A stretch of DNA of 54,822 bases, taken from contig JABZFM010000031.1 in assembly GCA_014237465.1 (NCBI GenBank), forward strand, positions 1 to 54,822, given 5' to 3'. Positions within the stretch are counted from its first letter, which is position 1. Each line of letters starts with the position of its first letter. Below the pieces are notes generated by a model. That model ran no database searches. It was given only the letters and a program-made list of their open reading frames with translations, and was not told where the DNA came from. The position numbers and the translations under genes are program-made. Shown here piece after piece: positions 1 to 54,822 of this stretch. The DNA is from Desulfobacteraceae bacterium. GTDB lineage: Bacteria; Desulfobacterota; Desulfobacteria; Desulfobacterales; Desulfosalsimonadaceae.

Positions 1-1
1 T

Positions 2-232
2 GCCAATCTTTCCAAACTTTGGAAAGCAGACTTTCCAAGGGTAAAAATACCAGTGTTCGGTATTTGGAGTACGGGTGACGTGGCATTGGCTGAAGATCAA
101 ATGATAAGTTCTGCCGCCTTTGTTGATGCAACATGGCAATATGAACGTATGGAAGATGTGAGCCACTGGATACCGGTGGATGAACCTGAAAAATTATCTA
201 ACCTAATAATCAATTACTTTCAAAAAAAGTAG
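2..232 (+). CDS. alpha/beta hydrolase, C-terminal fragment
   Basis: Only the last 76 codons lie in the window; the gene begins upstream. The frame runs unbroken from base 2 to a TAG at 230-232. The end reads like the tail of an alpha/beta hydrolase of the epoxide hydrolase/haloalkane dehalogenase type. A short 'VFGIWSTGD' strand-turn would carry the acid, and 'DVSHWIPVDEPEKL' places the catalytic histidine just before the last helix. The nucleophile elbow is outside the window, so substrate class cannot be told. The next gene starts 10 bp downstream behind an AGGAGG site that overlaps this stop, suggesting co-transcription. Confidence 0.7.
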   Translation, partial: ANLSKLWKADFPRVKIPVFGIWSTGDVALAEDQMISSAAFVDATWQYERMEDVSHWIPVDEPEKLSNLIINYFQKK

Positions 233-242
233 GAGGCAAGCC

Positions 243-2060
243 ATGAAGTCATTAATCAAAATATTATCTGTTTTTCTGATAATATTCAGTACGACAGCTA
301 CTGCACAGGAGCTCTCGCGCTATATGGGCGGTGAAGTAGTGCTTGAAACGGCGCCCAACGGGGCAATTGTTAATAGTGAAGTATTAAAAATCAGTCCGCA
401 AATTACCTATCTGGAACCAACCATTGATAAAGTAGCTGAAGGTGTCTGGTGTATTGGTGGATATTCGCTGGCAAACTGTACCGTAATCGAAACCGAAGAC
501 GGCCTTATTATATATGATACCGGCGACACCAAAGAAGAGGCCGAACACATCAGGGAAGCTATCAAAACCATCAGCAATAAACCCGTAAAAGCTATTATTT
601 ACAGCCATTCGCACTATGCAGTGGGTGGTGGTGCATTGGTCGATAATCCTGAGGATGTGCTTATCATCGGTCATCCTAAACTCAATGAAACGGTTCAAAG
701 CAGCCTTCAGGGTGGTGGTGCTCCATCAGCAATTCCGGAAGTAGGGCCCATTCTAACTGCACGTACAATATCACATTTTGGTATCTTATTGCCTGAAGAA
801 GGCCCTGATGCAGGTGTTGCACCTAAGTTGGAAATGGGTAAACCAATTGCCTTTTTGCCGGCCAACAAAACAGTTGAGAATGGTGAAACAGTAGAAGTTC
901 TGGGGTTAAAAATGCAATTCTTCACAGAGTTTACTTCCGATGATTATAATCTGACTGTTTATGTGCCTGAAAAAGGTTTAGTCATGAATAATTTCTTTTG
1001 GCCGGGCACTCCAAACCTTTACACCCTTAGGGGAGGTGATTACAGGTCGCCTTTGATTTGGCGCGATGGCATAAAACTTATCAGGGATTTGCAACCTGAA
1101 ATACTCTGTAATACGCATGCAAGAGCTGTTATAGGAAAAGAACTTGTAATGGAGAAATTAACAGCTTATATGGATATGATCAGTATCACTTACGATCAGA
1201 CCCTAAGGGGAATCATGATGGGCATGGGACCGGATGAGCTTAGGCATTTTGTACAGTTTCCTGAATATTTGAATGAAACTCCTGAGAACTTCCAGGGATA
1301 TGGAGAATCTGTTCATTTCCCGGAAGCCATCTATCAATATGTGATAGGATGGTTTGATTGGGATGTTACCAAATTATTTAAAATTGCCCCTGTTGATGCA
1401 GCAGAAAAGACCGTAGCCTTGATGGGAGGTAAAGAAAAAGTAGTTAAAGCAACAAGAGAGGCTTTTAAAAAGAAGGAGTTTGCCTGGGCTGCTGAACTCA
1501 TTCAGTATGTATATCTGTTAGATCCAATGGACAAAGAAGTCCGTCAGCTTAAAGCTGATATTCTCCGTCAATTAGGCTATAGAACTACGGGTTCCATTGC
1601 CCGGGGTTTTCTGCATTCCGAAGCTTTAGCGCTTGAAGGTAAAATAGTTTCACCCTTAACCGTAATGCCTTCTGCAGAAATCATTGCATCTTCGCCAACA
1701 ACATTCGTAGATTTTTATAGAATTAAAATTGATGTAGACAAAAGTAAGGATACCGATAAGGTTATTCAGTTTGTTTTTACTGATAAAGAGAATAAGTCAG
1801 TTGCATTGCATGTTCGAAAAGGCGTTGCTGAATACATTCCCGTTCCCTCAGATTATCTAAGAGAGTCAGACTTCTCAATCGAAATGGATTCTAAAACCTG
1901 GGCTTCTATTTACCTGGGAGGAACCGATGTTTCAGAAGAAATAAAATCAAAGAAAATTAAGGTAACAAAAGGAGATAAAGCAGAGCTAATCAGCATATTT
2001 AAAATGTTCGATACATTCAACCCTGCTAATAATTATAAAGTACCACCAATTAAGGGTTAG
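243..2060 (+). CDS. alkylsulfatase-like metallo-beta-lactamase-fold protein with altered metal motif
   Basis: A 605-residue exported protein: residues 1-21 are a signal peptide ending in TATA-Q. The order is a metallo-beta-lactamase domain (about 60-310), an alkyl-sulfatase dimerisation domain (about 320-455) and an SCP2-like C-terminal domain (about 470-600). This matches the class of secreted SDS hydrolases such as SdsA1. The usual HxHxDH zinc motif reads HSHYAV at 122-127, so the Asp and last His are replaced. The later Glu- and His-containing motifs are also changed (VMNNFFW, NTHARAV). The fold is clear, but zinc-dependent sulfate-ester hydrolysis is doubtful. The start has a strong AGGAGG site 8 bp upstream. 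The gene looks more A+T-rich than the kor/hdr block. Confidence 0.8.
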   Translation: MKSLIKILSVFLIIFSTTATAQELSRYMGGEVVLETAPNGAIVNSEVLKISPQITYLEPTIDKVAEGVWCIGGYSLANCTVIETEDGLIIYDTGDTKEEAEHIREAIKTISNKPVKAIIYSHSHYAVGGGALVDNPEDVLIIGHPKLNETVQSSLQGGGAPSAIPEVGPILTARTISHFGILLPEEGPDAGVAPKLEMGKPIAFLPANKTVENGETVEVLGLKMQFFTEFTSDDYNLTVYVPEKGLVMNNFFWPGTPNLYTLRGGDYRSPLIWRDGIKLIRDLQPEILCNTHARAVIGKELVMEKLTAYMDMISITYDQTLRGIMMGMGPDELRHFVQFPEYLNETPENFQGYGESVHFPEAIYQYVIGWFDWDVTKLFKIAPVDAAEKTVALMGGKEKVVKATREAFKKKEFAWAAELIQYVYLLDPMDKEVRQLKADILRQLGYRTTGSIARGFLHSEALALEGKIVSPLTVMPSAEIIASSPTTFVDFYRIKIDVDKSKDTDKVIQFVFTDKENKSVALHVRKGVAEYIPVPSDYLRESDFSIEMDSKTWASIYLGGTDVSEEIKSKKIKVTKGDKAELISIFKMFDTFNPANNYKVPPIKG

Positions 2061-2070
2061 GAGGATTGGA

Positions 2071-2342
2071 ATGAAGACATTGAAGAAATATCTAATGATG
2101 CCGACAAAGTGGGTCTGTCATCATACGACAAATCGGCATTAAAAATGAATAATGATGGCAGTACTGATATCTACTTCGGAGAAAAATCGCCTGCTGGACA
2201 GGCGTCTAACTGGATACCGACAGCAGGCAAGGACTTCTTCTTGTTATTCCGGCTTTATGGGCCGGAAGATCCGTTCTTTAACAAGAGTTTCGTGTTGCCT
2301 GATGTAAAAAAAGTCATAAAAAAGTCAAATAAAAGGAGAAAA
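2071..2342 (+). pseudogene. remnant of a DUF1254/DUF1214 protein gene
   Basis: A start (ATG 2071, behind GGAGG) gives only 23 codons before a stop. In another frame, from about 2106 to 2342, there is a typical DUF1214 C-terminus: a 'NNDGSTDIYFG' strand, 'NWIPTAG', then 'LFRLYGPED' and a final 'LPDVKKV'. The two pieces look like the 5' and 3' ends of one gene joined by a large out-of-frame deletion. The tail has no stop of its own and runs in frame into the next gene, but that gene has its own Shine-Dalgarno and signal peptide, so the fusion is probably not made. Confidence 0.7.
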
Positions 2343-2345
2343 ACA

Positions 2346-3812
2346 ATGAAAAAAATCGGTTTAATATTGTCGTTTTTCGCGCTGGTGATGCTTTTCGGGT
2401 GCACCAAAGAGGAAACAACTGAAACGCAAAAACAGGTGACAGCAACCGAAAGCACGCAGGAATTAACACCTGCCGAAGCGAAGGCCATTGCCAAAGAAGC
2501 CTACGTCTATGCCTTCCCGATGGTTGTTAATTACAAGACCATGTACATGTATGTATTAAATAAAAAATCTCCTGAATATAAAGGACCGTTCAATTATTTG
2601 GGTTGTGATGCAAGGCTGTTTACACCGGAAGACAAGGCTGTGGTAACCCCAAACTCAGATACGCCTTATTGTATGTTCTGGGTGGATCTTAGACAAGAAC
2701 CGGTAGTGATTTCCGTCCCGGAAATGGAACCCGAACGGTTTTATCATTTTCAACTCATCGATCTATATACTCACAATTTCGCATATATTGGTACATTGAC
2801 TACGGGAAACGGCTCCGGGAAATATTTGATTGCCGGTCCGGGTTGGAAAGGACAAAAACCTGAAGGCATAAACGAAGTGATAAATTGTGAAACAGATATC
2901 TTCTTTGGTGTTGTTCGAACCCAGCTATTTAATCCCGAAGACATTGATAATGTGAAGAAAATACAGGATGCGTATGATCTGAAAGGGCTCAGCGCCTACT
3001 TAGGAAAGGAAGCACCGCCTGCCGCCCTGAAAATTGATTTTCCGGAGTGGAAGGAAGGGGAGCAGTTTAACGCGGGCGCATTTACGTATATCGATTTTAT
3101 GCTGTCGCTGATAACACCGGTTGATGAAGAAAAAGAGCTCATGAAACGGTTTGCAAAAATTGGTCTGGGCACTGATGAGAGATTCGATATCAATAAGTTT
3201 TCTCCGGAAATAGCCGATGCACTGAAGGATGGAGTAAAGGAAGGATTTAAAGAACTGGAGGCATTTATAGAGAGGACAAAAAAAGACCCGCTGGGCAGCG
3301 CCAAGATATTCGGAACAAGGGAATTTCTAAAGGAAAGTGCTGCAAAAAATTACAGCCTGCCGAATTTTTATATCATGCGAGCGGTGGCAGCCCATATGGG
3401 ACTGTATGGCAATTCCGGTGCAGAGGCAACATACCCCACCTACCTGGTGGATAGTGATGGTACGCCGTTAAATGCATCCGATAATAATTACACCCTGACT
3501 TTCAAAAAAGAGGAACTCCCTCCGGTAAAGGCATTTTGGTCGCTGACCATGTACGATGGTAAAACACAGCTTTTTATCCAGAATTCTTTGGATAGATATC
3601 TTCTTAACTCAACCATGATGGATCAGTTCAAGAAAGAAGAAGACGGTTCCATTATTTTCTATATTCAAAAGGACTCACCCGGAAAGGACAAGGAAGCCAA
3701 CTGGCTGCCTGCGCCCGATGGGCCAATGTATATGGTAATGCGACTTTATGGCCCTGAACCGGATGCGCTTGAAGGGCGATGGGCGCCACCGAGTTTGCAG
3801 AAGGTTCAATAA
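2346..3812 (+). CDS. DUF1254/DUF1214 domain lipoprotein
   Basis: A 488-residue protein starting at ATG 2346 behind AGGAGA. An open frame extends farther upstream, but that part is the remnant of a neighbouring gene. Residues 1-20 form a lipoprotein signal with lipobox LFGC, so the mature protein should be lipid-anchored. DUF1254 occupies about 35-190 ('YAFPMVVNYKTMY', 'TPNSDTPYCMFWVDL'). DUF1214 lies at the C-terminus ('PVKAFWSLTMYD', 'NWLPAPDGPMYMVMRLYGP'). No enzymatic activity is established for this pair of domains. A second DUF1254/1214 gene follows 63 bp downstream, and a broken one precedes it, so this is a small paralogous cluster. Confidence 0.85.
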   Translation: MKKIGLILSFFALVMLFGCTKEETTETQKQVTATESTQELTPAEAKAIAKEAYVYAFPMVVNYKTMYMYVLNKKSPEYKGPFNYLGCDARLFTPEDKAVVTPNSDTPYCMFWVDLRQEPVVISVPEMEPERFYHFQLIDLYTHNFAYIGTLTTGNGSGKYLIAGPGWKGQKPEGINEVINCETDIFFGVVRTQLFNPEDIDNVKKIQDAYDLKGLSAYLGKEAPPAALKIDFPEWKEGEQFNAGAFTYIDFMLSLITPVDEEKELMKRFAKIGLGTDERFDINKFSPEIADALKDGVKEGFKELEAFIERTKKDPLGSAKIFGTREFLKESAAKNYSLPNFYIMRAVAAHMGLYGNSGAEATYPTYLVDSDGTPLNASDNNYTLTFKKEELPPVKAFWSLTMYDGKTQLFIQNSLDRYLLNSTMMDQFKKEEDGSIIFYIQKDSPGKDKEANWLPAPDGPMYMVMRLYGPEPDALEGRWAPPSLQKVQ

Positions 3813-3875
3813 CGGTTTAAACCCTTGTATGCCTGATACTAACAATCAAACAAAGACAAAACAAAAGGAGAGCAT

Positions 3876-4907
3876 ATGAAAAAGCTAAAAAGTACCACAA
3901 TTTTTTTGGCCATAGTGATCATGGCCATAGTTGTTACAATTATTCCAAATACAGGAATGGCTGATGGCAAAGAGCCGGTGACGGTCAAGACCTTTGTACG
4001 CGCAGAAACCGACACCGCAATTAAGAAGGTCGTCGGCACTGCCGGCCTGAATACCTTTTTCCACATTCGTGGACTCGTCCCGATCGACAAGCAGGATGTG
4101 ATCCGGATGAACCGTGACACCCTTTACTCTTCTGCTGTTCTGGATTTGAGCAAACCCGCAACCGTAATTTTGCCGGAAACCGGCGGCCGCTACCAGAGTC
4201 TTCACGTCATCAACCAGGATCATTATTCCTTCGCAAAAACCAAACCGGGCAAGTATAAGCTTACTCAAAAAGAGGTTGGAAGCCGCTATGCCTACCTCAT
4301 CGTTCGCACCTTTATCGATGCAGGTGATGCCGAAGATATCAAGGCTGCCAACACAATCCAGGATCAGCTCAAGATTGAAGGCGGAGGTTCCGGTCCACTC
4401 GATATTCCCGACTGGAATATCGAGCAAGTGATGATTGCAAGAGATGCGCTGAACACCCTGGCCAAACTCGGAGGAACTAACGAAGGGGGTTTTGGAACGA
4501 AAGAAGAAACCGACCCAATCGCCCACTTAATGTGGGCTGCTGCTGGTTGGGGCGGGCTGCCCCTTAAGCACACCTTCGGAGACATCGGCGCAGTGGCGAA
4601 AAACGATGGCACACCGCACGTGCTCAACGTCAAAGACGTTCCCGTAAATGCCTTCTGGTCTGTGATTGTCTATAATGCTGACGGTTTTATCCCCGAAAAT
4701 TCAAAGGGGGTCTACAGCTATAACAACGTGACTGCAAAAACCAACAAAGATGGATCCTACACGATCTATTTCGGCGACTGTGATGATGACAACAAGAACT
4801 GTCTGCCGATTTCAGAAGGCTGGAATTACGTCATCCGTATGTATGAACCACGTCAGGAAATCCTCGACGGCTCATGGAAATTTCCGGCCATAGAACCAGT
4901 TAAATAA
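3876..4907 (+). CDS. exported DUF1254/DUF1214 domain protein
   Basis: A 343-residue protein with an N-terminal export signal (about 1-30, ending GMADG) and no lipobox Cys, unlike the paralogue upstream. The early part ('RGLVPIDKQDVIRMNRDTLYSSAVLDL') is the compact DUF1254 form, and the C-terminus ('VNAFWSVIVYNADGF', 'NYVIRMYEPRQEILDG') is DUF1214. AAAGGAG lies 9 bp before the ATG. The cellular role of these proteins is not known. It is the third DUF1214-containing sequence in 2.8 kb. Confidence 0.85.
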   Translation: MKKLKSTTIFLAIVIMAIVVTIIPNTGMADGKEPVTVKTFVRAETDTAIKKVVGTAGLNTFFHIRGLVPIDKQDVIRMNRDTLYSSAVLDLSKPATVILPETGGRYQSLHVINQDHYSFAKTKPGKYKLTQKEVGSRYAYLIVRTFIDAGDAEDIKAANTIQDQLKIEGGGSGPLDIPDWNIEQVMIARDALNTLAKLGGTNEGGFGTKEETDPIAHLMWAAAGWGGLPLKHTFGDIGAVAKNDGTPHVLNVKDVPVNAFWSVIVYNADGFIPENSKGVYSYNNVTAKTNKDGSYTIYFGDCDDDNKNCLPISEGWNYVIRMYEPRQEILDGSWKFPAIEPVK

Positions 4908-4927
4908 GGTCACAAAGGATAGATATT

Positions 4928-5935
4928 ATGAATACTACAACGGTTGTGTGTACGTTAATAATGCTGCTATTTGCCGGTGCTGGCACGACAGCTGAACCAC
5001 CGCCTTGTTCTGGAGATTGTCGTTGACCAGCTTCGCGGAGACATGCCGGCAATGGTGCTGGATCGATGCGGTTCAGGTGGTTTTCGTTATTTGACCGAAA
5101 AGGGTGTCTGGTACAAAAATGCGCATCATCCGCATGCAAACACGGAAACTATTGTCGGCCATATGACGCTTTCGACCGGGGCTTATCCGTTACGGCATGG
5201 CATGGTCGGCAATGTCTGGTTTGACGCGGAAAAAGACCGGCTGGTGTATAATATCGAGGATTCGGATTATGCCGCGACCGGTGGTCTTGGCGCTCGTGAT
5301 ATGGATTCAGAAGTCGATGCAAGCCAGGTATCAAAGACCGAAGGCCGTTCGCCCAAGACGATAGTAACCACGCCGGGCATATGGGCAAGGCCTACTGGTA
5401 TTCAACAAACAACGGGCAGTTTGCTTCCAGTACCTATTATTTCAAAGAGTTTCCCGGTTGGGTCAGCAAGTGGAATGAACAAAAAAAGGCAGACGCCTAT
5501 TATGAAAAACACTGGAAATTAAGCCGGCCAAAATCAACTTACAAAAACAGCTTTCAGGATGACCGGCCATATGAAAACCCGCACGACTTAGGGTACGGAA
5601 AGGTTTTCCCGCATCCGTTTGGGGGCAAAGACAACAAGTATTACTATACCCTGCTGATGGCAAGTCCCATTGTGGATGAGCTGACAATGGATTTTGTCAT
5701 GGCACTCGTTCAAAATGAGAAGCTGGGTCAGGACAGTGTTTCGGATTATCTGGCCATCAGTTTGTCCGGCACGGATTATGTCGGGCATCTTTTTGGGCCG
5801 GCCAGTCTGGAAAGCGAGGAAAATCTTTTACGTCTCGACCGCACATTAATTGCTCCGACGCTGGCGTTGTTTTTGGGAACGAAATTACCTTCCGGCTCGG
5901 TAGGAAAACCGCTGACGGAAGCAATGTCAAAATAA
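4928..5935 (+). pseudogene. PafA-like alkaline phosphatase/phosphodiesterase, broken
   Basis: Several frames together give a recognisable type I phosphodiesterase/PafA-type phosphatase. A signal peptide start at 4928 stops after 32 codons, but the reading continues in another frame with 'LVLEIVVDQLRGDMP', the nucleophile region 'TETIVGHMTLSTG' and 'RHGMVGNVWF'. Near 5365-5385 the frame shifts again and about 30 residues expected in PafA are missing. The sequence resumes with 'AYWYSTNNGQF', 'STYYFKEFPGW' and 'GTDYVGHLFGP'. After 'LLRLDRTL' it diverges and ends, so the last third, including the C-terminal metal ligands, is absent. At least two frameshifts and a 3' truncation make it non-functional. 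Confidence 0.8.
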
Positions 5936-6019
5936 GGATGTATCTGCCTTTAACCTGTAACCCTGATCCGGCTCGCTATGAACTGTACAAGGTCCGGACC
6001 AGGGCGTTTGGAGGGTAAT

Positions 6020-6457
6020 ATGGGAAAAAGATCCGTTTTTTATGGATGGGCGGTGTTATTCGTAACATGGGTGGTTTTTTGTAATGTTAGTCAAGCCGGG
6101 GACAGTCTTCCTGGAGCCGCCGGTATTGAAGACACGAAATGGCTGCTGACCGAGGTCAGCGGCACACCTGTTTCACCTTTGGCCGGAGAAAAGCAGCCGC
6201 ATATCATGCTGGATGCCGAAATGAAAAAAGTCTCCGGCTTTGCCGGGTGCAACAATTTTTTTGCCGGCTATGAAATCGACGGGGCGGGACTGAAGTTCGG
6301 CCCGGCCGGTTCAACCCGAATGGCATGTCCGGACCTTGAGACAGGTCTGGAAACAGAGTTTTTGAAAGCGCTGGACAAGACCAGGGGCTGGGAAATCAGG
6401 GACAATGTGCTGCTTCTCCTGGGTGGCGGCGATGTTCTCTCCCGGTTCACGAAATAG
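6020..6457 (+). CDS. META-domain (HslJ-like) exported protein
   Basis: A 145-residue protein. I start it at ATG 6020, directly behind GGAGGG, rather than at the earlier in-frame ATG 5978. Residues 1-27 are a signal peptide ending SQAG. The rest is one META domain: 'DTKWLLTEVSGTPV', then 'GFAGCNNFFAGYEIDG' and the 'STRMACP' strand seen in HslJ-type proteins. Some family members are linked to stress or antibiotic tolerance, but no biochemical activity is fixed. The gene stands alone, followed by a 526-bp repeat-rich gap. Confidence 0.85.
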   Translation: MGKRSVFYGWAVLFVTWVVFCNVSQAGDSLPGAAGIEDTKWLLTEVSGTPVSPLAGEKQPHIMLDAEMKKVSGFAGCNNFFAGYEIDGAGLKFGPAGSTRMACPDLETGLETEFLKALDKTRGWEIRDNVLLLLGGGDVLSRFTK

Positions 6458-6560
6458 AGTAACTTTGGAATTACAGGCCCTGACCTTTGACTCCCGCAGG
6501 TTGAAATAAGCAGGAATTAAGGCGAGTTGCTAAAGCCAGTTGATCTGTTTGATATGAAAC

Positions 6561-6600
6561 TGTGGGCGCGGCTTCTGGTGGGAGTGGCTTCCAGCCACGA
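6561..6600. repeat. degenerate REP-like hairpin (TGTGGGAG family)
   Basis: Two overlapping units, TGTGGGCGCGGCTTC and TGGGAGTGGCTTCCAGCC, share the header and stem-loop layout of the better conserved copies at 6752 and 6926. The second forms a stem GTGGCT/AGCCAC with a 3-nt loop. Confidence 0.55.
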
Positions 6601-6751
6601 AAAAATGATGTGTGGGTGCTTCATCTCGCAGCGACTCGGAAAAACAGATTGTCAGCCGATTCAGAAGTAATGGCTGGGCTGCCATTGAAAATGATTTTCA
6701 TGGATCCCTGTATGGGTTTTGTAAAATTACGGTTTTATGGCGGGTCACATA

Positions 6752-6778
6752 AATCGCGGCAGGATGCCGCTCCCACAG
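6752..6778 (-). repeat. REP-like palindromic repeat, copy in minus orientation
   Basis: A 27-bp unit that is the exact reverse complement of 6926-6952. The core CGGCA-TCC-TGCCG forms a hairpin, preceded by the header CTGTGGGAG. Header plus imperfect palindrome in a noncoding gap is the design of REP elements moved by RAYT transposases, and a RAYT gene is at 53720-54508 (the link is inference). Confidence 0.75.
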
Positions 6779-6925
6779 AAAAAAGAGTATTATGGAAGCC
6801 TTTCCCACAGGGCATATTTGTTCCTACAGGGCAGATTCATTTTTTTAAATTGATTTGAAGTAAAATTGTGGGAGTTGTATCTCATTTATGTGATCGGCAC
6901 TTCATTTGTGGGATAGGCATCTATC

Positions 6926-6952
6926 CTGTGGGAGCGGCATCCTGCCGCGATT
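6926..6952 (+). repeat. REP-like palindromic repeat, copy in plus orientation
   Basis: Exact inverted partner of 6752-6778. Immediately upstream, 6864-6925 holds decayed relatives of the unit (TGTGGGAGTTGTATC, TTGTGGGATAGGCATCTATC), so the block 6840-6952 reads as a row of units of different ages. Nothing else is seen in the 6458-6983 gap. Confidence 0.75.
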
Positions 6953-6983
6953 ATAAACTCGGGCATGAAAAGGAGTTAAAATA

Positions 6984-7838
6984 ATGGGACATGGAGATGT
7001 AATGATGATTAGATATGGCAGTAAGAATATCCTGAGCAGGTTTTTGTTGGTTCTGGCCTGCTTGATGATCACTTCGGGTTGCGCGAGTGTTGATACCAGG
7101 ACAATACCCGCAGATGTGCCGGAGATAGCCCCGGGAATTTTAGCCGGATACCTCCAGTCGGAGGCGCTTCCCAACAGCCTGGCACTGATTCCACCGCCGC
7201 CTGAGCAAGGATCGGCCGCGTATGCGCTTGATGAGGAGGTCAGCCAAAAAGCCCTGGCGTTGCAGGATACCCCACGCTGGGAACTGGCAATCGAGGATGC
7301 GAACCTGAGGTTTCCTGACGCCGCCGGCACCTTTTCCTGTGCGCTGGGAATTCCGATTACGGAAAAAGACACACCGCATCTTTACATGTTGTTGCGCCGC
7401 ACTTTAGCCGATGCCGGTCTTTCCACCTATACGGCCAAGAATCATTACCAGCGTAAACGTCCATTTATGGTGAACGGGGAGCCTGTCTGCACGCCGGACG
7501 AAGAAGAGGAGGATCTGAGGAAGGACGGTTCCTATCCCTCCGGGCATACGGCAATCGGCTGGGCCTGGGCGCTCATCCTGACAGAGATCGCCCCTGACCG
7601 GGCGGATGCCATTCTCGCCCGCGGCCGGGCCTTCGGCGAAAGCCGCAACGTCTGTAATGCCCATTGGCACAGCGATGTGGCCGAAGGGCGTTTCATGGGG
7701 GCTGCCACTGTGGCCCGGCTGCATGTCGATCCTGTTTTCTGTGCCGAATTGGCGGCTGCCAAAGCCGAATATGCAGCTGTCATTGCCAAAGGCCTGAAAC
7801 CTTCCCGGGACTGTGAGGCCGAGGCCGGGGGAGATTGA
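6984..7838 (+). CDS. class A acid phosphatase (PAP2 superfamily) lipoprotein
   Basis: A 284-residue non-specific acid phosphatase. The N-terminus is a lipoprotein signal with a lipobox ending TSGC at about residue 33, so it should sit in the periplasm on a membrane anchor. The three PAP2 signatures are complete: K-x6-RP in 'KNHYQRKRP', PSGH in 'YPSGHTAIGW', and SR-x5-H-x3-D in 'ESRNVCNAHWHSD'. This family removes phosphate from many organic monoesters. GGAGT lies about 9 bp before the chosen ATG; in-frame ATGs at 7002 and 7005 are alternatives and would give a shorter signal. The barrel gene follows 37 bp later. Confidence 0.9.
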   Translation: MGHGDVMMIRYGSKNILSRFLLVLACLMITSGCASVDTRTIPADVPEIAPGILAGYLQSEALPNSLALIPPPPEQGSAAYALDEEVSQKALALQDTPRWELAIEDANLRFPDAAGTFSCALGIPITEKDTPHLYMLLRRTLADAGLSTYTAKNHYQRKRPFMVNGEPVCTPDEEEEDLRKDGSYPSGHTAIGWAWALILTEIAPDRADAILARGRAFGESRNVCNAHWHSDVAEGRFMGAATVARLHVDPVFCAELAAAKAEYAAVIAKGLKPSRDCEAEAGGD

Positions 7839-7875
7839 GATAGTTAAATAAAATGCGAAATAAGGAGAAAAGAGC

Positions 7876-8655
7876 ATGGATTTAATAAAGCGTTGTTTAA
7901 TGGGAATGACGGTCGCTGTAATTCTGCCGTTAATTTGTGTTGTATTGGTGCATGCGGAATCCGATTGCAGCGATCAATGGGAATTCCAGCTGGCCCCATA
8001 CGCCTGGCTGGCCGGACAAAAAGGGGAGGTTGCCACACTTCCGGGTTTTCCGCCAACCGATATTGATATCGATTTTTATGACGATATTTTCGGAAACATC
8101 AATGGAGCGATTTTTCTTGTAGGCGAAGCTCGCAAGGACCGCTATGGCATGTTAATGGATATCGCTTATACCGATATTGAATTTGAGGACACGACACCGG
8201 GACCGTTTTTTTCATCCGTTAAATCAAGAACAAAATCGTGGATGGTAACGGCGGCCGGGCTATATCGTCTGATACAAGAACCTGGCGTTTTTTTAGATCT
8301 CATAGCAGGTGCCCGTTACTGGTCCGTAGACTCGACGCTTTCTCTGGGTGCCGGGATACTGGATCCCCAAAAGGTCTCCAACAGAGAAGGCTGGGTTGAC
8401 CCCGTCATTGGTTTGAAAGGCCTGTCGCCGATTGGGGAGTCAAAATTTTTTGTCAGCGGCAGCTTGGTATTGGGTGGCTTTGGCGTAGGGTCCGACTTTA
8501 TGTGGGACGCCATTGCCAATCTTGGCTACCAGTGGACCGAGGGCTTCTCAACCACCCTGGGTTACCGTTACCTGGATGTGGATTATGAGGACAATGATTT
8601 TTTGTATGATGTTGCCCAGAGCGGTCTTGTCTTCGGGCTTTCCTGGCGGTTTTAG
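7876..8655 (+). CDS. outer-membrane beta-barrel protein, unknown function
   Basis: A 259-residue protein with a signal peptide (about 1-27, ending VHAES). The mature part is built of alternating strands rich in Gly and aromatic residues, with repeated 'GYRYLDVDYED'-like hairpins, and the last residues are 'GLVFGLSWRF', with the terminal Phe typical of barrels inserted by the BAM machinery. Similar whole-length proteins are annotated only as hypothetical or outer-membrane proteins. AAGGAGAAAAG precedes the ATG. It sits between the acid phosphatase and the AsmA-like gene on the same strand. Confidence 0.7.
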   Translation: MDLIKRCLMGMTVAVILPLICVVLVHAESDCSDQWEFQLAPYAWLAGQKGEVATLPGFPPTDIDIDFYDDIFGNINGAIFLVGEARKDRYGMLMDIAYTDIEFEDTTPGPFFSSVKSRTKSWMVTAAGLYRLIQEPGVFLDLIAGARYWSVDSTLSLGAGILDPQKVSNREGWVDPVIGLKGLSPIGESKFFVSGSLVLGGFGVGSDFMWDAIANLGYQWTEGFSTTLGYRYLDVDYEDNDFLYDVAQSGLVFGLSWRF

Positions 8656-8691
8656 CCCTAATTTTTCATGAGAAATACAGATTAGCGCCAA

Positions 8692-10614
8692 ATGGCTGCC
8701 AAACAAAGAAATAATCACTGGTTGCGCCGGGTCCTGTATAGTTTGCTAATCACCACCGGGATTATTGCGCTTCTGCTGTTTTTCATCATCACCATTGATA
8801 TTGAAGTACACCGTAACAGGATTCTATCTTTTGTTGAAAACCATCTGGACCGGAAGGTCCGTATTAACGGAAAAATCCGGCTGGAAAAATCTTTATGTCC
8901 AAAGATTATTGTCGAAGATATCATCATTGGTAATCCTTCCTGGGCCCAGGCGCCCTATCTTGCAAAAGCAAAGCGTTTTGAAATTCAGATAGCTTTACTT
9001 CCGCTGCTGATGCGTGAAATTAAGATCATGCATTTCAAATTAACCGGTGCGCATGTGCACCTGGAGAGCGGCCCGGCAACTGCATCAAACAGGTTGAAAA
9101 AAAAGAAAAAAGCCCTGAGTTTCGAGCTGGTTCCGGCAATGTCGGCACTGGTTGTTGAAGACGCTCAAATTACATTTCATGCCGGCAATCGGCCGGACAG
9201 AATTTTATCACCGGACAGAACCTTATCAATTGACAGACTTGAATCTGTCCTTGAAATGGGTGCGCCGATTGATCTTGATTGCAAACTTCGATACGAGGAC
9301 ATACCGGTTCAATTATCCGTTACCGGCGATCAATTGGTGAAAAATAAGCCGCTTCCTATCAATATGAAATTCTCCGCGTCAGACCTGACCGCCGAATTTC
9401 AAGGTTTCTGGCAGAAGCCTTTTCAGGGGTTTGAGGTATTGGGGGCGATTGAAATAAACATAGCGAAAATGACTGTAATCAGTAAATTCCTGGGTCAGAA
9501 TTGGGAACTTGACCAGCCTTTGCATGTGTCCGGCCGGCTTGATACCGATGGCCGAAGAGTAAATTTTCGTGAGGTTTCGTTGGAAGCAGCCGGTGTGAGT
9601 TCATCAGGCGGCGCAGTATATAGCCCGGATAATTCGCCCCGGTTGGATCTTAATCTGAAAGATACCGTAATTGACCTTGAAAAATTTATAAACTCAGATG
9701 AAAAAGGGAAAACAGGTTCGCCGGCAGTGTCATCAAGCAATAAATCACAGGGAATCATCCCGGATTTCTCAATCAATAGCAATCTCTTAAAAAACTTCAA
9801 TTTCGCGATTCAAATGGCTGAACTGAAAGTGATGTATAATGCTGAATTGCTTACGACGATGAAGGGAAATCTGTCTATTGTTGATGGCGTGCTTTCGGTG
9901 TTGCCGTTTGAGAGCTGGTCTCATACAGGCGCTTCTTCACAGGCCAGCCTGGTACTGGATACGACTAAGGAACCGCCGGCAGCCGAGTTATTCTGGAAAA
10001 CGGAAAATCTGGATTACGGTTTGATTCTCAATAAAATGGATATTACAGACGACGTGATCGGCACGCTGGATTGGAAGTTGGATGTAAAGGGCCGGGGCGC
10101 AACTTTTCGTGAACTGTTGGGTAATGCCAATGGCGGTCTGGAAATTGTAACGGATAAGGGCCGGATCCCCAAAAAGTTCCTGGAGTTATGGGGCGGCGGG
10201 CTGGTTCGACTCCTGATTCCGACAACATGGTTTGAGGAGGATGTAACGGATCTGAATTGTGCGGTATGCCGCTTTAATATCGAAGATGGCATCATGCAAA
10301 GCAACGTGTTGCTCTCAGATACCGAGCGGATTACCGTAGCCGGTGAGATTGCCCTTGACTTAAAAACAGAACAGGTTTCAGGCTTGTTCGAACCAAAAAA
10401 CAAACAGGTATCCTTGCTGCGATTGGGAACACCACTAAAAGTGAGCGGGACGCTGGCAAAAATCAAGGCAGAGTCTGCCGAGTCCGGTCTGGTGACCCTG
10501 GGAAAACTGATTATCGGTGTGTCGAATCCCAGTACAATAATATTGATATTCGGGGATCTGGGCACAACAGAAAAGAACCCCTGTGAGGCACTTTTACAGC
10601 AGCCGTTGCCCTGA
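8692..10614 (+). CDS. AsmA-family envelope protein
   Basis: A 640-residue protein with one N-terminal membrane helix (about 13-34, 'VLYSLLITTGIIALLLFFI') and a long periplasmic part. The AsmA signature follows the helix ('VENHLDRKVRINGKI', 'VEDIIIGNPSWAQAPYLAKAKR'), and the C-terminal AsmA_2-like region is at about 400-610. AsmA-like proteins are elongated beta-groove structures proposed to carry lipids between inner and outer membranes. No clear Shine-Dalgarno is seen before the ATG. It begins 36 bp after the barrel gene, so they may be co-expressed. Confidence 0.85.
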   Translation: MAAKQRNNHWLRRVLYSLLITTGIIALLLFFIITIDIEVHRNRILSFVENHLDRKVRINGKIRLEKSLCPKIIVEDIIIGNPSWAQAPYLAKAKRFEIQIALLPLLMREIKIMHFKLTGAHVHLESGPATASNRLKKKKKALSFELVPAMSALVVEDAQITFHAGNRPDRILSPDRTLSIDRLESVLEMGAPIDLDCKLRYEDIPVQLSVTGDQLVKNKPLPINMKFSASDLTAEFQGFWQKPFQGFEVLGAIEINIAKMTVISKFLGQNWELDQPLHVSGRLDTDGRRVNFREVSLEAAGVSSSGGAVYSPDNSPRLDLNLKDTVIDLEKFINSDEKGKTGSPAVSSSNKSQGIIPDFSINSNLLKNFNFAIQMAELKVMYNAELLTTMKGNLSIVDGVLSVLPFESWSHTGASSQASLVLDTTKEPPAAELFWKTENLDYGLILNKMDITDDVIGTLDWKLDVKGRGATFRELLGNANGGLEIVTDKGRIPKKFLELWGGGLVRLLIPTTWFEEDVTDLNCAVCRFNIEDGIMQSNVLLSDTERITVAGEIALDLKTEQVSGLFEPKNKQVSLLRLGTPLKVSGTLAKIKAESAESGLVTLGKLIIGVSNPSTIILIFGDLGTTEKNPCEALLQQPLP

Positions 10615-10905
10615 AAAATTTTTATACAACAATCAGGGGTTAATCCTATAGCAATGACATTGTGACGGTGAAGTCAGTGTTTGTCTTCCTTTTTTTGTTA
10701 AGAACGATAAGACACCCAATTCCCGGCTTAATGTACGTGTCCAACTTTGATACCCATGGGAAAAATCAGATTATCAGTCTTAATATCGCATCCACCGTAA
10801 GCTTGACCGTTGCGACAGTTCATTCTATGGAGGTATTGAAACCAACGTACGTAGGATAATTAACGGCTATAAATAGACTCCCCTGCTACGGATTCCATAG
10901 ACAGA

Positions 10906-11700
10906 TCAAGGTGTTTGGCTGAGTTTGTTCTTAAGATCAACCATGGTCTGTTGGCTTACACTGAAAATTTCCTGGCGTGGTCGCTCCAAATCGGTGATCA
11001 GGGACAAGACAATTGAAAATGTAAGTATCAGCACAAAATTAGCAATTGGGGTTCGTTTTCCGGTTAATCCGGCCTGGTATCCCATCATGGCCATAGAGAG
11101 AAAAGCCACAAAGTAAAGTGTTATAAAAATGCTGATAGGAATACGGTTGCGTATGCCGGCATTTATTCGTTTTCCGTGCAGATCGAGTACATCGTTCAAA
11201 GATTTGATAAATAGCGAGGTGAGGCCAGAGTATTTACTATTTTTTGTTAGCTCAACCGCTTTAGACCAGAGCCGGTTATGTAATTCTTCCGATTCTATAA
11301 TGATCTGCCGGACTGTTTCCGTCTTGGTGTCGTCATGGAGTTGTGCGCGAACATTTACATATTTACGCAAAAGATCCTGAAATTCGGTGCGATAGGGCGC
11401 CGGCAGCAGTTTTGCTCGAAGATAAGTCGTTTCAATTGAATTCGTCTCTTCAAGGACCAGGCTTTTTCTGGCATCATAGCGGGAAACCGCCATGTTAAAG
11501 GTAAATGCCATAAAAAAGGCAAGCAGACTAAGAGACGCTGCCAGAATAGTGGCTACCTGAGGGCTCTGCCCCTTTTCCAGGCGCGCATGTTTAAACTTTC
11601 CTACCCGAAAGCCAAGCTCTGCTGCGATAGAGAACACCACTGTTGCGCCAATGAACAAAATCCAGACGGGAATATTGTCAAGAGAGTTAATATCCGCCAA
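10906..11700 (-). CDS. bestrophin-like (DUF4239) integral membrane protein
   Basis: A 264-residue protein with two N-terminal hydrophobic segments (about 11-30 and 50-72) and two near the C-terminus (about 190-208 and 218-238), the 2+2 layout of the DUF4239 bestrophin-like family. The soluble middle is helical and carries the typical 'YDARKSLVLEETNSIETTYLRAKLLP' region. Distantly related bestrophins are anion channels, but transport has not been shown for this group. It stands alone, convergent with the AsmA-like gene; the 10615-10905 gap shows nothing convincing. Confidence 0.75.
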   Translation of the reverse strand: MADINSLDNIPVWILFIGATVVFSIAAELGFRVGKFKHARLEKGQSPQVATILAASLSLLAFFMAFTFNMAVSRYDARKSLVLEETNSIETTYLRAKLLPAPYRTEFQDLLRKYVNVRAQLHDDTKTETVRQIIIESEELHNRLWSKAVELTKNSKYSGLTSLFIKSLNDVLDLHGKRINAGIRNRIPISIFITLYFVAFLSMAMMGYQAGLTGKRTPIANFVLILTFSIVLSLITDLERPRQEIFSVSQQTMVDLKNKLSQTP

Positions 11701-11783
11701 GTGTTTTTCCCTTCTAATAAAAATTTTCTATTTGCATCTCCGGTTCGCTCAAGTGAATCATAGAAATTGCATCTTGCGACAAC

Positions 11784-11851
11784 GTAGGGTGCATTCCATG
11801 CACCATTTCAAAGCCGGTCAGCTTTCAAGTGGTGCGTGAAACGCACCCTAC
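11784..11851. repeat. pair of GTAGGGTGC REP-like hairpins in inverted orientation
   Basis: 11784-11806 reads GTAGGGTGCATTCCATGCACC and 11831-11851 is a head-to-head partner, GGTGCGTGAAACGCACCC plus TAC. Each forms a GGTGC(G)/(C)GCACC stem and carries the GTAG tetranucleotide at its outer side. GTAG next to an imperfect hairpin is the recognised mark of REPs acted on by RAYT transposases; the paired inverted form is BIME-like. A third copy is at 31847. Confidence 0.75.
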
Positions 11852-12139
11852 TTAAGCGAAATGGATAACCAGGATTTTCTATTTTGAAAACAAAGACATC
11901 GCCATATTGTCTAAATTTATAACATAAACAAATCATTATATCAAACCAAAACCATTTCCATAGTCTTCGGGGCCAAGGGGCCAAAGAAGATGATCCAGTA
12001 ATAAGTCCGGATGTTTGCAATTTATCAATCGAAAAAACTTCTTTGGCGGTTTTGATTTAAGAATGCGTTGATTTCTATAGTTGCTATCGAAATATTCATG
12101 TGCTAAAAAATTCAATATGTTAAAGTTTGAAAAGTTGTA

Positions 12140-12199
12140 GGGCGCTTTCTTGACGATTTAACAGCCTGTTTTTAAAATATTGCGTCAAGAAAAAAGCCT
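12140..12199 (+). other. long hairpin followed by T-tract
   Basis: TTCTTGACG (about 12148) pairs with CGTCAAGAA (about 12183), extended by GGC/GCC on the outside, around a loop of about 27 nt; a run of eight Ts follows. It has the form of a transcription terminator on the plus strand, but no plus-strand gene lies just upstream. It could be a leader attenuator for the HD-GYP gene that starts 55 bp later, or a repeat remnant. The rest of 11852-12254 shows nothing recognisable. Confidence 0.4.
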
Positions 12200-12254
12200 T
12201 TTTTTTCCATGCGCAAAAGTTTTTCAATAGCCTGATAATCCGTGATGGTCTGAA

Positions 12255-13310
12255 ATGGAACAGTTCGCACCCCCAAATCGAAAGACGGATGTTTCTTCAG
12301 AGTGGCTGCATGCACTTCTGGAATTTGCCCTTGATGGCATTATCACCATGGATTACAAAGGCCGCATTATTGCATTTAATCCGGCTGCTGAAAAAATATT
12401 CGGGTATCACAGCGCCCAGGTAATCGGCCATACGGTTTCTGAAAAGCTCATTCCCGGATCGCTGAAAAAAGTCCACGAAAGCGGTCTTGCCAATTTTCTT
12501 GCCACCGGCAACGAAGAGATAATTGGCCGGCGGGTGGAGGTAACTGCCATGCGGGCCGATCAATCTGTTTTTGCCGCTGAGTTGGAGGTGATTTCAGTCA
12601 ATCCCGGAAGCACGCCCGTGTTTATGGCATATCTTCGGGATATTTCAGGGCAAAAATATTCTGAAAAGGAGCGCCTGCAATACGCTATAAACATAAAGAA
12701 AACGCTTATGCAGACGATTCTTGCCGTATCACGGATCGTCGAGATTCGTGATCCTTATACGGCCGGCCACCAGCGCCGGGTGGCCCATTTAGCAGCCGCC
12801 ATAGCCAAGGCATTAAAATTCTCAGAAGAGCGTATCGATGGTGTTTTTTTAGGCGCACTCATTCACGATATCGGAAAGATCGCAGTGCCGTCTGAAATTC
12901 TGGCCCGCCCCGGAAAACTCCTGGATGAGGATATAAATTATCTGAAAATCCACTGCCGAAAGGGCTATGAGATTTTAGAGCCTGTCAATTTTCCCTGGCC
13001 GGTGGCCGAAATTGCGCTCCAGCATCATGAGCATATTGACGGATCAGGGTATCCTCAGGGACTGCGGGGTGATGAAATCTTACTTGAGTCCCGTATCATT
13101 TGTGTTGCTGATGTGGTAGAATCTTTGACTGCCCATCGTCCTTATCGTCCGGCATATTCCTTAGAGAAATCGCTGGCATTCATTCGCAAGAGGGCGGGAA
13201 AATGCTATGGCAGGCAAATCGTGGCAGCCTGCAGCGAACTTTTTGAAAAAGGCTACAGTATTGATGCAATTGATATGGATGAATTGACCTGGATGTCATC
13301 CTTGTCGTGA
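12255..13310 (+). CDS. PAS domain / HD-GYP cyclic-di-GMP phosphodiesterase
   Basis: A 351-residue cytoplasmic protein with no membrane segment. Residues about 15-130 form a PAS sensor domain ('LLEFALDGIITMDYKGRI', 'AYLRDISGQK'). Residues about 145-335 form an HD-GYP domain, with H171 in 'AGHQRRV', the HD pair 204-205 in 'HDIGKIAVP', HH at 257-258 and GYP at 265-267 in 'IDGSGYPQGL'. All metal-binding residues are in place, so hydrolysis of c-di-GMP to pGpG/GMP is expected. The gene is not in an operon; what the PAS domain senses is unknown. Confidence 0.9.
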   Translation: MEQFAPPNRKTDVSSEWLHALLEFALDGIITMDYKGRIIAFNPAAEKIFGYHSAQVIGHTVSEKLIPGSLKKVHESGLANFLATGNEEIIGRRVEVTAMRADQSVFAAELEVISVNPGSTPVFMAYLRDISGQKYSEKERLQYAINIKKTLMQTILAVSRIVEIRDPYTAGHQRRVAHLAAAIAKALKFSEERIDGVFLGALIHDIGKIAVPSEILARPGKLLDEDINYLKIHCRKGYEILEPVNFPWPVAEIALQHHEHIDGSGYPQGLRGDEILLESRIICVADVVESLTAHRPYRPAYSLEKSLAFIRKRAGKCYGRQIVAACSELFEKGYSIDAIDMDELTWMSSLS

Positions 13311-13892
13311 TGATCGTTTTTATTATTGCCTCTGCCAATTGTATCCGGTCTTGATTATTACCCCCAATAGTTTTTCAACAGCCTGCTATGGATCAGGGCG
13401 ACAAATTTCACAAAATAATCAGCAGTTATAGATTTTAACTTTAGCCGTTGTTTTTTTGTGCTTAGCAGGGGAGACCATGGACTTGTGATGAGCGGATATT
13501 TATTTTCGTATTTTGACTCCTGAATTCTGATTCCAGCCTTTAGCAATAAGTTCCAGTTTCATAAAAAGCCAAACGTAGACTTGACCCGTTTAGAGTTCAT
13601 AAGCTGGTTTCAGGCCCGGAGGCAATGAGTGGGCAGAGCCAAAAAATTAATGTCCAATGTTTATTTTATTTCCTTTTTTGTTCCTATCCTTTTTAATACT
13701 TTGAACCCCAATAGCAAAATCTCCATCCATCAAATGCTGGAAAAAAATGATTTCCGGATACTCCCGTAAAAAATACAGGGGTACCCTGGATAAAGGTTTT
13801 TCCGTAAATAATTCTCCTTGATATTTTGGGTAAATGATATAAACTGCAAAATTTGATTTGGGAAACATCAGAAACAATTCAAGGATATACAT
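13311..13892. other. 582-bp intergenic region with repeat remnants
   Basis: No gene is supported here. 13365-13380 (CAATAGTTTTTCAACA) matches, in reverse, one end of the inverted-repeat element at 49885-50032, so this is probably a decayed half copy. 13570-13587 carries CAAACGTAGACTTGACCC, repeated exactly at 26534-26551. The last 25 bp contain the AAGGA ribosome site of the korD gene. The promoter of the kor-hdr operon should lie here, but I cannot point to convincing hexamers. Confidence 0.5.
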
Positions 13893-14147
13893 ATGAAATA
13901 CTGGCGGGCCCCGCTGGATACGGATGAGATTGCCGTTGTCCGGGGAAAAGTTTATATTATCAATGATCGCTGCAAAGGGTGCGGGTACTGCATTGAATTC
14001 TGTCCCAGGGAAGTCCTGGAATTTTCAAAAGAATTCAACATAAAAGGGTATCATCCGCCGGTTGTCAAATCAGATGGTTGTTTGAACTGCCATTATTGCG
14101 AACTCCTGTGTCCGGAATTTGCCATTTATACGGTGGAAGCCGATTGA
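13893..14147 (+). CDS. korD: 2-oxoacid:ferredoxin oxidoreductase delta subunit (2x[4Fe-4S])
   Basis: An 84-residue ferredoxin-like subunit. The two clusters are bound by 'CKGCGYCIEFCP' (about residues 28-39) and 'CLNCHYCELLCP' (about 67-78), the spacing of bacterial 8Fe ferredoxins and of the KorD/PorD family. In the complex it passes electrons from the thiamine-bound intermediate to external ferredoxin or a partner protein. It is the first gene of a long plus-strand run, korD-korA-korB-korC and then three Hdr-type genes. AAGGA lies 7 bp before the ATG. Confidence 0.9.
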   Translation: MKYWRAPLDTDEIAVVRGKVYIINDRCKGCGYCIEFCPREVLEFSKEFNIKGYHPPVVKSDGCLNCHYCELLCPEFAIYTVEAD

Positions 14148-14195
14148 TACACTTCAACCTTCAACCTATATACCTAAAAATTAACAGGAAAACGG

Positions 14196-15341
14196 ATGGA
14201 ACCAAAAGTTCTCACAGGTGAACATTTTATAAATGGCGATATTGCGTGCGCTGAAGGGGCGATTGCCGCCGGCTGTACGTTCTTCGGGGCGTACCCGATT
14301 ACACCGGCGACCGAAGTGGCGGAACGCATGTCCGAAAGGCTCCCGGATGTTTGTGGCATTTTTATTCAGATGGAGGATGAGATCGCCGCCATGACATCCA
14401 TTCTCGGTGCAGCCTGGACCGGTGTTAAAACCATGACCGCGACTTCAGGCCCGGGGTTCAGCCTGATGATGGAAACCGTGGGTTTGGCGGTTGTAACGGA
14501 AACACCCTGTGTGGTGGTTAACGTTCAGCGAGGCGGGCCGTCAACCGGGCTGCCGACTATGGGGGCCCAGGCGGATATGATGCAGGCCAAATGGGGGTCC
14601 CACGGCGACTATGAGATTATCGCCATTGCCCCGTCATCGCCCCAGGAGATGTTCGATCTGACCATCGAAGCGTTCAACCTGAGTGAAAAATACCGGGTGC
14701 CGGTATTTATCATGTCAGACGAAGTGGTCGGGCATATGAGTGAAAAAGTGCTCATTCCGGAAGCAAAAGAGATTAAGACCGTTGCCCGCATCAAACCTAA
14801 GGGCCGCAAGGACCAGTTCAAACCGTATCAGCCGGGAGAAAACGGCGTGCCGCCCATGCCGGCGATTGGTGACGGATACAATGTGCACGTAACCGGCCTG
14901 ACCCATGATGAACAGGGATATCCTGTCATGTCCGTGGATACCCAGAAAGACATGATGAACCGGCTGTTGAGCAAAATAAGGGATAATCTCGATGACATCA
15001 TCCGGACGGAAGAATATTTGCTGGATGACGCGGACATTGTGATTGTTTCCTATGGTGTATCCGCCCGGACCGCTTTTACAGCGGTTGACATGGCTCGTCA
15101 GATGGGAATCAGGGTTGGCCTGCTCCGTTTGATAACCGTCTGGCCGTTTCCGGAAGAGATGATCCGTGATTTGTCCAAGCGCGTGAAAGGATTTGTCACC
15201 GTTGAAATCAACATGGGCCAGATCAGCCGGGAAGTCCAGCGCTGTGCCGGAGCAAATGCGCCGTCATATCTGGTGGGGCATGCAGGGGGAACGGTGATCA
15301 CACCGGATGAAGTCATTCATTTAATTAAAGAGGCATTCTGA
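14196..15341 (+). CDS. korA: 2-oxoacid (2-oxoglutarate-type):ferredoxin oxidoreductase alpha subunit
   Basis: A 381-residue subunit containing the pyrimidine-binding and transketolase-C-like parts of the enzyme. The N-terminal 'GAIAAGCTFFGAYPITPATEVAE' region and 'QMEDEIAAM' are hallmarks of KorA, and 'TATSGPGFSLMMETVGLA' contacts the cofactor. Length and order fit the four-subunit enzymes that turn 2-oxoglutarate plus CoA into succinyl-CoA, CO2 and reduced ferredoxin. The exact 2-oxoacid (2-oxoglutarate or branched-chain) is not decided by sequence inspection. Only 4 bp separate it from korB. Confidence 0.92.
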   Translation: MEPKVLTGEHFINGDIACAEGAIAAGCTFFGAYPITPATEVAERMSERLPDVCGIFIQMEDEIAAMTSILGAAWTGVKTMTATSGPGFSLMMETVGLAVVTETPCVVVNVQRGGPSTGLPTMGAQADMMQAKWGSHGDYEIIAIAPSSPQEMFDLTIEAFNLSEKYRVPVFIMSDEVVGHMSEKVLIPEAKEIKTVARIKPKGRKDQFKPYQPGENGVPPMPAIGDGYNVHVTGLTHDEQGYPVMSVDTQKDMMNRLLSKIRDNLDDIIRTEEYLLDDADIVIVSYGVSARTAFTAVDMARQMGIRVGLLRLITVWPFPEEMIRDLSKRVKGFVTVEINMGQISREVQRCAGANAPSYLVGHAGGTVITPDEVIHLIKEAF

Positions 15342-15345
15342 TAAA

Positions 15346-16176
15346 ATGGCAAAAGCAAAAGCAAATCAAAAAGTGCATCCGCTTGAGGAACTGATACGAA
15401 CAGAGCGGCTTCCGCATATCTGGTGTTCCGGATGCGGGGTGGGAACGGTTTTTTCCGCCTGCCTTGCCGCGATACAGGAGACCGGTATTGATCACAAAAA
15501 GTTTTCCATGGTTTCCGGCATCGGGTGTTCCGGCCGGGGCGCCGGTTATGTGAAGCTGGATTCCTTTCATACCACCCATGGGCGGTCGATTCCATTTGCC
15601 ACGGGTATTAAGATGGCCAATCCGTCATTGAATGTTATCGTGTTTTCGGGTGATGGTGATTTGTTTGCCATTGGCGGGAACCACTTTATTCATGCCGCCC
15701 GTCGCAATATGGATATCACCGTGATCTGTATCAATAATTTTATTTACGGCATGACCGGCGGGCAGGTGGCAGCCACCACCCCGCATATGGATCGTTCAGC
15801 CACAACGCCTTACGGTAATCCGGAGATGCCGTTTAACCTGCCCCTGATGGCATATGCGTCCGGTGCCACGTATGTGGCCCGGTGGACCATGATTCACTCC
15901 CGGGATTTAACCGATTCGTTTGTGGAAGCCATTAATCATAGAGGGTTTTCATTTATTGAAGTCCTTTCGCCCTGTCCGATTAATTACGGACGGCGCAACA
16001 AAATAAAATCATTGGATATGCTCAAATTGTTTGCCGACAATACCATCATCAAAAACAATGCGGATCCGGCGGAACTGGATATTGATTTTAAAAAGGGGGT
16101 GGTGCTGGGCAAATTTGTTGATATCGATAAACCGACACCGGATGAGAATTACGAAAAGGTGTGTATGATGAGGTAG
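15346..16176 (+). CDS. korB: 2-oxoacid:ferredoxin oxidoreductase beta subunit (TPP-binding)
   Basis: A 276-residue thiamine-diphosphate subunit. 'WCSGCGVG' near residue 26 and the later Cys of 'SGIGCSGRG' are typical of KorB/PorB. The TPP/Mg2+ motif is 'GDGDLFAIGGNHFIHAARRN' (about 103-122), followed by 'NNFIYGMTGGQ'. With KorA it performs the decarboxylation half-reaction. It starts 4 bp after korA and ends 11 bp before korC. An opposite-strand open frame over the start is a shadow. Confidence 0.92.
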   Translation: MAKAKANQKVHPLEELIRTERLPHIWCSGCGVGTVFSACLAAIQETGIDHKKFSMVSGIGCSGRGAGYVKLDSFHTTHGRSIPFATGIKMANPSLNVIVFSGDGDLFAIGGNHFIHAARRNMDITVICINNFIYGMTGGQVAATTPHMDRSATTPYGNPEMPFNLPLMAYASGATYVARWTMIHSRDLTDSFVEAINHRGFSFIEVLSPCPINYGRRNKIKSLDMLKLFADNTIIKNNADPAELDIDFKKGVVLGKFVDIDKPTPDENYEKVCMMR

Positions 16177-16187
16177 TAGGAAAAATT

Positions 16188-16784
16188 ATGACAAACACCA
16201 ATGAAAAAAATCGTCAGGAGATTATCGTCACCGGTTTCGGCGGTCAGGGAATCATTCTGGCCGGACGGATTCTGGGACAGGCGGCGGCCTTAGGAGACAG
16301 CAAGGAAAGTACGCTGGTCCAGTCTTACGGTCCGGAGTCCCGGGGAGGGGCCTGTGCCGCCCAGGTGATTATTTCCGAAGACATCATCCAGTATCCTTAT
16401 ATTAAGACGCCGGATCTGCTGGTCTGTATGTCCCAGTCCGCTTACGACAAATATATTGACGAATTAAAGCCCGACGGCATCCTGCTGACGGATCAGGATC
16501 TGGTGAAGCCGGCAGAAGATCGCGATTGTTTTTCCATTCCGGCTACCCGGATGGCAGAAGAGCTGGGGCGAAAAATGATGGCCAATATCATTATGATCGG
16601 TTTTACCACGGCGGTGGCCGGTGTGATTTCCGTGGACGCGGCCAAAGAAGCGGTTACTTCATCAGTGCCCAGGGGAACGGAGAAAATGAACTTGCAGGCG
16701 TTTACCAAAGGGTATGAATACGGCCTGTCCAAGCTCAAAGGACGCGCGAAAAAAGCATCGGGACAGACAGGAGTAATGGCATGA
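16188..16784 (+). CDS. korC: 2-oxoacid:ferredoxin oxidoreductase gamma subunit
   Basis: A 198-residue gamma subunit. The frame is open from a GTG at 16161 inside korB, but AGGA at 16177-16180 places the start at ATG 16188. 'VTGFGGQGIILAGRILGQAA' and 'SYGPESRGGACAAQVIIS' are the standard family signatures; this subunit forms the CoA-binding part. Its last codons overlap the next gene by 4 bp (ATGA), so translation is coupled to the large Hdr-like flavoprotein. That is direct evidence that the two products are made together. Confidence 0.92.
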   Translation: MTNTNEKNRQEIIVTGFGGQGIILAGRILGQAAALGDSKESTLVQSYGPESRGGACAAQVIISEDIIQYPYIKTPDLLVCMSQSAYDKYIDELKPDGILLTDQDLVKPAEDRDCFSIPATRMAEELGRKMMANIIMIGFTTAVAGVISVDAAKEAVTSSVPRGTEKMNLQAFTKGYEYGLSKLKGRAKKASGQTGVMA

Positions 16785-19700
16785 AGCGGGCGAAAGAAAG
16801 ACTGCATAAAGTTGTTGTAATCGGTGCCACACCCGCAGGAATTACGGCCACCAATAAACTCGGGGAACTGGGAATTCCGGTTACACTGGTTGATACGGAA
16901 ACCGACATGGACCGGAAATTATCCGAAGATACGCTGCGATTGAAATCAGGGGTGGCGTTTAATCATGCCCATCGGCCCGGCTTAATCCGGATTTTACGGA
17001 ATCCGTCCATTAAATGCATCCTCCCGGCGCATGTTTCTTCGATCAAGCACAGTCATCAGGGATTCCGGGTGGGGATTACCCGGGATCAGACATTTGTGGA
17101 TCCGGAGAAGTGTATTCTTTGCGGACGCTGCATTGAGGTCTGTCCGGTCCAGGACTGTTCGGCGGATAATGCCATTTCGTTTAACAGCCGCCAGAGTCTG
17201 CCGGGAAGGGTGGTGATTGATAAGCGCCGCGTGCCCCTTTGCCGGGAAAACTGTCCGCTGGGAGTCAATGTCCAGGGATATGTCGCGCTGGTGAAAGAAG
17301 GCCGGTTTGAAGAAGCCTTAGGCCTGATCCGGGAAAAGAATGTACTGCCCGGGATTTGCGGGCGGATCTGCACCCATCCCTGTGAAAGCGTTTGTCGTCG
17401 CAGTGAACACGATGATGCCGTGGCAATCCGGGATATTAAACGGTTTCTGGCGGATTATGAATTCGATTCCACAGCCGATCACACGCCGAAAAAGCAGCGT
17501 TCCGAGAAGATTGCGGTGGTGGGCTCCGGCCCGGCTGGTCTGGCGGCGGCGGCGGAAATGGCGAGTCAGGGATGCGGGGTAACTATTTATGAAAAAGAAA
17601 AACAGGCCGGTGGCCTGCTGCGATACGGAATCGGACCCCATCGCCTTCCGCGAAACATCCTGGATAAAGAATTGGACTATATTCAAAGCCTTGGCGTTGA
17701 GATCATTACAAATCAAGCGATGGATTTTAATGGCGGCTTGTCGGAACTGACCCAAAAATTTGATGCAGTCGTCCTGACCGCCGGTTCATGGGCGGATCGG
17801 CAGCTGGGAGTTGCCGGCGAAGACCTGGAAGGGGTTTCCGGGTGCATTGATTTTCTGACGCAATTATATCGTGAAAACATCACGTCTCTGAAAGAAAAAG
17901 TGGCGGTGATTGGTGATGGAAATGCGGCATATGACCTGGCGCGCGTCCTTTCCCGTATAGGTGCGGACGTCAGCATTGTTTCCTGGTTTGATAAAGATAA
18001 GATCCCGGCGGATCCGGAAGAAATTGTGGCAGCCGCCGAAGAGGGAATCCCTGTTGTCGATAATACTCAGGTCGTCGGGTTTGAAGGTAATAACGGGCGG
18101 TTTAAACGCCTGAAGTGCCGTCCGACTCAGCCGGGCACATCGGATGCCAACGGCATTGCCTGGCCGGTGATCATCAAGGGCAGTAAATCCTTTGCCCTTG
18201 AATTTGACCGGGCGTTTGTGGCCATCGGGCAGACCGGTGCGTTTGCTTTAAATGAAAATGACCCGGCGCTTCAAATTCTCGTCAATGGATTGATTGGTGT
18301 TAATGACCGGTTTCAGACAAATATGGAAAAAGTATATGCCGCCGGTGATGCGGCGAGCGGCGCGTCTTCGGTGGTCCACGCCATGGCGCAGGGCCGGGCG
18401 GCGGCGATCCGTGTACTTGATGATATTTGCGGTGTCCCATCATCGGAAAATCTTACCGTCCGGTCGATTGACCGCGACTTTACGCCGGTTCCGTCTGATC
18501 TGGCGTTCGTGTCCCGGGCCCGCATGCCGGAAAAGAATGTGGCCGAACGAAAGCTTAATTTTGATGAAGTGGCCTTAGGGCTTACCGAGGCTCAGGTCAT
18601 TGAAGAAGCACAGCGATGCCTGCAGTGCGGGGTCTGTTCGGATTGTATGGATTGTCTGGAAGTTTGTGACGCCATCGGGGCCATCAATCATAACGAGCCG
18701 ACAGAAGACATTTTGGAACATGCCGGGGTCATTATTATCGCTGATCCGGAAATTGCGCCGTCAGTCCGGGGCGATGATATTATCCGGGCCTATGGTCCTG
18801 CAACATCCCGTACCGATGTCAGCGCAATGATGACCCGGGGATTTGCCGCCGCCGCCCGGGCCATGGTTCTGCTCAGCAACACGTCCCAGCGTCAGAAGGG
18901 GCGGGGAATGTCATTTTCACCCCCGGAAGCAGACCTGGCTGACAAGATCAAAATTGGTGTATTTGCCTGCCGGTGCAATGATTCTCTTGGGTGGCATCCG
19001 GAAATGGATCGTTTTTTGGAAGATTTGTTATATGGAGATTTCATCCTGCACACGGAGTCGGTCGTCTCCGCCTGTACTCCCGAGGGAACGGCTGCTATTT
19101 TAAAAACCGTGCGTGAAAAAGGGATCACCCGCCTGGTCCTTGCGTCCTGTGTTTGCTGTCCTTTGAATTTTGTCTGCAGTTCCTGCACCGACCAGCGGAG
19201 CCGGTTAAAGTATGCACTGTTTAATGCCACGGGGATCAGTCGATCCATGGTAATGACCTGCAATATAAGAAATGAGGCATTAGCCGATTTAGCTCATGAT
19301 CCGGACATGGCATTGGAAAAGTTTTCCGGCCTGATCCGCCGGTCGATCCGGAGAGCCCGCAAATTAAAACCCTTTTCATCTCCGGCCCGGAATTATAATT
19401 TTACGACCGCCGTGATCGGGGAAAGCGAAGCCTCAGTCGAAAGCGCGATGTTACTGGCCGACGCCGGGATTGACGTATTTCTTTTTGGGTCCCGGGACAA
19501 AGCGCTGGAAGGCTCCTATGATCATACCAATCTTTTGTCTTTTAAAGGGTCCCGTGTAAAGCACATCAGCGGCAGTCTGGGAGCATTTCAGATCACGGTG
19601 GTGGTCGGTGAAAAGGAGCAGCAGATTCAGGCCGGTGCCGTGATCCTGGGTGAAAAAATTCGGGGCCGGATTCAATATCTTACGCCGGATGCCAATTTCG

Positions 19701-20134
19701 GCCGGGCAATCACCGCTTCCATGCAGAAGGCGGGGACTACCGGCATTCCGTTTTATTATCCGGGCATGACCTCTGTGAGCGGACTGTTTATGGCGGATCC
19801 ACCGGGCATTGCCGTATCAAACCGTCAGAAAGGGCATGCTGCCGCAGTGCTGGCCGCAGCTATTATGCCCCGCGGTCCGCGCCAGCAAAAAGGGTTTACG
19901 GTAACGGTGAATGCTGAAAAATGCCGGGGATGCGGGCGTTGCATTGATAAATGCCCGTACCGCGCCATCACTATGCAGAACAATGAAATCGGCGGCTGGT
20001 ATGCGGTGGTGGATGAAACCTTGTGTAAGGGATGCGGCAACTGCATTTCCTCATGTCCGTCAAACGCGGCCGATAGTCCTTTCCGGGATCAGATTTTTCT
20101 GGAAAAGACATTAGAGGAAATTCTGGTAAATTAG
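16781..20134 (+). CDS. GltD/HdrA-like multidomain NAD(P)H- and FAD-binding iron-sulfur protein
   Basis: A 1117-residue fusion. Order: a partial Rossmann segment (10-40); an 'ILCGRCIEVCP' cluster (about 111-121); the GltD/Fer4_20 N-domain with 'CGRICTHPCESVCRR' (193-207); a GltD-type FAD domain with 'GSGPAG' (248-253) and an NAD(P)-binding fold with 'GDGNAA' (378-383); a Cys-rich 'CLQCGVCSDCMDCLEVC' (613-629); an HdrA-type N-terminal domain (about 725-865, 'GVFACRCNDS'); a decayed second FAD fold (876-1030, GESEAS in place of GxGxxG); and two [4Fe-4S] motifs (1048-1059, 1082-1092). I infer that it lets NAD(P)H feed or drain the Kor/Hdr complex, as NfnB and GltD do for their partners. It overlaps korC by 4 bp and lies 9 bp before the HdrBC-like gene. 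Confidence 0.85.
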   Translation: MKRAKERLHKVVVIGATPAGITATNKLGELGIPVTLVDTETDMDRKLSEDTLRLKSGVAFNHAHRPGLIRILRNPSIKCILPAHVSSIKHSHQGFRVGITRDQTFVDPEKCILCGRCIEVCPVQDCSADNAISFNSRQSLPGRVVIDKRRVPLCRENCPLGVNVQGYVALVKEGRFEEALGLIREKNVLPGICGRICTHPCESVCRRSEHDDAVAIRDIKRFLADYEFDSTADHTPKKQRSEKIAVVGSGPAGLAAAAEMASQGCGVTIYEKEKQAGGLLRYGIGPHRLPRNILDKELDYIQSLGVEIITNQAMDFNGGLSELTQKFDAVVLTAGSWADRQLGVAGEDLEGVSGCIDFLTQLYRENITSLKEKVAVIGDGNAAYDLARVLSRIGADVSIVSWFDKDKIPADPEEIVAAAEEGIPVVDNTQVVGFEGNNGRFKRLKCRPTQPGTSDANGIAWPVIIKGSKSFALEFDRAFVAIGQTGAFALNENDPALQILVNGLIGVNDRFQTNMEKVYAAGDAASGASSVVHAMAQGRAAAIRVLDDICGVPSSENLTVRSIDRDFTPVPSDLAFVSRARMPEKNVAERKLNFDEVALGLTEAQVIEEAQRCLQCGVCSDCMDCLEVCDAIGAINHNEPTEDILEHAGVIIIADPEIAPSVRGDDIIRAYGPATSRTDVSAMMTRGFAAAARAMVLLSNTSQRQKGRGMSFSPPEADLADKIKIGVFACRCNDSLGWHPEMDRFLEDLLYGDFILHTESVVSACTPEGTAAILKTVREKGITRLVLASCVCCPLNFVCSSCTDQRSRLKYALFNATGISRSMVMTCNIRNEALADLAHDPDMALEKFSGLIRRSIRRARKLKPFSSPARNYNFTTAVIGESEASVESAMLLADAGIDVFLFGSRDKALEGSYDHTNLLSFKGSRVKHISGSLGAFQITVVVGEKEQQIQAGAVILGEKIRGRIQYLTPDANFGRAITASMQKAGTTGIPFYYPGMTSVSGLFMADPPGIAVSNRQKGHAAAVLAAAIMPRGPRQQKGFTVTVNAEKCRGCGRCIDKCPYRAITMQNNEIGGWYAVVDETLCKGCGNCISSCPSNAADSPFRDQIFLEKTLEEILVN

Positions 20135-20143
20135 AAGGTAGGT

Positions 20144-21730
20144 ATGGAAAATTATAAAATTATACTGTTTTTATGTAACTGGGGGGCCCATACGGCGTAT
20201 CAGGCGCTTCAGGATCAGGGCTATAGGGTGCCGCCGGAAATCAGCACGGTCCGGATTCCCTGCACCGGAAGGATCTCAAAGGCCCTTTTGTTCAAGGCTT
20301 TTGAAATGGGGGCCGACGGGGTTGCCCTGGTGGGATGCAAGCCGGGAACCTGCCGGTACGGTGTCGGAACAAACAGTGCAATCAATTTCACGGATGATAC
20401 ACGTGAAATTCTGGCGTTTCTCGGTCTGGATAAAGATCGCCTGCAGCTGGTGACTTTTTTGCCGGATGAAGTGGATGGATTGCGAAATTTTCTTGAGATG
20501 TTTTGCGATGAAATCAGATCCTTTGGTAAATCCTCGCTTATGCCGACGCATAAAGACCTCATAAAAGATGATCAAGCCGGTACATTTGCCGAAATTCTGG
20601 CGGCCCATAATGCATATGGGTGTCAGGACTGCGGCAAGTGCACGTCATCATGCCCTCTGGCCCTGACCGGCAAGCAATTTTCCCCGCGCGCAATCGCCGG
20701 TGCTGTGATTGCAGGAGACATGAATTCAAAAGAGATTGTCGAGGATATCTGGTCCTGCCTGACCTGCGGCATCTGTTATGCGCGATGTCCGTCCGGAGTC
20801 AATTTCCCGGATTTTATCTGTGATATCCGCGCCCTGGTTAAAAGCAAGGATGACGGGGACTCTCATCAGGCGCATGGCGGTTTTTTTCAGTCCCTGATGC
20901 GGTCTATGACTTCACCGGAGATGAAGACCGATCGATGGAGCCGGCTCCCGAAGGATGTCAAACTGGATGATAAAAGCAAAATCCTTTTTTTCGGTGGGTG
21001 TGCACCATATTTTGACACATTTTTTCGAAACCATCTGGGGGTCCGGACGACGGATGTTCTGGTCGACAGCCTGCGGCTGATGAATTTTTTTGATGTTGCC
21101 CCGGCAGTACTTAAAAATGAACGGTGCTGCGGGCATGATCTGCTCTGGTCCGGTGACCGGGAAAATTTTTTGAAGCTGGCCCGGCTTAATATTGCAATGA
21201 TTGCCGAAATGGGAATTGAAGAAGTTGTGACTGCGTGTCCTGAGTGTTACCGGACGCTGGCAATGGATTACCAGCGTTTCGGAGTGGATGTCGGGTTTAA
21301 GGTCACCCATATATATGAGTTTCTGGAACAGGAAATTGACAAGGGGGCGGTAACCTTTAATCCACCGGAAAAGGCTATGACGTTTCAGGATTCCTGCCGG
21401 ATGAACAGTTTTGACGCCTTAAAGGATCTGCCGAGGAAACTGATCAATCGGATTTCTCCGAATCAATTCGAAGAGATGAAAGACCATAAAGATGTTTCCA
21501 TGTGCTGTGGCAGCAGCGCCTGGACCGGGTGTGATGCATACAGCAAGGCCATGCAGGTGAACCGGCTTCGGCAGGCCCGGGAAACCGGCAGTAATTTGAT
21601 GGTAACGTCATGTCCGAAGTGCCAGATCCATTTGCAGTGTGCCATGGAAGATCCGTTTCAGGGCAATGATTTGAAAATGGAAGTGATGGACCTGACCAGC
21701 GTGATTCGGCAAACGATTTGCTGGGAGTAA
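20144..21730 (+). CDS. MvhD-HdrC-HdrB fusion protein
   Basis: A 528-residue three-part fusion. Residues 1-125 are an MvhD/FlpD electron-transfer domain (Cys 11, 40, 65, 70; 'VGCKPGTCRYGVG'). Residues 155-220 are an HdrC-like 2x[4Fe-4S] module (Cys 160/163/166/170 and 205/208/211/215). Residues 278-525 carry two HdrB CCG domains (Cys 286, CCG 328-330, Cys 365/368; Cys 418, CCG 454-456, Cys 490/493). All CCG cysteines are present, so the noncubane clusters that split disulfides in HdrB can form. In methanogens these are separate HdrB, HdrC and MvhD. Its natural disulfide or other acceptor is unknown. GAAGGTAGGT precedes the ATG. Confidence 0.88.
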   Translation: MENYKIILFLCNWGAHTAYQALQDQGYRVPPEISTVRIPCTGRISKALLFKAFEMGADGVALVGCKPGTCRYGVGTNSAINFTDDTREILAFLGLDKDRLQLVTFLPDEVDGLRNFLEMFCDEIRSFGKSSLMPTHKDLIKDDQAGTFAEILAAHNAYGCQDCGKCTSSCPLALTGKQFSPRAIAGAVIAGDMNSKEIVEDIWSCLTCGICYARCPSGVNFPDFICDIRALVKSKDDGDSHQAHGGFFQSLMRSMTSPEMKTDRWSRLPKDVKLDDKSKILFFGGCAPYFDTFFRNHLGVRTTDVLVDSLRLMNFFDVAPAVLKNERCCGHDLLWSGDRENFLKLARLNIAMIAEMGIEEVVTACPECYRTLAMDYQRFGVDVGFKVTHIYEFLEQEIDKGAVTFNPPEKAMTFQDSCRMNSFDALKDLPRKLINRISPNQFEEMKDHKDVSMCCGSSAWTGCDAYSKAMQVNRLRQARETGSNLMVTSCPKCQIHLQCAMEDPFQGNDLKMEVMDLTSVIRQTICWE

Positions 21731-21758
21731 AAATAAAAAGTTTGAAGTGTAGAGTGAA

Positions 21759-21857
21759 CTAAAGTGTCTAAAGTTTTGGACTGCGCAAAACGCGCAATCA
21801 TTTTAAGATAAAAAATCACAATGCCGAAGGCATTAACATTAACTTTAGGCACTTTAT
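21759..21857. repeat. inverted repeat in the spacer before hdrA
   Basis: CTAAAGTGTCTAAAGTT (21759-21775) pairs with AACTTTAGGCACTTTAT (21841-21857), two mismatches in 17, around a 65-nt spacer. The 210-bp gap is the only sizeable break in the kor-hdr run. It may be a MITE-like insertion, or an RNA hairpin that lowers transcription into hdrA. Confidence 0.55.
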
Positions 21858-21940
21858 ACTTTAGATCATTTATAACTATTTCGGCATATCTGATTTAGAC
21901 AACAAGTAAGGTCTTTTGATCATATATGAAAGGAATTCAG

Positions 21941-24370
21941 ATGGAAATTTCTGGAATGGCAGCTGTTGCCGGGGCGGGCATTGAAAAGCCGCGCACCGGT
22001 GTTTATGTTTGCCGGTGCGGATTAAATATTGCTCAGACGGTGGATTGCGCGAAAGTTGCCCAAAATGCAGCCGGTCTTGAGGATGTGGTGGTTTCAAAAG
22101 AGATTACATATGCCTGTTCTGAACCCGGCCAGGTGGAAATTCTGGAAGATATCGCAGAAAACGGCCTGGACCGAATCGTGGTGGCTTCCTGCTCTCCGCG
22201 CCTCCATGAGCCGACATTCCGGCAGATGATGAAAAAAGGGGGCCTGAATCCGTATATGCTGGAAATGGCCAACCTCCGGGAACAGTGCAGCTGGGTTCAT
22301 ATGCATGAGCCGGATGCTGCCACTGAAAAGGCCGAAGACCTGGTCAAAATGGCCGTTGCCCGGGTGGGGCTTCTGTGGCCCCTGACTGAAGAAATTGTCC
22401 CCCTGACTAAAAAAACTATGGTGATCGGCGGCGGTATTGCCGGTATCCAGGCGGCCCTGGATCTGGCGGACACCGGGTATGAGGTGATTCTGGTGGAAAA
22501 AAAACCCTCCATCGGGGGGATCATGGCCCAGCTGGACAAGACCTTTCCCACCATGGACTGCTCCATCTGAATCCTCGGGCCGAAGATGGCGGATGTCGGT
22601 CGACATCCCAACATTACCCTGCACACCATGAGTGAAGTTGTAGATATTAAGGGCTTTGTGGGTAATTTTAATGTCCGGGTCCTTAAAAAATCCCGGTATG
22701 TGGATGAATCAGAATGTACGGCCTGCGGTGAATGCGCCAAGGTATGTCCGGTGGTCTATCCGGATGAATTCAATGTGGGGCTTTCGTCGCGGCGGGCGGT
22801 GTATATGCCGTTTCCCCAGGCGGTCCCGTCTTCATATGCGATTAACATGAACGAATGCCTGGGCCACGGGTGCTCCAAGTGTGCGGACGCGTGTGATAAG
22901 AATTGTATTCATTTTCACATGTCGGATGAAGATTTCCAGGTCACCGTGGGGTCTATTATCGTGGCCACGGGCTTAGAACCCTATGATCCGCGTGAAATGG
23001 ATGAGTATGGCTACACCCGCTATGAAAACGTCATGACCAGCCTGGAATTTGAGCGCATGGTCAATGCCGGCGGGCCTACAAAGGGCGAGCTGATTTGTCC
23101 GAAGGATCGTCAAAAGCCCCGTTCTGTGGGGTTTATTCAGTGCGTTGGGTCGCGCTCCCTGCAGAAAGGCGGGGAATACTGCTCCAATATCTGCTGCATG
23201 AATACCATTAAAAGTACCCTTGTACTGAAAGAACATTATCCGGACATGGAAATCAAGGTGTTTTATATTGATATCCGTGCGTTTGGAAAAGGGTTTGAAG
23301 ACCTCTACAACCGAAGCCGCCAGCTTGGCGTGCAGTACGTTCGGGGACTGCCAGGCAGCATAGAGGAACTGGAAGACGGCAGTGTGCGGGTGGCAGTGGA
23401 AAATACCAGTACGGGCCGGATTGAATATCATGATTTGAACATGATGGTTCTGGCGCTGGGCATCAAACCATCTTCCGGGACCCAGCGGCTCCAGGAAATG
23501 ATGGGGCTCCAGCTGACGTCGGACGGTTTTTACCTTGAGGCCCATCCCAAACTGCAGCCGGTGGATGCAGCCACCCGGGGCATTTTCTATGCCGGGTGCG
23601 CGGAAGGACCCAAGGATATTAAAGAAAGTGTGACCCAGGGGTCGGCCGCGGCTGTCCGGGCTGTTCGCCTGATGCACCGGGGGGTGATCACGTCCGAACC
23701 GATTACATCCGAAATTATTGCCGAACATTGTGTCTCCTGCGGCAAATGCGCAACGGTTTGTCCGTATAATGCCATTGTCGTGGATACCAAGAAAAAAACG
23801 CCGGCGGTGGTGAACACCGCGGCCTGTTCCGGTTGCGGCACTTGCGCGGCTGAATGTAAATTCGGCGCCATTGTCATGAACCATTTTACGGATGAACAGA
23901 TCAACAGCCAGACCGACATCATGCTGGCTGAAAACGCGGCAGATAAAATTCTCACCTTTGCCTGCAACTGGTGCTCCTACGCGGGCGCGGATTATGCCGG
24001 TGTGTCCCGGCTCCAGTACCCGGCCAACGTGCGCCTGATTCGTACCATGTGCTCCGGGCGTGTGGATGAGGAATTTGTCTGGCATGCGTTTGAAAAGGGC
24101 GCGCCCGTGGTTCTGGTCAGCGGTTGCCATATCGGGGACTGTCACTATATTGACGCCAATCACTGGACCGAGAAACGAATCGTCAAGATGCACAAAAAAA
24201 TGGAAAAACTGGGCATCCGCGCAGAACGTCTGCAACTGGAATGGATCAGCGCAGCCGAGGGGATTCGGTTTGCCCAGGTGATGAAGGATATGGATAAACT
24301 TCGCATGGGGGTGAGTCCGGGTGAAATTGCCGAAACAATCGAAATTTTAAAGGCTCGGAAGAAGAAGTAA
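21941..24370 (+). CDS. hdrA: selenocysteine-containing HdrA-MvhD flavoprotein (TGA 22568-22570 read as Sec)
   Basis: An 809-residue HdrA when the in-frame TGA at codon 210 is read as Sec. The frame is the same before and after, and the context 'TFPTMDCSI-U-ILGPKM' falls on a motif where HdrA proteins have Cys or Sec. Parts: HdrA N-domain (about 20-140), FAD Rossmann fold with 'GGGIAG' (163-168), a first Fe-S motif (259-269) and a second (306-318), the special HdrA cluster ligands 'QCVGS' (401) and 'YCSNICC' (414-419), two [4Fe-4S] sites (about 597-608, 629-639), and a C-terminal MvhD domain starting at about 668 ('ACNWCSYAGADYAG'). HdrA carries the bifurcating FAD in methanogens. Start chosen at 21941, with AAGGA 6 bp upstream; ATG 21926 lacks one. 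Confidence 0.9.
22591..22608 (+). promoter_or_regulatory. candidate bacterial SECIS hairpin
   Basis: GGATGTC and GACATCC pair perfectly (7 bp) around the loop GGTC. The loop lies 28-31 nt after the TGA, within the range seen for bacterial SECIS elements, and the same GGUC occurs in the apical loop of the E. coli fdhF SECIS that SelB binds. The hairpin is inside the hdrA coding sequence (ADVGRHP), as bacterial SECIS elements must be. Confidence 0.75.
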
Positions 24371-24773
24371 GTTTTTAGGTTGAAGGTATAAGGTAGAAGG
24401 CTGAAGGGGGAAAGGGCTGAACGTTGAACATTCAACGCCCAACATCGAACGTCGAAGAATGATGCCGCTTTGCTCCGTTGATTTATATAAATAAACGATG
24501 AAGGAAGCAATCCGGCATTAATCTTCGTGGTTATGCTATGAATTCATTAAAAACAGAAAATAAAACAAAATACTTAATCATATTGCAAGTTATTTTGTTT
24601 TTAAAGACGGTTCTGTAAATTAATCTGTGTAAACGGCCTTAAAGACGTCTCGGTTAGCGCAAGATAACCGGTCGCACCGGCGACTAGAACTTTTTGTATT
24701 CTCTCCACACCTTTTCGATAAATTATGACAAACACTTTCCTTGATGACACTCGAATTGCATCTGTTAATTGCT
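24371..24773. other. 403-bp intergenic region with AT-rich hairpin
   Basis: No gene is supported. AAAACAAAATACTT (24563-24576) pairs with AAGTTATTTTGTTTT (24588-24602) with one bulge, forming a long AT-rich stem that could end transcription from hdrA on the plus strand or from the opposite side. Direct GTTGAAGGT-like repeats occur at 24378-24440. Nothing else is recognised. Confidence 0.4.
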
Positions 24774-25412
24774 TCATCTAATCAGGTTGTTTTTTCGCAT
24801 ATTTTTGACCATTGCCTGACAGACCGACTTTGTCAGGTTTTTCACTGATTCGGACGCAATTGAATCCGATTGAGCACTCCAGATCTGTTTTTCTGAACTC
24901 ACATCGTACAGGTTGCTCTCCAGGCGGACGATTTCCCTTTCGATATAATAACCGGATTTAGCATCCCGCTTAACCTTGGGGTTCAAATCATCAAAACTGT
25001 GGTAAATGGAAACCGACCCCTTTTTGCGAAACCCGGAACGATAGTGGTCAACCTTCTTATCCACACCAACCAACCGGGTGACCAATACAGACCGGATCCC
25101 ATTTTCATCGGCTAGTTTTTTAACCAGTTCCTTGGACAGCTCCTGATTGACCGATAGAAACTCAAGACTTGAATAGGCAGTGACACCCTGTCCTTTTAGG
25201 CACCTTGAAAAAGTATCTTCAAACAAACGACGGTCTTCAAAGTTATCTGATACACCAACAATCATTATACTGTCGATATATCCTCCTGAGTACTCGGGTT
25301 CTTTGCTGGCAGAAATCAATTTTGTATCACTGCTGCAAGAGCTTAAAACCAAAAATGTGACAATCAAAATAACGACAATCCATACAGTTTTTTTTATCTG
25401 GGTGTTCATCAT
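24774..25412 (-). CDS. lipoprotein of unknown function (DUF4136-like)
   Basis: A 212-residue lipoprotein with a signal helix (about 8-25) and lipobox LSSC. The mature part is an alpha/beta fold: 'DSIMIVGVSDNFEDRRLFEDTF', then 'SVLVTRLVGVDKK' and 'EREIVRLESNLYDVSSEKQIWSAQSDS'. This layout is shared with DUF4136/LpoB-type outer-membrane-associated lipoproteins. GGAGGA abuts the first ATG, so the second ATG (25409) is the better start. It lies 44 bp after the barrel gene on the same strand, so the two may form an envelope pair. Confidence 0.65.
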   Translation of the reverse strand: MMNTQIKKTVWIVVILIVTFLVLSSCSSDTKLISASKEPEYSGGYIDSIMIVGVSDNFEDRRLFEDTFSRCLKGQGVTAYSSLEFLSVNQELSKELVKKLADENGIRSVLVTRLVGVDKKVDHYRSGFRKKGSVSIYHSFDDLNPKVKRDAKSGYYIEREIVRLESNLYDVSSEKQIWSAQSDSIASESVKNLTKSVCQAMVKNMRKNNLIR

Positions 25413-25456
25413 TCCTCCTCATTTTTAAGTATTAATTAACTATAATATTATTATCA

Positions 25457-26419
25457 CTAAAAACTGTAACCCACACCCAAGCCGATGACCAGTACATCGC
25501 TTTCGAAAAAACGGATATTGGCATCCACATGGCTGTAAGCAATCAGTCCATTAATGGAAAATCCCCGGAGTCCGAATGGCTCAATATAGGTGATAAAATC
25601 GCTCAATTCATATCCTTTTTCTTTGCGCGTCCGGTTGAAGATCGGGTGGATTTTATCGAATTCCGTCTCACTAAAAGCCAAATTAGTTACGAAAGTAAAC
25701 TTACCGAGGCCTAAGACATGCTCGAGTTCCAAACGATAGCCTTTGCTGGAATTACTCTTGCCGTCCCTTTCATCCACCACAAAACCAATGCTCGGAATAA
25801 TTACATTTTTTTCATTAAAGGCGATAACATACCCGGCACCGAAAGTTAGCGCCGTTCCGTCTCTTTTAAGGTCCGGTTCTCTGATTCCGATCTGATCATC
25901 ATCGATCTTGATTTGGGCACCATTGATTGACAACTGGGCTCCTGTACCTAAAATGGTTTCATAATCGAACTCAAAACTTGAAGTAATTTCTTTGGTTTCA
26001 TCTCTTTTGACACCCACCAGAAAGGGATCTTTCCACACATCATTATATCCATGACTGAGAATGATCCGTAAAGCGCCTATATCATCCAGTGACTGATTGA
26101 CCGCCAGTGCCAGCAAATCGGTGCGACCCGACTTGTTTCCCAGAGAAATTTCAGTACCGGTGCTTACGATCGCATAACCGATTTCAGCCATGATAACAGG
26201 AATCGCTTCCGAATAGTGCTCTGCCCGTTCATCCAGCCCATTGATAATTTCGTTATCGTCCGTTACTTCCAACGGACTGGGTCTTCCGGCGGCCAAGCCG
26301 CCTCCCAGCATAATATTTCCAAAAAATTCACCTCGTTCCGGTTCATCTTCTTGAGCCGCAACTTGAACCGGAACAATTAACACTACTAACAGTAAACATA
26401 AACAACCAATCTGTTTCAT
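25457..26419 (-). CDS. outer-membrane beta-barrel (DUF2860-like)
   Basis: A 320-residue protein with a clear signal peptide (about 1-22, ending VAAQ). The mature chain is made of many short amphipathic strands and ends in 'GLGVGYSF', a barrel-type terminal Phe. Early 'GNIMLGGGLAAG', the 'IPVIMAEIGYAI' strand and 'GTEISLGN' recall the DUF2860 family found with Vibrio barrels; the match is from memory. No transport role is known. AAGAAAAAAGAAATG gives a weak ribosome site. Probably first gene of a two-gene unit with the lipoprotein. Confidence 0.6.
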   Translation of the reverse strand: MKQIGCLCLLLVVLIVPVQVAAQEDEPERGEFFGNIMLGGGLAAGRPSPLEVTDDNEIINGLDERAEHYSEAIPVIMAEIGYAIVSTGTEISLGNKSGRTDLLALAVNQSLDDIGALRIILSHGYNDVWKDPFLVGVKRDETKEITSSFEFDYETILGTGAQLSINGAQIKIDDDQIGIREPDLKRDGTALTFGAGYVIAFNEKNVIIPSIGFVVDERDGKSNSSKGYRLELEHVLGLGKFTFVTNLAFSETEFDKIHPIFNRTRKEKGYELSDFITYIEPFGLRGFSINGLIAYSHVDANIRFFESDVLVIGLGVGYSF

Positions 26420-26533
26420 TTCTTTTTTCTTCCTTATTAATATTTTCTTTTATTTCAATATTTCTTATGATTTTTTATCTTTATTCATAAACTTCTATAC
26501 CACCTTGAATCGTGACTAATTAAAAATAAGAGT

Positions 26534-26551
26534 CAAACGTAGACTTGACCC
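26534..26551. repeat. 18-bp direct repeat copy (also at 13570-13587)
   Basis: CAAACGTAGACTTGACCC is identical in the two intergenic places 13 kb apart. The copy here lies 20 bp beyond the 3' end of the CPBP protease gene. A looser relative (GGGGTCAAACCTTGATTAT, opposite orientation) is at about 31690. Such motifs may be traces of transposon ends. Confidence 0.5.
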
Positions 26552-26571
26552 CAGTCTTCCTGTCCGAAGGC

Positions 26572-27450
26572 TCAACAATTTTTGCCTTTGCCGCTCACGA
26601 GATCCCGCGGCATCATCCGGCTTTCAGCATGGGAAATAACCTCTGTGACGGCACCTACTCTAGTGAACATAGCTTTTCGGTTGAACCAGACAACCAGAAC
26701 TGCGGCACCCACAAGAAGGTATGTATCGTAAGGCTGGGCGTCGGGCCAGATGGGATTCATAAGCTGAAAATGCATCAATGCAGGGAGTAGGATGCTACCA
26801 CGCGATGCATTAAATAAAGCGGTCACGATCAAGCTGATTGTAATCGTGCCTGCGAAGAACGGAGTGAATGACCAGGCACTCTGCTGAGTCCCGCTCAACA
26901 GGAATGCGGGCAGGTGCCAGAAACCCCAGATAACCCCAAGAAACAGCGCGGCCCAGATGGGCGCGAGCTTTCGTTGCAGCAGAGGCAGGGCGAGCCCCCG
27001 CCAGCCTAACTCCTCGATGGGCCCTTTGATCGAGGCAAGCCGCAGTGCTATGAGAAGTGACTGTAATGAGGGAAACGGAAACGGTTCCGTGAAGAGATTT
27101 CCCTTCCATGCAGATCCAACGTAAAAGATCAGGGGAATGCCGATGATCAGAAAGGCATACCAAAGCAGGGAGCAGCGCCAGAGCAACGTCCGTGCAAGAT
27201 AACGCCGTAAGCCGCTCGTGCCGGCTTTGTACATAACAATAATAAAAGCAGCGATTGCAGGTGCGTAGACCGCCAAGAAAAAGAGCGGATGGTCACCGGT
27301 TATCTGACCGAATATCGCTGTCATCTGATCCGGAAGAAAGATAAACAGAGCCAGGATTCCCCAGGCCAAACCGAAAGCCATAAGCAGAAATGGCACGAGG
27401 GAGATGAAGGGAATCTGCCCTCTGTTAGCGACTGATGAGTCTTTAATCAT
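26572..27450 (-). CDS. CPBP family intramembrane glutamic protease (CAAX protease-like)
   Basis: A 292-residue polytopic membrane protein with about seven or eight hydrophobic segments. The catalytic signature is complete: EExxxR as 'EELGWRG' (about 142-148) and FxxxH-like 'GVIWGFWHLPAF' (about 169-180), the residues of Rce1-type intramembrane proteases. Bacterial members often sit with regulators or bacteriocin genes. It is the last of three minus-strand genes (thioredoxin-like, serine hydrolase, this one) and starts 48 bp after the hydrolase stop. Confidence 0.85.
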   Translation of the reverse strand: MIKDSSVANRGQIPFISLVPFLLMAFGLAWGILALFIFLPDQMTAIFGQITGDHPLFFLAVYAPAIAAFIIVMYKAGTSGLRRYLARTLLWRCSLLWYAFLIIGIPLIFYVGSAWKGNLFTEPFPFPSLQSLLIALRLASIKGPIEELGWRGLALPLLQRKLAPIWAALFLGVIWGFWHLPAFLLSGTQQSAWSFTPFFAGTITISLIVTALFNASRGSILLPALMHFQLMNPIWPDAQPYDTYLLVGAAVLVVWFNRKAMFTRVGAVTEVISHAESRMMPRDLVSGKGKNC

Positions 27451-27498
27451 GATAAATTTCTCCTAATGTTTGACTTCATTACAAATCCGAAACCGGAT

Positions 27499-28827
27499 TC
27501 ATTTCCGGACGTCCGCCATAACGACCTCGGCCAGGCGAATCTCCATATCTTTAATTACCGGAGTGGAGTGATCAACGATACCAATGTCGGTATTGATCTG
27601 GAAGGCTACAGCAATGCCATATTCTGGATAATAACGAAGGCTGGAACAGTAGCCTGGTATCCAGGCGCCGTGACCATAAGTTGCGCCCAGGGGACCATTT
27701 TCTTGGATGCCAACCGCAATGCCGTATCGCATGTCGGGAGCTTCGCTGCTGATCGGCACTGACTGCAAAAGTGTTTCCAGATAGCGCCCCTCCATCGCGT
27801 GGCCCTCGAAAAGGGCCTTTGCCCACACTACTAAATCGTTCGGGTTACTGACTAATCCACCGCCGGTCCATTCAAGACCAGGATGCCAAGCCATAACGCC
27901 AGGCCGAAGGGTGGTTTTTGAAGGCAGATTGAATTCATTGTCCGGCGCCAGGTAACCTGCGGCAAGACCGGGCAGTTCAAAACAATCAGATGGCGTGGTC
28001 AGCCTAAGACGCAATGGCACAAGAAATCGCCGAGTGATCTCTTCGTAGTAGCTGTGTCCGGTTACCGTTTCGATAATCAGGCCAACGAGAATGTACCCGG
28101 TGTCACTATAACACCAACCTTCACCCGCTTTGAACAGGGGCGGTCGGTCCAGCACAAACGCGATCAGGGTTTCCGGCGGAAAAGGATTGGTGGTGGCGCG
28201 CCAGTTTTCGCGAAACGCCTGTATAAAGGGTTCCATATTAATATGATCTGCTATGCCGGAACTGTGGGTCAGAAGCTGGTGCAGCGTGATCATATCGTGA
28301 TTAGGCAGACGCGAAAACCACGGCCGATCACCAAGCCATTTCGATATGGGATCGTCGAGGCTCAATACACCTTCCTGCGCAAGCGCGACAACGGCCGCCC
28401 CTACAAAGGTTTTGCCGATACTCGCCGCAAGCATGCGCGATTTCGGCGTCATTGGAATCTTTAATTCAACGTCAGCCAGACCGGTCGCAACGACCTCGAC
28501 CGTTCCGTCGGGCAGAATGTAGGCGGCAGTTGCGCCCGGAAACTGGTATTGATCGTGAAGCGTTTCGAGTTCCGACTGAAATCGCGCCTTCAATGCCAGC
28601 GAGTTCGCGGGTGCGGGATGGTAGATCGCTGTCGCGAACATGAGGCCCAGCAAGTGATAAGCCACGGTTCCTTCAAAGCCGAATCCGGTGCCGAGATCCG
28701 CGTCGCCAAAGTCCTGCGTGGCGAATGCAGCACCACTACTCTCCATGCTCCAGCGGTCCTGGGCCTCCAGCGAGTGGGAGACTAATAAGATAACGAGGCC
28801 GATAACTACAGTTTGAGCATGTTTCAT
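27499..28827 (-). CDS. class C beta-lactamase-like serine hydrolase with a barrel-derived N-terminus
   Basis: A 442-residue exported protein. Residues 1-22 are a signal peptide. Residues about 24-60 ('GDADLGTGFGFEGTVAYHLL') look like the first hairpin of an outer-membrane barrel, which is foreign to this family. From about 75 it is a normal serine hydrolase: SxxK as SIGK (136-139), the Tyr motif 'YSDTGY' (about 227-232) and a C-terminal HGA/HxG ('YGHGAWIPGY'). Such proteins act on peptides, esters or D-amino-acid bonds rather than on drugs. It begins 2 bp after the thioredoxin-like gene, so the two are co-translated. I infer an old gene fusion at the N-terminus. Confidence 0.85.
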   Translation of the reverse strand: MKHAQTVVIGLVILLVSHSLEAQDRWSMESSGAAFATQDFGDADLGTGFGFEGTVAYHLLGLMFATAIYHPAPANSLALKARFQSELETLHDQYQFPGATAAYILPDGTVEVVATGLADVELKIPMTPKSRMLAASIGKTFVGAAVVALAQEGVLSLDDPISKWLGDRPWFSRLPNHDMITLHQLLTHSSGIADHINMEPFIQAFRENWRATTNPFPPETLIAFVLDRPPLFKAGEGWCYSDTGYILVGLIIETVTGHSYYEEITRRFLVPLRLRLTTPSDCFELPGLAAGYLAPDNEFNLPSKTTLRPGVMAWHPGLEWTGGGLVSNPNDLVVWAKALFEGHAMEGRYLETLLQSVPISSEAPDMRYGIAVGIQENGPLGATYGHGAWIPGYCSSLRYYPEYGIAVAFQINTDIGIVDHSTPVIKDMEIRLAEVVMADVRK

Positions 28828-28829
28828 GA

Positions 28830-29174
28830 TTAATCCTTTCTTTTAATCGAGAGTAGTGTCAAATTTTTAACAAGAACTTTTCTCGATACAACGCCTACAA
28901 TAAAATCTACTACCTTACCGTTGTTAAATAAGAGTATTGTTGGAATCTTTCGTACTCCGTATTGTTTGGATAGTTCTTCATATTCATCGATATCTATTTT
29001 GCAAAATTTAATATCATCCTTAAATTTAACAGTCATTTCTTTTATAATAGGGGCAATAATATGAGATGTTCCACACCATTCCGTTGAAAATTCAACAAGT
29101 ACAGGCTGTTTACTATTTAAAACTTCTTTTTGAAAATTTTCACTTGTTAAAATGTATATAGTAGATTTTTTCAT
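28830..29174 (-). CDS. thioredoxin-like protein with CGTS active site
   Basis: A 114-residue thioredoxin fold. The active-site turn is 'WCGTSHIIAP' (about 33-42), so the first Cys is kept but the second is Ser; the cis-Pro loop 'RKIPTILLF' is normal. A monothiol protein can trap or hold substrates or take part in glutathione-type exchange, but cannot do the classical dithiol reduction alone. It has no signal peptide. It is first in the minus-strand operon with the serine hydrolase (2 bp apart) and the CPBP protease, preceded by AGGA and a possible -24/-12 promoter. Confidence 0.88.
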   Translation of the reverse strand: MKKSTIYILTSENFQKEVLNSKQPVLVEFSTEWCGTSHIIAPIIKEMTVKFKDDIKFCKIDIDEYEELSKQYGVRKIPTILLFNNGKVVDFIVGVVSRKVLVKNLTLLSIKRKD

Positions 29175-29227
29175 TAATAATTTCCTGAAAGATTTTTTAA
29201 TTTTTATTCTCAGTTATTATGATATAT

Positions 29228-29244
29228 TCCAATATTTATGCCAA
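29228..29244 (-). promoter_or_regulatory. candidate sigma-54 (-24/-12) promoter for the thioredoxin-like operon
   Basis: On the minus strand TTGGCATAAATATTGGA resembles the TGGCAC-N5-TTGCA consensus: GG at -24 and TTGG at -12 with the required 10-nt spacing, but GG replaces the usual GC. The ATG of the thioredoxin-like gene is about 54 nt farther on. A sigma-54 activator gene lies directly upstream on the same strand. Prediction only. Confidence 0.4.
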
Positions 29245-29283
29245 AAACAAAAAAGCCGTTCGGATTACACTCCAAACGGCTTA
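29243..29283 (-). terminator. rho-independent terminator after the sigma-54 activator gene
   Basis: On the minus strand a stem AAGCCGTTTGGA...TCCGAACGGCTT with a 6-nt loop is followed by TTTTTTGTTTTT. It lies about 105 bp after the activator stop and before the thioredoxin-like gene, separating the two transcripts. Confidence 0.75.
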
Positions 29284-29388
29284 TATTATTAAACTTAAAT
29301 AAACTATTTAAACGATTTTAATACTTGAAAAAAATTACATCTCTTTTGATATATCAAAATTTATGTGAAATATCATAAATGATTAGAT

Positions 29389-31185
29389 TTAGCGGCGAAT
29401 ATTCAATTTCTTCAGTCTCGATACAAGAGTATTTTGATTTAAACCCAAAATCTTTGCGGCTCCCTTTTCTCCGCTGACTTGCCAGCGGGTTGATTCCAAT
29501 ACTTTTAGAATATGCGCTTTTTCTATTTCTTCCAGAGTGGTAAGATTTTGTGTTCCAGCCGGCATACTTTTCTGAGGCAGCCAGTCTCCCGCTTCAAGTC
29601 GTTTTCCCTGGCAAACAATCACCGCACGTTCGATTATATTTTCCAATTCCCGGATATTTCCAGGCCAGTCATAAGTTAACAGCCCATCCATCACTTTTTG
29701 CGGAATGATTTCGATCTTCCTCCCAATCTTTTTACAAAATTTTTTGATAAAATGATTTGCTAAAAAAGGAATATCTTCTTTGCGATCCCGAAGGGAAGGT
29801 ACCTTTATCGGAAAGACATTCAGCCGATAATAAAGGTCTTCGCGGAAAGTACTATTTTTGATTGCTTTTTCCAGATCACGATTTGTGGCTGCAATAATGC
29901 GAACGTCGACTTTAATCGTATGGGGGTTGCCAAGACGTTCAAATTCACCATCCTGTAAAACACGCAAAAGCTTAACCTGTAAATCCACTGGCAACTCACC
30001 AATCTCATCCAGAAAAATTGTTCCTCTGTCTGCCAGTTCAAAACGTCCGATTTTACGTGTGTAGGCCCCGGTAAACGCTCCTTTTTCATGACCAAACAGG
30101 TCGCTTTCGATGATATTTGCCGGTAAAGCGGCACAATTAATTTTGACTAATGGGCGGTCACAGCGCCCGCTAATATTATGAACTGCCCGAGAAATTAACT
30201 CCTTGCCGGTTCCGGTTTCTCCAAGAATTAACACCGTGGAATCGGTAGCCGCCACCTGTTCTACTTTTCCTAAAATATTTTTAAGCGCTTCACTTTTACC
30301 GATGATTTCTTCAAAATTATGGGTTAGTTTAATCTCATTTTGCAAATATAAATTTTCGTCTTCAAGCCGATTTTTTAACTTTTCTACTTCAGAAAGCGCC
30401 ATTTTAAGAGCATCTTCGGCGCGTTTACGATCAGTAATATCTATCACGGTGATAAGAAGAAAGTCGGCAGGTGCATCGCCATCATATAATAACGCCGGCC
30501 CACGTGAACATAATATGGTACGGCTTGATCCATCTTTTGCCAGCATATCAACATCCATCTCCGGTGATTTTTCTCCTTTAAAATCTTTTGCTAATTGTGC
30601 GGCAGCTTTTTCCCTTTGTTCCGCAACCACAAAATCCATTATATTCCTGCCGATAACTTCATTTTTTGAATAACCCAATACTTCTAAAAATTTGCTATTA
30701 ATTTCTGTAATGATACCATTCATATCCGTTATACAATTAAGAACAGTACTTTTTTCAAAGAGAAATTTATATTTTTTCTCTGAATCGCGCAGCGCCTGTT
30801 CTGCTTTCTTGCGTTCGGCAATATCTCTTAAAGTTACGTGAATTATTTCCTTGCCTTGCAAATGAACACTCGTAAGCAACACATCAACAGGAAAGACGTC
30901 TCCATTGATCCGCTGATGCAGCCATTCAAAGCTATTGCTGCCCTGCTCAATTGCTTTAGTAATACACTCTTTTTCTTGCTCATGAGAAAGACGACCATCG
31001 GGTTGTTTTTCAGGAGAAATGTCAGCAGGACGAAGACTTAATAACTGTTTTTTATCAGAACAACCAAACATCTTTACAGCAGCAGGATTACAATCAATGA
31101 AAACATACCCATCCAATAAAAGCATGGCGTCGTCTGAATGCTCAAACAGCAATCTAAACGTGCTTTCTTTTCCTTCGTTTTTCAT
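29389..31185 (-). CDS. sigma-54-dependent transcriptional activator with two PAS domains
   Basis: A 598-residue regulator. PAS domains occupy about 8-128 and 132-255 and are followed by a short coiled coil (255-285). The AAA+ domain (about 292-520) has Walker A 'GETGTGKE' (322-329), the sigma-54 contact loop GAFTGA (369-374), Walker B 'IFLDEIGE' and the arginine-finger region '[14 protein letters not shown]'. A Fis-type helix-turn-helix is at about 555-598. No receiver domain and no membrane segment are present, so it should sense a small molecule or redox state through PAS. Downstream on the same strand are a terminator and a candidate sigma-54 promoter. Confidence 0.93.
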
Positions 31186-31300
31186 TATGCACCTCTAATT
31201 ATCTCCGCACTGAAAATAGTTTTTTGGCCAATCACGCCAATTCTTGGGCGCTTTCCAAGTACCCTATTAACTTATAAACTAATGTCCCTGAAACCCCCAT

Positions 31301-31444
31301 TTATTCAATTGGTCTTTTAAAATAATGCCAAACCCAATTTGTTGAAACAAATTCCCAACCATCTTTACCATATTTAGTTAATATTCTTGATGTTTTTTCT
31401 CCTCCACCCCATATAAATACACATTTATATTCATATTTTTGCAT
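31301..31444 (-). CDS. small DUF4177-like protein (47 aa)
   Basis: A 47-codon gene behind a perfect GGAGGT at 5-nt spacing from the ATG. The protein begins MQKYEYKCVFIWGGGEK, continues with 'KYGKDGWEFVSTN' and ends 'HYFKRPIE'. The 'YEYKCV...YGKDGWEFV' pattern and terminal 'FKRP' match DUF4177, a family of small beta proteins of unknown role found widely in bacteria. It lies 116 bp upstream of the sigma-54 activator on the same strand, so they may share a transcript. Confidence 0.75.
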   Translation of the reverse strand: MQKYEYKCVFIWGGGEKTSRILTKYGKDGWEFVSTNWVWHYFKRPIE

Positions 31445-31846
31445 TTATACCTCCTACGCGGATTTCCGGCGATTTCCGGGACGTCTTCAATTAACTGATT
31501 CCTGAGAAGTAACTCTGGAGAATTATACAGGAATATGCTATAAAAATCCATGTACAAGAAAACAAATCCCCAACAAAAGTTATTTGGTGTAGACAGTCAA
31601 TTATCCCCCGCGCTACGTAACCGCTTGAAATTTTCCTGGTCTTATTTTATTAGAAACGAAGTACTTCCAATTCTTTTAATAGCAGGAATGGGGTCAAACC
31701 TTGATTATATTATGTAAAAAGATTGTGGACCGGCACCGGTTTTTGGGGGGGGAGGTATCAAGGGATTCGGGCAACAGGGTGCTTCCCTCGATCGTTTTCT
31801 GATTTTTTCCGGTTTGTCTTTAATAATAAGAACCCGTTCAGCAAAT
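31445..31846. other. 402-bp intergenic region, no gene seen
   Basis: No coding signal is convincing. A GGGGTCAAACCTTGATTAT motif near 31689 recalls, in reverse orientation, the GACTTGACCC repeats at 13570 and 26534. A run of nine Gs is at about 31744-31753. The region ends at a REP-like unit. Confidence 0.4.
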
Positions 31847-31867
31847 GGTGCGTAAAACGCACCCTAC
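31847..31867 (-). repeat. GTAGGGTGCG REP-like hairpin
   Basis: GGTGCGTAAAACGCACC followed by CTAC is nearly identical to 11831-11851 (one base differs in the loop). The stem is GGTGCG/CGCACC and GTAG sits at the outer side on the minus strand. It is a single unit between two minus-strand genes. Confidence 0.7.
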
Positions 31868-32010
31868 AGGGGAATTGTCAAGGTCAACGACGGTGAGTTC
31901 GTCTTCATTCTTATGGATTGCATTGATCTGGCATGTGTCATTCGGCGGGTAAGGAATTCGGCCTAGGATGCAGGCTTTCCCTTCTACCTTCAACCTAAGC
32001 CCCTGATTTA

Positions 32011-32991
32011 TCAATATTTCCATACCGCCTCTTCATCAAAAAAATGATGAACAACCGCCTCGTATTGTTCCGGTGTGCGGGCTTTTTTGATTTTTTTTAA
32101 GGCTTTTTTGTTTTCCTTAAATGCCAGTGAAAAGCTCATCATCAGCCCTTTCATGCGGTCAATAATATGGGACGGTCCGTGCAGGACCCGGGTGTACTGA
32201 TTATAGAGGTCGTCATGAAAGGTTTTCATTTTCTCGATTTTGTTTGTAGTGGACTCTTTTCCGGTTTTAATGACCATTGGCAGATACGGGTCCACCAGTG
32301 CCCATCGGCCGATCATCCACCGGGTAATGGTGGGAAACCGTCCGGATAATCGATAAAAATCATCGGCAGTCCGGATATCCCCGTTATACACCACCGGATG
32401 TTTGCACATGGATAAACAGGTTTCAAATGCCTCTACATCCGGAATCCCTTCGTACATCTGTTTCCCGGTTCTTGGGTGGATAATGATCTCTTTCACAGGA
32501 TATTCGTTAAATACCGGTATCAGGGTAAAGAGTTCATCCTTGTGTTCCCGACCCAGGCGGGTTTTAATGGTCAGGTCCCCGTGAAGTTTCGGGATAGCCG
32601 TATCCAAAAATTGTCTGATTTTGTCCGTGTGCGGCAGCAGGCCGGAGCCGCGCTGTTTTCGTGCCACTTGGGGATACGGGCACCCTATGTTCCAGTTGAT
32701 GGTATCATACCCCATATCTGTCAGGTAATTTGCCAGAAGAACGAATCCTTCGGCCGATTTGCTTAAAATCTGGGGGATGACCGGCATACCGGTGTTGTTT
32801 TCAGGCAGCAGGCCTTTCACATATTTTCTGCGGATTTTGTTGGTGCCGATGCAGTTGATAAACGGGGCCACTGCCAGATCATAACCGTCAAAATGGTCGG
32901 CAAACGTGTTCCGGTATATATGGTCCGTCCCGCCCCGAATAGGTCCCATGTAGAGGATGGGCGTGTGGTGGTTGGTTGTTGTCGGTGTCAT
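32011..32991 (-). CDS. tRNA-dihydrouridine synthase
   Basis: A 326-residue FMN enzyme of the Dus family, which reduces uridines in tRNA D-loops with NADPH. The N-terminal 'LYMGPIRGGTDHIYRN' corresponds to the usual 'APMxGVTD' FMN-binding strand, and the active-site Cys is in 'NWNIGCPYPQVARKQRGSGLL' with the conserved K/R and GSG. 'KTRLG', 'IHPRTGKQMYEG' and 'VVYNGDI' follow in the normal order. It is closest in feel to the DusC-like branch, but subtype is not certain. It stands alone. Confidence 0.88.
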   Translation of the reverse strand: MTPTTTNHHTPILYMGPIRGGTDHIYRNTFADHFDGYDLAVAPFINCIGTNKIRRKYVKGLLPENNTGMPVIPQILSKSAEGFVLLANYLTDMGYDTINWNIGCPYPQVARKQRGSGLLPHTDKIRQFLDTAIPKLHGDLTIKTRLGREHKDELFTLIPVFNEYPVKEIIIHPRTGKQMYEGIPDVEAFETCLSMCKHPVVYNGDIRTADDFYRLSGRFPTITRWMIGRWALVDPYLPMVIKTGKESTTNKIEKMKTFHDDLYNQYTRVLHGPSHIIDRMKGLMMSFSLAFKENKKALKKIKKARTPEQYEAVVHHFFDEEAVWKY

Positions 32992-33048
32992 GACGTTTTT
33001 ATTAATTGATTAAAGCCGTTAACTTAATGGCATTGGTCCTTTTAATGG

Positions 33049-33119
33049 AGAATGTCGAATATCGAACAAGGAAGTAAGAGAAAATACATCGAAATTCGAT
33101 ATTCCCGGTTTGACATTCT
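33049..33119. repeat. 71-bp inverted repeat
   Basis: AGAATGTC (33049) pairs with GACATTCT (33112), and GAATATCGAA (33057) pairs with TTCGATATTC (33095), giving an interrupted stem with a 28-nt loop. It stands alone between the dus gene and the prfC-end element. Confidence 0.6.
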
Positions 33120-33144
33120 GCGGTTCATTTTTTTTAAATTTTAA

Positions 33145-33289
33145 AAAAGGCAACTCAACGATGCAGATTGTGTTCAAGAACAAGGCGCGAGCCGATGAAA
33201 AAGCGGAGCATACGAATGTATGTGAGCATTTTGAATTCGGCTCGCAACGCAGTCAATTGAATGCAAGATGCCCTGGTGAGTTGCCTTTT
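33145..33289. repeat. 145-bp MITE-like element with AAAAGGCAACTCA ends
   Basis: Perfect 13-bp terminal inverted repeats, AAAAGGCAACTCA at 33145-33157 and its complement at 33277-33289, enclose an inner palindrome CGAGCCGA/TTCGGCTCG. The right end overlaps the stop codon of prfC (TAA on the minus strand at 33288-33290), so the element is the natural 3' end of that gene. It has no coding capacity. Confidence 0.75.
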
Positions 33290-34874
33290 AGTTGACTTCA
33301 CGCGTTTTGTAAAAGGATACCTCCGGCCACTGCTCAATGCAGTAGTTAAGCTGCCATTCACTGGTGGTTAGAAAAGAAAGACAGCCTTCCGCGTCATGGG
33401 CCAGATTGTTCTTATATTTTTTTTCAAATTTCGCCATTTTTTTCCGGTCATCACAGGCAATCCATCGGGCCACATTGAACCCCACCGGTTCATAAATGGC
33501 ATCCACTCCGTACTCTGCCTTCAGGCGGGCCATGGTCACGTCAAACTGCAAAATGCCCACAGCGCCGAGAATATAATGATTTCCTGAAATCGGTTTGAAA
33601 AACTGGACCGCCCCTTCTTCAGACAGCTGAATCAGTCCTTTCTGGAGCTGTTTGGCTTTTAGCGGGTTTTTTAATATCACGCGTTGAAAATGTTCCGGCG
33701 CAAAATTCGGAATTCCGGAAAATTTTAAGGGCTCTTTTTCCGAAAACGTATCCCCGATTTTAATGGTTCCATGGTTGTGGATACCGATAATATCGCCGGG
33801 AAATGCTTGTTCCACGTTTTCCCGGTCCTGGGCCATGAATATGGTGGCATTGGCCAGGGTGATCTCTTTTCCGATCCGGTGGTGAAACACTTTCATCCCG
33901 CGGCTAAACTTTCCTGAGCAGATCCGGACAAACGCGATCCGGTCCCGGTGAGCCGGGTCCATGTTGGCCTGGATTTTAAAGGCAAATCCTGAAAACGGGC
34001 GTTCATATGGCGAAACATCCCGGGACACGGCGGCCCGCGGCCCGGGGTGGGGCGCCATTTCAACAAACGCATCCAGCATTTCCCGGACACCGAAATTATT
34101 AATGGCGCTGCCGAAAAACACCGGCGTCTGGCTGCCGTTTAAAAAATGTTCCAGTTCAAATGGGTTAGCGGCCCCTTCAAGCAGTTCAATATCTTCCCGT
34201 AGCTCGTCTGCCTGGCTTCCCAGCAGGCCGTCTAAGGTCGGATCGGATAGATCATCGATGACAACGCCGGCCTGGCCGAGTTTTTCCTGACCGGGTTCAA
34301 ATATATGCAGTTGCTTATGAAACAGATTGTAAACCCCTTTAAATCGCTTTCCCATGCCGATGGGCCAGGACAGGGGGGTGCATTCAATCTGGAGCTTGTC
34401 TTCGATATCATCGAGAATCTCAAGGGGTGCTAAGCCTTCCCGATCCAGTTTGTTGATGAATGTAATGATCGGGGTATTGCGCATCCGGCAGACTTCCATG
34501 AGCTTTTCCGTCTGGGGTTCCACGCCTTTGGCGCTGTCAATGACCATCAGGGCGCTGTCAACCGCTGTCAGCACCCGGTAGGTATCTTCGGAAAAATCCT
34601 GATGCCCCGGAGTGTCTAAAAGGTTAATTTCAAAGTCCCGGTAATTGAATTTCATGACCGATGAGGTCACGGAAATGCCCCGTTCCTTTTCAATGGCCAT
34701 CCAGTCGCTGGTGGCATGGCGCGCGGCTTTTCTTGCCTTGACGGACCCGGCCTGCTGGATGGCCCCGCCGAAAAGCAGAATTTTCTCCGTCAGTGTGGTC
34801 TTCCCTGCATCCGGATGGCTGATAATGCCGAACGTGCGTCTGCGTTTAATTTCTTTTTCGTGATAACGGTCCAT
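33288..34874 (-). CDS. prfC: peptide chain release factor 3 (RF3)
   Basis: A 528-residue translational GTPase that recycles RF1/RF2 after peptide release. The G domain starts at the N-terminus: G1 '[13 protein letters not shown]', the RF3-typical '[17 protein letters not shown]', G2 'GISVTSSVM', G3 '[12 protein letters not shown]', G4 'NKLDRE'. Domains II and III follow ('[25 protein letters not shown]'). Full length matches the family. The last four bases before and within the stop lie in a repeat element. No operon partner is seen. Confidence 0.95.
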
Positions 34875-35182
34875 ATATGTGCGAATTACTCCTGTGGAAT
34901 TTTTTATTTAACAATCTGTGATGTCTGAAACCATCTTCTGATGTGATACACGCAAATTTACTAAAATCGGCATATGCTTTAACTGTCTTGAATAGTATGA
35001 AATATTTAAGAATAAGGAATTCAGGACGATTGAGAAGACATTATTTCAGGATTCGCACCGTATCAATATATAATGGGTTTGTAAAGAAGATAGTTGTGTA
35101 TAAGGGGATGTAAATTTGTGAGAAAATTTCAGGTAGTATGATTGCCTATTATCCAACCCTGTGAACATGGCGGATGGGATAT
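34875..35182. other. 308-bp gap upstream of prfC, nothing found
   Basis: This AT-rich stretch should contain the prfC promoter and the 3' boundary of the IPTL-CTERM transcript. I see no gene, repeat or convincing promoter hexamers. Confidence 0.4.
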
Positions 35183-35219
35183 CAAAAAAAACGGGCGGGG
35201 AAAGCCCGCCCGTTTTTTT
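35183..35219 (-). terminator. strong, probably bidirectional terminator
   Basis: ACGGGCGGG and CCCGCCCGT form a 9-bp GC-rich stem, extended by A-runs on the left and T-runs on the right, so a U-tract follows on both strands. It lies 19 bp after the stop of the IPTL-CTERM gene (minus strand). Confidence 0.9.
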
Positions 35220-35237
35220 CTGGAAATGCAAATTCAG

Positions 35238-35936
35238 TTAAGCAGATAAATGATTTTTTCTTAGATAAAAGATAGCGCCGATTCCGGTCAGCAGCATGAA
35301 AACAATCATTCCCCATTCATTTAATGTGGGGATAGACTGAGGTGCGGCTGTTGTGTAATTGATTCTCAATATCGGTCGATCCGCAGGTGTGGTGTAATCG
35401 CTTGACGGGATGAATTTGATAACATTGCCGCTGGCAGGTCCCGTGATCCGAAATCCGTAATTTGGTGTGCCGTTAACCCAGTCTGTAACCGCGGACGATA
35501 CGTCAAAAATAAGCCAGTCACATGCGGCCGTTTCTCCCGTATTGGTGGCAAGAACAGCCGGGTCGTATGCCGGCGCGGAGTTCCATGTCACCGTGGTTTC
35601 GTCCCACGAGCCTGAATTAAGATGGGCCTCGATGAGATTTTGATTAAGACCGCAATTTGAGTATTCGAATAATTCAAGGGTCACACTGTCAATGGTCGCT
35701 CCGATCGGGATGGCGGAGAGGTTAAATTCGATCAGGCCGTGATTCAGAGACGTACCACCATAGTTCACGGTAAGGGCGGACCCTGACCCGAAATTGTTAT
35801 CTGGGGGGGTTGTAGTGATCATTGCATCCTTTCCGGTGGCCCCGTCCGGCTGCAACACCAGTTCATCGGCTGATACGGATGAAATAAAAATAAACAATAT
35901 TAATAGAAGCGGATAAATAATGCCTTTATGTTTCAT
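35238..35936 (-). CDS. DNRLRE-domain protein with IPTL-CTERM sorting signal
   Basis: A 232-residue exported protein. After a signal peptide (about 1-23, ending SADE) comes a DNRLRE/CBM-like beta-sandwich ('NNFGSGSALTVNYGG', 'HGLIEFNLSAIPIGATI', 'VTDWVNGTPNYGFRI'). The C-terminus is an IPTL-CTERM module: 'SIPTLNEWGM', a membrane helix, and basic residues ('YLRKNHLSA'). IPTL-CTERM is recognised by a dedicated sorting protease in Gram-negative bacteria; no such enzyme is in the window. The protein is probably released to the cell surface or matrix. TAAAGGAGATAAAATG gives a good start. Confidence 0.88.
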   Translation of the reverse strand: MKHKGIIYPLLLILFIFISSVSADELVLQPDGATGKDAMITTTPPDNNFGSGSALTVNYGGTSLNHGLIEFNLSAIPIGATIDSVTLELFEYSNCGLNQNLIEAHLNSGSWDETTVTWNSAPAYDPAVLATNTGETAACDWLIFDVSSAVTDWVNGTPNYGFRITGPASGNVIKFIPSSDYTTPADRPILRINYTTAAPQSIPTLNEWGMIVFMLLTGIGAIFYLRKNHLSA

Positions 35937-36281
35937 TTTATCTCCTTTAAATTTTTTTAATGAATGTTCAGGTCAGCCATTTACCAATAATTTTTTCTGT
36001 AATTTTGATAATAAGCATTTGTTCAATTAGTATTGTGTCGCATTATGCATAAATTAGCCCATCATTGCAATAAAAAATCGGTGAGAAAAATCAAACAGCC
36101 GGGTTTCTGATTTTATAACCATTCTCATAGTAAACTTTTTGTTAACACCGGAAGTGCGCTGATGGATTTTACGAGACATTGTTTGTCATTTAATGGCGGT
36201 TTTAGATAGTTGTGGCATTGTGTAGTGCATTCATGTTAAAGGGCACTTATAGGAAAACTCTTTTATTTTAATGCAAAGGAA
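35937..36281. other. 345-bp divergent intergenic region
   Basis: It separates the IPTL-CTERM gene (minus) and the CDP-alcohol transferase gene (plus), so it must contain both promoters. I see only AT-rich sequence and no clear palindromic operator. Confidence 0.4.
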
Positions 36282-37811
36282 ATGGAAAAGTTTATGACAC
36301 AGATGTTTTCAGACTCTCTGTCCCTGATCAGTGTATTTAATCTGGTTTTGATATTAGTGATCATTTTTATTCTTAACCGTGTAGTGCTCGGTCCAAAGCG
36401 GAAAAAATCCGGGGCGGACATGCATCCCCTGTTCGGAAAATTTACGATCAATATGCCGAATTTTATGTGTTATCTGCGGTTTCCCCTGGGGGGCTGGATT
36501 TTCTGTGTTTTTTATTTTAACGCGTTGCATAATTCTTTTGCCGCATTCACTTATCACCTGAGCTTCGCACTGGTCTGTCTTTTTGATTCTCTGGACGGCA
36601 GGTTTGCCAGAAAATGGGACGCGATCACCGAAGACGGCAAATCCCTTGATCCGGCAGCGGATAAATGGGTGACCTTCTGTCTTGCAGTGACCGCATATAT
36701 GTTCGGAGAATTCCGGTGGTGGGCGCTTGCGATTATTTTTGCCAGAGAAATCATCAGCATGCTCCAGCGCATGAGATTGCGCCGAAAGGGAGAGGATGCC
36801 AGTGCCCGGTGGCTCGGGAAAATAAAAACCGGGGTCCAGTTTACGGTGTTGTATATCATTCTTCTCAGATCCGATGTACTGCCGGAAACTGTCCTTTTTG
36901 AGCCCATTGCAAAGTCTCTGCCGGGTAATTTCATTTTATGGGGAATCATCCTCCTGGCATTTTCCACCATCATTTCCGTGTTTCCGTATTTTAAGTCATT
37001 TTCTTATGTGAATGACTACACAAAATCCCAGTTCAAGGAATCCGAACGCCCATGGTACATTGTCATGATTCCGAACCTGTTTACCATTGGCAATTATCTG
37101 TGCGGCGTGACGGCTGTTTTTTTTGCCATGCCCGTAATTGAAGTGGCATACCGGCCTTTTGTCTGTTTGTTCTGGGTGCTTGCTGCGGCTGCGTGCGACG
37201 CGTTTGACGGTCCTTTGGCGCGCAAGCTGAATTCTCATTCTGATTTTGGCGCCTGCCTGGATTCCTCAACCGATTTGTCAACATTCGGACTGGCCACGGC
37301 CATCATAATTTTTCTAAATTTTTCAGCCATTAAAGGGGGGTCTTCGTATTTGGGAATTACCATCGCCCTTTTTTATTTTATTTATGTTCATCTGCGCCTG
37401 GCACGATTCACCGTCCGCCTGCAGCAGCATGAAGATAAAAGTAAAAAGCAGGATTTTGAAGGCATGCCTTCACCGGCAGGCGCATGTGCCGCATTAATGG
37501 CATTTACTTTTTTTGACAATATCTTTGTTTTGAGTGCCGCCATCATTCTGGTATCCCTTTTGATGTACAGCAAGTTGGATTTTATCAGTCATTCCAATTC
37601 CATCCATCATCCGTTATACCGTTACATCCTGATCCCGGTTGCTCTGTCAGGATTTTTAATGTTTATTGTGCTGATTTTTCAGCAGCCGTTTGTGACTTCT
37701 CATTTTGCCCGGGAGCTGTCTGTTTACTTCAAAATCTGTTCATGGCTGGTGGTGGTGCCGGTCTTTATTTATATCCTGGACGGGTTTCGAAGAACGTATT
37801 TAAAATCTTGA
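36282..37811 (+). CDS. tandem CDP-alcohol phosphatidyltransferase (PgsA-PssA-like fusion)
   Basis: A 509-residue membrane protein with two complete CDP-alcohol phosphotransferase motifs D-x2-DG-x2-AR-x8-G-x3-D-x3-D. The first is at D102-D127 ('DSLDGRFARKWD'), the second at D306-D331 ('DAFDGPLARKLN'). Around each lie about six hydrophobic segments. The N-half resembles phosphatidylglycerophosphate synthase. The C-half has the 'IPNLFTIGNYLCG' start and 'DFGACLDSSTDLSTFG' of phosphatidylserine synthase. These enzymes are normally separate proteins of 180-270 residues acting on CDP-diacylglycerol, so one chain may make both PGP and PS. The weak start is ATG 36282; ATG 36294 is an alternative. Confidence 0.85.
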   Translation: MEKFMTQMFSDSLSLISVFNLVLILVIIFILNRVVLGPKRKKSGADMHPLFGKFTINMPNFMCYLRFPLGGWIFCVFYFNALHNSFAAFTYHLSFALVCLFDSLDGRFARKWDAITEDGKSLDPAADKWVTFCLAVTAYMFGEFRWWALAIIFAREIISMLQRMRLRRKGEDASARWLGKIKTGVQFTVLYIILLRSDVLPETVLFEPIAKSLPGNFILWGIILLAFSTIISVFPYFKSFSYVNDYTKSQFKESERPWYIVMIPNLFTIGNYLCGVTAVFFAMPVIEVAYRPFVCLFWVLAAAACDAFDGPLARKLNSHSDFGACLDSSTDLSTFGLATAIIIFLNFSAIKGGSSYLGITIALFYFIYVHLRLARFTVRLQQHEDKSKKQDFEGMPSPAGACAALMAFTFFDNIFVLSAAIILVSLLMYSKLDFISHSNSIHHPLYRYILIPVALSGFLMFIVLIFQQPFVTSHFARELSVYFKICSWLVVVPVFIYILDGFRRTYLKS

Positions 37812-37940
37812 CTAATAAAACATCTATCAATACAATGAGTTATCCTTAACCATATTTTGATTGTGAAAGCTGTATGCTGGGTCGGCGGATACTGTCCGTT
37901 CCTGCTTTTATCTCAACCACATGACATAAGAGAGAAAAAA

Positions 37941-38741
37941 ATGACGGAAAACAAATACCGTGTAGTGCTGACAGGTGAACTGGCAGATGGGAAATCAGAA
38001 AGTGAAGTAACGGCCCGCATGGCGGCTTTGTTTAAAACATCGGCCGACAAAATCGGTATGCTGTTAAAAAAGCAGGGGGCGGTGATAAAGAAAGATATTA
38101 ACCTTGAGACAGCAAAAAAATATGCCAGGGCGATATTGTCAACCGGCGCTGTTTGTAAAATAGATCCGCCGGAAAAGGAAACACCTGACGGCGCCTCATT
38201 GGCCCCTTCCGGAGAGGTTGCGCCGCCTGCTGAAGTGGTTGTTCCTGAAGAAGATACCGGGCGCGCGGAACCCCGGGTGGTCGTGATTCAGCTTTTGAAA
38301 AAGCCGGAAGACCGTTTTGAACCACTGGCTTTGGAAAAAGTGTCCGGCGCACCAAATGGAATCAATCTTAATGCGGCAGATGTTTCGGAAGTCCCCTATG
38401 ATAAGATCCTCGCACTGGCAACGTTTAATGAAAGTAACGGCACAGAGGAAGTTACAAAACTTTACATGTTTATCAGCTCGATTGAGCGTCCTTTTGTCTG
38501 TGATATTGACAATATTGTTTTTTCAGATTTCCCCACCAAGGTTTTTCCCAAAAGTATTGCCTCATTTCGGGGCTTTCTACATTTTTTATGCAAGAAAAAC
38601 CTTTCAATTATTTTAGAAGAAACCACTCTGGATTTTCTGTCCGGAAGTCAGCCCCAGAAGCTGGATTCGCTGAAAGCCATGAAGCTGGCAACCGGCATGG
38701 GTCAGTTGATAGAGTCCGGAGACATTGATTCCCAGACATGA
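37941..38741 (+). CDS. hypothetical protein, 266 aa
   Basis: I place the start at ATG 37941; the open frame goes back to 37857 but that part does not look coding. The N-terminal 75 residues form a recurring bacterial module: 'YRVVLTGELADGKSESEV', then a predicted helix pair with 'ADKIGMLLKKQGAVIKKDIN' and 'YARAILSTGAVCKI'. A Pro/Glu-rich linker follows, then a C-terminal globular part (about 120-266) I do not recognise. There is no signal peptide. It converges with the YwbE-like gene 5 bp away. Cellular role unknown. Confidence 0.7.
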   Translation: MTENKYRVVLTGELADGKSESEVTARMAALFKTSADKIGMLLKKQGAVIKKDINLETAKKYARAILSTGAVCKIDPPEKETPDGASLAPSGEVAPPAEVVVPEEDTGRAEPRVVVIQLLKKPEDRFEPLALEKVSGAPNGINLNAADVSEVPYDKILALATFNESNGTEEVTKLYMFISSIERPFVCDIDNIVFSDFPTKVFPKSIASFRGFLHFLCKKNLSIILEETTLDFLSGSQPQKLDSLKAMKLATGMGQLIESGDIDSQT

Positions 38742-38746
38742 TTTAA

Positions 38747-38953
38747 TCAGTCTCCCGGCAGGATTTTTTTTACACGCCCAACCACGCCGCCTTCCAGGCG
38801 TACTTTAATGCCATGGGGATGGGACGGTGATTTTGTGAGAATGTTCTTAACAACCCCATCTGTCAGTTTCCCCGAGCGCTGATCCTGTTTCTGAACCACC
38901 TGCACCCGGCTTCCCGGGCTAATATCCATCCGTTTTGTTCCATCCATAATCAA
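38747..38953 (-). CDS. YwbE family protein (DUF2196)
   Basis: A 68-residue protein: 'KRMDISPGSRVQVVQKQDQRSGKLTDG', 'VKNILTKSPSHPHGIKVRLEGG', 'VGRVKKI', which is the full YwbE pattern. The family is a small beta-barrel, widespread and of unknown function, sometimes suggested to bind RNA. Length matches the family. Either of the two N-terminal Met codons (1 and 3) can start it. Convergent with the hypothetical gene on the other strand. Confidence 0.9.
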   Translation of the reverse strand: MIMDGTKRMDISPGSRVQVVQKQDQRSGKLTDGVVKNILTKSPSHPHGIKVRLEGGVVGRVKKILPGD

Positions 38954-38967
38954 ATCCGGTGTAAAAA

Positions 38968-39080
38968 TTGATGTCTCCGTAAAAAGTCTGATATCGGGAA
39001 CGTTATTTTTTTAACATATTGAATTTATTGGTTTTAAAAGTCAATAAATAGCCGGTTTTTGACTTTTAACAAATCCAGCA
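38968..39080. repeat. MITE-like element copy A (CGTAAAAAGTC family)
   Basis: It begins TTGATGTCTCCGTAAAAAGTC-like and ends with GACTTTTAACAAATCCA, so the ends are imperfect inverted repeats. The interior carries TTAACATATTGAATTTAT and AAAAGTCAATAAATAG, both also in copy B at 41777. No coding capacity. The gap to 39200 shows nothing else. Confidence 0.75.
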
Positions 39081-39200
39081 ACATTAAAGAGCTGAAAAAT
39101 CGGCGGTGTTTAAACATCCTCACCGCATTTTATTTACTTTCCGGCAGAAGCATAATATAAAAACAGGTGACAGTAAACCTTCAAACAGGAGACTCCTGCT

Positions 39201-40430
39201 ATGAAAATATTTAAATTTTTTATATGGGTGGTTTTTTCCGGGTGCCTGTTCATTCTGCTCGGATGTGACGGCAGCAGCAGTTCGTCAGGGACCGGCAGCC
39301 TTTCTTTGTATCTGACCGATGTATCGTCGGATGAATATCAGGCGGTATATGTCACCATTGATGAAGTTTGGGTCCACCGGGGGGATGATCCGGAAGGTGA
39401 AGATCCGGAAGGTGAAGATCCGGAAGGTGAAGATCCGGAAGGTGAAGAAACAGATGGCTGGCAGGTGGTCGCAAGCCCCGCCACAACATACAATTTGCTG
39501 GATCTGGTCAACGGCGTCATGGAAAAACTGGGAACAACCGACCTTGAGACCGGTCTTTACACCCAGATGCGTTTGATGCTCAAAGACACCCCGGATGATG
39601 GGGACAACCTTTTGGGGCAGATGCATCCATACCCCAATTATATAATTGACAAAGAAGACGGTGTTCATGAATTAAAGGTTCCAAGCGGCTATCAGACCGG
39701 GATCAAGCTGGTTCATTCTTTTGAAATTATCAGCGGGCAGACTGCGGATTTGATTCTTGATTTTGATGCCACAAAATCAGTTGTCCAGGCCGGAAAAAGC
39801 GGCAAGTACATTTTAAAGCCGACCATCAAGGTGATCGGCACGGTTGACAACGGCATTGTGTCAGGAACCGTAACAGATGCGGACAATGAGGTCCTTTCAG
39901 GTGTTTTCGTGAGTGCCCAGATTTCAGATCCGAATGCAGCAAACCTGGCGGATCAGGTGATTATCGCCACCTCAACATTGACCGATGAAAATGGAAATTA
40001 CAGCATGTATCTGGAACCCGGTACTTATTTGATCGTGGCTTACAAGGGGACTGGAACTGATTATGGAACCGCTTTCGGGCCGGAATGCGCCGGTCTTACA
40101 GTGGATTTAAACTCGACAAATACCAGGGATTTTCAACTGCTCAGTGTACTGACCGGGCATATAATCACAGACATTCAAACCAGTGAAGAAATTGTTAATG
40201 TAAGTTTTCGCCGGACGGCAGACTGCGGGTCCGGGGGTGAAACGATCGAAGTCACTTCCCTGTCGGTCAGCGAAGATGATGAATATACTGCCAGGTTACC
40301 CGGCGGTGATATAGATCCGATAACCTATACGGTTATCGCGTATACCAGCGAAGAAACATATTCGGCCTTTGCGGATGTTTCCGCCGGTGAAGATATTGAA
40401 GTGGATTTTGACTTTTCAACATCTCCGTAA
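39201..40430 (+). CDS. DUF4382 lipoprotein with (DPEGE) repeats
   Basis: A 409-residue lipoprotein, lipobox LLGC at residue 22, with a Ser-rich linker. The DUF4382 domain follows (about 30-215, 'GSLSLYLTDVSSDEYQAVYVTIDEVWVH'). It is interrupted by four exact copies of a 5-residue DPEGE unit (about 63-82). The C-terminal half contains carboxypeptidase-regulatory-like beta domains ('GTVTDADNEVLSGVFVSAQ'). Such proteins are probably surface adhesion or polysaccharide-associated; function is not known. AACAGGAGACTCCTGCTATG provides the start. Confidence 0.8.
   Translation: MKIFKFFIWVVFSGCLFILLGCDGSSSSSGTGSLSLYLTDVSSDEYQAVYVTIDEVWVHRGDDPEGEDPEGEDPEGEDPEGEETDGWQVVASPATTYNLLDLVNGVMEKLGTTDLETGLYTQMRLMLKDTPDDGDNLLGQMHPYPNYIIDKEDGVHELKVPSGYQTGIKLVHSFEIISGQTADLILDFDATKSVVQAGKSGKYILKPTIKVIGTVDNGIVSGTVTDADNEVLSGVFVSAQISDPNAANLADQVIIATSTLTDENGNYSMYLEPGTYLIVAYKGTGTDYGTAFGPECAGLTVDLNSTNTRDFQLLSVLTGHIITDIQTSEEIVNVSFRRTADCGSGGETIEVTSLSVSEDDEYTARLPGGDIDPITYTVIAYTSEETYSAFADVSAGEDIEVDFDFSTSP
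39387..39446 (+). repeat. four tandem copies of a 15-bp unit inside the DUF4382 gene
   Basis: GATCCGGAAGGTGAA occurs four times without change; each adds Asp-Pro-Glu-Gly-Glu. Being a multiple of three, the copy number can vary without frameshift. Perfect identity suggests recent expansion. Confidence 0.9.
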
Positions 40431-40442
40431 AATTAAAGGAAA

Positions 40443-41663
40443 TCAGCCGATTTTACCGGTAACCAGCGTAATATTGAGCCCCCCGTGAAAAAAATCATGG
40501 GGAGTCGCTTTAAAAGGGATTTTTTTTAAAAGATGTTTGTCCGGAACAAGGAGTGCCGCTTTCCAACCGGTAAAATCTTTTTTCAGCTTTTTGCATATTT
40601 CGGTAAACATATTGTCAATGCTGTCTTTTTTCTCCAGCCGTCGGCCGTAAGGGGGATTTAATACAATCAGTCCCTGATGTTTTCCTGGTAACAGCCCTTT
40701 CATGTCCCGGTTAATGTTTTGGGGGCGCAGGTCAAAAAAATTCGCTGAAAACACATTTATTGTATCTGAAAGGTTGTTTTTCCGGAGTACTTGATTCAGT
40801 GCACGGCAGTTATCCGGATCAATATCTGAGGCAAAAATATTCGGTTCAGAAACCGGCGTTATTTGTTTTTCAGCGTCTTGCCGGATATGCTTCCATCGTG
40901 ACGGCTTGAAACCGGGCCAATCCATAAACGCGAAATTTCTGTACCATCCGGCCGGAATATTGTTGGTGATCATGGCGGCTTCTAAAGAAAAGGTTCCGGT
41001 GCCGCACATGGGGTCGATCAAAGGCTCTCCCGGCTGATATCCGGCAAGGGCAAGAATCGCGGCAGCAATGGTTTCGCGAACCGGCGCTTTCCCGCCCTGG
41101 GATTTCAACCCCCTTTTATGGAGCAGTTCACCGCTGCTGTCCAGGGATACGGTAAATTGATCGTTTTCCGCGCGGACAAAAATCTGCTGGGATAGACTGA
41201 CAGGAGAATCGTGATTTTTTTCAGCCGCATTTACCAAAGGTTTTAATCGATTTTCCAGGCTGTTTTTAAACCGCTCCGCAATAGCATTCGTATGAATCAG
41301 CCGGGACCGTTTTGATGTAATATTTAGTGTGCAGTCCGCATCTTTGTGAAGATAAAGTTCCCATGGAAGATCGGATAGTTTTTTTTCAAGCTGCCTGAAA
41401 TTGGATGCGGTAAAGGTTGTCAGCCGCATGAGTATGCGGTTTGCCGTCCGGAGTTTGAGATTGGCAAGATAACAGTCATGGACGCGCCCGCTAAACGCTA
41501 TGCCGCCTTTGCTTATTTTGGTGTCAGCCATAGCTAGCCCGATCCGGGTGAGTTCGTCAAAACACAGCTGTTCAATGCCGGGAAGGGTGGATACAAAAAA
41601 GGACCGGGTTTTCCCCAGCACATACCGTTTGATTCGTTTTTCAATATTTCCGGTATCGCTCAT
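40443..41663 (-). CDS. THUMP-domain RNA methyltransferase (RlmL N-half type)
   Basis: A 406-residue SAM-dependent RNA methyltransferase. The N-terminal THUMP part (about 15-165) binds RNA. The catalytic Rossmann domain has motif I 'DPMCGTGTFSLEAA', motif II 'ASDIDPDN' and the catalytic 'NPPYGRR', the N/D-PPY signature of base N-methylation. It resembles the RlmL/YpsC proteins that make N2-methylguanosine in 23S rRNA; the substrate nucleotide cannot be fixed here. It is convergent with the DUF4382 gene. Confidence 0.88.
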   Translation of the reverse strand: MSDTGNIEKRIKRYVLGKTRSFFVSTLPGIEQLCFDELTRIGLAMADTKISKGGIAFSGRVHDCYLANLKLRTANRILMRLTTFTASNFRQLEKKLSDLPWELYLHKDADCTLNITSKRSRLIHTNAIAERFKNSLENRLKPLVNAAEKNHDSPVSLSQQIFVRAENDQFTVSLDSSGELLHKRGLKSQGGKAPVRETIAAAILALAGYQPGEPLIDPMCGTGTFSLEAAMITNNIPAGWYRNFAFMDWPGFKPSRWKHIRQDAEKQITPVSEPNIFASDIDPDNCRALNQVLRKNNLSDTINVFSANFFDLRPQNINRDMKGLLPGKHQGLIVLNPPYGRRLEKKDSIDNMFTEICKKLKKDFTGWKAALLVPDKHLLKKIPFKATPHDFFHGGLNITLVTGKIG

Positions 41664-41776
41664 GATATTTACACTCTATCTGCCGTCACTTTGTTTTTTA
41701 TCAATGCATTATTGAACATTCGTCTGATATTCCGTTCTGTTGTAGGGCTGTAATTACGATTTTTTTTATGTTATAC

Positions 41777-41890
41777 TTGATGTCTCCGTAAAAAGTCAGA
41801 CTTTAGGCGGGTTGTTTTTTTAACATATTGAATTTATAGATGGCAAAAGTCAATAAATAGCTGTTTTTTTGACTTTTTACGAATCCATCA
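41777..41890. repeat. MITE-like element copy B (CGTAAAAAGTC family)
   Basis: About 114 bp, closely similar to copy A along the whole length. Here the right end is the better match, GACTTTTTACGAATCCATCA, which pairs with the left end TGATGTCTCCGTAAAAAGTC at 17 of 20 positions. Located between the methyltransferase and a divergent gene pair. Confidence 0.8.
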
Positions 41891-41941
41891 TCCTTTAAAA
41901 AAAACAGGCAATTTTTTTATCACAAAATCAGGGAGAACACG

Positions 41942-42187
41942 ATGGAGACGATTGTTTTTGGCAATTTCACAGTTCTGGACATTTTAATCGCAGCTGGTGT
42001 GATTATCGGGTTTTTTTATTTGTGGCCGGTATTGAAAAGAGTTTTTAGAAAAAAGGAAGCGCCGTCTTATGCTCAGGTTGCCAATTGCAATGGATGCGGA
42101 TGGCAGGGTCAGGTCAGTATGCATGCCGGAAGATGCCCAAAGTGCAACAAACCGTTAGGGGATCAGAAAGCAAAAGACTATCGATAA
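41942..42187 (+). CDS. small membrane-anchored zinc-ribbon protein
   Basis: An 81-residue protein. One membrane helix at about 12-32 ('LDILIAAGVIIGFFYLWPVL') is followed by a basic stretch and a C-terminal zinc ribbon: CNGC at about 51-54 and CPKC at about 68-71. Function unknown; such modules often hold protein or RNA partners at the membrane. Its TAA is immediately followed by the ATG of the SLOG/DUF6794 gene with no separate ribosome site, which implies coupled translation. ATCAGGGAGAACACGATG gives the start. Confidence 0.8.
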   Translation: METIVFGNFTVLDILIAAGVIIGFFYLWPVLKRVFRKKEAPSYAQVANCNGCGWQGQVSMHAGRCPKCNKPLGDQKAKDYR

Positions 42188-43015
42188 ATGATGATTAAAA
42201 AAATAATATCCGGAGCACAGACAGGGGCGGACCGGGCGGCTCTTGATTTTGCGATCAATAATGATATTCCGCACGGCGGGTGGGTGCCTAAGGGCAGAAA
42301 AGCAGAAGACGGGATTATTCCCGAGCATTATGATGTCAAAGAAGCGCCGACCTCTGAATACAGCCGGCGAACTGAACTGAATGTGATTGATTCGGACGGA
42401 ACATTGATTCTCAGCCACGGGGCGCTTTCCGGCGGTTCGGCGCTGACGGAAAAACTGGCCCAAAAGCATGGTAAACCCTGCCTCTATATCAATTTAAACC
42501 GGAAGCCGGAATTCCAGGCAACCGTGGATATCACCCACTGGATTAACCGAAACGGAATTGAAGTTTTAAATGTTGCCGGATCCCGGGCCAGCCATGATCC
42601 CCAAATCTATGTGTCGACGGTTAGTGTTCTGGAAGCTGTTTTATATCTTGGAATCATCGAAGATAAAATGCCGGACTTTATTAATCGCCCCTATGAGGTA
42701 GACGATTCGGCCATAAATAAAAAAAATCCGGAGACCGTTGAACAGACCGTAACACAGCTGATTGCGGAATTGCCGCTGAAAGACAAGACCCGGCTGGCGG
42801 GAATGACGGAGACGGATTTGAGTTATCTTCATCCTTCCCTGGGGGTGTATATTAAAACCAATTACCGGATATTAAACGGAAATGAAAAATTGATGGCATC
42901 CTGCAGACAGGTTTCAAAAGACCGGGAGTTGGATGCAGATGGCGCTGCTTTGGTGATTATAAAGAAATTATGGGAAAGGCTGAAAAAGACGCATCGAATC
43001 AGACGGGTCAAATAA
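42188..43015 (+). CDS. putative molybdenum carrier (SLOG-type) with C-terminal DUF6794-like domain
   Basis: A 275-residue protein. Residues 1-155 match the putative molybdenum-carrier family of the SLOG superfamily: 'KKIISGAQTGADRAALDFA', 'KGRKAEDG', 'TLILSHGALSGGSALT'. The SLOG fold binds nucleotides or their derivatives. Residues about 175-275 resemble DUF6794 ('VEQTVTQLIAELPLKDKT', 'YLHPSLGVYIKTNYRILNG'). The combination is unusual to my knowledge. No molybdenum chemistry is proven for the family. It starts at the base after the previous stop; ATG 42191 is equally possible. Confidence 0.75.
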   Translation: MMIKKIISGAQTGADRAALDFAINNDIPHGGWVPKGRKAEDGIIPEHYDVKEAPTSEYSRRTELNVIDSDGTLILSHGALSGGSALTEKLAQKHGKPCLYINLNRKPEFQATVDITHWINRNGIEVLNVAGSRASHDPQIYVSTVSVLEAVLYLGIIEDKMPDFINRPYEVDDSAINKKNPETVEQTVTQLIAELPLKDKTRLAGMTETDLSYLHPSLGVYIKTNYRILNGNEKLMASCRQVSKDRELDADGAALVIIKKLWERLKKTHRIRRVK

Positions 43016-43093
43016 GGCACTCTCGCAAAAAATCGAACTTTAATCCTCCGGTAATGACACAAAAAAGGATGAATTTTATGAAAAGGGGGAGCA

Positions 43094-43777
43094 ATGAATC
43101 AGAAAGTATTTCTTATGAAAATTCAAAAAATATTTAAATTCTTTTGCATCTTCCTGATCGGGGCAGGTTTTATACTGTCTGCCCAAGTGAGCCGGGCACA
43201 GGATGCAGGTGAAAAGAGTATTGCCGTCATGCCGTATGTTAAAGGGAAGAATCCTGAAAGTATTGAGGAAACAATTACCCGCCCTTATTCAAGCTTTTGT
43301 TTTGACAATGAAAGCATCAAGCAGAGTGCGGACAGGACATTGACCCGCATGCTCCAGACAATGCTGAACCGGGATTTCAGAGGACGGGTAGTCCCTTTGG
43401 AACAGGCGGTTGATGCGTTTGAAATTATAAAAGTTGACCATATAAAGGATACGCCAAAAGTTGTGCTGTTAAAGCTCGGTGAAACCCTGAACACGGACTA
43501 TATGATGGCGGGAAACGTCTGGCGTTATACAGACCGGGTGGGCGCCTCTTTCAGCGCTGAAAAACCGGCTTCCGTGGCATTTGCTGTTTACCTGGTGGAT
43601 ATGAAAACAGGCAGATTGATCTGGACAGAAAGTTACGATAAAACTCAGCAGGCGCTGACGGATAATTTGTTCAATGCAAAGGACTTCTTTAAGCAGGGGG
43701 CCAAATGGCTGACAGCTGAAGAACTGGCAAGGTTTGGAATGAACAAGATGTTTGAGAATTTTCCGTTAAAACAGTGA
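43094..43777 (+). CDS. exported protein, TolB/LpoB-like N-terminal fold
   Basis: A 227-residue protein with signal peptide (about 1-36, ending VSRAQ). The mature part begins 'EKSIAVMPYVKGKNP', contains 'ADRTLTRMLQTMLNRDF', 'LKLGETLNTDYMMAGNVWRY' and 'AFAVYLVDMKTGRLIWTESY', which is the alpha/beta pattern shared by LpoB/CsgG/FlgT-like envelope proteins. No lipobox is seen. GGGGGAGCA lies 4 bp before ATG 43094; ATG 43115 would shorten the signal. Function unknown. Confidence 0.65.
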   Translation: MNQKVFLMKIQKIFKFFCIFLIGAGFILSAQVSRAQDAGEKSIAVMPYVKGKNPESIEETITRPYSSFCFDNESIKQSADRTLTRMLQTMLNRDFRGRVVPLEQAVDAFEIIKVDHIKDTPKVVLLKLGETLNTDYMMAGNVWRYTDRVGASFSAEKPASVAFAVYLVDMKTGRLIWTESYDKTQQALTDNLFNAKDFFKQGAKWLTAEELARFGMNKMFENFPLKQ

Positions 43778-43949
43778 GCCATTGCCTTCGCGGTAACTGA
43801 TGTCAATTAATAAATAAAATATTCTATAAGATATCAATGGTTTTATAAATTGAAACAGCCGGTCAAACTTTGATCCGGCCGTGGAAATTTTGCTAAACAG
43901 CCATTGTTGGAATGGTACTGACTGATTGTTTAATTCAAAAGGGGGGAAT

Positions 43950-45731
43950 ATGAAGAATCTGGTAGAAATGTTCAAACAGCGTTGTACCCGGGATCCGGAT
44001 AAGACTGCATTCCTGGTAAAGAAAAATGGAAAATGGAATCCGGTCACATGGTCTGAAGTTGATGAAAAGACGGACAAAATCGCGGCTGCGTTGATTAATT
44101 CAGGGCTGAAGTCGGGTGAATCAGTCGCCATTTTGGGCAACACCCGGCTGGAATGGACGCTTTCAGATGTTGGCGTGCTAAAGTCCGGGGGCGTGAGCAT
44201 CGGCATTTACCAGACATTATCCGGTGATCAGTCCGCTTACATACTGAAAGACTCCAATTCGAAAATTCTTTTTATTGAAAACCCGACGCAACTGGAAAAA
44301 ATAAATCCCCACCTTGCGGACCTGCCTGATCTGAGGCAAATTGTTATGTGGGATGGGTGCTCAGAGGGCATGAATGCCATCAGCATGGAGGAGTTCATGC
44401 GGCATGGCGCTCAATCCCTGGATACGGATTCAGAAATTGTTGGAAAAACAAGTCTTCAGATTCAGCCGTCTGATGTGGCTGTCATTATCTATACGTCCGG
44501 GACCACCGGTCCGCCGAAAGGCGTGTGCCTGACCCACAAAAATCTTCTGGCAGAGTTGAAAACCATTGACTTGATCGAAGATCGTGATGTGGGGAATATT
44601 ATGATGTTTTTTCTGCCGCTGTCACATGTGGGGGAACGGGTTGCCCAGTATATGCGTATCCGGCGTGGCATACAGGGGGCATATGTTGATGATATTACAA
44701 AAATTTTGGATGACATCAGGGAAATCCGTCCCACATTTTTCGGCAGTGTCCCGCGGATATTTGAAAAAGCCTATGCCCGCATCCGTTCAGAGGTCAATAC
44801 GGCCCCGCCGATAAAGCAGAAAATTTTTTCATGGGCAGAGGGCGTGGGACGTGCGGCCAGCCGGAAAATCCAGGACGGTCAGCAACTTCCGCTGGGTCTG
44901 AAGATGAAATACGCACTGGCCGACCGGCTTGTTTTCAGTAAAGTCCGTGATGTTTTCGGTGGCCGGGTCCGTTATTTTCTGTCATCTGCGGCACCCATTG
45001 CCGTTGAAATTCTCGAGTTTTTTCATGCCTGCGGAATGGTCATACTGGAAGGGTATGGGCAGTCTGAAGTCTCATGCTTTTGTACGCTCTGCACCCCCGA
45101 GGCTTATCGATTCGGCTCTGTGGGAAAAGCGCTGCCCGGTGTGTCCTTAAAAATAGCCGAAGATGGCGAAATCATGGTGAAAGGTGATATTGTCTTTCAA
45201 GGGTATCTTAACCAGCCGGATCTCAATCGTCAGACGCTTACGGACGACGGGTGGATATTTACCGGTGATATTGGGGAAATTGATAAGGACGGATTTTTAT
45301 GGGTCACCGGACGAAAGAAAGATATCATCATTACATCCGGCGGCAAAAATGTCACACCGTCAAATATTGAAAACCTGCTTTTGAGCCACCCATTAATTGA
45401 ATATGCAATGGTTCATGGGGATCGTCGGAAATATCTCACCGCCTTGATTTCCCTGTCACCGGATAACTTGCCGGCATGGTCCCAGTCAAAAGGGATTGAA
45501 AATTCAGATTATGAGACGCTCACCCGCCATGCTACGGTAAACAAAGAAATCCAGGCAGCGGTGGATTCTGTTAACAAGCGCCTGGCAAATTTTGAAACCA
45601 TCAAAAAATTTGTAATTATCCCCAAAACGTTTGAAGTAGAATCCGGTGAGCTGACACCGACCATGAAAGTCAGGAGACGGGTTGTTGAGGAAAAGTACAT
45701 GGTGCAATTGGATGGCTTGTATGCTGATTGA
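43950..45731 (+). CDS. long-chain acyl-CoA synthetase (AMP-forming)
   Basis: A 593-residue ANL enzyme activating a fatty acid to acyl-AMP and then acyl-CoA. I start at ATG 43950 with AAAGGGGGG upstream. Motifs: P-loop 'IIYTSGTTGPPKGV' (about 182-195), 'FLPLSHVGERVAQYM', 'LEGYGQSE', 'TGDIGEIDKDGFLWVTGRKKDIIITSGGKN'. The C-terminal Lys is in 'ELTPTMKVRR'. Layout and the early 'RCTRDPDKTAFLVKKNGKW' point to the FadD15-like long-chain class. It converges with the TPR gene. Confidence 0.93.
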   Translation: MKNLVEMFKQRCTRDPDKTAFLVKKNGKWNPVTWSEVDEKTDKIAAALINSGLKSGESVAILGNTRLEWTLSDVGVLKSGGVSIGIYQTLSGDQSAYILKDSNSKILFIENPTQLEKINPHLADLPDLRQIVMWDGCSEGMNAISMEEFMRHGAQSLDTDSEIVGKTSLQIQPSDVAVIIYTSGTTGPPKGVCLTHKNLLAELKTIDLIEDRDVGNIMMFFLPLSHVGERVAQYMRIRRGIQGAYVDDITKILDDIREIRPTFFGSVPRIFEKAYARIRSEVNTAPPIKQKIFSWAEGVGRAASRKIQDGQQLPLGLKMKYALADRLVFSKVRDVFGGRVRYFLSSAAPIAVEILEFFHACGMVILEGYGQSEVSCFCTLCTPEAYRFGSVGKALPGVSLKIAEDGEIMVKGDIVFQGYLNQPDLNRQTLTDDGWIFTGDIGEIDKDGFLWVTGRKKDIIITSGGKNVTPSNIENLLLSHPLIEYAMVHGDRRKYLTALISLSPDNLPAWSQSKGIENSDYETLTRHATVNKEIQAAVDSVNKRLANFETIKKFVIIPKTFEVESGELTPTMKVRRRVVEEKYMVQLDGLYAD

Positions 45732-45758
45732 TAACCTCTTAAAATTATATTTTAACTT

Positions 45759-47768
45759 TTACTGGTTTTTTAGCAGATATTTCCGGGCATCCGGGTTGCC
45801 GAGATCGCTGGCGGTCCGGATATATTCCATGGCTTTGCCGGATTCGCCTTTTAACAGGTAAACCCATCCAAGGCCATAGTGGTAATCGCCATTATCCGGG
45901 GCCAAGTAAATCGCCTGGTTTAAAGCGGTGATGGCCATGTTGTAATTTCCCAGCGAACTGTAGGAAAGACCGATGTTGAAAAGGGTCCGGGTATTGTCCG
46001 GCTCGATTTGAAGTGCTTTTTTATAGAATCTTATCGCTTCTTTATCATTGCCGTAAGTGGCATACAGCAGACCTTTATCCAGCCAGAATTCAGCGGTATC
46101 CTCTTTTTTAGGCTTTGGTTTTTGTCCTTTTTTTGAATGCTGAAGCATTGTCGGCGGCCGGGAAAAAGACTGATCCGCGGCATATAAACTTTCATCTTCA
46201 GCGTCCATGGATGCGGCACTGGCTTGTTTAAATGCCGATACCATAGACCTGATATCATCAATTTTTATTACATATTTACTGCTGAGTTTGTTTTTTGCCA
46301 TATCAAATGTGTAAACAAGGCTGCCTATATCCGATAAATTTACATTCATGCCGGATTCTGTCTGGGGAATCATTTTCCGGACAGCGTCAAGATAGGCACC
46401 CAGGTTCATATCCATTTTCATCAGCGGCCCGTCATAGGGCTGTTTTTCTAGCGTGCCGGCAATTTTTATCAGTTGTTTTAAACGTTCATCACTTGAAGCG
46501 GTCAGGAGCAGGTTGTCAACCGCTGTTGTGCGGAGATGAAATTTCATTTTGTCTGCTGCCGCAATGTTCGGCATGTTTAGCGCTATTTCACAATTTATCC
46601 CGAATACTTTATTCCCGTATAGGTTACTTTCAGGTGTTGTTGAAAAGATGTTTTTTACCGGTTTGCCAAGGGTTTGCTGATTATAAAAGGTGGCCATTTT
46701 TTGACCATAGTCCATCATCCAGGGTAAATAGACGGACTCCAGAAATTCGGTTCCTGTTTTTTCAGTATCATTCAGCACGGCGATCATTTCAATATCCATG
46801 CCCATATCGTTAAATGACATCCCGCCGGCCATTTCCCCGGTAAAGTGCGATGCCATGCTTTCAATATTGGTCAGATCCAGCCCGATTTTTTTGTAGAATT
46901 CGCCGACAATTTCATTAAAAAAAGTGATCATACCTTTAAAATCATAACTAGTGGATTTGAAATTGATATGATGTTTTGGTGTGTATTTCCCCATACGGCT
47001 GGCTTTGCTTGCCGCGCTACGGGTAAACAGTTTTGCAAGGTCTGTTTTCTTAAGTGCCAGGGCATCGGAAAAAATAATTAATTCAGACGCTGTGATATCC
47101 ATTCCCATTGAAAAGGTTTCAAGCTGTTTTGCCGCTTTGATCAGGCCATTTAATAGTTTATTGATATCTTCCGGTGTGAGATCATCGGGTGAATTTGTCT
47201 GATCACCCATCTTACTGTCAAGCTCCAGCAGCATTTTTTCGATCTGACTGTCCGCCTTGTTCAATAGTTGACTGGCAGCGAGTTCCATTGACAGCAGTCC
47301 GTCCTGCTTTTTCAACGAGGCCTGGACAAGATCATACGCCATTTGATCGCTAACGACGCCCCCTTCACCCGGGGGGAGGGGGACAAGATAATGATCAATT
47401 TTTGATACGGCGTCATAGGAAATATGAAAATCTTCATTCTGCCGGGTATAGGGGATCAGTGCCGCCATAACCGGTTTTGCATCGGCGGCCATGTTCTCAA
47501 AGTTTATCCCGATGACAATGGATCGGTCCGGATCAATCCAATCAGTTCCGAACAGGGTGGACCGGAGAAAAAATGAAGGAGCAGACATCGGCTGATCCAT
47601 ATCCGCCGCCGCCATTTTGTCGATGACATTGATTGCCTGGTGCAGTCGGCTGATCTTGATAATTATATCCGGCCGGGCTGTAGTGTTTTCAGCAGCATTA
47701 ACTGAAATGCAGGCAGTGAAAATAAAAAAAACGATTAAAAAGGCGGATAGGGCAGGATGTCGATTCAT
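45759..47768 (-). CDS. exported TPR-repeat protein
   Basis: A 669-residue protein. Start chosen at 47768, where GAAGGAGA precedes the ATG. The signal peptide is residues 1-26; Cys 20 in 'FTAC' leaves a lipoprotein possible but the box is poor. The middle (about 40-540) is a large DUF3352-like or barrel-free alpha/beta region I cannot name. The C-terminus has three TPRs (about 560-665, 'WLDKGLLYATYGNDKEAIRFYKKALQIEPDN', 'YNMAITALNQAIYLAPDN'). TPRs mediate protein contacts, here in the periplasm. Alone, convergent with the acyl-CoA synthetase gene. Confidence 0.75.
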   Translation of the reverse strand: MNRHPALSAFLIVFFIFTACISVNAAENTTARPDIIIKISRLHQAINVIDKMAAADMDQPMSAPSFFLRSTLFGTDWIDPDRSIVIGINFENMAADAKPVMAALIPYTRQNEDFHISYDAVSKIDHYLVPLPPGEGGVVSDQMAYDLVQASLKKQDGLLSMELAASQLLNKADSQIEKMLLELDSKMGDQTNSPDDLTPEDINKLLNGLIKAAKQLETFSMGMDITASELIIFSDALALKKTDLAKLFTRSAASKASRMGKYTPKHHINFKSTSYDFKGMITFFNEIVGEFYKKIGLDLTNIESMASHFTGEMAGGMSFNDMGMDIEMIAVLNDTEKTGTEFLESVYLPWMMDYGQKMATFYNQQTLGKPVKNIFSTTPESNLYGNKVFGINCEIALNMPNIAAADKMKFHLRTTAVDNLLLTASSDERLKQLIKIAGTLEKQPYDGPLMKMDMNLGAYLDAVRKMIPQTESGMNVNLSDIGSLVYTFDMAKNKLSSKYVIKIDDIRSMVSAFKQASAASMDAEDESLYAADQSFSRPPTMLQHSKKGQKPKPKKEDTAEFWLDKGLLYATYGNDKEAIRFYKKALQIEPDNTRTLFNIGLSYSSLGNYNMAITALNQAIYLAPDNGDYHYGLGWVYLLKGESGKAMEYIRTASDLGNPDARKYLLKNQ

Positions 47769-48039
47769 TGTATTCTCCTTCGGTTGTGCAATAAGTTGGT
47801 GTGGGAAGGGTAACACCTGAAAATATTTGTATTTTAAAGTTGCGTAAAACAAAAGTCAAACGCTTTCATTCCATGAAATTTGTCTGATCCTCTCATTTCC
47901 CGGAGTTTATCGGAGCACATTGGATAATGCAAAAAAGAAATTTTAAAAACTGTTTTTATCGCCCTTTCTTTTATTGGTCTGATTATTTATAATAGCGAAC
48001 CACTCACCCGGATTTTTTAATGTGTACTTACTGAATCAG

Positions 48040-49887
48040 ATGATGAAATGTGCTAAATGTCAAATATCGGTCAAGCCATATTATACGTATTGCCCGAACT
48101 GCGGAACGCGCCTCCGGACATTCCGTATGCGTTTTAATATATTGATTTCATTTTTTATTATAATGGTTTTTGTTTTTGCGGCCGCCGTTTATCTTGGTTA
48201 TTTTAAACCAGACCCCCAAACGGTTCGGACCTCGGATTTTGATAAAAGCCTCAATTCCGGAAATCAACAATCAACGCATGCCTTCGATTTTTCCCGGATA
48301 TTATTTTCATCACCGAAATCTGATTCCCCGGCCGTTGCCTTATCCGTCGGAACGGTGATCATCTACGATATTGTCGGAAATAGGATTACACAATTAACGG
48401 TTGCGGTTTCGGAAAGCGGCTGGATCGCGATTCCTGCCCGGCTATGTGTGGGCGGGTACAGCTGGTATTTCTATTCTGCCGGCGGAGAAGCACTGGAAAT
48501 TTTCGGGGGAATTTTCGGGGATCGCGATGATATCGGTATCTGGCAGTTAAAAAATACAAACCAGATATCCGGTCCGCCGGTATTTCCGGCAAAACCGGAC
48601 AGCCCGTTGACCTGGGTGTCAATTGTTTCAGAAAAGAGCGCTGAATTGACCGATTTGTCGATTCTTTCCGAGCAGCAGAATTTTTATCATATTTTTCTGG
48701 CGGACTCAATGGATGAACCGGGTCTTTTTATACAGGATCAAAAAATTGTGGGGTGGTCATTTGGCGATTTGGCAGGCGGCGGGTATCTCTGGAAAGGGCC
48801 GGATGAAAAAAACCTGGTTTATGAATTGAGTGTCTATGATTTCTACCGCCTGACTTTTGAAAGCAGCCGTGAAGAACAGTTTATTATTGCATATTCACAA
48901 AAGGACATTAGTCTGGTTAACCAGCTGGAAACATTTGCAAACGGATTTCGATCAGATCCGATGCTGTTTGATGACAATACCCCGCTCCATTTGAAATCAA
49001 AGGCTGTAATAGCCAAAATGCGTTCCATTATTTCACAAATGATTGATAAAGGAAATTTCTATGGTATTGTATCGATTTTTGACGGCAAGGTGCTGTCTGC
49101 GGCCGGGGACGTGTCGTTATTAATTGATGTGCTGACCTTTAGCGATCAAGTCAACGGTCCGGAACATTCTATTGATATCATTGAGGAAGTGCTCGGTGAT
49201 CCTGAAGGTTTTAATGAAGGCCAGGTGTATCAGATCCGGCAGTTCCAGAAAGAATTATATCGAAAATGGCTGACACTCCTGACAAATGACAAGGATTATT
49301 CAAGAGGCATAGAGGTTTATCAGCAGGCCGCAAACTTTTTTATTGATGACCCTGAAATTCATCTGCTGGGCGTTAAGCTGGCACTGGTTTTTGATGACTG
49401 GAAGACGGCACAAGAAATACTTTATTCTCACAAATTCCCGATTGATTTAACAGACCAGGTCAGAACCCTGGGAGGACAAATTAAAGAATTAAAATTTCAG
49501 GGAAATAAAATTGTGGTCCGGTTTTTTCCGGGATCCGGCCGTATACCGGTTACCGGAGTTTTAAATAATCGTTTAAACCAGAATTTTGTTATCGACACGG
49601 GCGCATCAATGGTCACCATACCAACTGCTGCTGTAAAAAAACTGGGTATCGAAATAAATGATTCAACTCCGATCCGGGAACTGATCACTGCCGGCGGTGT
49701 GATCGAGGCGCCGCAAATTATTCTTCATTCGATTCAACTCGACGGATGGACGGAATATAATATTACGGCATATGTTATTGACATGCCGGATCAGTCCGGT
49801 TTCGGTCTTTTAGGCCTGAATTATTTAAATCGTTTCCGGATGGATTTGAATGCTAAGTCAGGGGTACTCACGCTGGCCCCCCGCTAA
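48040..49887 (+). CDS. zinc-ribbon, membrane-anchored retropepsin-like aspartic protease
   Basis: A 615-residue protein. Start at the ATG pair 48040/48043 rather than the upstream GTG. An N-terminal zinc ribbon ('CAKC', 'CPNCG', about 4-25) would face the cytoplasm, a membrane helix is at about 37-58, and the remainder is periplasmic. The last 115 residues are a clan AA aspartyl protease with 'FVIDTGASMVTIP' and 'GFGLLGLNYLNRF'. The middle has a beta-rich stretch (about 90-260) and a helical stretch (about 270-490) without a clear name. One DTG copy means it must work as a dimer, as retropepsins do. The stop codon lies in an inverted-repeat element. Confidence 0.78.
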   Translation: MMKCAKCQISVKPYYTYCPNCGTRLRTFRMRFNILISFFIIMVFVFAAAVYLGYFKPDPQTVRTSDFDKSLNSGNQQSTHAFDFSRILFSSPKSDSPAVALSVGTVIIYDIVGNRITQLTVAVSESGWIAIPARLCVGGYSWYFYSAGGEALEIFGGIFGDRDDIGIWQLKNTNQISGPPVFPAKPDSPLTWVSIVSEKSAELTDLSILSEQQNFYHIFLADSMDEPGLFIQDQKIVGWSFGDLAGGGYLWKGPDEKNLVYELSVYDFYRLTFESSREEQFIIAYSQKDISLVNQLETFANGFRSDPMLFDDNTPLHLKSKAVIAKMRSIISQMIDKGNFYGIVSIFDGKVLSAAGDVSLLIDVLTFSDQVNGPEHSIDIIEEVLGDPEGFNEGQVYQIRQFQKELYRKWLTLLTNDKDYSRGIEVYQQAANFFIDDPEIHLLGVKLALVFDDWKTAQEILYSHKFPIDLTDQVRTLGGQIKELKFQGNKIVVRFFPGSGRIPVTGVLNNRLNQNFVIDTGASMVTIPTAAVKKLGIEINDSTPIRELITAGGVIEAPQIILHSIQLDGWTEYNITAYVIDMPDQSGFGLLGLNYLNRFRMDLNAKSGVLTLAPR

Positions 49888-50032
49888 CAGGGTGTTGAAA
49901 AACTATTGCGCTTGGCCATACGGCGTTAAAATTGACGCTCAAAATACTCATTTATAAATATAAACTCCGCTATTTCGCGTAAATTTTGCCTTGTCTGGCC
50001 GTCGCTCATGACGTTTTTAAACACCCTGTTAA
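49885..50032. repeat. 148-bp MITE-like element with TAACAGGGTGTT ends
   Basis: TAACAGGGTGTTGAAAA (49885) and TTTTTAAACACCCTGTTA (near 50031) are terminal inverted repeats with two internal mismatches. The inside holds another inverted pair, TGGCCATACGGCG against TCTGGCCGTCG. The left end supplies the TAA stop of the retropepsin gene. A half copy is at 13365. Confidence 0.75.
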
Positions 50033-50149
50033 GCTGTTTTTTAAAAGTATGATTCGTCCTTACTTCAGCATCACCGCTTATGCCTTGCAAATGAACGAAT
50101 CAAACCTGTGATAAAGTTTGGTTAACCTGATTTGAAGGAGAAAAAGATC

Positions 50150-50842
50150 ATGACGGAGTTTAAGGGATTTTTACCGGAAACCGTTGTATTTTTTGAATCC
50201 CTTGAAAAAAATAATACCAAACAATGGTTTGAAAAACAAAAGGCCGATTATGAGAATTATGTTAAAAATCCATCCATCGATTTTGTTGTGGCCATGGGAG
50301 ATAAGTTAAAGCAAATCGCTCCCGGAATACATGCGATTCCCAAAGTCAATCAAAGCCTTTTCAGAATCAATCGGGATACCCGGTTTGCCGCAGATAAAAG
50401 CCCGTATAAAACCAATATGGGAATACTCTTCTGGGAAGGCCGGGGAAAACGGATGGAATGCCCGGGGTTTTATTTTCACATGACACCGGATCAACTGATG
50501 CTCGGTGTGGGACTGCATTGTTTCACCAAACCGCTCTTTACACCTTATCGTGATGCGGTGGTGGATAAAAAAAAAGGCGCGGCATTTCAAAAAGCCGTTC
50601 GAAAAGTATCCAAACGGGGTTATACCATCGGTGAGAAAAAGTATAAACGGGTTCCCAGAGGATATGATTCTTCACATGAAAGTGCGGAATATCTGATGTT
50701 CGGCGGATTGACGGCCATGTGGATGGGGAAGATTCCGAAAGCTTTTTTTTCAAATGATATTATCGACTTTTCTTTTGCGCATTTTAAAAAAATGGCCCCT
50801 ATCCATGAATGGTTAAAGGGAATGGTTAAAGGGAATGGTTAA
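50150..50842 (+). CDS. DUF2461 family protein
   Basis: A 230-residue cytoplasmic protein. Start at ATG 50150 behind GAAGGAG. 'FFESLEKNNTKQWFEKQKADYE', 'LFRINRDTRFAADKSPYKTNMGI', 'GFYFHMTPDQLMLGVGLH' are the family hallmarks. No activity is known. The last residues fall in a 13-bp tandem repeat (three copies, 50808-50846), so the C-terminus 'LKGMVKGNG' is created by repeat expansion across frames. It lies just beyond the end of the cassette array. Confidence 0.88.
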   Translation: MTEFKGFLPETVVFFESLEKNNTKQWFEKQKADYENYVKNPSIDFVVAMGDKLKQIAPGIHAIPKVNQSLFRINRDTRFAADKSPYKTNMGILFWEGRGKRMECPGFYFHMTPDQLMLGVGLHCFTKPLFTPYRDAVVDKKKGAAFQKAVRKVSKRGYTIGEKKYKRVPRGYDSSHESAEYLMFGGLTAMWMGKIPKAFFSNDIIDFSFAHFKKMAPIHEWLKGMVKGNG

Positions 50843-50846
50843 AGGA
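50808..50846 (+). repeat. three tandem copies of a 13-bp unit at the DUF2461 gene end
   Basis: AATGGTTAAAGGG, the same again, then AATGGTTAAAGGA. As 13 is not a multiple of three, each copy is read in a different frame, and the stop falls in the third. Confidence 0.9.
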
Positions 50847-50857
50847 TAATCTGGCGT

Positions 50858-50936
50858 TGCTAACGGACGTTTTAATTCGATACCGCCCGGCATAAGGCGC
50901 GGCGGCTTTTTGCCGTCGCCCTTAATGCCGTTATGC
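50858..50936 (-). repeat. attC site 1 (degenerate), after hicB cassette
   Basis: On the minus strand: GCATAAC (R'' box, 50936-50930), then GGCATTAAGG, a GC-rich centre GACGGC/GCCG, and CCTTATGCC. The last pairs with GGCATTAAGG leaving one extra T, the hallmark of attC folding. The R' box is weak (GTATCGA at 50883-50877, or TTAGCA farther on). Confidence 0.7.
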
Positions 50937-50950
50937 TGTTCTGAGTGACT

Positions 50951-51280
50951 CTACTGACTTAATTTGGAACTTGCGAGACGATTCAGACTGACTCCAGCCT
51001 CAGCGGCCTTCATGGCTAAAGTACGGTGGACTTCTGGAGGAACACGGACCATAAACTTGCCACTATAGTGTTTGACAGCTATTGGTTCAGGAATTAATTC
51101 ATTATTCGCTTTCATGTCTTTGACAACATCTGCGATAACGTCTCGAATGCCTTTTAAAGCAGATTCAGGAGTTTTAGCTAACCAGCTTAAACTATGAAAT
51201 TCTGCACATAATCCAACATATTCATTGTCATCTTCTGACCAAGTTACACGATATGTGAAATGATCTTTTTTAAGTGCCAT
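50951..51280 (-). CDS. hicB: HicB-like antitoxin (cassette gene, no HicA)
   Basis: A 109-residue protein. The N-terminal half is the partial RNase-H-like HicB fold ('FTYRVTWSEDDNEYVGLCAEF', 'LAKTPESALKGIRDVIADV'). The C-terminal half is an Arc/MetJ-type DNA-binding ribbon-helix-helix ('GKFMVRVPPEVHRTLAMKAAEAGVSLNRLASSKL'). Normally HicB neutralises the HicA ribonuclease encoded next to it, but no hicA frame is seen on either side. A TTGACA (51314-51309) and a TATAAT (51289-51284) are close upstream of the ATG with a long 19-bp gap, so the transcript would start almost at the start codon. It lies between attC sites 1 and 2. Confidence 0.85.
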   Translation of the reverse strand: MALKKDHFTYRVTWSEDDNEYVGLCAEFHSLSWLAKTPESALKGIRDVIADVVKDMKANNELIPEPIAVKHYSGKFMVRVPPEVHRTLAMKAAEAGVSLNRLASSKLSQ

Positions 51281-51341
51281 GTTATTATAATATCATTATT
51301 GATACTAATGTCAAGGCAAGGTTGCTGATATGATAGTTTAA

Positions 51342-51403
51342 TAGTAACGTCCGGCATGTGGCGCGGCGGCTTTTTGCCGTCGCTCACAATGCCGCTGTTA
51401 TGT
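51342..51403 (-). repeat. attC site 2, after phzF-like cassette
   Basis: R'' ACATAAC (51403-51397, holding the TAA stop of the phzF-like gene), GCGGCATTGTG, a GC-rich central hairpin, CACATGCCGG and R' GTTACTA (51348-51342). CGGCATTGTG pairs with CACATGCCG leaving an extra T. 62 bp; same central stem as site 1. Confidence 0.85.
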
Positions 51404-52186
51404 TTCAATTATTATTTTTCCTTCCAAATATTTTATTGCTTTGCCAGATATAAGAACCCGGCTATCAACGATTTCGCAGCTCAACTCACCACCTCGTGAT
51501 GACACCTGTTTAACAACAAATCGTTTTGAACCAATCTTGGATGCCCAATATGGAGCAAGTTGTGTATATGCTGAACCTGTCACTGGATCTTCAAGGATTC
51601 CATATTTGGGTGCAAAAAACCGCGCAATAAAATCATAACGAGTTGACTTTGCTGTAATAATAACACCACGCAAATCAAGTTTTTTTAGTTGTCCGAAATC
51701 TGGCTTTGCCGATTCAATATCAATTTCACGATCAAACACGACAACATAATCTTCTGACTTCAGACATTCAATAGGTGCTATATCAAATGCTTTGATAATT
51801 TCTTCAGGAATATTTTCGCACAAAACAGGAGGTTGTAACGGAAAGTTCATAACTATCCATTCATTATTATTTGTTACGGTAAGTATCCCTGATTTGGAAT
51901 CAAACTCAATTTTGTCGCTTTTGTAGCTGAGAATATTAAATAAAACGTAAGCGGTTGCCAAAGTCGCGTGACCACAAAGATCCACCTCTTTTGTTGGAGT
52001 GAACCATCGAATGTGAAACCCATTTCCTTTTGGAATGAAAAAAGCGGTTTCAGATAAATTGTTTTCTTCTGCAATAGATTGCATTGTTTTATCCGGCAGC
52101 CACTCATTTAATGGGCAAACCGCTGCTGGGTTGCCTTCAAAAGGCTTGCTTGCAAATGCATCTATTTGGTATATGTTTAATTCCAT
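51398..52186 (-). CDS. PhzF-family isomerase-like protein (cassette gene)
   Basis: A 262-residue protein starting at ATG 52186 behind GAGGA; the frame open farther upstream is the attC3 end. The two-domain diaminopimelate-epimerase-like fold is clear: 'YQIDAFASKPFEGNPAAVCPL', the catalytic Glu in 'NNLSETAFFIP', 'DLCGHATLATAYVLF' and 'GILEDPVTGSAYTQLAPYW'. PhzF isomerises a phenazine precursor; most relatives, including cassette copies, have unknown substrates. No phenazine genes are nearby. Its stop codon lies inside the R'' box of attC site 2. Confidence 0.88.
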   Translation of the reverse strand: MELNIYQIDAFASKPFEGNPAAVCPLNEWLPDKTMQSIAEENNLSETAFFIPKGNGFHIRWFTPTKEVDLCGHATLATAYVLFNILSYKSDKIEFDSKSGILTVTNNNEWIVMNFPLQPPVLCENIPEEIIKAFDIAPIECLKSEDYVVVFDREIDIESAKPDFGQLKKLDLRGVIITAKSTRYDFIARFFAPKYGILEDPVTGSAYTQLAPYWASKIGSKRFVVKQVSSRGGELSCEIVDSRVLISGKAIKYLEGKIIIET

Positions 52187-52202
52187 TTGTTCCTCTAATG
52201 AG

Positions 52203-52343
52203 ACATAACGCGGCGGTTGAGCGAAGCGCAACCGCCGCGATAAGCTGATGAGCGTAGCGAAAGTGAGCGCAGCGAGCGGTCAGCTTATCGATTAAAATAA
52301 GGGGCGCCGCTGTTTGGCGTCCCGCTTTATTGTCTTGTTATGC
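52203..52343 (-). repeat. attC site 3 (long, 141 bp), after Cys-rich cassette
   Basis: R'' GCATAAC at 52343-52337 and R' GTTATGT at 52209-52203. The interior holds nested hairpins: GATAAGCTGA/TCAGCTTATC (10 bp) and GGCGGTTG/CAACCGCC (8 bp). Much longer than the other three, near the size of Vibrio repeats; a second palindrome may have been gained. Confidence 0.75.
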
Positions 52344-52345
52344 GA

Positions 52346-52534
52346 CTACACCAATATTTTTCTATGTTCTTTTTCAAACTCCATTAATTCTTCTTCCACT
52401 CGCTCAAGTTCCTCTTCAGCCGCACTCCGTTCGTTTTTGAGTTGTAAATATTTAAAATTTAAATCTTCGATCGTGTCGGGGCAATATTCGATATGGCACT
52501 CTTCACATGCACCATCAAATAATTCACAGGTCAT
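52346..52534 (-). CDS. small Cys-rich coiled-coil protein (cassette gene)
   Basis: A 62-residue protein. Four Cys are clustered at the N-terminus (3, 10, 13 and 18, 'CEECHIEYC') and could bind one metal ion. Residues about 23-60 are highly charged and helical ('ERSAAEEELERVEEELMEFEKE'), a likely coiled coil. I do not recognise a family. GGAGAAAAATAA precedes the ATG, and attC sites 3 and 4 lie on its two sides, so it is one gene cassette of its own. Confidence 0.7.
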   Translation of the reverse strand: MTCELFDGACEECHIEYCPDTIEDLNFKYLQLKNERSAAEEELERVEEELMEFEKEHRKILV

Positions 52535-52550
52535 TTATTTTTCTCCTATC

Positions 52551-52624
52551 GCATAACGCTGCAAATAACCGGTGCAAATGGAGCGCAGCGGAATTTGCAT
52601 CCGAGTTAATTTGCCTTGTTAGCT
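52551..52624 (-). repeat. attC site 4 (classical, 74 bp), after rsgA cassette
   Basis: R'' AGCTAAC (52624-52618), AAGGCAAATTAAC, a central hairpin TGCAAAT/ATTTGCA, GTTATTTGC and R' GTTATGC (52557-52551). GCAAATTAAC pairs with GTTATTTGC leaving one extra T. The rsgA stop is 1 bp outside R''. The most canonical of the four sites. Confidence 0.92.
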
Positions 52625-52625
52625 G

Positions 52626-53738
52626 CTATCTCTGATTTTTCTTGTGCTTCATTACAGTTTTACATAATTTCCCGAACTGTTTATCTTTTTGTCTTTTTTC
52701 TAAATATGACATTTCATTATAGATTGATTCTTTTTTCATTTTTATATAATTTAGATATCTTTTCTCTGGCACTTGCCCAATTTCCACTGCCTTTAAAACT
52801 GCACAACCTTTTTCATTAACATGAGTACAATTATTAAATTGACATTGTTCTGATAGCTCTGTAATTTCTGTAAATGTTTCATCAATGCTCGTTTCTACAG
52901 AAAAATTACCGAGCTCTCTCATCCCCGGAGTGTCTATCAGCATTGCTTCACAATCTAACTTTATCAATTGCCGGTGTGTTGTGGCATGCCTACCTTTACT
53001 ATCCTTCTCTCTGACTGTTTTCGTTGTAAATATTGATTCTCCGAATAGATTGTTTAATAAGGTTGTCTTACCAACACCTGATGATCCCAATAGACAATAT
53101 GTTTGCCGAGGAGCCAGAAAATTCTTTACGTTTTTTAAACCGGATTCATTTTCATTGCTGAATGGCTGCACATGCAAAAAGGGCATTATTTTATGGATTT
53201 CCGAGACTCTATTAGCGATCTCTTCTTTATCGAGGAGATCACTTTTGCTCAACAATACGATTGGCTTGATGTTGCTGTCTTTAACCATCACTAAATATCG
53301 TTCAAGTCTCCTGAGATTAAAATTTGTGTCCAGAGATTGAACAATCAATGCGACATCAATATTGGCAGCAATCAATTGAAAATCAACTTTCTTCCCTGGA
53401 GTTTTTCTTTTAAGCAGTGATTTTCTCGGCAATACATTATGAATTATTGAAAAGGTATCTTCATCGTAGAAAGTTGCCAAGACCCAATCCCCTACAGCAG
53501 GGTAATCAATCGGAGAAGACGCACTGAAAACCATTTTACCAATCAGTTCGGAAAAAATATCGTTCTTTCCATTATTAATGATATAACTATCTTTATGAAC
53601 AGCCATCACTCTTGCAATTTCAAAGCTATTCAAATCATTAGGATCAACTTTATCATTGAACCATTTTGAAAAGCCAGAATTCTCCGAATTCTTGTCGGAC
53701 CAAATTATCTTATCGTTTTTTATAGGAATTGATTCCAA
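52626..53738 (-). CDS. rsgA: RsgA-like small ribosomal subunit GTPase (cassette gene)
   Basis: A 370-residue circularly permuted GTPase. OB-fold N-domain (about 35-100), G4 'LLSKSDLL', G1 'GSSGVGKTTLLNNL', G3 'DTPGMREL', then the zinc knuckle 'CQFNNCTHVNEKGCAV'. RsgA releases from the 30S subunit in ribosome maturation. The first codon is TTG within the end of the RAYT gene, and the first 25 residues carry a segment duplicated at 54655, so the true 5' end may have been lost. It is followed directly by attC4, so it behaves as a cassette gene rather than the housekeeping copy. Confidence 0.85.
   Translation of the reverse strand: MESIPIKNDKIIWSDKNSENSGFSKWFNDKVDPNDLNSFEIARVMAVHKDSYIINNGKNDIFSELIGKMVFSASSPIDYPAVGDWVLATFYDEDTFSIIHNVLPRKSLLKRKTPGKKVDFQLIAANIDVALIVQSLDTNFNLRRLERYLVMVKDSNIKPIVLLSKSDLLDKEEIANRVSEIHKIMPFLHVQPFSNENESGLKNVKNFLAPRQTYCLLGSSGVGKTTLLNNLFGESIFTTKTVREKDSKGRHATTHRQLIKLDCEAMLIDTPGMRELGNFSVETSIDETFTEITELSEQCQFNNCTHVNEKGCAVLKAVEIGQVPEKRYLNYIKMKKESIYNEMSYLEKRQKDKQFGKLCKTVMKHKKNQR
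53684..53707 (-). repeat. 24-bp inverted repeat, left copy
   Basis: On the minus strand it reads TAATTTGGTCCGACAAG then AATTCGG, and matches 54655-54678 on the plus strand at 23 of 24 positions. It lies inside the start of rsgA. Confidence 0.8.
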
Positions 53739-54508
53739 AAATAGCTGTTTTCAGAGCTTAGCGCACGCTTTTCAGGGGTAAAAAGAGGGCTGTAAGGAAT
53801 TTGGGGTTCTCTCAGTTCATAATTACCGTTTTCCCCAGATATTTTCCGGCCGACGGCCTTTGCGCCCAGCTTTGCTTTTGTCTCTAACACAAATTCTTTA
53901 TCTCCGACCGCGATGCTTTCCGTCCATTTCGCATCCCGTTTGTTTGATCCGCTTTTTAAAATCTCCTTAACCCATTGCCGGTGGGATTCCATCATTTGAG
54001 CATCATCTTTAATCCCAAGCAAATTCGCCAATTCACCGCGATTTACGATGGTATATCTCTGTTTTTGATTCTGAATTTCAGTATATCCCCCGAATCCCCA
54101 TTCTGAAGGATGTTGAACCACCCCGGCCCGAACTATATTTAAATCAATATATGCCAGGCACATGATGAGATGATCGTCAGTTTTGACTGCGGTTGCATGA
54201 TACCGGTCTTCCCAGAATGCTCCCTTTCGGTTTTTTCGAATATTATATTCTTTTCCCGTTCTGCCGGCAATAAGTTGCATCGATTTTGGAATAACATTCT
54301 CTTTACCGTCATGCACAAGCAAATGGATGTGATTGGACGTAACAGTATAATTTAAAATGCAAAGCCCAAAACGCTTTTTGGCTTCAAACAACCAGTGTAT
54401 CCATCGCTTTTTATCTTTTTCGAATTTCAGCAGAAACTCTTTCTTATGGCATCGGTGAGTTATGTGCCAAACATAGCCTGGTAGATGATGTCGATTTGCG
54501 CGAGCCAT
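53720..54508 (-). CDS. REP-associated tyrosine transposase (RAYT)
   Basis: A 262-residue Y1 (HUH) transposase-like protein. 'HLPGYVWHITHRCHKKEFLL' and the HUH 'SNHIHLLVH' coordinate the metal, and the catalytic Tyr is in 'AYIDLNIVRAG' or the nearby 'YNIRKNRKGAFWEDRYHA' region, as in RAYTs. RAYTs are single-copy, domesticated relatives of IS200 transposases that mobilise REP sequences. It has a C-terminal extension (about 180-262) and overlaps the TTG start of rsgA by 19 bp. The flanks lack IS200-like ends but a 24-nt inverted repeat brackets it. Confidence 0.88.
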   Translation of the reverse strand: MARANRHHLPGYVWHITHRCHKKEFLLKFEKDKKRWIHWLFEAKKRFGLCILNYTVTSNHIHLLVHDGKENVIPKSMQLIAGRTGKEYNIRKNRKGAFWEDRYHATAVKTDDHLIMCLAYIDLNIVRAGVVQHPSEWGFGGYTEIQNQKQRYTIVNRGELANLLGIKDDAQMMESHRQWVKEILKSGSNKRDAKWTESIAVGDKEFVLETKAKLGAKAVGRKISGENGNYELREPQIPYSPLFTPEKRALSSENSYFWNQFL

Positions 54509-54654
54509 TGATACTTATCTGTTCACTTTGAATTGCGGGATATCGGGATTAATTATCGATTTTTCTTAAAACCGCTTTTTTGCTGCTAAAAAGGTTGTTC
54601 TAAGAACCATTTAGTGGGCATCAATAGCACTAATTATAATTATTTTCAAGACTT

Positions 54655-54678
54655 TAATTTGGTCCGACAAGGATTCGG
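54655..54678 (+). repeat. 24-bp inverted repeat, right copy
   Basis: Near-perfect (23/24) inverted partner of 53684-53707. It lies at the point where the reverse transcriptase homology begins. Confidence 0.8.
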
Positions 54679-54822
54679 TGGGCGAATATCTGAAACGGCA
54701 CTGGCTTAAAATCAGGGAAAGCCTGTTAAGCGATGAATACAGACCCTTGCCGGTAAGAAGAAAAGAGATCGATAAGCCGGATGGCGGGGTCCGCTTACTG
54801 GGCATACCCACGGTTCTGGATA
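54666..54822 (+). pseudogene. group II intron reverse transcriptase/maturase, 5'-truncated, continues past window
   Basis: The frame gives 'DSVGEYLKRHWLKIRESLL', 'EYRPLPVRRKEIDKPDGGVR' and 'LLGIPTVLD', the typical N-terminal RT block of group II intron proteins (usually '...DGMTV...YLKxHW...YRPQPVRRVEIPKPGGG.R.LGIPTVLD'). The 5' part of the gene is absent: upstream is an unrelated in-frame stretch without ATG, closed by TAG at 54612. The rest is beyond the right edge, so full length cannot be judged. Class C introns are known to insert at attC sites, and an attC array lies just to the left. Confidence 0.72.

Follow-up and report, generated by a model that had tools for sequence, protein, structure and literature searches.

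The window, a 54,822-nucleotide stretch of a Desulfobacteraceae contig, carries seven plus-strand genes between positions 13893 and 24370, all of them where an earlier note on this DNA had placed them. The first four encode a 2-oxoacid:ferredoxin oxidoreductase: korD (13893–14147; 84 residues), a two-cluster ferredoxin subunit assigned through Fer4 families and OGOR_delta (NF042987, E 3.8e-20, under its cut-off), which opens the conserved set; korA (14196–15341; 381 residues), the alpha subunit with POR_N and PFOR_II matches (NF006412, 580 bits against a cut-off of 411); korB (15346–16176; 276 residues), the beta subunit with a TPP domain (TPP_enzyme_C) and cluster cysteines; and korC, the gamma subunit (POR, PF01558, E 7.2e-36), which starts at a GTG at 16161 or an ATG at 16188 (198 residues) and ends at 16784. 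Downstream lie a 1117-residue GltD/HdrA fusion (16781–20134) assigned by Pfam and NCBIfam matches and resembling type III HdrA and HdrL, a 528-residue MvhD-HdrC-HdrB fusion (20144–21730), and hdrA2-mvhD (21926–24370), a selenoprotein gene of 814 residues including its UGA.

The successive gene spacings are 48, 4, 11 (or an overlap), −4, 9 and 195 bp, the korC stop and the fusion start sharing 4 bp. The tight packing described in the earlier note holds for the first six genes, bar the 48-bp korD–korA gap, and does not extend to hdrA2, 195 bp away. The size of this last gap is probably explained by an interspersed repeat copy (21745–21875, no strand assigned), which has 26 further matches in the genome at 67–85% identity, except for one of 30 bases at 90%. 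The distance from hdrA2 to its preceding gene is 10–122 bp in many relatives and 1659 bp in L044; separate transcription of hdrA2 on account of the 195-bp gap is not supported. A scan for promoters and terminators was uninformative, with 26 and 22 candidate sites, respectively, where 14.3 and 14.2 were expected, and an Rfam scan of the window returned nothing at gathering score.

The closest solved relative of KorB is 8ys5_C, the beta subunit of a 2-oxoglutarate ferredoxin oxidoreductase; the next is 6n2n, filed as a pyruvate oxidoreductase, which we take to be a 2-oxoglutarate enzyme. Residues C27, C30, C61 and C210 of KorB are kept in all 69 aligned rows. None of the four Kor subunits reaches the 2-oxoglutarate-specific NCBIfam cut-offs, and korA alone passes any, that of a general 2-oxoacid model, as would be expected had Kor acted on another, branched-chain or aryl, 2-oxoacid with the unit serving the catabolism of that acid. 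We regard this substrate assignment as decidedly improbable, given the name of the top solved KorB relative and the occurrence of relatives in TCA-like clusters: at L108, HdrA-KorDABC lies amid mdh-, fum-, sdh- and sucCD-like frames, and L114 and L122 carry the gene run sdh-sucCD-korDABC (neighbors named by eye from their N-termini).

The GltD/HdrA fusion is built from an HdrA-like segment (residues 10–123), GltD (about 150–545; nucleotides about 17228–18415), a short HdrA-like segment (649–698) and a second HdrA-like unit (721–1096). GltD thus sits inside HdrA, the arrangement that defines type III HdrA. The AF2 monomer model of the fusion has a mean pLDDT of 84.2, and 34 cysteine columns are retained in at least 80% of 44 rows. 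Both GltD motifs are near-universal in these rows (GxGPAG in 43/44; GxGNxA in 43/44, with N381 replaced by serine once); the second reads GDGNAA in the window, and G378, G380 and A383 are invariant. The proposal that GltD is an NAD(P)H-type module is supported. Past its second strand, the residues vary (SWF in 31 rows, YRR in 7, AIE or GIE in 6), so that cofactor preference may differ among relatives. The flavin motifs of the two HdrA-like units are altered in the window to GATPAG and GESEAS, respectively. Flavin in either unit is doubtful, because the third motif glycine is kept in only 8/44 rows for unit 1 and 3/44 for unit 2 (L080, for example, reads GGGDIG). Of the two HdrA-type flavoproteins previously proposed, the selenoprotein stands as a complete HdrA and the fusion, with both its units altered, does not. 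The fusion itself contains no UGA.

HdrA2 scores 1200.5 bits against model NF040770 (curated cut-off 1100), its residues 20–668 align to nearly all of the HdrA chain 5odc_A, and FlpD matches at residues 675–791 mark a C-terminal MvhD domain. The flavin-motif glycines are kept in 39–43 of 43 rows. K429, tested as the counterpart of 5odc K409, which we take to be the FAD-near lysine of HdrA, is kept in 41. As judged from these motifs, HdrA2 is the only complete HdrA in the window operon. An in-frame UGA (22568–22570; U215) falls at the conserved HdrA DCSxC cysteine, a bacterial SECIS stem-loop lies just downstream (22591–22608, plus strand), and a tRNA-Sec is encoded in the genome. Across 43 sequences, 297 of 301 SECIS pair cells are standard. 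We read the UGA as a selenocysteine codon because a hairpin with a GGUC apical loop follows it in all 43. The residue tracks gene content: HdrA carries selenocysteine in all 44 readable loci whose gene run includes GltD and cysteine in all 15 whose run lacks it, a split that offers a handle on the role of selenium in HdrA. The Kor–Hdr pairing takes several forms, as other arrangements occur in Desulfobacterota; L102 (G031), which counts against a single redox unit, has GltD and HdrCB genes without an adjoining HdrA2.

The fused MvhD/HdrC/HdrB module was recovered as a single product with FlpD and Fer4 matches and two CCG stretches, and it retains the CCG cysteines expected of two HdrB-type clusters. 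Seventeen of the 18 cluster cysteines tested are present in 48/48 rows and the last in 42/48. Both CCG sites are retained also in operons from genomes lacking dsrA (L076, L078, L080, L081). A search for DsrC covered six of the 41 operon-bearing genomes: the window genome, which encodes it, and G104, G133, G192, G291 and G002, which gave no match. DsrC trisulfide is ruled out as a universal acceptor, since four near-complete (90–100%) carriers have neither a DsrC match nor dsrA over cut-off; DsrC may be the acceptor in the remaining genomes. These DsrC-free carriers raise anew the question of the disulfide on which bacterial HdrB acts.

The long fusion is present in 41 of 395 Desulfobacterota genomes, the window genome included, and its neighborhood was inspected in all 41 carriers (the window, 39 others and G137). 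The same gene order, sought in other Desulfobacterota as the earlier note had suggested, was found: all seven genes keep order and strand at 37 of 45 loci from sulfate reducers and related bacteria, the remaining 8 meeting contig ends, which identifies one conserved unit. This order persists where fusion identity falls to 32–35%, which excludes chance association. Within about 6 kb, no flanking family is common to more than 4 of 39 loci, and the unit therefore ends at the seven genes. In 11 distant loci (L075–L085), mvhD and hdrCB are separate frames. A single contig scan returned 5 loci, all in MAGs titled as Desulfobacterales-type.

The earlier note had held that kor and hdr parts lying in unrelated places in relatives would speak against a single machine. 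For the hdr half, no such separation was seen: kor adjoins the long fusion in 40 of 41 carriers, and in the 41st (G002) the contig begins within the fusion. Kor does occur with no hdr in reach in some relatives, namely same-clade Kor in G208, G252, G067 and G229, in which a search at E 1e-150 recovered no Sec-HdrA2 relative above 43%, and Kor of the wider clade at L114 and L122; Kor can thus function without the Hdr module. These solitary copies, together with a KorD that is a ferredoxin subunit of normal size, favor functional neighbors that form no complex, Kor using free ferredoxin and Hdr being a separate NAD(P)H/ferredoxin/disulfide enzyme, with the genes linked through a shared ferredoxin pool. 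We consider such an arrangement rather unlikely, as no genome contradicts the adjacency of the GltD-bearing hdr half to kor, and korC and the fusion gene overlap at 28 of 42 loci and lie within 10 bp of each other at 41 (starts picked by script).

Taken together, a model emerges, in which our confidence is evenly balanced, whereby the operon encodes one redox unit joining KorDABC to an NAD(P)H-fed, Sec-HdrA bifurcating module. KorDABC would interconvert 2-oxoglutarate and CoA with succinyl-CoA and CO2, exchanging low-potential electrons with HdrA2, where bifurcation would probably take place at the FAD. NAD(P)H, at mid potential, would enter through GltD in the fusion; HdrA2, HdrC and the fusion would exchange electrons by way of the MvhD domains; and the CCG clusters of HdrB would form the high-potential port to a disulfide or other acceptor. 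The net reaction would be 2 NAD(P)H + oxidized high-potential acceptor + succinyl-CoA + CO2 ↔ 2-oxoglutarate + CoA + reduced acceptor. Reductive carboxylation of succinyl-CoA requires electrons near −0.5 V, and a Kor–Hdr pairing could enable cells either to power this highly demanding step of CO2 fixation or to draw energy from it.

We favor the reductive direction only slightly. Run oxidatively, 2-oxoglutarate oxidation and a dithiol would confurcate to yield 2 NAD(P)H as a step of the TCA cycle; the sdh-sucCD-korDABC runs of L114 and L122, whose Kor falls in the wider clade, fit this direction. Counting against the proposed unit as a whole, the window genome encodes an NADP isocitrate dehydrogenase (TIGR00183, 612 bits against a cut-off of 567), giving 2-oxoglutarate another possible source. 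Desulfococcus multivorans is reported to encode aconitase, isocitrate dehydrogenase and malate dehydrogenase, all undetected under all tested substrates (PMC5109826); this fits 2-oxoglutarate synthesis better, although absence from a proteome is weak evidence, and we hold the oxidative alternative to be unlikely. A bolder form of the reductive model, in our estimation quite improbable as a whole, is a ferredoxin-independent bifurcating 2-oxoglutarate synthase in which Kor would be bound directly to a Sec-HdrA2 module with the GltD port, possibly with two serial flavin switches (GltD FAD and HdrA FAD), a non-DsrC disulfide, and selenocysteine required with GltD entry. A carboxylase fed on site by bifurcation from NAD(P)H would alter the costing of carbon fixation and glutamate supply in anaerobes near the energy limit.

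Several known systems bear on this model. Like the methanogen HdrABC-MvhAGD complex (5odc), the operon has MvhD, HdrC and HdrB modules and an HdrA2 matching nearly all of HdrA; it differs in having GltD and Kor in place of the MvhA/MvhG hydrogenase, and selenocysteine in its HdrA. No hydrogenase large or small subunit was matched among the seven products or as a shared flanking family. The NfnABC/StnC transhydrogenases (9n5u, 8oh5, 9bov) are the top Foldseek matches of the fusion and align in sequence with its GltD core; whole-length superposition is poor (TM 0.41–0.43 on the query), and we know of no HdrA units in these enzymes.

The locus hdrA1-mvhD1-Dmul_C02800 of D. multivorans, with hdrA1 at 0.32 Mbp (PMC5109826), is almost certainly the same operon. 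Contig G161:C1 (4,455,399 bp) carries the long fusion at 0.324 Mb, and length, position and tag order lead us to infer that G161 is D. multivorans and that hdrA1 corresponds to the UGA-containing gene dmul_C02770/80. The words 'kor' and 'oxoglutarate' are absent from the available text of that paper, which reports the HdrA1 protein (PMC5109826); with the operon apparently present in a cultured organism, the question is directly testable.

The earlier note knew of no characterized example with exactly these fusions, and in the literature searched, so far as its text was available, this gene set is not described; the ideas of a kor–hdr complex and of GltD-in-HdrA fusions are already in print. 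In tubeworm symbionts and Thioflavicoccus, korABCD is interspersed with flxABCD-hdrABC in an rTCA cluster, and the authors propose a complex giving electrons directly to Kor (PMC6315080, PMC11636981). That cluster shares a four-subunit Kor beside Hdr genes (there HdrABC), but places kor between hdrA and hdrBC, among aclAB and tfrAB, and takes in NADH via Flx where the window operon has the GltD-HdrA fusion; flxABCD are absent from the seven products and from any shared flanking family. Type III HdrA of ANME-1 and Bathyarchaeota also holds GltD inside HdrA, at the ferredoxin insert, as a proposed NAD(P)H port (PMC12054007). Its nine archaeal sequences are reported with GXGXXG, whereas the window fusion has GXGXXA, degenerate HdrA units and a separately encoded complete HdrA; the accessible part of that paper does not mention '2-oxoglutarate' or 'oxoacid'. 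HdrL of Desulfobacterium autotrophicum, a sulfate reducer of the Desulfobacterota, likewise fuses HdrA to glutamate synthase and is encoded next to mvhD (PMC2702500). There, hdrL1 and hdrL3 themselves carry selenocysteine, with mvhD and dsrABC downstream of hdrL1 (PMC2702500), whereas the UGA-free window fusion sits with kor; open frames near 1500 residues that match the GltD half only may be of the HdrL type. The operon is thus a new form of kinds already known, namely HdrL/type III HdrA and the flx-hdr-kor cluster.

The seven + strand genes that the earlier note claimed at 13893–24370 are present, as judged by open reading frames and family matches: korD, korA, korB and korC, a gene for a 1117-residue protein with a GltD core (the fusion), a 528-residue FlpD(MvhD)-Fer4(HdrC)-CCGx2(HdrB) protein, and an 814-residue HdrA2 with a C-terminal MvhD, the frame of which is read through one UGA. 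By coordinates, the successive intergenic gaps are 48, 4, 11 (or an overlap), −4, 9 and 195 bp. HdrA2 scores 1200.5 bits against a profile cut-off of 1100, and its residues 20–668 align to residues 2–651 of the solved HdrA 5odc_A (654 residues). Within the 195-bp gap, an interspersed repeat of ~131 bp at 21745–21875 has 26 further matches in the genome, 67–85% identical except for one 30-base piece; elsewhere in the window, 243–2060 encodes an alkyl sulfatase-type protein composed of a metallo-beta-lactamase fold, a dimerisation domain and a C-terminal domain.

The operon is real and widely kept in Desulfobacterota; its mechanism is a proposal. A protein search retrieved long fusion matches in 41 of 395 phylum genomes, its own included, 29 at ≥51% identity and 12 at 33–37%; the remaining matches listed cover the GltD half (within residues 3–670) and are mostly open frames near 1500 residues. 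The gene order, which the earlier note had proposed seeking in other Desulfobacterota, recurs on one strand with all seven genes in 37 of 45 loci read (five named MAGs and 40 stretches from 39 genomes; the neighbourhood in G137, the 41st genome, was read separately, and the HdrA2 label on L071 is a cross-match). The other eight loci end at contig ends, and none contradicts the order. Nor does the GltD-bearing hdr part fall in places unrelated to kor, the arrangement named as speaking against a single machine: kor adjoins the fusion in 40 of 41 genomes, and the contig of the remaining one, G002, begins inside the fusion. With starts picked by script, korC and the fusion gene overlap in 28 of 42 loci and lie ≤10 bp apart in 41 of 42; no flanking family within ~6 kb is common to more than 4 of 39 loci. 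Because mvhD and hdrCB occupy separate frames or are split by a stop in 11 distant loci (L075–L085), the MvhD-HdrC-HdrB fusion is probably derived. In G161, contig C1 carries the fusion at 324123–327476 and all seven genes with the UGA; from position and tag order, we infer that this is the published Desulfococcus multivorans hdrA1 locus, and the words ‘kor’ and ‘oxoglutarate’ are absent from the available text of that paper (PMC5109826).

With a threshold of E 1e-70, KorB has matches in 213 of the 395 genomes; we examined 27 neighbourhoods, a subset of those at ~50% identity or more outside the operons already read. Four resemble the same operon (L097 and L098, L101, L128, the latter three cut by contig ends; L101 shows only 396 residues of the fusion), and two show a shorter arrangement that includes GltD, L102 without HdrA2 and L103 with Sec-HdrA2. 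Ten, from ten other phylum genomes (L104, L105, L107, L110, L111, L113, L123–L126), are KorDABC-HdrA2(Cys) with no GltD between, HdrC(B) coming next wherever the contig extends far enough (eight loci). In five (L108, L112, L106, L109, L127), a Cys-HdrA flanks or interrupts the kor genes; HdrC is present and the run lacks GltD. At L108, whose surroundings look TCA-like (mdh, fum, sdh and sucCD, named by eye), a GltD-like gene stands apart, ~6.7 kb downstream. The last six (L095, L096, L099, L100, L114, L122) are kor without hdr in reach and include close sisters of the window Kor (68% identity); searching their genomes for HdrA2 at E 1e-150, which a broken copy could escape, returned nothing or 43% identity at best. 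In a FastTree of KorA+KorB, close operons group (support 0.90) and four kor-only loci nest within the larger operon clade at a weak support of 0.65. Dependency seems to run in one direction: the GltD-Sec-HdrA module goes with kor, whereas kor can do without the module. The window genome also has a second KorDABC (L115, contig C63; KorB 49% identical) downstream of leuC/leuD-like genes, named by eye, and the 20 kb examined there lacks any hdr match; the genome has six further contigs with HdrA-type loci (L116–L121; C65, C57, C24, C69, C66, C3), of which C57 and C69 bear GltD-half matches.

In HdrA2, the last cysteine of the DCSxC motif is replaced by selenocysteine, encoded by the UGA at 22568–22570. 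An 18-base hairpin with loop GGUC starts 20 bases past the UGA in 43 of 43 sequences (the window and 42 relatives), all picked for having the UGA. Its pair cells are standard in 297 of 301 cases, against 75–172 with the partner slid, and one pair covaries (U-A 22, U-G 7, C-G 14), though one side alters the amino acid. A tRNA-Sec in the window genome exceeds the Rfam cut-off, by itself lenient (also passed by 5 of 14 control genomes), and is confirmed by ARAGORN with anticodon TCA. Selenium in HdrA2 goes with GltD across loci: among 59 readable residues of 65 HdrA2 matches, which come from related loci and are thus not 59 independent events, all 44 from gene runs that include GltD are Sec and all 15 from runs lacking it are Cys (unreadable: L071, L072, L073, L098, L102, L128). 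The GltD-Sec pair occurs with Kor of two lineages, that of the main clade and that of the genus to which L102 and L103 belong; the Kor tree does not include L103.

Fusion residues 10–123 match HdrA2 163–276, GltD spans ~150–545, 649–698 match HdrA2 534–583, 721–866 match the HdrA N-domain, and 990–1096 match the HdrA C-end. These segment matches make the fusion two degraded HdrA units in tandem, GltD lying within the first. The claim of two HdrA-type flavoproteins holds for the full-length HdrA2 and weakens for the fusion, in which 8 of 44 rows keep the third flavin-motif glycine in unit 1 and 3 of the 44 keep it in unit 2. GxGPAG, the flavin motif of GltD, is complete in 43 of the 44 rows. 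An AlphaFold2 model of the fusion (mean pLDDT 84.2) best matches the solved structures of StnC and NfnA, both of which match the GltD core by sequence. At 34 columns of the fusion, cysteine is conserved in at least 80% of rows. Eight invariant cysteines lie at residues 730–802 (window 18968–19186) in unit 2: C730, C732, C765, C790, C792, C793, C799 and C802; the last four, in a stretch that HdrA2 lacks, possibly bind an extra cluster. A check of 18 HdrC/HdrB ligand cysteines over 48 rows found 17 of them in every row and the remaining one replaced by Gly in six rows.

Judging from the HdrABC, GltD and Kor parts, NAD(P)H would enter at GltD and electrons would split at HdrA2, low potential to Kor and high potential to HdrB. 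Given a published heterodisulfide potential of −140 mV, and NADH near −280 mV and Fd near −500 mV (as excerpted from PMC9304861), the sum makes such bifurcation energetically feasible. A reductive direction would be consistent with AcnA, Icd and Mdh being undetected in D. multivorans, according to the available text of PMC5109826; however, the window genome encodes an NADP isocitrate dehydrogenase, and relatives adjoin sdh-sucCD-like genes (named by eye).

DsrC was considered as the universal high-potential partner. Strong dsrA scores occur in 36 of 41 operon genomes (188 of 395 overall pass the cut-off); the five others are G133, G192 and G291, G104 with a weak match at E 1.5e-6, and G002, a genome 66% complete. 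None of these same five has a DsrC match, and since the four other than G002 are near-complete (90–100%), a universal role is ruled out. As the operons of G104, G133, G192 and G291 (L076, L080, L078, L081) keep all 18 HdrC/HdrB cysteines, the high-potential partner of HdrB differs from DsrC in some carriers. The window genome has its ordinary DsrC on C24, and six DsrC/TusE-like matches at C20:35894–52052, three above cut-off, in open frames of 216–241 residues.

The earlier note knew of no characterised example with exactly these fusions, and we likewise found no description of this operon in the open-access literature searched, mostly titles and passages; print beyond these is possible. According to the passages available, Sec in HdrA has been known since 2006 (PMC1794560), and the GltD-HdrA fusion is known as HdrL (PMC2702500) and as type III HdrA (PMC12054007). 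Kor-Hdr coupling was proposed, with Flx, for tubeworm symbionts (excerpts of PMC6315080, PMC11636981); the L108 arrangement resembles theirs but lies inside Desulfobacterota. The symbionts and the operon have Kor beside Hdr genes in common, with Flx there and the GltD fusion here.
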